Assembly (NCBI GenBank): GCA_027063545.1 | Contig: JAMORN010000064.1 | Coordinates: 1-8,356, forward strand | Length of the DNA stretch: 8,356 nt | DNA from: JAMORN01 sp027063545 [NCBI: bacterium] | Lineage (GTDB): Bacteria > JAMORN01 | Direction: 5' to 3' | In this document: one piece after another, positions 1-8,356 of the stretch | Layout of the letters: each line of letters begins with the position of its first letter | How positions within the stretch are numbered: the first letter of the stretch is position 1 | Notes under the pieces: generated by a model | The model's database searches: none | What the model saw: the letters and a program-made list of their open reading frames with translations, nothing else | Told to the model about the DNA's origin: nothing | Made by a program: the position numbers and the translations under genes

Positions 1-1300
1 ATCCTCCTGCCGCTACTGTTATAAGAGTTGCAACATATTTATTTGATAACACCTTATTTCCTGGTATAGATTCATCACTAAACAATTCTTGCCATGCAAA
101 TCTTGCAAGACGTGTTGCTGTATCAAGGGAAGTCAAAGCAAAAGCACTCACTGCTAATGTAGCAAATGTCACTAGATAAGTTTTTGGTAATTTTAAAATC
201 TCACCAAATGTTGCTATACCTGAAGCAAATACAGCTATAGGACCTTTTTGTTTAATTAATTCTATATATTCTCCATGAGTTAGATATCCTGCTGTAATAA
301 GGGCTATAACTGCTAAAAAACTTTCTATGAGCATTCCTCCATATCCAACTATTTTTGCATCACTTTCCTTATCTAATTGTTTTGATGAAGTCCCAGAAGA
401 AACAAGAGAATGAAAACCTGAAATTGCTCCACAGGCAATAGTAACAAAAAGTATTGGGAATAAATATCCTAATTTTTCATTATAAAAAGATGTAAATACC
501 GGCATCTTTATTTGTGGATTATATAATATTATTGAAATAAACCCTAATAACAAAATTGCATATAAAAGAAAAGAACTTAAAAAATCACGAGGTTGTAATA
601 AAAGCCATACTGGTAAAATAGAAGCAAATATTATATAAACTAAAATAATATATATCCAAGTATCATGGGGTAAAGATATTGGATAGCTTACTCCTAAGAA
701 TAAACCTAATACTATTAAAAATAAACCAAATATAGTTAATATACCCATTGACATTGGCTTTTTATAATTTATCAAGCCAAAAATCATAGCCAATAAAATA
801 AAGAATATTGAGGTAGAGGCTGTTTGAGGAGACGTATCAAAAGTCTTAGCAACAACAAATGTAAATACAGCTATAACAAGAACCAATGTTACCCAAACAA
901 ATATTAAAAATAAAAACTTTCCAACTTTTCCTACTTCTTTCTCAATTATATCTCCAATCGACTTACCATCATTCCTTACAGAAGCTATAAGTGCTGTAAA
1001 ATCATGAACTGCCCCCATAAATATACCACCTATTATTATCCATATAAAACCCGGTAACCATCCATAAACAATTGCTGTTACAGGACCTATAATAGGAGCT
1101 GCACCAGCTATAGATGCAAAATGATGTCCTAAAAGAATAGGCCATTTTGCAGGTACATAGTCAACATTATCTCTAAGTCTGTGAGCAGGAGTTTTTCTTG
1201 AATCATCAATATCATAATGACCCACAATAAAACTACCATATAATTTATATCCTAAAACTAATGCTATAAAAGAAAAAATTATTAAAACTAACCCACTCAT
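1..1300 (-). CDS. cstA: CstA-family carbon starvation transporter (3'-truncated by window edge)
   Basis: Integral inner-membrane transporter of the CstA family. Known members are induced on carbon starvation and take up peptides or pyruvate; the substrate here is not shown by the sequence. The 433 visible codons have no stop, so the C-terminal part lies outside the window. The start is ATG at 1300, preceded by AAGGAG (1309-1314) at an 8-base spacing. Family hallmarks seen: WPILLGHHFASIAGAAPIIG around residues 53-72, MGAVHDF at 95-101, LLLQPRDFLSSFLLY near 233-247, CGAISGFHSLVSSGTSS from 290, and SLDTATRLARFAWQEL from 391. Roughly ten or more hydrophobic segments alternate with short loops. 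It lies downstream of the pilin operon on the same strand, but a terminator separates them, so it probably has its own promoter within 1301-1387. Family assignment is very secure; substrate is inference. Confidence 0.95.
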   Translation of the reverse strand, partial: MSGLVLIIFSFIALVLGYKLYGSFIVGHYDIDDSRKTPAHRLRDNVDYVPAKWPILLGHHFASIAGAAPIIGPVTAIVYGWLPGFIWIIIGGIFMGAVHDFTALIASVRNDGKSIGDIIEKEVGKVGKFLFLIFVWVTLVLVIAVFTFVVAKTFDTSPQTASTSIFFILLAMIFGLINYKKPMSMGILTIFGLFLIVLGLFLGVSYPISLPHDTWIYIILVYIIFASILPVWLLLQPRDFLSSFLLYAILLLGFISIILYNPQIKMPVFTSFYNEKLGYLFPILFVTIACGAISGFHSLVSSGTSSKQLDKESDAKIVGYGGMLIESFLAVIALITAGYLTHGEYIELIKQKGPIAVFASGIATFGEILKLPKTYLVTFATLAVSAFALTSLDTATRLARFAWQELFSDESIPGNKVLSNKYVATLITVAAGG

Positions 1301-1327
1301 TACTTTTTCTCCTTTTTTATGTTTTAT

Positions 1328-1347
1328 TTAGTTTATACATAAACTAA
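1328..1347. promoter_or_regulatory. 20-bp dyad upstream of cstA, candidate operator
   Basis: TTAGTTTATACATAAACTAA is an inverted repeat with 9-bp perfect arms around a 2-base centre, lying 28-47 bases before the cstA ATG. Read on the minus strand it contains TATAAA (1332-1337), which would place a transcription start near 1325. The corresponding -35 region at 1355-1360 is poor (TTATTT), so the promoter is weak or needs an activator. There is no T run after it, so it is not a terminator. A regulator binding site overlapping the -10 is the simplest reading; no regulator family is identified. Confidence 0.4.
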
Positions 1348-1387
1348 CTCTTTAAAATAAAAATAATTATTTAAATTAGATAAATCT

Positions 1388-1427
1388 AAAAAAATTGAGG
1401 TCTAACCTTTCTTTTAGATTAGACCTC
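1388..1427 (-). terminator. Intrinsic terminator of the pilin operon
   Basis: GAGGTCTAA (1397-1405) and TTAGACCTC (1419-1427) form a perfect 9-bp stem with a 13-base loop. On the minus strand the stem is followed, after AA, by seven T residues (plus-strand A run 1388-1394). It lies about 50 bases beyond the stop codon of the PilX-like gene. No comparable T run follows on the plus strand, so it acts leftwards only and separates the pilin operon from cstA. Confidence 0.88.
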
Positions 1428-1477
1428 CAAAAATATTATATTAAAAAAAAATAAGTTATAAAGAAAACAATTAAAAA

Positions 1478-3301
1478 CTAATAATATTTCGTAAGAAGCA
1501 TTATTTGAAGATCTGTTACTTTTTTAGTTTCTATTGTGGTATCTGCTACTGTTCCTCCAGAACTAGCAGCACTTCCAGTAATATCTACTAAAACACCTAA
1601 TGCCTCAAACTCCCCTAATACCGCTGGATCATATACTAAATTAAAAGTAGTAGAGGCTCCACTATTTATACCTACAGGTGTATCTCCTTTAAATATCATT
1701 GCGCCATAAAACGTTCCAGCAAAAGTATTATATTTTCCTCTATTTGATGTACTATCCCATACAAAACCCCTAAAATCTCCTTGGCCTCCAAAATTTTCTA
1801 ACTTCGCGCCATTTTTTACTATTATACCAACTCTTCCCTCCTCTTTAACATTCCAAAAATTGCTTCCTACATTTACATCTACAGGCTCATCCATAACAAA
1901 AATTATTTTTTTGCTAAAATCTCCATACTGAAAGTTCCCTATATCTTTATCTATTTTTACTACTAAAAATCCTCCATTATCATTCAAAGAACCATTAATA
2001 TGAAATGTCTTACCATTCAATGTGGCGACTCCATCATCTGCTAAATCTTCCCAAAAAGAAGGCCCAAAATTATTTTTTAAAGTATTATTATAAAAATTTG
2101 GATCTCCAGATTGTGCATCCAAATCAGATAAAGAAAAATTTATTGTTAAATTATCTATATTGGCACTTGCTTCTTCCTCTTCTTGAGTATCTATTCCTAT
2201 TTCATCAGGTGTAGGCACATCAATAGATGCATTATTTTCTGCAACCGCTCCATCAGTTAAAATTAAATATCCCTTATTATTAGACTCATCTGTTGCAAAT
2301 CTAACAACTCCTCCATCTTTTGTTAAAGTATTATTCCAATTTACCACATCAGTATTTATTTCTAATGTATCTCCATATGAAGTTATTGTACTCATATCAA
2401 AAGGATTCCCTCCAATATATCCATATTTCCTGAAAATTATAGAACCATTAAAACTTTTAAAACCACCTACTAAATATGCATTTGTTTTAAAATCTACTAA
2501 TACATCAACAATAACTTTCCCTCCTATATAAAAATATTGAGCTGTATCAGAAAGTGTTAATCCTGAATTTAATATAACATCTCCTGGAATGTAAACATTT
2601 CCTGTTATAGTTGTATTTTGATCTATTTTAATGTCATTTGTTTGATTTACAACTTTTACATCTCCATAAATTATAGAACCTTGATTAAAAGTAGCCTCCC
2701 CTTCACAATATATATCACCTTGAACATTCCAAGCGGGATCCATATGCTCTATAGGACCTTGAGAATAAAAAGCATGTCTTACAGCAGTACCTCTTAGACT
2801 ATTATTTGCTATTTTCATAAATGTATCCCAGCCCTCAATTCTATAAATAGCAAACATAGTCTTTTTAGAATTCTCTGGTCCATAACCTATAACCTTTACT
2901 TTTACTAATGAATTTGTTCTATCCACTTCCAATATTGCAAATTTAAATTTTTGAATATTAGAAAGCTGAACTTCTGTGGCTCCTAGTTCATTTGTAGTCC
3001 AAGCCCATGTAAAATCTCCAATATTACTTGAACCACTATACCATAAAGTATCACTAAAAGAAGACATCAGATTCATCATTTGATCAGGATTCTGATTTAC
3101 CAATTCTTTAAACCAATCTAAAGCACTTTCTGCTGCTTCTTCAGCTGTCTTTTTTTGATAAAAATCTCCTTGAATTTGTATATCTTTATTTGATAAATAT
3201 AATATAGTCCCCCCCAATAATAAACTTACAAATATAAATGTAAGTACTACCATTAAAACATAACCTTCTCTACTCTTAGTTCTCTGAAATATATTTTTCA
3301 T
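1478..3301 (-). CDS. Large PilX/GspK-like minor pilin with beta-rich passenger domain
   Basis: A 607-residue predicted minor (pseudo)pilin, third gene of the operon. The N-terminus has a basic leader ending REG (11-13), then a hydrophobic helix (about 14-36) and an amphipathic continuation with AEEAAESALDW (53-63), as in PilX N-terminal domains. Position +5 after the predicted cleavage site is Val rather than Glu, as in GspK, which caps the pseudopilus tip. Residues about 178-300 are rich in short beta strands with turns (QGDIYCEGEATF, GDVKVV, GNVYIPGDVIL), suggesting a beta-helix or bactofilin-like fold. After an acidic EEEE stretch (374-377), residues about 380-565 form a second beta-rich domain of the kind found at the C-terminus of some long PilX-like proteins. 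Ordinary PilX is about 200 residues, so this is greatly enlarged. ATG 3301 follows AGGGGG at an 8-base spacing, 22 bases after the previous stop. The pilin assignment is firm; the passenger's function is unknown. Confidence 0.88.
   Translation of the reverse strand: MKNIFQRTKSREGYVLMVVLTFIFVSLLLGGTILYLSNKDIQIQGDFYQKKTAEEAAESALDWFKELVNQNPDQMMNLMSSFSDTLWYSGSSNIGDFTWAWTTNELGATEVQLSNIQKFKFAILEVDRTNSLVKVKVIGYGPENSKKTMFAIYRIEGWDTFMKIANNSLRGTAVRHAFYSQGPIEHMDPAWNVQGDIYCEGEATFNQGSIIYGDVKVVNQTNDIKIDQNTTITGNVYIPGDVILNSGLTLSDTAQYFYIGGKVIVDVLVDFKTNAYLVGGFKSFNGSIIFRKYGYIGGNPFDMSTITSYGDTLEINTDVVNWNNTLTKDGGVVRFATDESNNKGYLILTDGAVAENNASIDVPTPDEIGIDTQEEEEASANIDNLTINFSLSDLDAQSGDPNFYNNTLKNNFGPSFWEDLADDGVATLNGKTFHINGSLNDNGGFLVVKIDKDIGNFQYGDFSKKIIFVMDEPVDVNVGSNFWNVKEEGRVGIIVKNGAKLENFGGQGDFRGFVWDSTSNRGKYNTFAGTFYGAMIFKGDTPVGINSGASTTFNLVYDPAVLGEFEALGVLVDITGSAASSGGTVADTTIETKKVTDLQIMLLTKYY
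3209..3215 (-). repeat. G7 homopolymer in the PilX-like gene
   Basis: Seven consecutive C on the plus strand (G on the coding strand) encode the two Gly at residues 30-31, inside the transmembrane helix. In an AT-rich sequence such tracts are rare; the only other one in the window is in the PilV-like gene. Gain or loss of one G would shift the frame after about 30 codons and abolish the protein. Confidence 0.6.
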
Positions 3302-3323
3302 CTCTTCATCCCCCTTATTTTTT

Positions 3324-5618
3324 TTATTTATTATAATTACTTAATGTTATCCCCACACCGCAATCAGGAATTGCTGAAAAAAATGTAAATTTAATATAAT
3401 GATGATCTGCTTGTGGTCCAATTAAAAATATATACCAATCAGGACCTCCTGTTGCAGATGAAATTAAAGTACCACTTCCATCTGGTGAATACCATTCTAC
3501 TTGTACTTTTGGTATTTGAGCACCATTACTATTAAATTCTATTTTCCAAAATGGATTCCAATAAGGGTTTCCTTCGCCTGGATAAGATTTAGCCCATACA
3601 TATAATTCATTGCTAGTATTTACATCTGTTGGATATATAATATACTCTGTATTACAATCCCACTCCCTACATTTACATTTATCCGAGCCATCAGCACCAA
3701 GATAATGATCCCATGTAGCACAACCTCCTCCACCACCTGCTATATCAAAATTCGCTGTAATATTCATATCTCTATTCATTACTATAGTTAAAGGATTATT
3801 AGTTGCTGTAGTATCTCCACTCCATCCGGAAAAAGTATAACCAGTGTTAGGAGTTGCAGTTATAGTAACAGATGTCCCTTTTTTATAAGTACCACTTGCT
3901 GGATCAACACTACCATAGCTAGCATCTGGAGATACTGTTACATTTAAACTATAGGCCGGACAACCATTATAGTCAGCTGTTCCTGGATCATTTGGACACT
4001 CATCACAAGCATCTCCTATTCCATCTCCATCTGTATCTTCTTGATTTGGATTAGCATCATTAGGACAATTATCGCAAAGATCCCCCACATCATCATTATC
4101 TGCATCAGCCTGATCAGCATTAGAAACATCAGCACAATTATCACACACATCACCTACCCCATCACCATCTGTATCTGTTTGATTAGGATCATAATCTTCA
4201 GGACAAACATCACAAGCATCTCCAATACCATCATTATCCTGATCCTCCTGATCTGGATTGGCTACATTAGAACAATTATCTGTAGAATCAGGAACTCCAT
4301 CATTATCAGCATCTGCAACTCCAATACTTCCTGAACCTGCCCCAGAAGTATCAGGAGACAATCCTGAAGAACTAATACCACTTCCTGATAAATCAGGTGT
4401 TACTCCATTTTGAGGCACAGGAATTACAATAGAGAATAATCTCCTTTCGAATTTATCATTAAATGCTAGCTGAATATTTCCTATTTTAAAAGTATCATTT
4501 AAAACCTTATTTAATTCTCTTCTTGTTCTAGCTAAAATTGAAACCTTTATTGCTCTTACAAATGGCTTTGCTGCACTCCAAGAGCTATAACCTAATTGAG
4601 ATAATGTAGTATCTTCTGTAATATATTTATTAAGTTCATCACCAACCCAGTAATATCTTCCCAAACTTTTCTCTACAACCACTATATCTTTCATATAAAA
4701 AGTAGGAGTTACCACATCATTATTGTTAAAAGTAAATCCTAAATACATATCTGCTGTGGTATCCGCTGTAAAATAGAAATCTATCTTAATAAAATTTGTA
4801 TCTAAATAATAAATAGATGCTATCTTCTTATAAAAACTTGCTGTTGTTGTCCATAATCCTAAACTTAAATCTTCATAAGTTGCACTAGAATCTTTATCAC
4901 TTAATTTATCTTTTGCTATATAAAATTTTACATAATACTTAGCACCTGCTTTTAATTTTAACACATTATTTGTATATAATATACTAGAACCATCTATGTA
5001 TTGTTTATAATTAATCTGTCCTGTAGAAGTAATTGTTAAATGCCCCTTTAAAGGATTCCAAAACCAATCACTTGAAACTGTAGAATTTCCTGTTTTTACC
5101 ATGGTATCATTAGATCCCAATATACCAAACTCTACTTGAAAAGCTTCAACATTTCTAACTAATGTGTAAGGAGTTCTGCCTTTATATGCATGCTTTATAG
5201 TTCTAGTTGCTGGATCATAATAAAAAGCCTCTGCTATAATAGTGTCTGGACTTCCATTCGAATTTAAACGTAAATATCTAATAGCTAAACTATCCCCTCT
5301 AGAAGCTTGTGTTGTAAAATCGTATTCTCTTACTTCAAAAGAGCTTCCATCAGATAAAACAACTCCTGGATATACCCCTTTTACTATTGTCCCAGCACTA
5401 TCATACATATAAGTTTTATAACCTGTATTTGATATTCTTTTTGCCAAAAAATTTATTGCATCTCTTGCATCCTCAACAGTAGTTTGAGAAATAGTTTGCT
5501 CCAAAAATCTCTTATTAGAATAAAAAAATGCTTGTAAAACAGCAGCTACCACTATAAAGGATAAAAAAGCATAAATTAAAAGTTCAATTAAAGTAACTCC
5601 TTTTTTAAATTTTTTCAT
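3324..5618 (-). CDS. Multidomain PilW/GspJ-like minor pilin with thrombospondin type 3 repeats
   Basis: A 764-residue predicted minor pilin, inner-membrane anchored before assembly and then extracellular. The leader MKKFKKG is followed by [20 protein letters not shown], a textbook prepilin peptidase site with Glu at +5. Residues 8 to about 175 and about 320-400 read as one PilW-type pilin domain ([11 protein letters not shown] at 157-166; [15 protein letters not shown] at 355-369). Between them lies a beta-rich insertion (about 180-318) resembling carbohydrate-binding modules. Then follow a Ser/Gly linker (about 409-433), five DxDxDG thrombospondin type 3 repeats (436-550), an InlB-type repeat (about 556-624, with [20 protein letters not shown] and GYTFSGW), a Gly5 linker (628-632) and an unrecognised C-terminal domain (633-764) with five Cys. 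Typical PilW proteins are roughly 200-350 residues. Its ATG overlaps the upstream stop as ATGA, with CAGGAG seven bases before it, indicating translational coupling. Pilin, TSP3 and InlB assignments are firm; a role as calcium-dependent tip adhesin is inference. Confidence 0.92.
3969..4313 (-). repeat. Five 69-bp units encoding thrombospondin type 3 calcium-binding repeats
   Basis: Codons 436-550 of the PilW-like gene hold five units beginning at residues 436, 459, 482, 505 and 528, an exact 23-residue period. Each has the acidic DxDxDG core (DADNDG, DQDNDG, DTDGDG, DADNDD, DTDGDG), which in thrombospondins co-ordinates calcium. Cysteines at 449/469, 472/492, 495/515 and 518/538 are each 20 residues apart, plus 541/553, matching sequential disulfides between neighbouring repeats. 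The fourth unit has Asp in place of the conserved core Gly. The repetitive DNA could recombine to change the repeat number. Confidence 0.93.
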
Positions 5619-6043
5619 CGTACAACTCCTGTGAGGGTTATGGTTTTCTTATTATAAGCACCAGTCCCCCCCTGATACCATTCTATAGTCACTGTTATTC
5701 TTTTAGCTATACTACTAGTTGATAAAGGAGTAATTTGAATTATTCTAATAAAAGTTTTTCCTGAAACTCTTACTGTATCAACAATAGGAGAGGTAGTAGC
5801 CTCAATACCCTCAGCTCCTATACCTCTATATGAAGCTATTGTTGATTTAGCTAAATCTGTAGCTAATTCTGTTCTATAACTCATTTCTATAAATTTATAT
5901 CCTGCAACCTCCATAAGGAGAGCTTGAGATAATGCCAAAGCGAAAATTACCATAGCCACTAAAAGCTCTAATAAAGAAGCTCCTTTTAATCTCTTATTTT
6001 TTATCTTATTACATAATATATTAAATCTCTCAGCCAAAAACAT
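5615..6043 (-). CDS. PilV/GspI-like minor pilin
   Basis: A small prepilin and the first gene of the operon. I place the start at ATG 6043, giving 142 residues. AAGGAGG (6051-6057) sits seven bases upstream of it, but only one base from the in-frame GTG at 6049. The leader of 21 residues ends KRLKG and is followed by [20 protein letters not shown]: prepilin peptidase site after Gly21, Glu at +5, and a hydrophobic helix at about 22-43. The remainder (about 44-142) is a short beta-rich globular domain of normal size for GspI or PilV. Its TGA overlaps the next gene's ATG by four bases (ATGA). Gene order and size suggest it nucleates a tip complex with the two larger pilins. A G7 tract lies at codons 125-126. 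Minor pilin is certain; the exact subfamily is inferred from position and size. Confidence 0.9.
5666..5672 (-). repeat. G7 homopolymer in the PilV-like gene
   Basis: Seven G on the coding strand encode Gly125-Gly126. Loss of one G leads to a TAA within about ten codons, and gain of one leads to a TAA within about five. Both stops fall before the ATGA overlap, so slippage would also uncouple translation of the PilW-like gene. The codon context (xxG GGG GGG ACT) is identical to that of the G7 tract in the PilX-like gene. Confidence 0.6.
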
Positions 6044-6050
6044 AAACACG

Positions 6051-6057
6051 CCTCCTT
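6051..6057 (-). promoter_or_regulatory. Ribosome binding site fixing the PilV-like start
   Basis: AAGGAGG on the minus strand is complementary to the 16S rRNA anti-SD. It is 7 bases from ATG 6043 but only 1 base from GTG 6049, so the shorter reading frame is the likely product. Confidence 0.8.
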
Positions 6058-6075
6058 TATATCCTTTCTAAATAT

Positions 6076-6104
6076 ATTATAAATTTATATATATAGGAAT
6101 TCAA
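6076..6104 (-). promoter_or_regulatory. Sigma-70-type promoter of the pilin operon
   Basis: Minus strand: -35 TTGAAT (6099-6104), 17-base spacer, -10 TATAAT (6076-6081, perfect consensus). Predicted transcription start is near 6069, giving a short leader of about 26 bases that contains the SD at 6051-6057. The perfect -10 means the operon need not depend on read-through from the upstream tRNA gene. Confidence 0.72.
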
Positions 6105-6135
6105 TAGAAAATTCTAATATAGATATATTTTTTGA

Positions 6136-6163
6136 ATTAATATTGAACTTTATTAATATTGAA
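6136..6163. repeat. Pair of 12-bp direct repeats upstream of the pilin promoter
   Basis: ATTAATATTGAA occurs at 6136-6147 and 6152-6163, a 16-bp period, about 30-60 bp upstream of the -35. It could be tandem sites for a regulator or an AT-rich UP-like element. The low complexity of the region makes chance a real possibility. Confidence 0.3.
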
Positions 6164-6192
6164 TTTAAAAGAAATTATAATTAAAAAAATAA

Positions 6193-6265
6193 TAGCGGCG
6201 TTGGGACTCGAACCCAAGACCCAGGGATTATGATTCCCTTGCTCTACCAACTGAGCTACGCCGCC
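6193..6265 (-). tRNA. tRNA-Met(CAU), elongator type, CCA not encoded
   Basis: The 73 bases fold into a complete cloverleaf: acceptor GGCGGCG/CGCCGCT (G1:U72 wobble), D stem GCTC/GAGC, anticodon stem AGGGA/TCCCT with loop ATCATAA, T stem TTGGG/CCCAA with loop TTCGAGT, and discriminator A. The anticodon is CAU. It is not an initiator, because the anticodon stem lacks the GGG/CCC run next to the loop (31:39 is A:U). A tRNA-Ile(CAU) read with lysidine is less likely, because the acceptor stem resembles elongator tRNA-Met of Firmicutes. After A73 comes TTATTTTTTT rather than CCA, so the end must be added by tRNA nucleotidyltransferase. The T7 run (minus strand, about 6184-6190) may terminate transcription. 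Confidence 0.93.
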
Positions 6266-6297
6266 ATCCTAATAACAATCTCAACTTCTAGTACAGA

Positions 6298-6326
6298 AAT
6301 ATAATTTTTAAAATTGATTTTTTCAA
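6298..6326 (-). promoter_or_regulatory. Promoter of tRNA-Met
   Basis: Minus strand: -35 TTGAAA (6321-6326), 17-base spacer, -10 TATATT (6298-6303). Predicted start is near 6291, about 26 bases before the mature tRNA 5' end. This length suits an RNase P-processed leader. Confidence 0.65.
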
Positions 6327-6344
6327 GATTTTCAATATATAAAA

Positions 6345-6364
6345 AATAGTTAAAAATAACTATT
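6345..6364. repeat. AT-rich inverted repeat, 8-bp arms
   Basis: AATAGTTA and TAACTATT flank an AAAA loop. Read on the minus strand it is followed by a T run, so it resembles a weak terminator, but no minus-strand gene lies to its right. It could instead be a regulator site about 20-40 bp upstream of the tRNA promoter. Function is unknown, and with few GC pairs it may be chance. Confidence 0.3.
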
Positions 6365-6417
6365 ACATTAAGTTGTGAATTTAATCATAACCATATCTTA
6401 TTAATTACTAAATATTT

Positions 6418-6433
6418 ATACTATATATAGTAT
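6418..6433. promoter_or_regulatory. NrdR box 1
   Basis: ATACTATATATAGTAT is a perfect 16-bp palindrome. It agrees at 14 of 16 positions with the NrdR consensus ACACWATATATWGTGT. It lies upstream of nrdD, the expected target of the ATP/dATP-sensing repressor NrdR, and forms a pair with box 2. Confidence 0.82.
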
Positions 6434-6449
6434 TATTTATAAAAAAATA

Positions 6450-6465
6450 CCACAATATATAGTAA
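6450..6465. promoter_or_regulatory. NrdR box 2
   Basis: CCACAATATATAGTAA matches the NrdR consensus at 13 of 16 positions, including the whole CWATATATWGT core. It begins exactly 32 bp after box 1, three helical turns, which is the spacing known for paired NrdR boxes. It ends just before the likely -35 of nrdD. Confidence 0.82.
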
Positions 6466-6473
6466 TAAAATGT

Positions 6474-6502
6474 TTGACTTTTCTATTTTTTGTTTTTATT
6501 TA
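6474..6502 (+). promoter_or_regulatory. Candidate nrdD promoter
   Basis: TTGACT (6474-6479) is a 5/6 match to the -35 consensus. With a 17-base spacer the -10 is TATTTA (6497-6502), a weak match. TCTAAT at 6512-6517 is an alternative -10 but lies too far from this -35. The close upstream position of the NrdR boxes supports a promoter here, but the exact -10 is uncertain. Confidence 0.45.
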
Positions 6503-6573
6503 TTTATTTTATCTAATACAGGTACTAAAAATTATAGCAAACTATAAATAGCTAAAAATCAAGGAGATATAGT

Positions 6574-8356
6574 ATGTCTGTAAAAACTACAAAATTGAAA
6601 TTTATAAAGAAAAGAGATGGAAGACTTGTAGCTTTTAATCCTGAAAAAATAGTAAATGCTATAATGAAAGCTCAAAAAGCTGTAGGATATGAAGATAGGC
6701 AAGAGGCAGAAAAAATTACAAAAAAAGTTATAGAAGTATTGGAGTTAATTTTTAAAGGTGAAGATGCGCCTACTGTTGAAAATGTACAAGATTTAGTAGA
6801 GAAATTCTTAATAGAAAGTGGAAATGCTGATGTTGCAAAAAGATACATCTTATATCGTCATCAACATGCAGAACTTAGAAACATTAAGAAACTTCTTGAA
6901 GGTGCTATAGAGTTAGTGGATTCATATCTAACAAAAAGTGATTGGAGAGTAAGAGAAAATTCAAATATGAGTTTTTCTCTTCAAGGATTAAATAATCACA
7001 TATCCTCACAAATAACCCAATATTACTGGTTACATAAAATATATCCTCCTGAAATAAGAGAAGCTCATCTATCAGGGGATTTTCATATTCACGATTTAGG
7101 GCTCTTATCTGTATATTGTTGTGGTTGGGATCTTCAAGATTTACTTTTTAGAGGATTTGGTGGTGTTCCAGGAAAAGTTGAATCTAAACCTCCTAAACAT
7201 TTTAAAACAGCTCTTGGACAAATTGTAAACTTTTTCTACACAATGCAAGGGGAAGCAGCTGGAGCTCAAGCTTTAGCAAATTTTGATACATATTTAGCTC
7301 CTTTTGTTGCTTATGATAATCTATCTTACAAAGAAGTTAAACAGGCTATGCAAGAGTTTATTTTTAATTTAAATATACCTACAAGAGTTGGTTTTCAAAC
7401 ACCATTTACAAATCTAACAATGGATTTAAAAGTACCTAAAAATATGGAAAATCAACCTGTTATTATTGGGGGCAGTTTCTGGGATGACCATGTATATGGA
7501 GAATTCCAAAAAGAAATGGATATGATAAACCGTGCCTTTGCTGAAGTTATGATGGAAGGAGACGCAAAAGGTAGAATCTTTACATTCCCTATTCCAACAT
7601 ATAATATCTCTAAAGATTTTGAGTGGGAAAATCATAATCTTGATCCTATATGGGAAATGACTGGAAAATATGGAATTCCTTATTTTGCTAACTTTATAAA
7701 TTCAGATATGGATCCTGAAGATGCAAGAAGTATGTGTTGTCGTTTAAGACTTGATAATAGAGAATTAAGAAAAAGAGGAGGAGGTCTTTTTGGTTCAAAT
7801 CCATTAACTGGATCTATAGGGGTGGTAACAATTAACCTACCTAGAATTGCTTATCTATCAGAAACAGAAGAAGAATTTTTTGATAGACTAGCTAGACTTA
7901 TGGATTTAGCAAAAGAATCTCTAGAAATTAAAAGAAAAGTATTAACTAAATTTACAGAAGAAGGGCTATATCCTTACTCTAAAGTTTACTTAGAGGGAAT
8001 AAAAAGACGCCAAGGAGACTACTGGGCAAATCATTTCTCTACAATAGGCCTTGTTGGAATGAATGAAACTTGTCTTAATCTATTTGGGGAAGATATAACA
8101 TCTGTAAAAGGTAGAGAGTTTGCTATTAGAGTACTTAAATTTATGAGGGATAGAATTCAAGAATATCAAATTGAAACCGGAAATTTATATAACTTAGAAG
8201 CTACACCAGCAGAAGGTACATCATATAGACTTGCAAAGATAGATAAAGAGAAATTTCCTGATATTATAACATCTGGTAAAGATAAGCCTTATTATACTAA
8301 TTCTACTCAATTACCTGTAAATGCTACAGAAGACATATTTGAAGCTTTAGAACATC
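6574..8356 (+). CDS. nrdD: Anaerobic (class III) ribonucleoside-triphosphate reductase, 3'-truncated by window edge
   Basis: Cytoplasmic glycyl-radical enzyme reducing ribonucleotides to deoxyribonucleotides without oxygen, activated by the radical-SAM protein NrdG. The 594 visible codons have no stop; the family is usually about 600-750 residues, and the C-terminal glycyl radical and zinc-site motifs lie beyond the edge. ATG 6574 follows AAGGAG (6561-6566) by 7 bases. Residues about 6-100 form an ATP-cone, the allosteric domain sensing ATP/dATP (KKRDGRLVAFNPEKIVNAI; VAKRYILYRHQHAEL). The catalytic barrel follows with GDFHIHDLGLLSVYCCGWD (Cys182-Cys183) and MCCRLRLD (Cys388-Cys389), corresponding to the two essential active-site Cys positions in class III enzymes. 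Other family stretches are RKRGGGLFGSNPLTGSIG and GLVGMNETC (Cys500). Regulation by NrdR is indicated by paired boxes upstream. Family assignment is certain; which reductant it uses (formate or thioredoxin-type) is not settled here. Confidence 0.97.
   Translation, partial: MSVKTTKLKFIKKRDGRLVAFNPEKIVNAIMKAQKAVGYEDRQEAEKITKKVIEVLELIFKGEDAPTVENVQDLVEKFLIESGNADVAKRYILYRHQHAELRNIKKLLEGAIELVDSYLTKSDWRVRENSNMSFSLQGLNNHISSQITQYYWLHKIYPPEIREAHLSGDFHIHDLGLLSVYCCGWDLQDLLFRGFGGVPGKVESKPPKHFKTALGQIVNFFYTMQGEAAGAQALANFDTYLAPFVAYDNLSYKEVKQAMQEFIFNLNIPTRVGFQTPFTNLTMDLKVPKNMENQPVIIGGSFWDDHVYGEFQKEMDMINRAFAEVMMEGDAKGRIFTFPIPTYNISKDFEWENHNLDPIWEMTGKYGIPYFANFINSDMDPEDARSMCCRLRLDNRELRKRGGGLFGSNPLTGSIGVVTINLPRIAYLSETEEEFFDRLARLMDLAKESLEIKRKVLTKFTEEGLYPYSKVYLEGIKRRQGDYWANHFSTIGLVGMNETCLNLFGEDITSVKGREFAIRVLKFMRDRIQEYQIETGNLYNLEATPAEGTSYRLAKIDKEKFPDIITSGKDKPYYTNSTQLPVNATEDIFEALEH

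Follow-up and report, generated by a model that had tools for sequence, protein, structure and literature searches.

The window analysed here, which is a whole contig (C64) of 8,356 bases from a genome of 1.57 Mb in 355 contigs with a completeness of 82.7%, encodes on its minus strand a 764-aa protein which is an intact modular pilin of unusual make-up. According to Raynaud et al. (2021), a modular pilin consists of an N-terminal pilin module and one or more domains not specific to pilus biology. On this protein a class III prepilin signal stands on the same chain as TSP_3 and Flg_new_2 domains, both of them over their Pfam cut-offs. The fusion of effector modules to minor pilins has already been published, therefore the principle is not new; the combination of a prepilin signal with thrombospondin type 3 (TSP3) repeats on one protein looks rare, judging from the sequences compared.

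Organisation of the gene and its surroundings

In the direction of transcription the minus strand carries a PilV/GspI-like gene, the 764-aa gene, a gene of a 607-aa protein and a CstA-like gene, while a tRNA-Met and, on the plus strand, the gene of an anaerobic ribonucleotide reductase are found at the other side. The features discussed below are the following.

6076..6104, minus strand: promoter-like site TTGAAT-17-TATAAT upstream of the operon (consensus scan, 10/12)
5615..6043, minus strand: PilV/GspI-like minor pilin gene, Glu+5 present, N_methyl over cut-off
3324..5618, minus strand: modular minor pilin gene coding for 764 aa, probably of PilW/GspJ type, with ATG as start and AGGAG 7 nt before it
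5535..5618, minus strand: residues 1-28, with the class III prepilin signal and the beginning of alpha-1 (Glu+5; Pfam N_methyl)
5124..5618, minus strand: residues 1-165, the N-terminal portion of the pilin module, probably J type (hhalign; Pfam PilW)
4584..5105, minus strand: extra stretch inside the pilin module, residues ~172-345, absent at this size from eight shorter pilins
4401..4571, minus strand: residues ~350-406, in which the pilin module has its C-terminal strands (MAFFT alignment with shorter pilins)
4317..4400, minus strand: Ser/Gly-rich linker, residues 407-434 (sequence)
3954..4316, minus strand: five TSP3 repeats, residues 435-555 (Pfam TSP_3; PDB thrombospondin-2, COMP)
3741..3944, minus strand: divergent InlB B-repeat, residues 559-626 (Pfam Flg_new_2, E 3.4e-17, over cut-off)
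3327..3722, minus strand: C-terminal segment, residues 633-764 (132 residues), five cysteines, without significant relatives
1478..3301, minus strand: gene of the 607-aa protein in PilX/GspK position, start G/YVLMV, without Glu+5
1397..1427, minus strand: terminator-like hairpin and T-run after the last operon gene, where a terminator is expected

The 764-aa gene probably belongs to a minor-pilin tip operon, because the stop codon of the PilV/GspI-like gene overlaps its ATG (ATGA) and because it precedes the gene of the GspK-like 607-aa protein, which has no Glu5. Such a position, with PilV (I) on one side and PilX (K) on the other, fits a J subunit; the labels of both neighbours are either below cut-off or positional: the product of 5615-6043 has weak ComGE, GspI and PilV matches, all below cut-off. 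Sites of the AGGAG type are found 5' of both the PilV-like and the 764-aa gene, and a gap of 22 bases separates the latter from the 607-aa gene, which is preceded by a G-rich stretch. As listed, the PilV-like frame starts at GTG 6049 (6047-6049); ATG 6043 (6041-6043) is a better fit to AGGAGG at 6051-6056, with a spacing of 7 nt. The promoter-like signal is weak, as 39 sites of this kind were counted against 31.6 (sd 6.2) in shuffles. The terminator-like hairpin is the single site found where 1.2 are expected by chance.

Prepilin signal and added modules

The open reading frame of the 764-aa protein contains no internal stops. Its N-terminus has a short basic leader ending in Gly, a hydrophobic stretch and Glu+5, and the Pfam family N_methyl (residues 4-28) reaches 17.7 bits in the protein scan, where the cut-off is 21.2, and 23.0 bits, over cut-off, in the genome scan. 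The class III prepilin signal described by the first-pass annotation is thus borne out.

The TSP3 stretch was matched by Pfam TSP_3 at E 4e-17, over cut-off, and when compared alone with PDB chains it gave thrombospondin-2 at E 1.7e-48 and COMP at E 8.2e-40. Five repeats begin at residues 436, 459, 482, 505 and 528 with an exact period of 23, although only four of them, and not five as had been annotated, contain DxDxDG, the fourth repeat reading DADNDD. The four DxDxDG motifs compare with a mean of 0.06 and a maximum of 3 in 10,000 shuffles of the whole protein. Together with these motifs, regular cysteines characteristic of thrombospondin type 3 repeats are present, ten in number (449/469, 472/492, 495/515, 518/538 and 541/553), spaced by 20 residues four times and by 12 once; by analogy with thrombospondin they would be paired in this order. 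From the sequence it can be supposed that the arm binds calcium, is stiff and takes part in adhesion. The TSP3 "wire" seen in structures of thrombospondins is curled and is not a straight rod.

The InlB-type repeat which follows was recognised correctly in the earlier annotation, and so was the novelty of the C-terminal domain, for which no significant relative appeared in Pfam, plasmids, IMG/VR, PDB or the 385 other genomes. Residues 627-764 used as a query brought up neither a plasmid nor, at E up to 10, a family of Pfam, gave no confirmed IMG/VR relative, found PDB chains only at E 0.87 and 1.3, and had one marginal match among the 385 genomes (G234, E 0.0076, with two in-frame TGA codons).

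The base composition gives no sign of a chimaeric assembly of the gene, a possibility that was rejected: the added modules have a GC3 of 9.8-13.4%, close to the 12.9-15.6% of the pilin part and a little lower than the 14.3-18.6% of the other window genes measured. In total base composition the TSP3 stretch is richer in GC (39.9% versus 30.6%), as expected from its Asp/Gly content. A single-sequence structure model of the whole protein, with helices at 10-44 and 48-64 and strands thereafter, has a mean pLDDT of 37 and is too poor to use. Because this AlphaFold model is unusable, the assignment of the pilin fold rests on sequence.

Pilin module and its insert

By sequence comparison the pilin module can be assigned, probably but weakly, to the J (PilW/GspJ) type. 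With residues 1-434 as query, 10 of the 385 other genomes (11 of 386 with the source genome) gave matches at E 1e-3 or below. Eleven loci were fetched, of which L037 and L044 overlap and L035 and L042 were read over part of their frames, and at nine of them the matched frame bears a prepilin signal; by eye, several lie beside other pilin-like genes. Among these nine relatives one protein is of ~460 aa and eight are of 160-319 aa. Compared with the profile of the eight J-like pilins, residues 1-201 gave an hhalign probability of 97.3 and E 1.6e-11 (one comparison), and residues ~350-406 align with them in the MAFFT multiple alignment, though residues 341-410 alone are not significant in hhalign. 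Pfam PilW itself matches at E 9.9e-5, below cut-off, over 27 residues only (148-174). The J label is weakened by the yardstick pilins, since none of the eight has a PilW match in Pfam, where N_methyl is their sole pilin-family match, and the GspJ or ComGF models match five of the eight, all below cut-off. One J-like pilin of another genome (L036:1093-1731, minus strand) contains an EF-hand-like loop (EF-hand_5, 28.6 bits against a cut-off of 25.9), which is another calcium-type motif on a minor pilin.

The PilW core proposed previously is retained as a probable J-type pilin module with sub-cut-off PilW scores, and it had been overlooked that this module includes a stretch of ~170 residues (172-345) which the eight shorter pilins lack. 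This insert is probably beta-rich according to the low-confidence model, in which its strands are seen. It has no credible Pfam family, the only hit being HTH_micro at E 0.01, below cut-off, and a carbohydrate-binding jelly-roll suggested by eye was dropped for lack of a credible Pfam match. Homology with the internal stretch of long pilins from another phylum (best match G089) is likewise not claimed, for the profile score was 14.8 and the best of 100 shuffles reached 20.8. The insert position in pilins of this kind looks alike; the sequence similarity is within chance.

The long-pilin family to which the ~460-aa relative belongs (L045-L074) was matched at 1e-3 in 110 of the 167 genomes of the phylum of G089, the weakest of these matches perhaps through the N-terminus alone, with one to four matches per genome, some of them split. 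The family has a large internal stretch; the 28 members read are of 436-507 aa, and invariant Cys, Trp and Pro positions were noticed in the 26 that were aligned. The profile of these 26 found 13 PDB chains at E up to 1, twelve of them at the pilin N-terminus and one chance-like.

Occurrence of prepilins with TSP3 repeats

TSP3 repeats were found in 39 of 386 genomes, the source genome included. A partial sample of 80 other TSP3 places in 32 genomes was taken, 75 by hand from the genome-scan listing and 5 from the whole-protein search; outside it lie the window's own rows, a place at a contig start (G187:C4), rows of G064, G066, G091, G127, G149, G207 and G264, further rows of the genome scan, and further TSP3 places from the whole-protein search. 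A frame start was found in 77 of the 80 (two of them, L148 and L154, with 100 masked bases nearby) and a prepilin signal with acidic +5 in none; the prepilin test covered 150 residues counted from the stop codon that precedes the frame, and later starts could be missed. Four places fitted a loose pattern, which the window also passes, and the acidic +5 residue was present in none of them. By eye, many of these proteins start with lipoprotein- or secretory-type signals. No prepilin match was seen in L002, L003, L004-L009 and L022, several of which have no visible start. Within this sample a prepilin joined to TSP3 looks rare.

Matches to the whole 764-aa protein came from 18 of 58 other genomes, and those listed lie within residues 416-632 (TSP3 or InlB-type); the contig search of genomes gave two loci with best segments 423-549 and 421-571, that is in the TSP3 part. 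No relatives were found in viral contigs. In G033 some short lipoprotein-like frames (L180-L182; ~200-310 aa), two of which lie near each other on the same contig, have TSP3-like matches close to their N-terminus.

In the literature searched there was no description of TSP3 or thrombospondin repeats together with a pilin. The published survey of modular pilins reports 264 architectures (PMC8179133), a list which lay outside the scope of that search, and the architecture described here may already be within it.

Pilus machinery of the genome

The phylum of the source bacterium was represented by a single genome in the set searched. Two PilT-family ATPases are over the TIGR01420 cut-off. One is accompanied by a PilC/GspF-like protein below the equivalog cut-offs; the second gene (L031, G000:C126) lies, by eye, beside EF-P, biotin carboxyl carrier and biotin carboxylase genes. 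The PilB/GspE ATPase is present as a C-terminal fragment. Beyond the two prepilins of the operon the genome scan detected one GspH/FimT-like prepilin, whose nearest named models include GspH, below cut-off, and one sub-threshold match; no major pilin was identified.

PilY1 was not found in the genome (83% complete), which agrees with the first-pass annotation, and the beta-propeller PF05567 is absent from the Pfam matches of the 764-aa protein; in 14 control genomes the PilY1 family was matched in one and over cut-off in none. A secretin was not found in the 83%-complete genome either, while the same search was positive in 6 of the 14 controls. At this completeness either protein could be missing by chance. 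That no secretin was matched despite PilT-type motors may reflect either a genome gap or a single-membrane envelope, and with no secretin found the passage of so large a subunit through the envelope is puzzling.

Possible role of the protein

The reading we prefer, to which a probability of about 0.55 is given, is that the 764-aa protein serves as J subunit in the minor-pilin complex at the tip of a retractable type IV pilus and that its arm carries a C-terminal binding domain. On this reading, which is built from the sequence, prepilin peptidase would cut the protein after Gly7 and alpha-1 would dock into the minor-pilin complex that starts the fibre. The arm, composed of the Ser/Gly linker, the disulfide- and calcium-ordered TSP3 repeats and the InlB-type repeat, would carry the C-terminal domain outwards, where this domain, possibly with the insert of the pilin module, would bind a ligand on a surface or in a matrix, and retraction powered by PilT would pull the cell. 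The J identity, the cleavage at Gly7 and the tip position are presumed throughout. In the order of the Myxococcus xanthus model (PMC13190605), PilA - FimU - PilW - PilV - PilX - PilY1, PilW is not outermost, thus a module borne by PilW needs to reach past PilV and PilX, which would explain a long arm. A more tentative extension, whose odds we put well short of even, takes the J subunit itself as the tip adhesin where PilY1 is missing: its TSP3 arm, locked by disulfides, ordered by calcium and made of five repeats of equal length, would bear a new binding domain past I and K, a second module would sit in the pilin fold, the tip would be a calcium-gated single chain and the number of repeats would set its reach. 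The calcium-repeat arm extends the set of parts known from pilus subunits, and it does so in a genome where no PilY1 was found. If the proposal is true, calcium dependence at the pilus tip arises on the pilin itself and reach, as repeat number, becomes a testable variable.

The neighbouring 607-aa protein may say more about the function of the pilus than the 764-aa protein does. K subunits without Glu+5 are known (published). In Pfam the 607-aa protein matches neither N_methyl nor PilX, and ComGG matches at E 0.023, below cut-off; weak matches (E 3.1e-5 and 2.9e-4) were found in 2 of 58 other genomes. Its large size, its start without Glu+5 and the short regular strands at ~192-278 of a poor single-sequence model (mean pLDDT 39), in which a beta-solenoid is possible as a weak suggestion, speak for a tip belonging to a DNA-uptake (competence) pilus like that of Thermus, with a ComZ-like 607-aa protein and with the modules of the 764-aa protein helping to hold DNA or matrix. 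ComZ is reported to be a beta-solenoid inserted in a GspK-like pilin that binds the GspI-like PilA2 and DNA (PMC6561018). It occupies the 2nd and 9th places among the 91 Foldseek matches of the 607-aa model, but the best of the 91 has E 0.99 and none reaches 0.001, and ComZ itself has E 1.6 and 3.2 and TM-scores of 0.12 and 0.10, hence with such a model this is a lead only. Moreover, the TSP3 repeats of the 764-aa protein are acidic, and neither TSP3 nor InlB-type repeats are known as DNA binders. A competence pilus is accordingly regarded as unlikely.

The same repeats may be read otherwise, as a calcium switch or a flexible tether: loss of calcium would loosen the array or expose it to protease and so release or turn the tip, somewhat like PilY1. 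The thrombospondin-like calcium motifs and the regular cysteines of the five repeats are compatible with such a role, and in several species the calcium sites of PilY1 matter for retraction, motility and adhesion (PMC13190605); nevertheless, the spacing of 20 between the cysteines in four of the five supposed pairs favours a stiffened array, and the switch appears decidedly unlikely. It might also be argued that the protein is a pseudopilin of a type II secretion-like system, or a prepilin retained in the membrane and displaying its modules on the cell surface, as the minor I, J and K subunits are common to type II secretion systems and type IV pili, the secretin was not found and the genome scan identified no major pilin. 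The two PilT-family ATPases over cut-off point instead to a retractile pilus, and type II secretion systems have no known PilT; this last explanation is very improbable.

Comparison with known systems

The closest published parallels are PilB (vWA) and PilC (Ig-like and ConA-like lectin) of Streptococcus sanguinis, which are described with a class III signal, an N-terminal pilin module and one or more C-terminal effectors (PMC8179133, PMC9934059). They are minor subunits modelled at the tip, without PilY1; the 764-aa protein shares the arrangement of signal, pilin module and added C-terminal domains, would likewise be a tip subunit, and no PilY1 was found in its genome. The 764-aa protein differs from them in its TSP3 repeats, InlB-type repeat, unclassified domain and pilin-module insert, and its binding function is a predicted one. 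The claim of the first-pass annotation that the adhesin is covalently part of the minor pilin stands as far as the TSP3, InlB-type and putatively adhesive C-terminal parts are on one chain with it, the general design having been published before. ComZ of Thermus thermophilus shares a large module within a minor-pilin fold and a gene beside a GspI-like pilin (PilA2); it is, however, GspK-like, a beta-solenoid and DNA-binding, and if anything it resembles the 607-aa neighbour (PMC6561018).

With the PilY1/PilC tip adhesin the protein has in common a putative calcium-binding motif, a probable place at the minor-pilin tip and a supposed role, whereas PilY1, as described, is a non-pilin with a C-terminal beta-propeller (PF05567). 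The TSP3 arrays of thrombospondin-2 and COMP show the same DxDxDG and DNC...NPDQ motifs and the same cysteine pattern. Thrombospondins have a longer, mixed TSP3 array adjoining a lectin-like domain; unlike these arrays, the 764-aa protein is built with five repeats of one 23-residue type.
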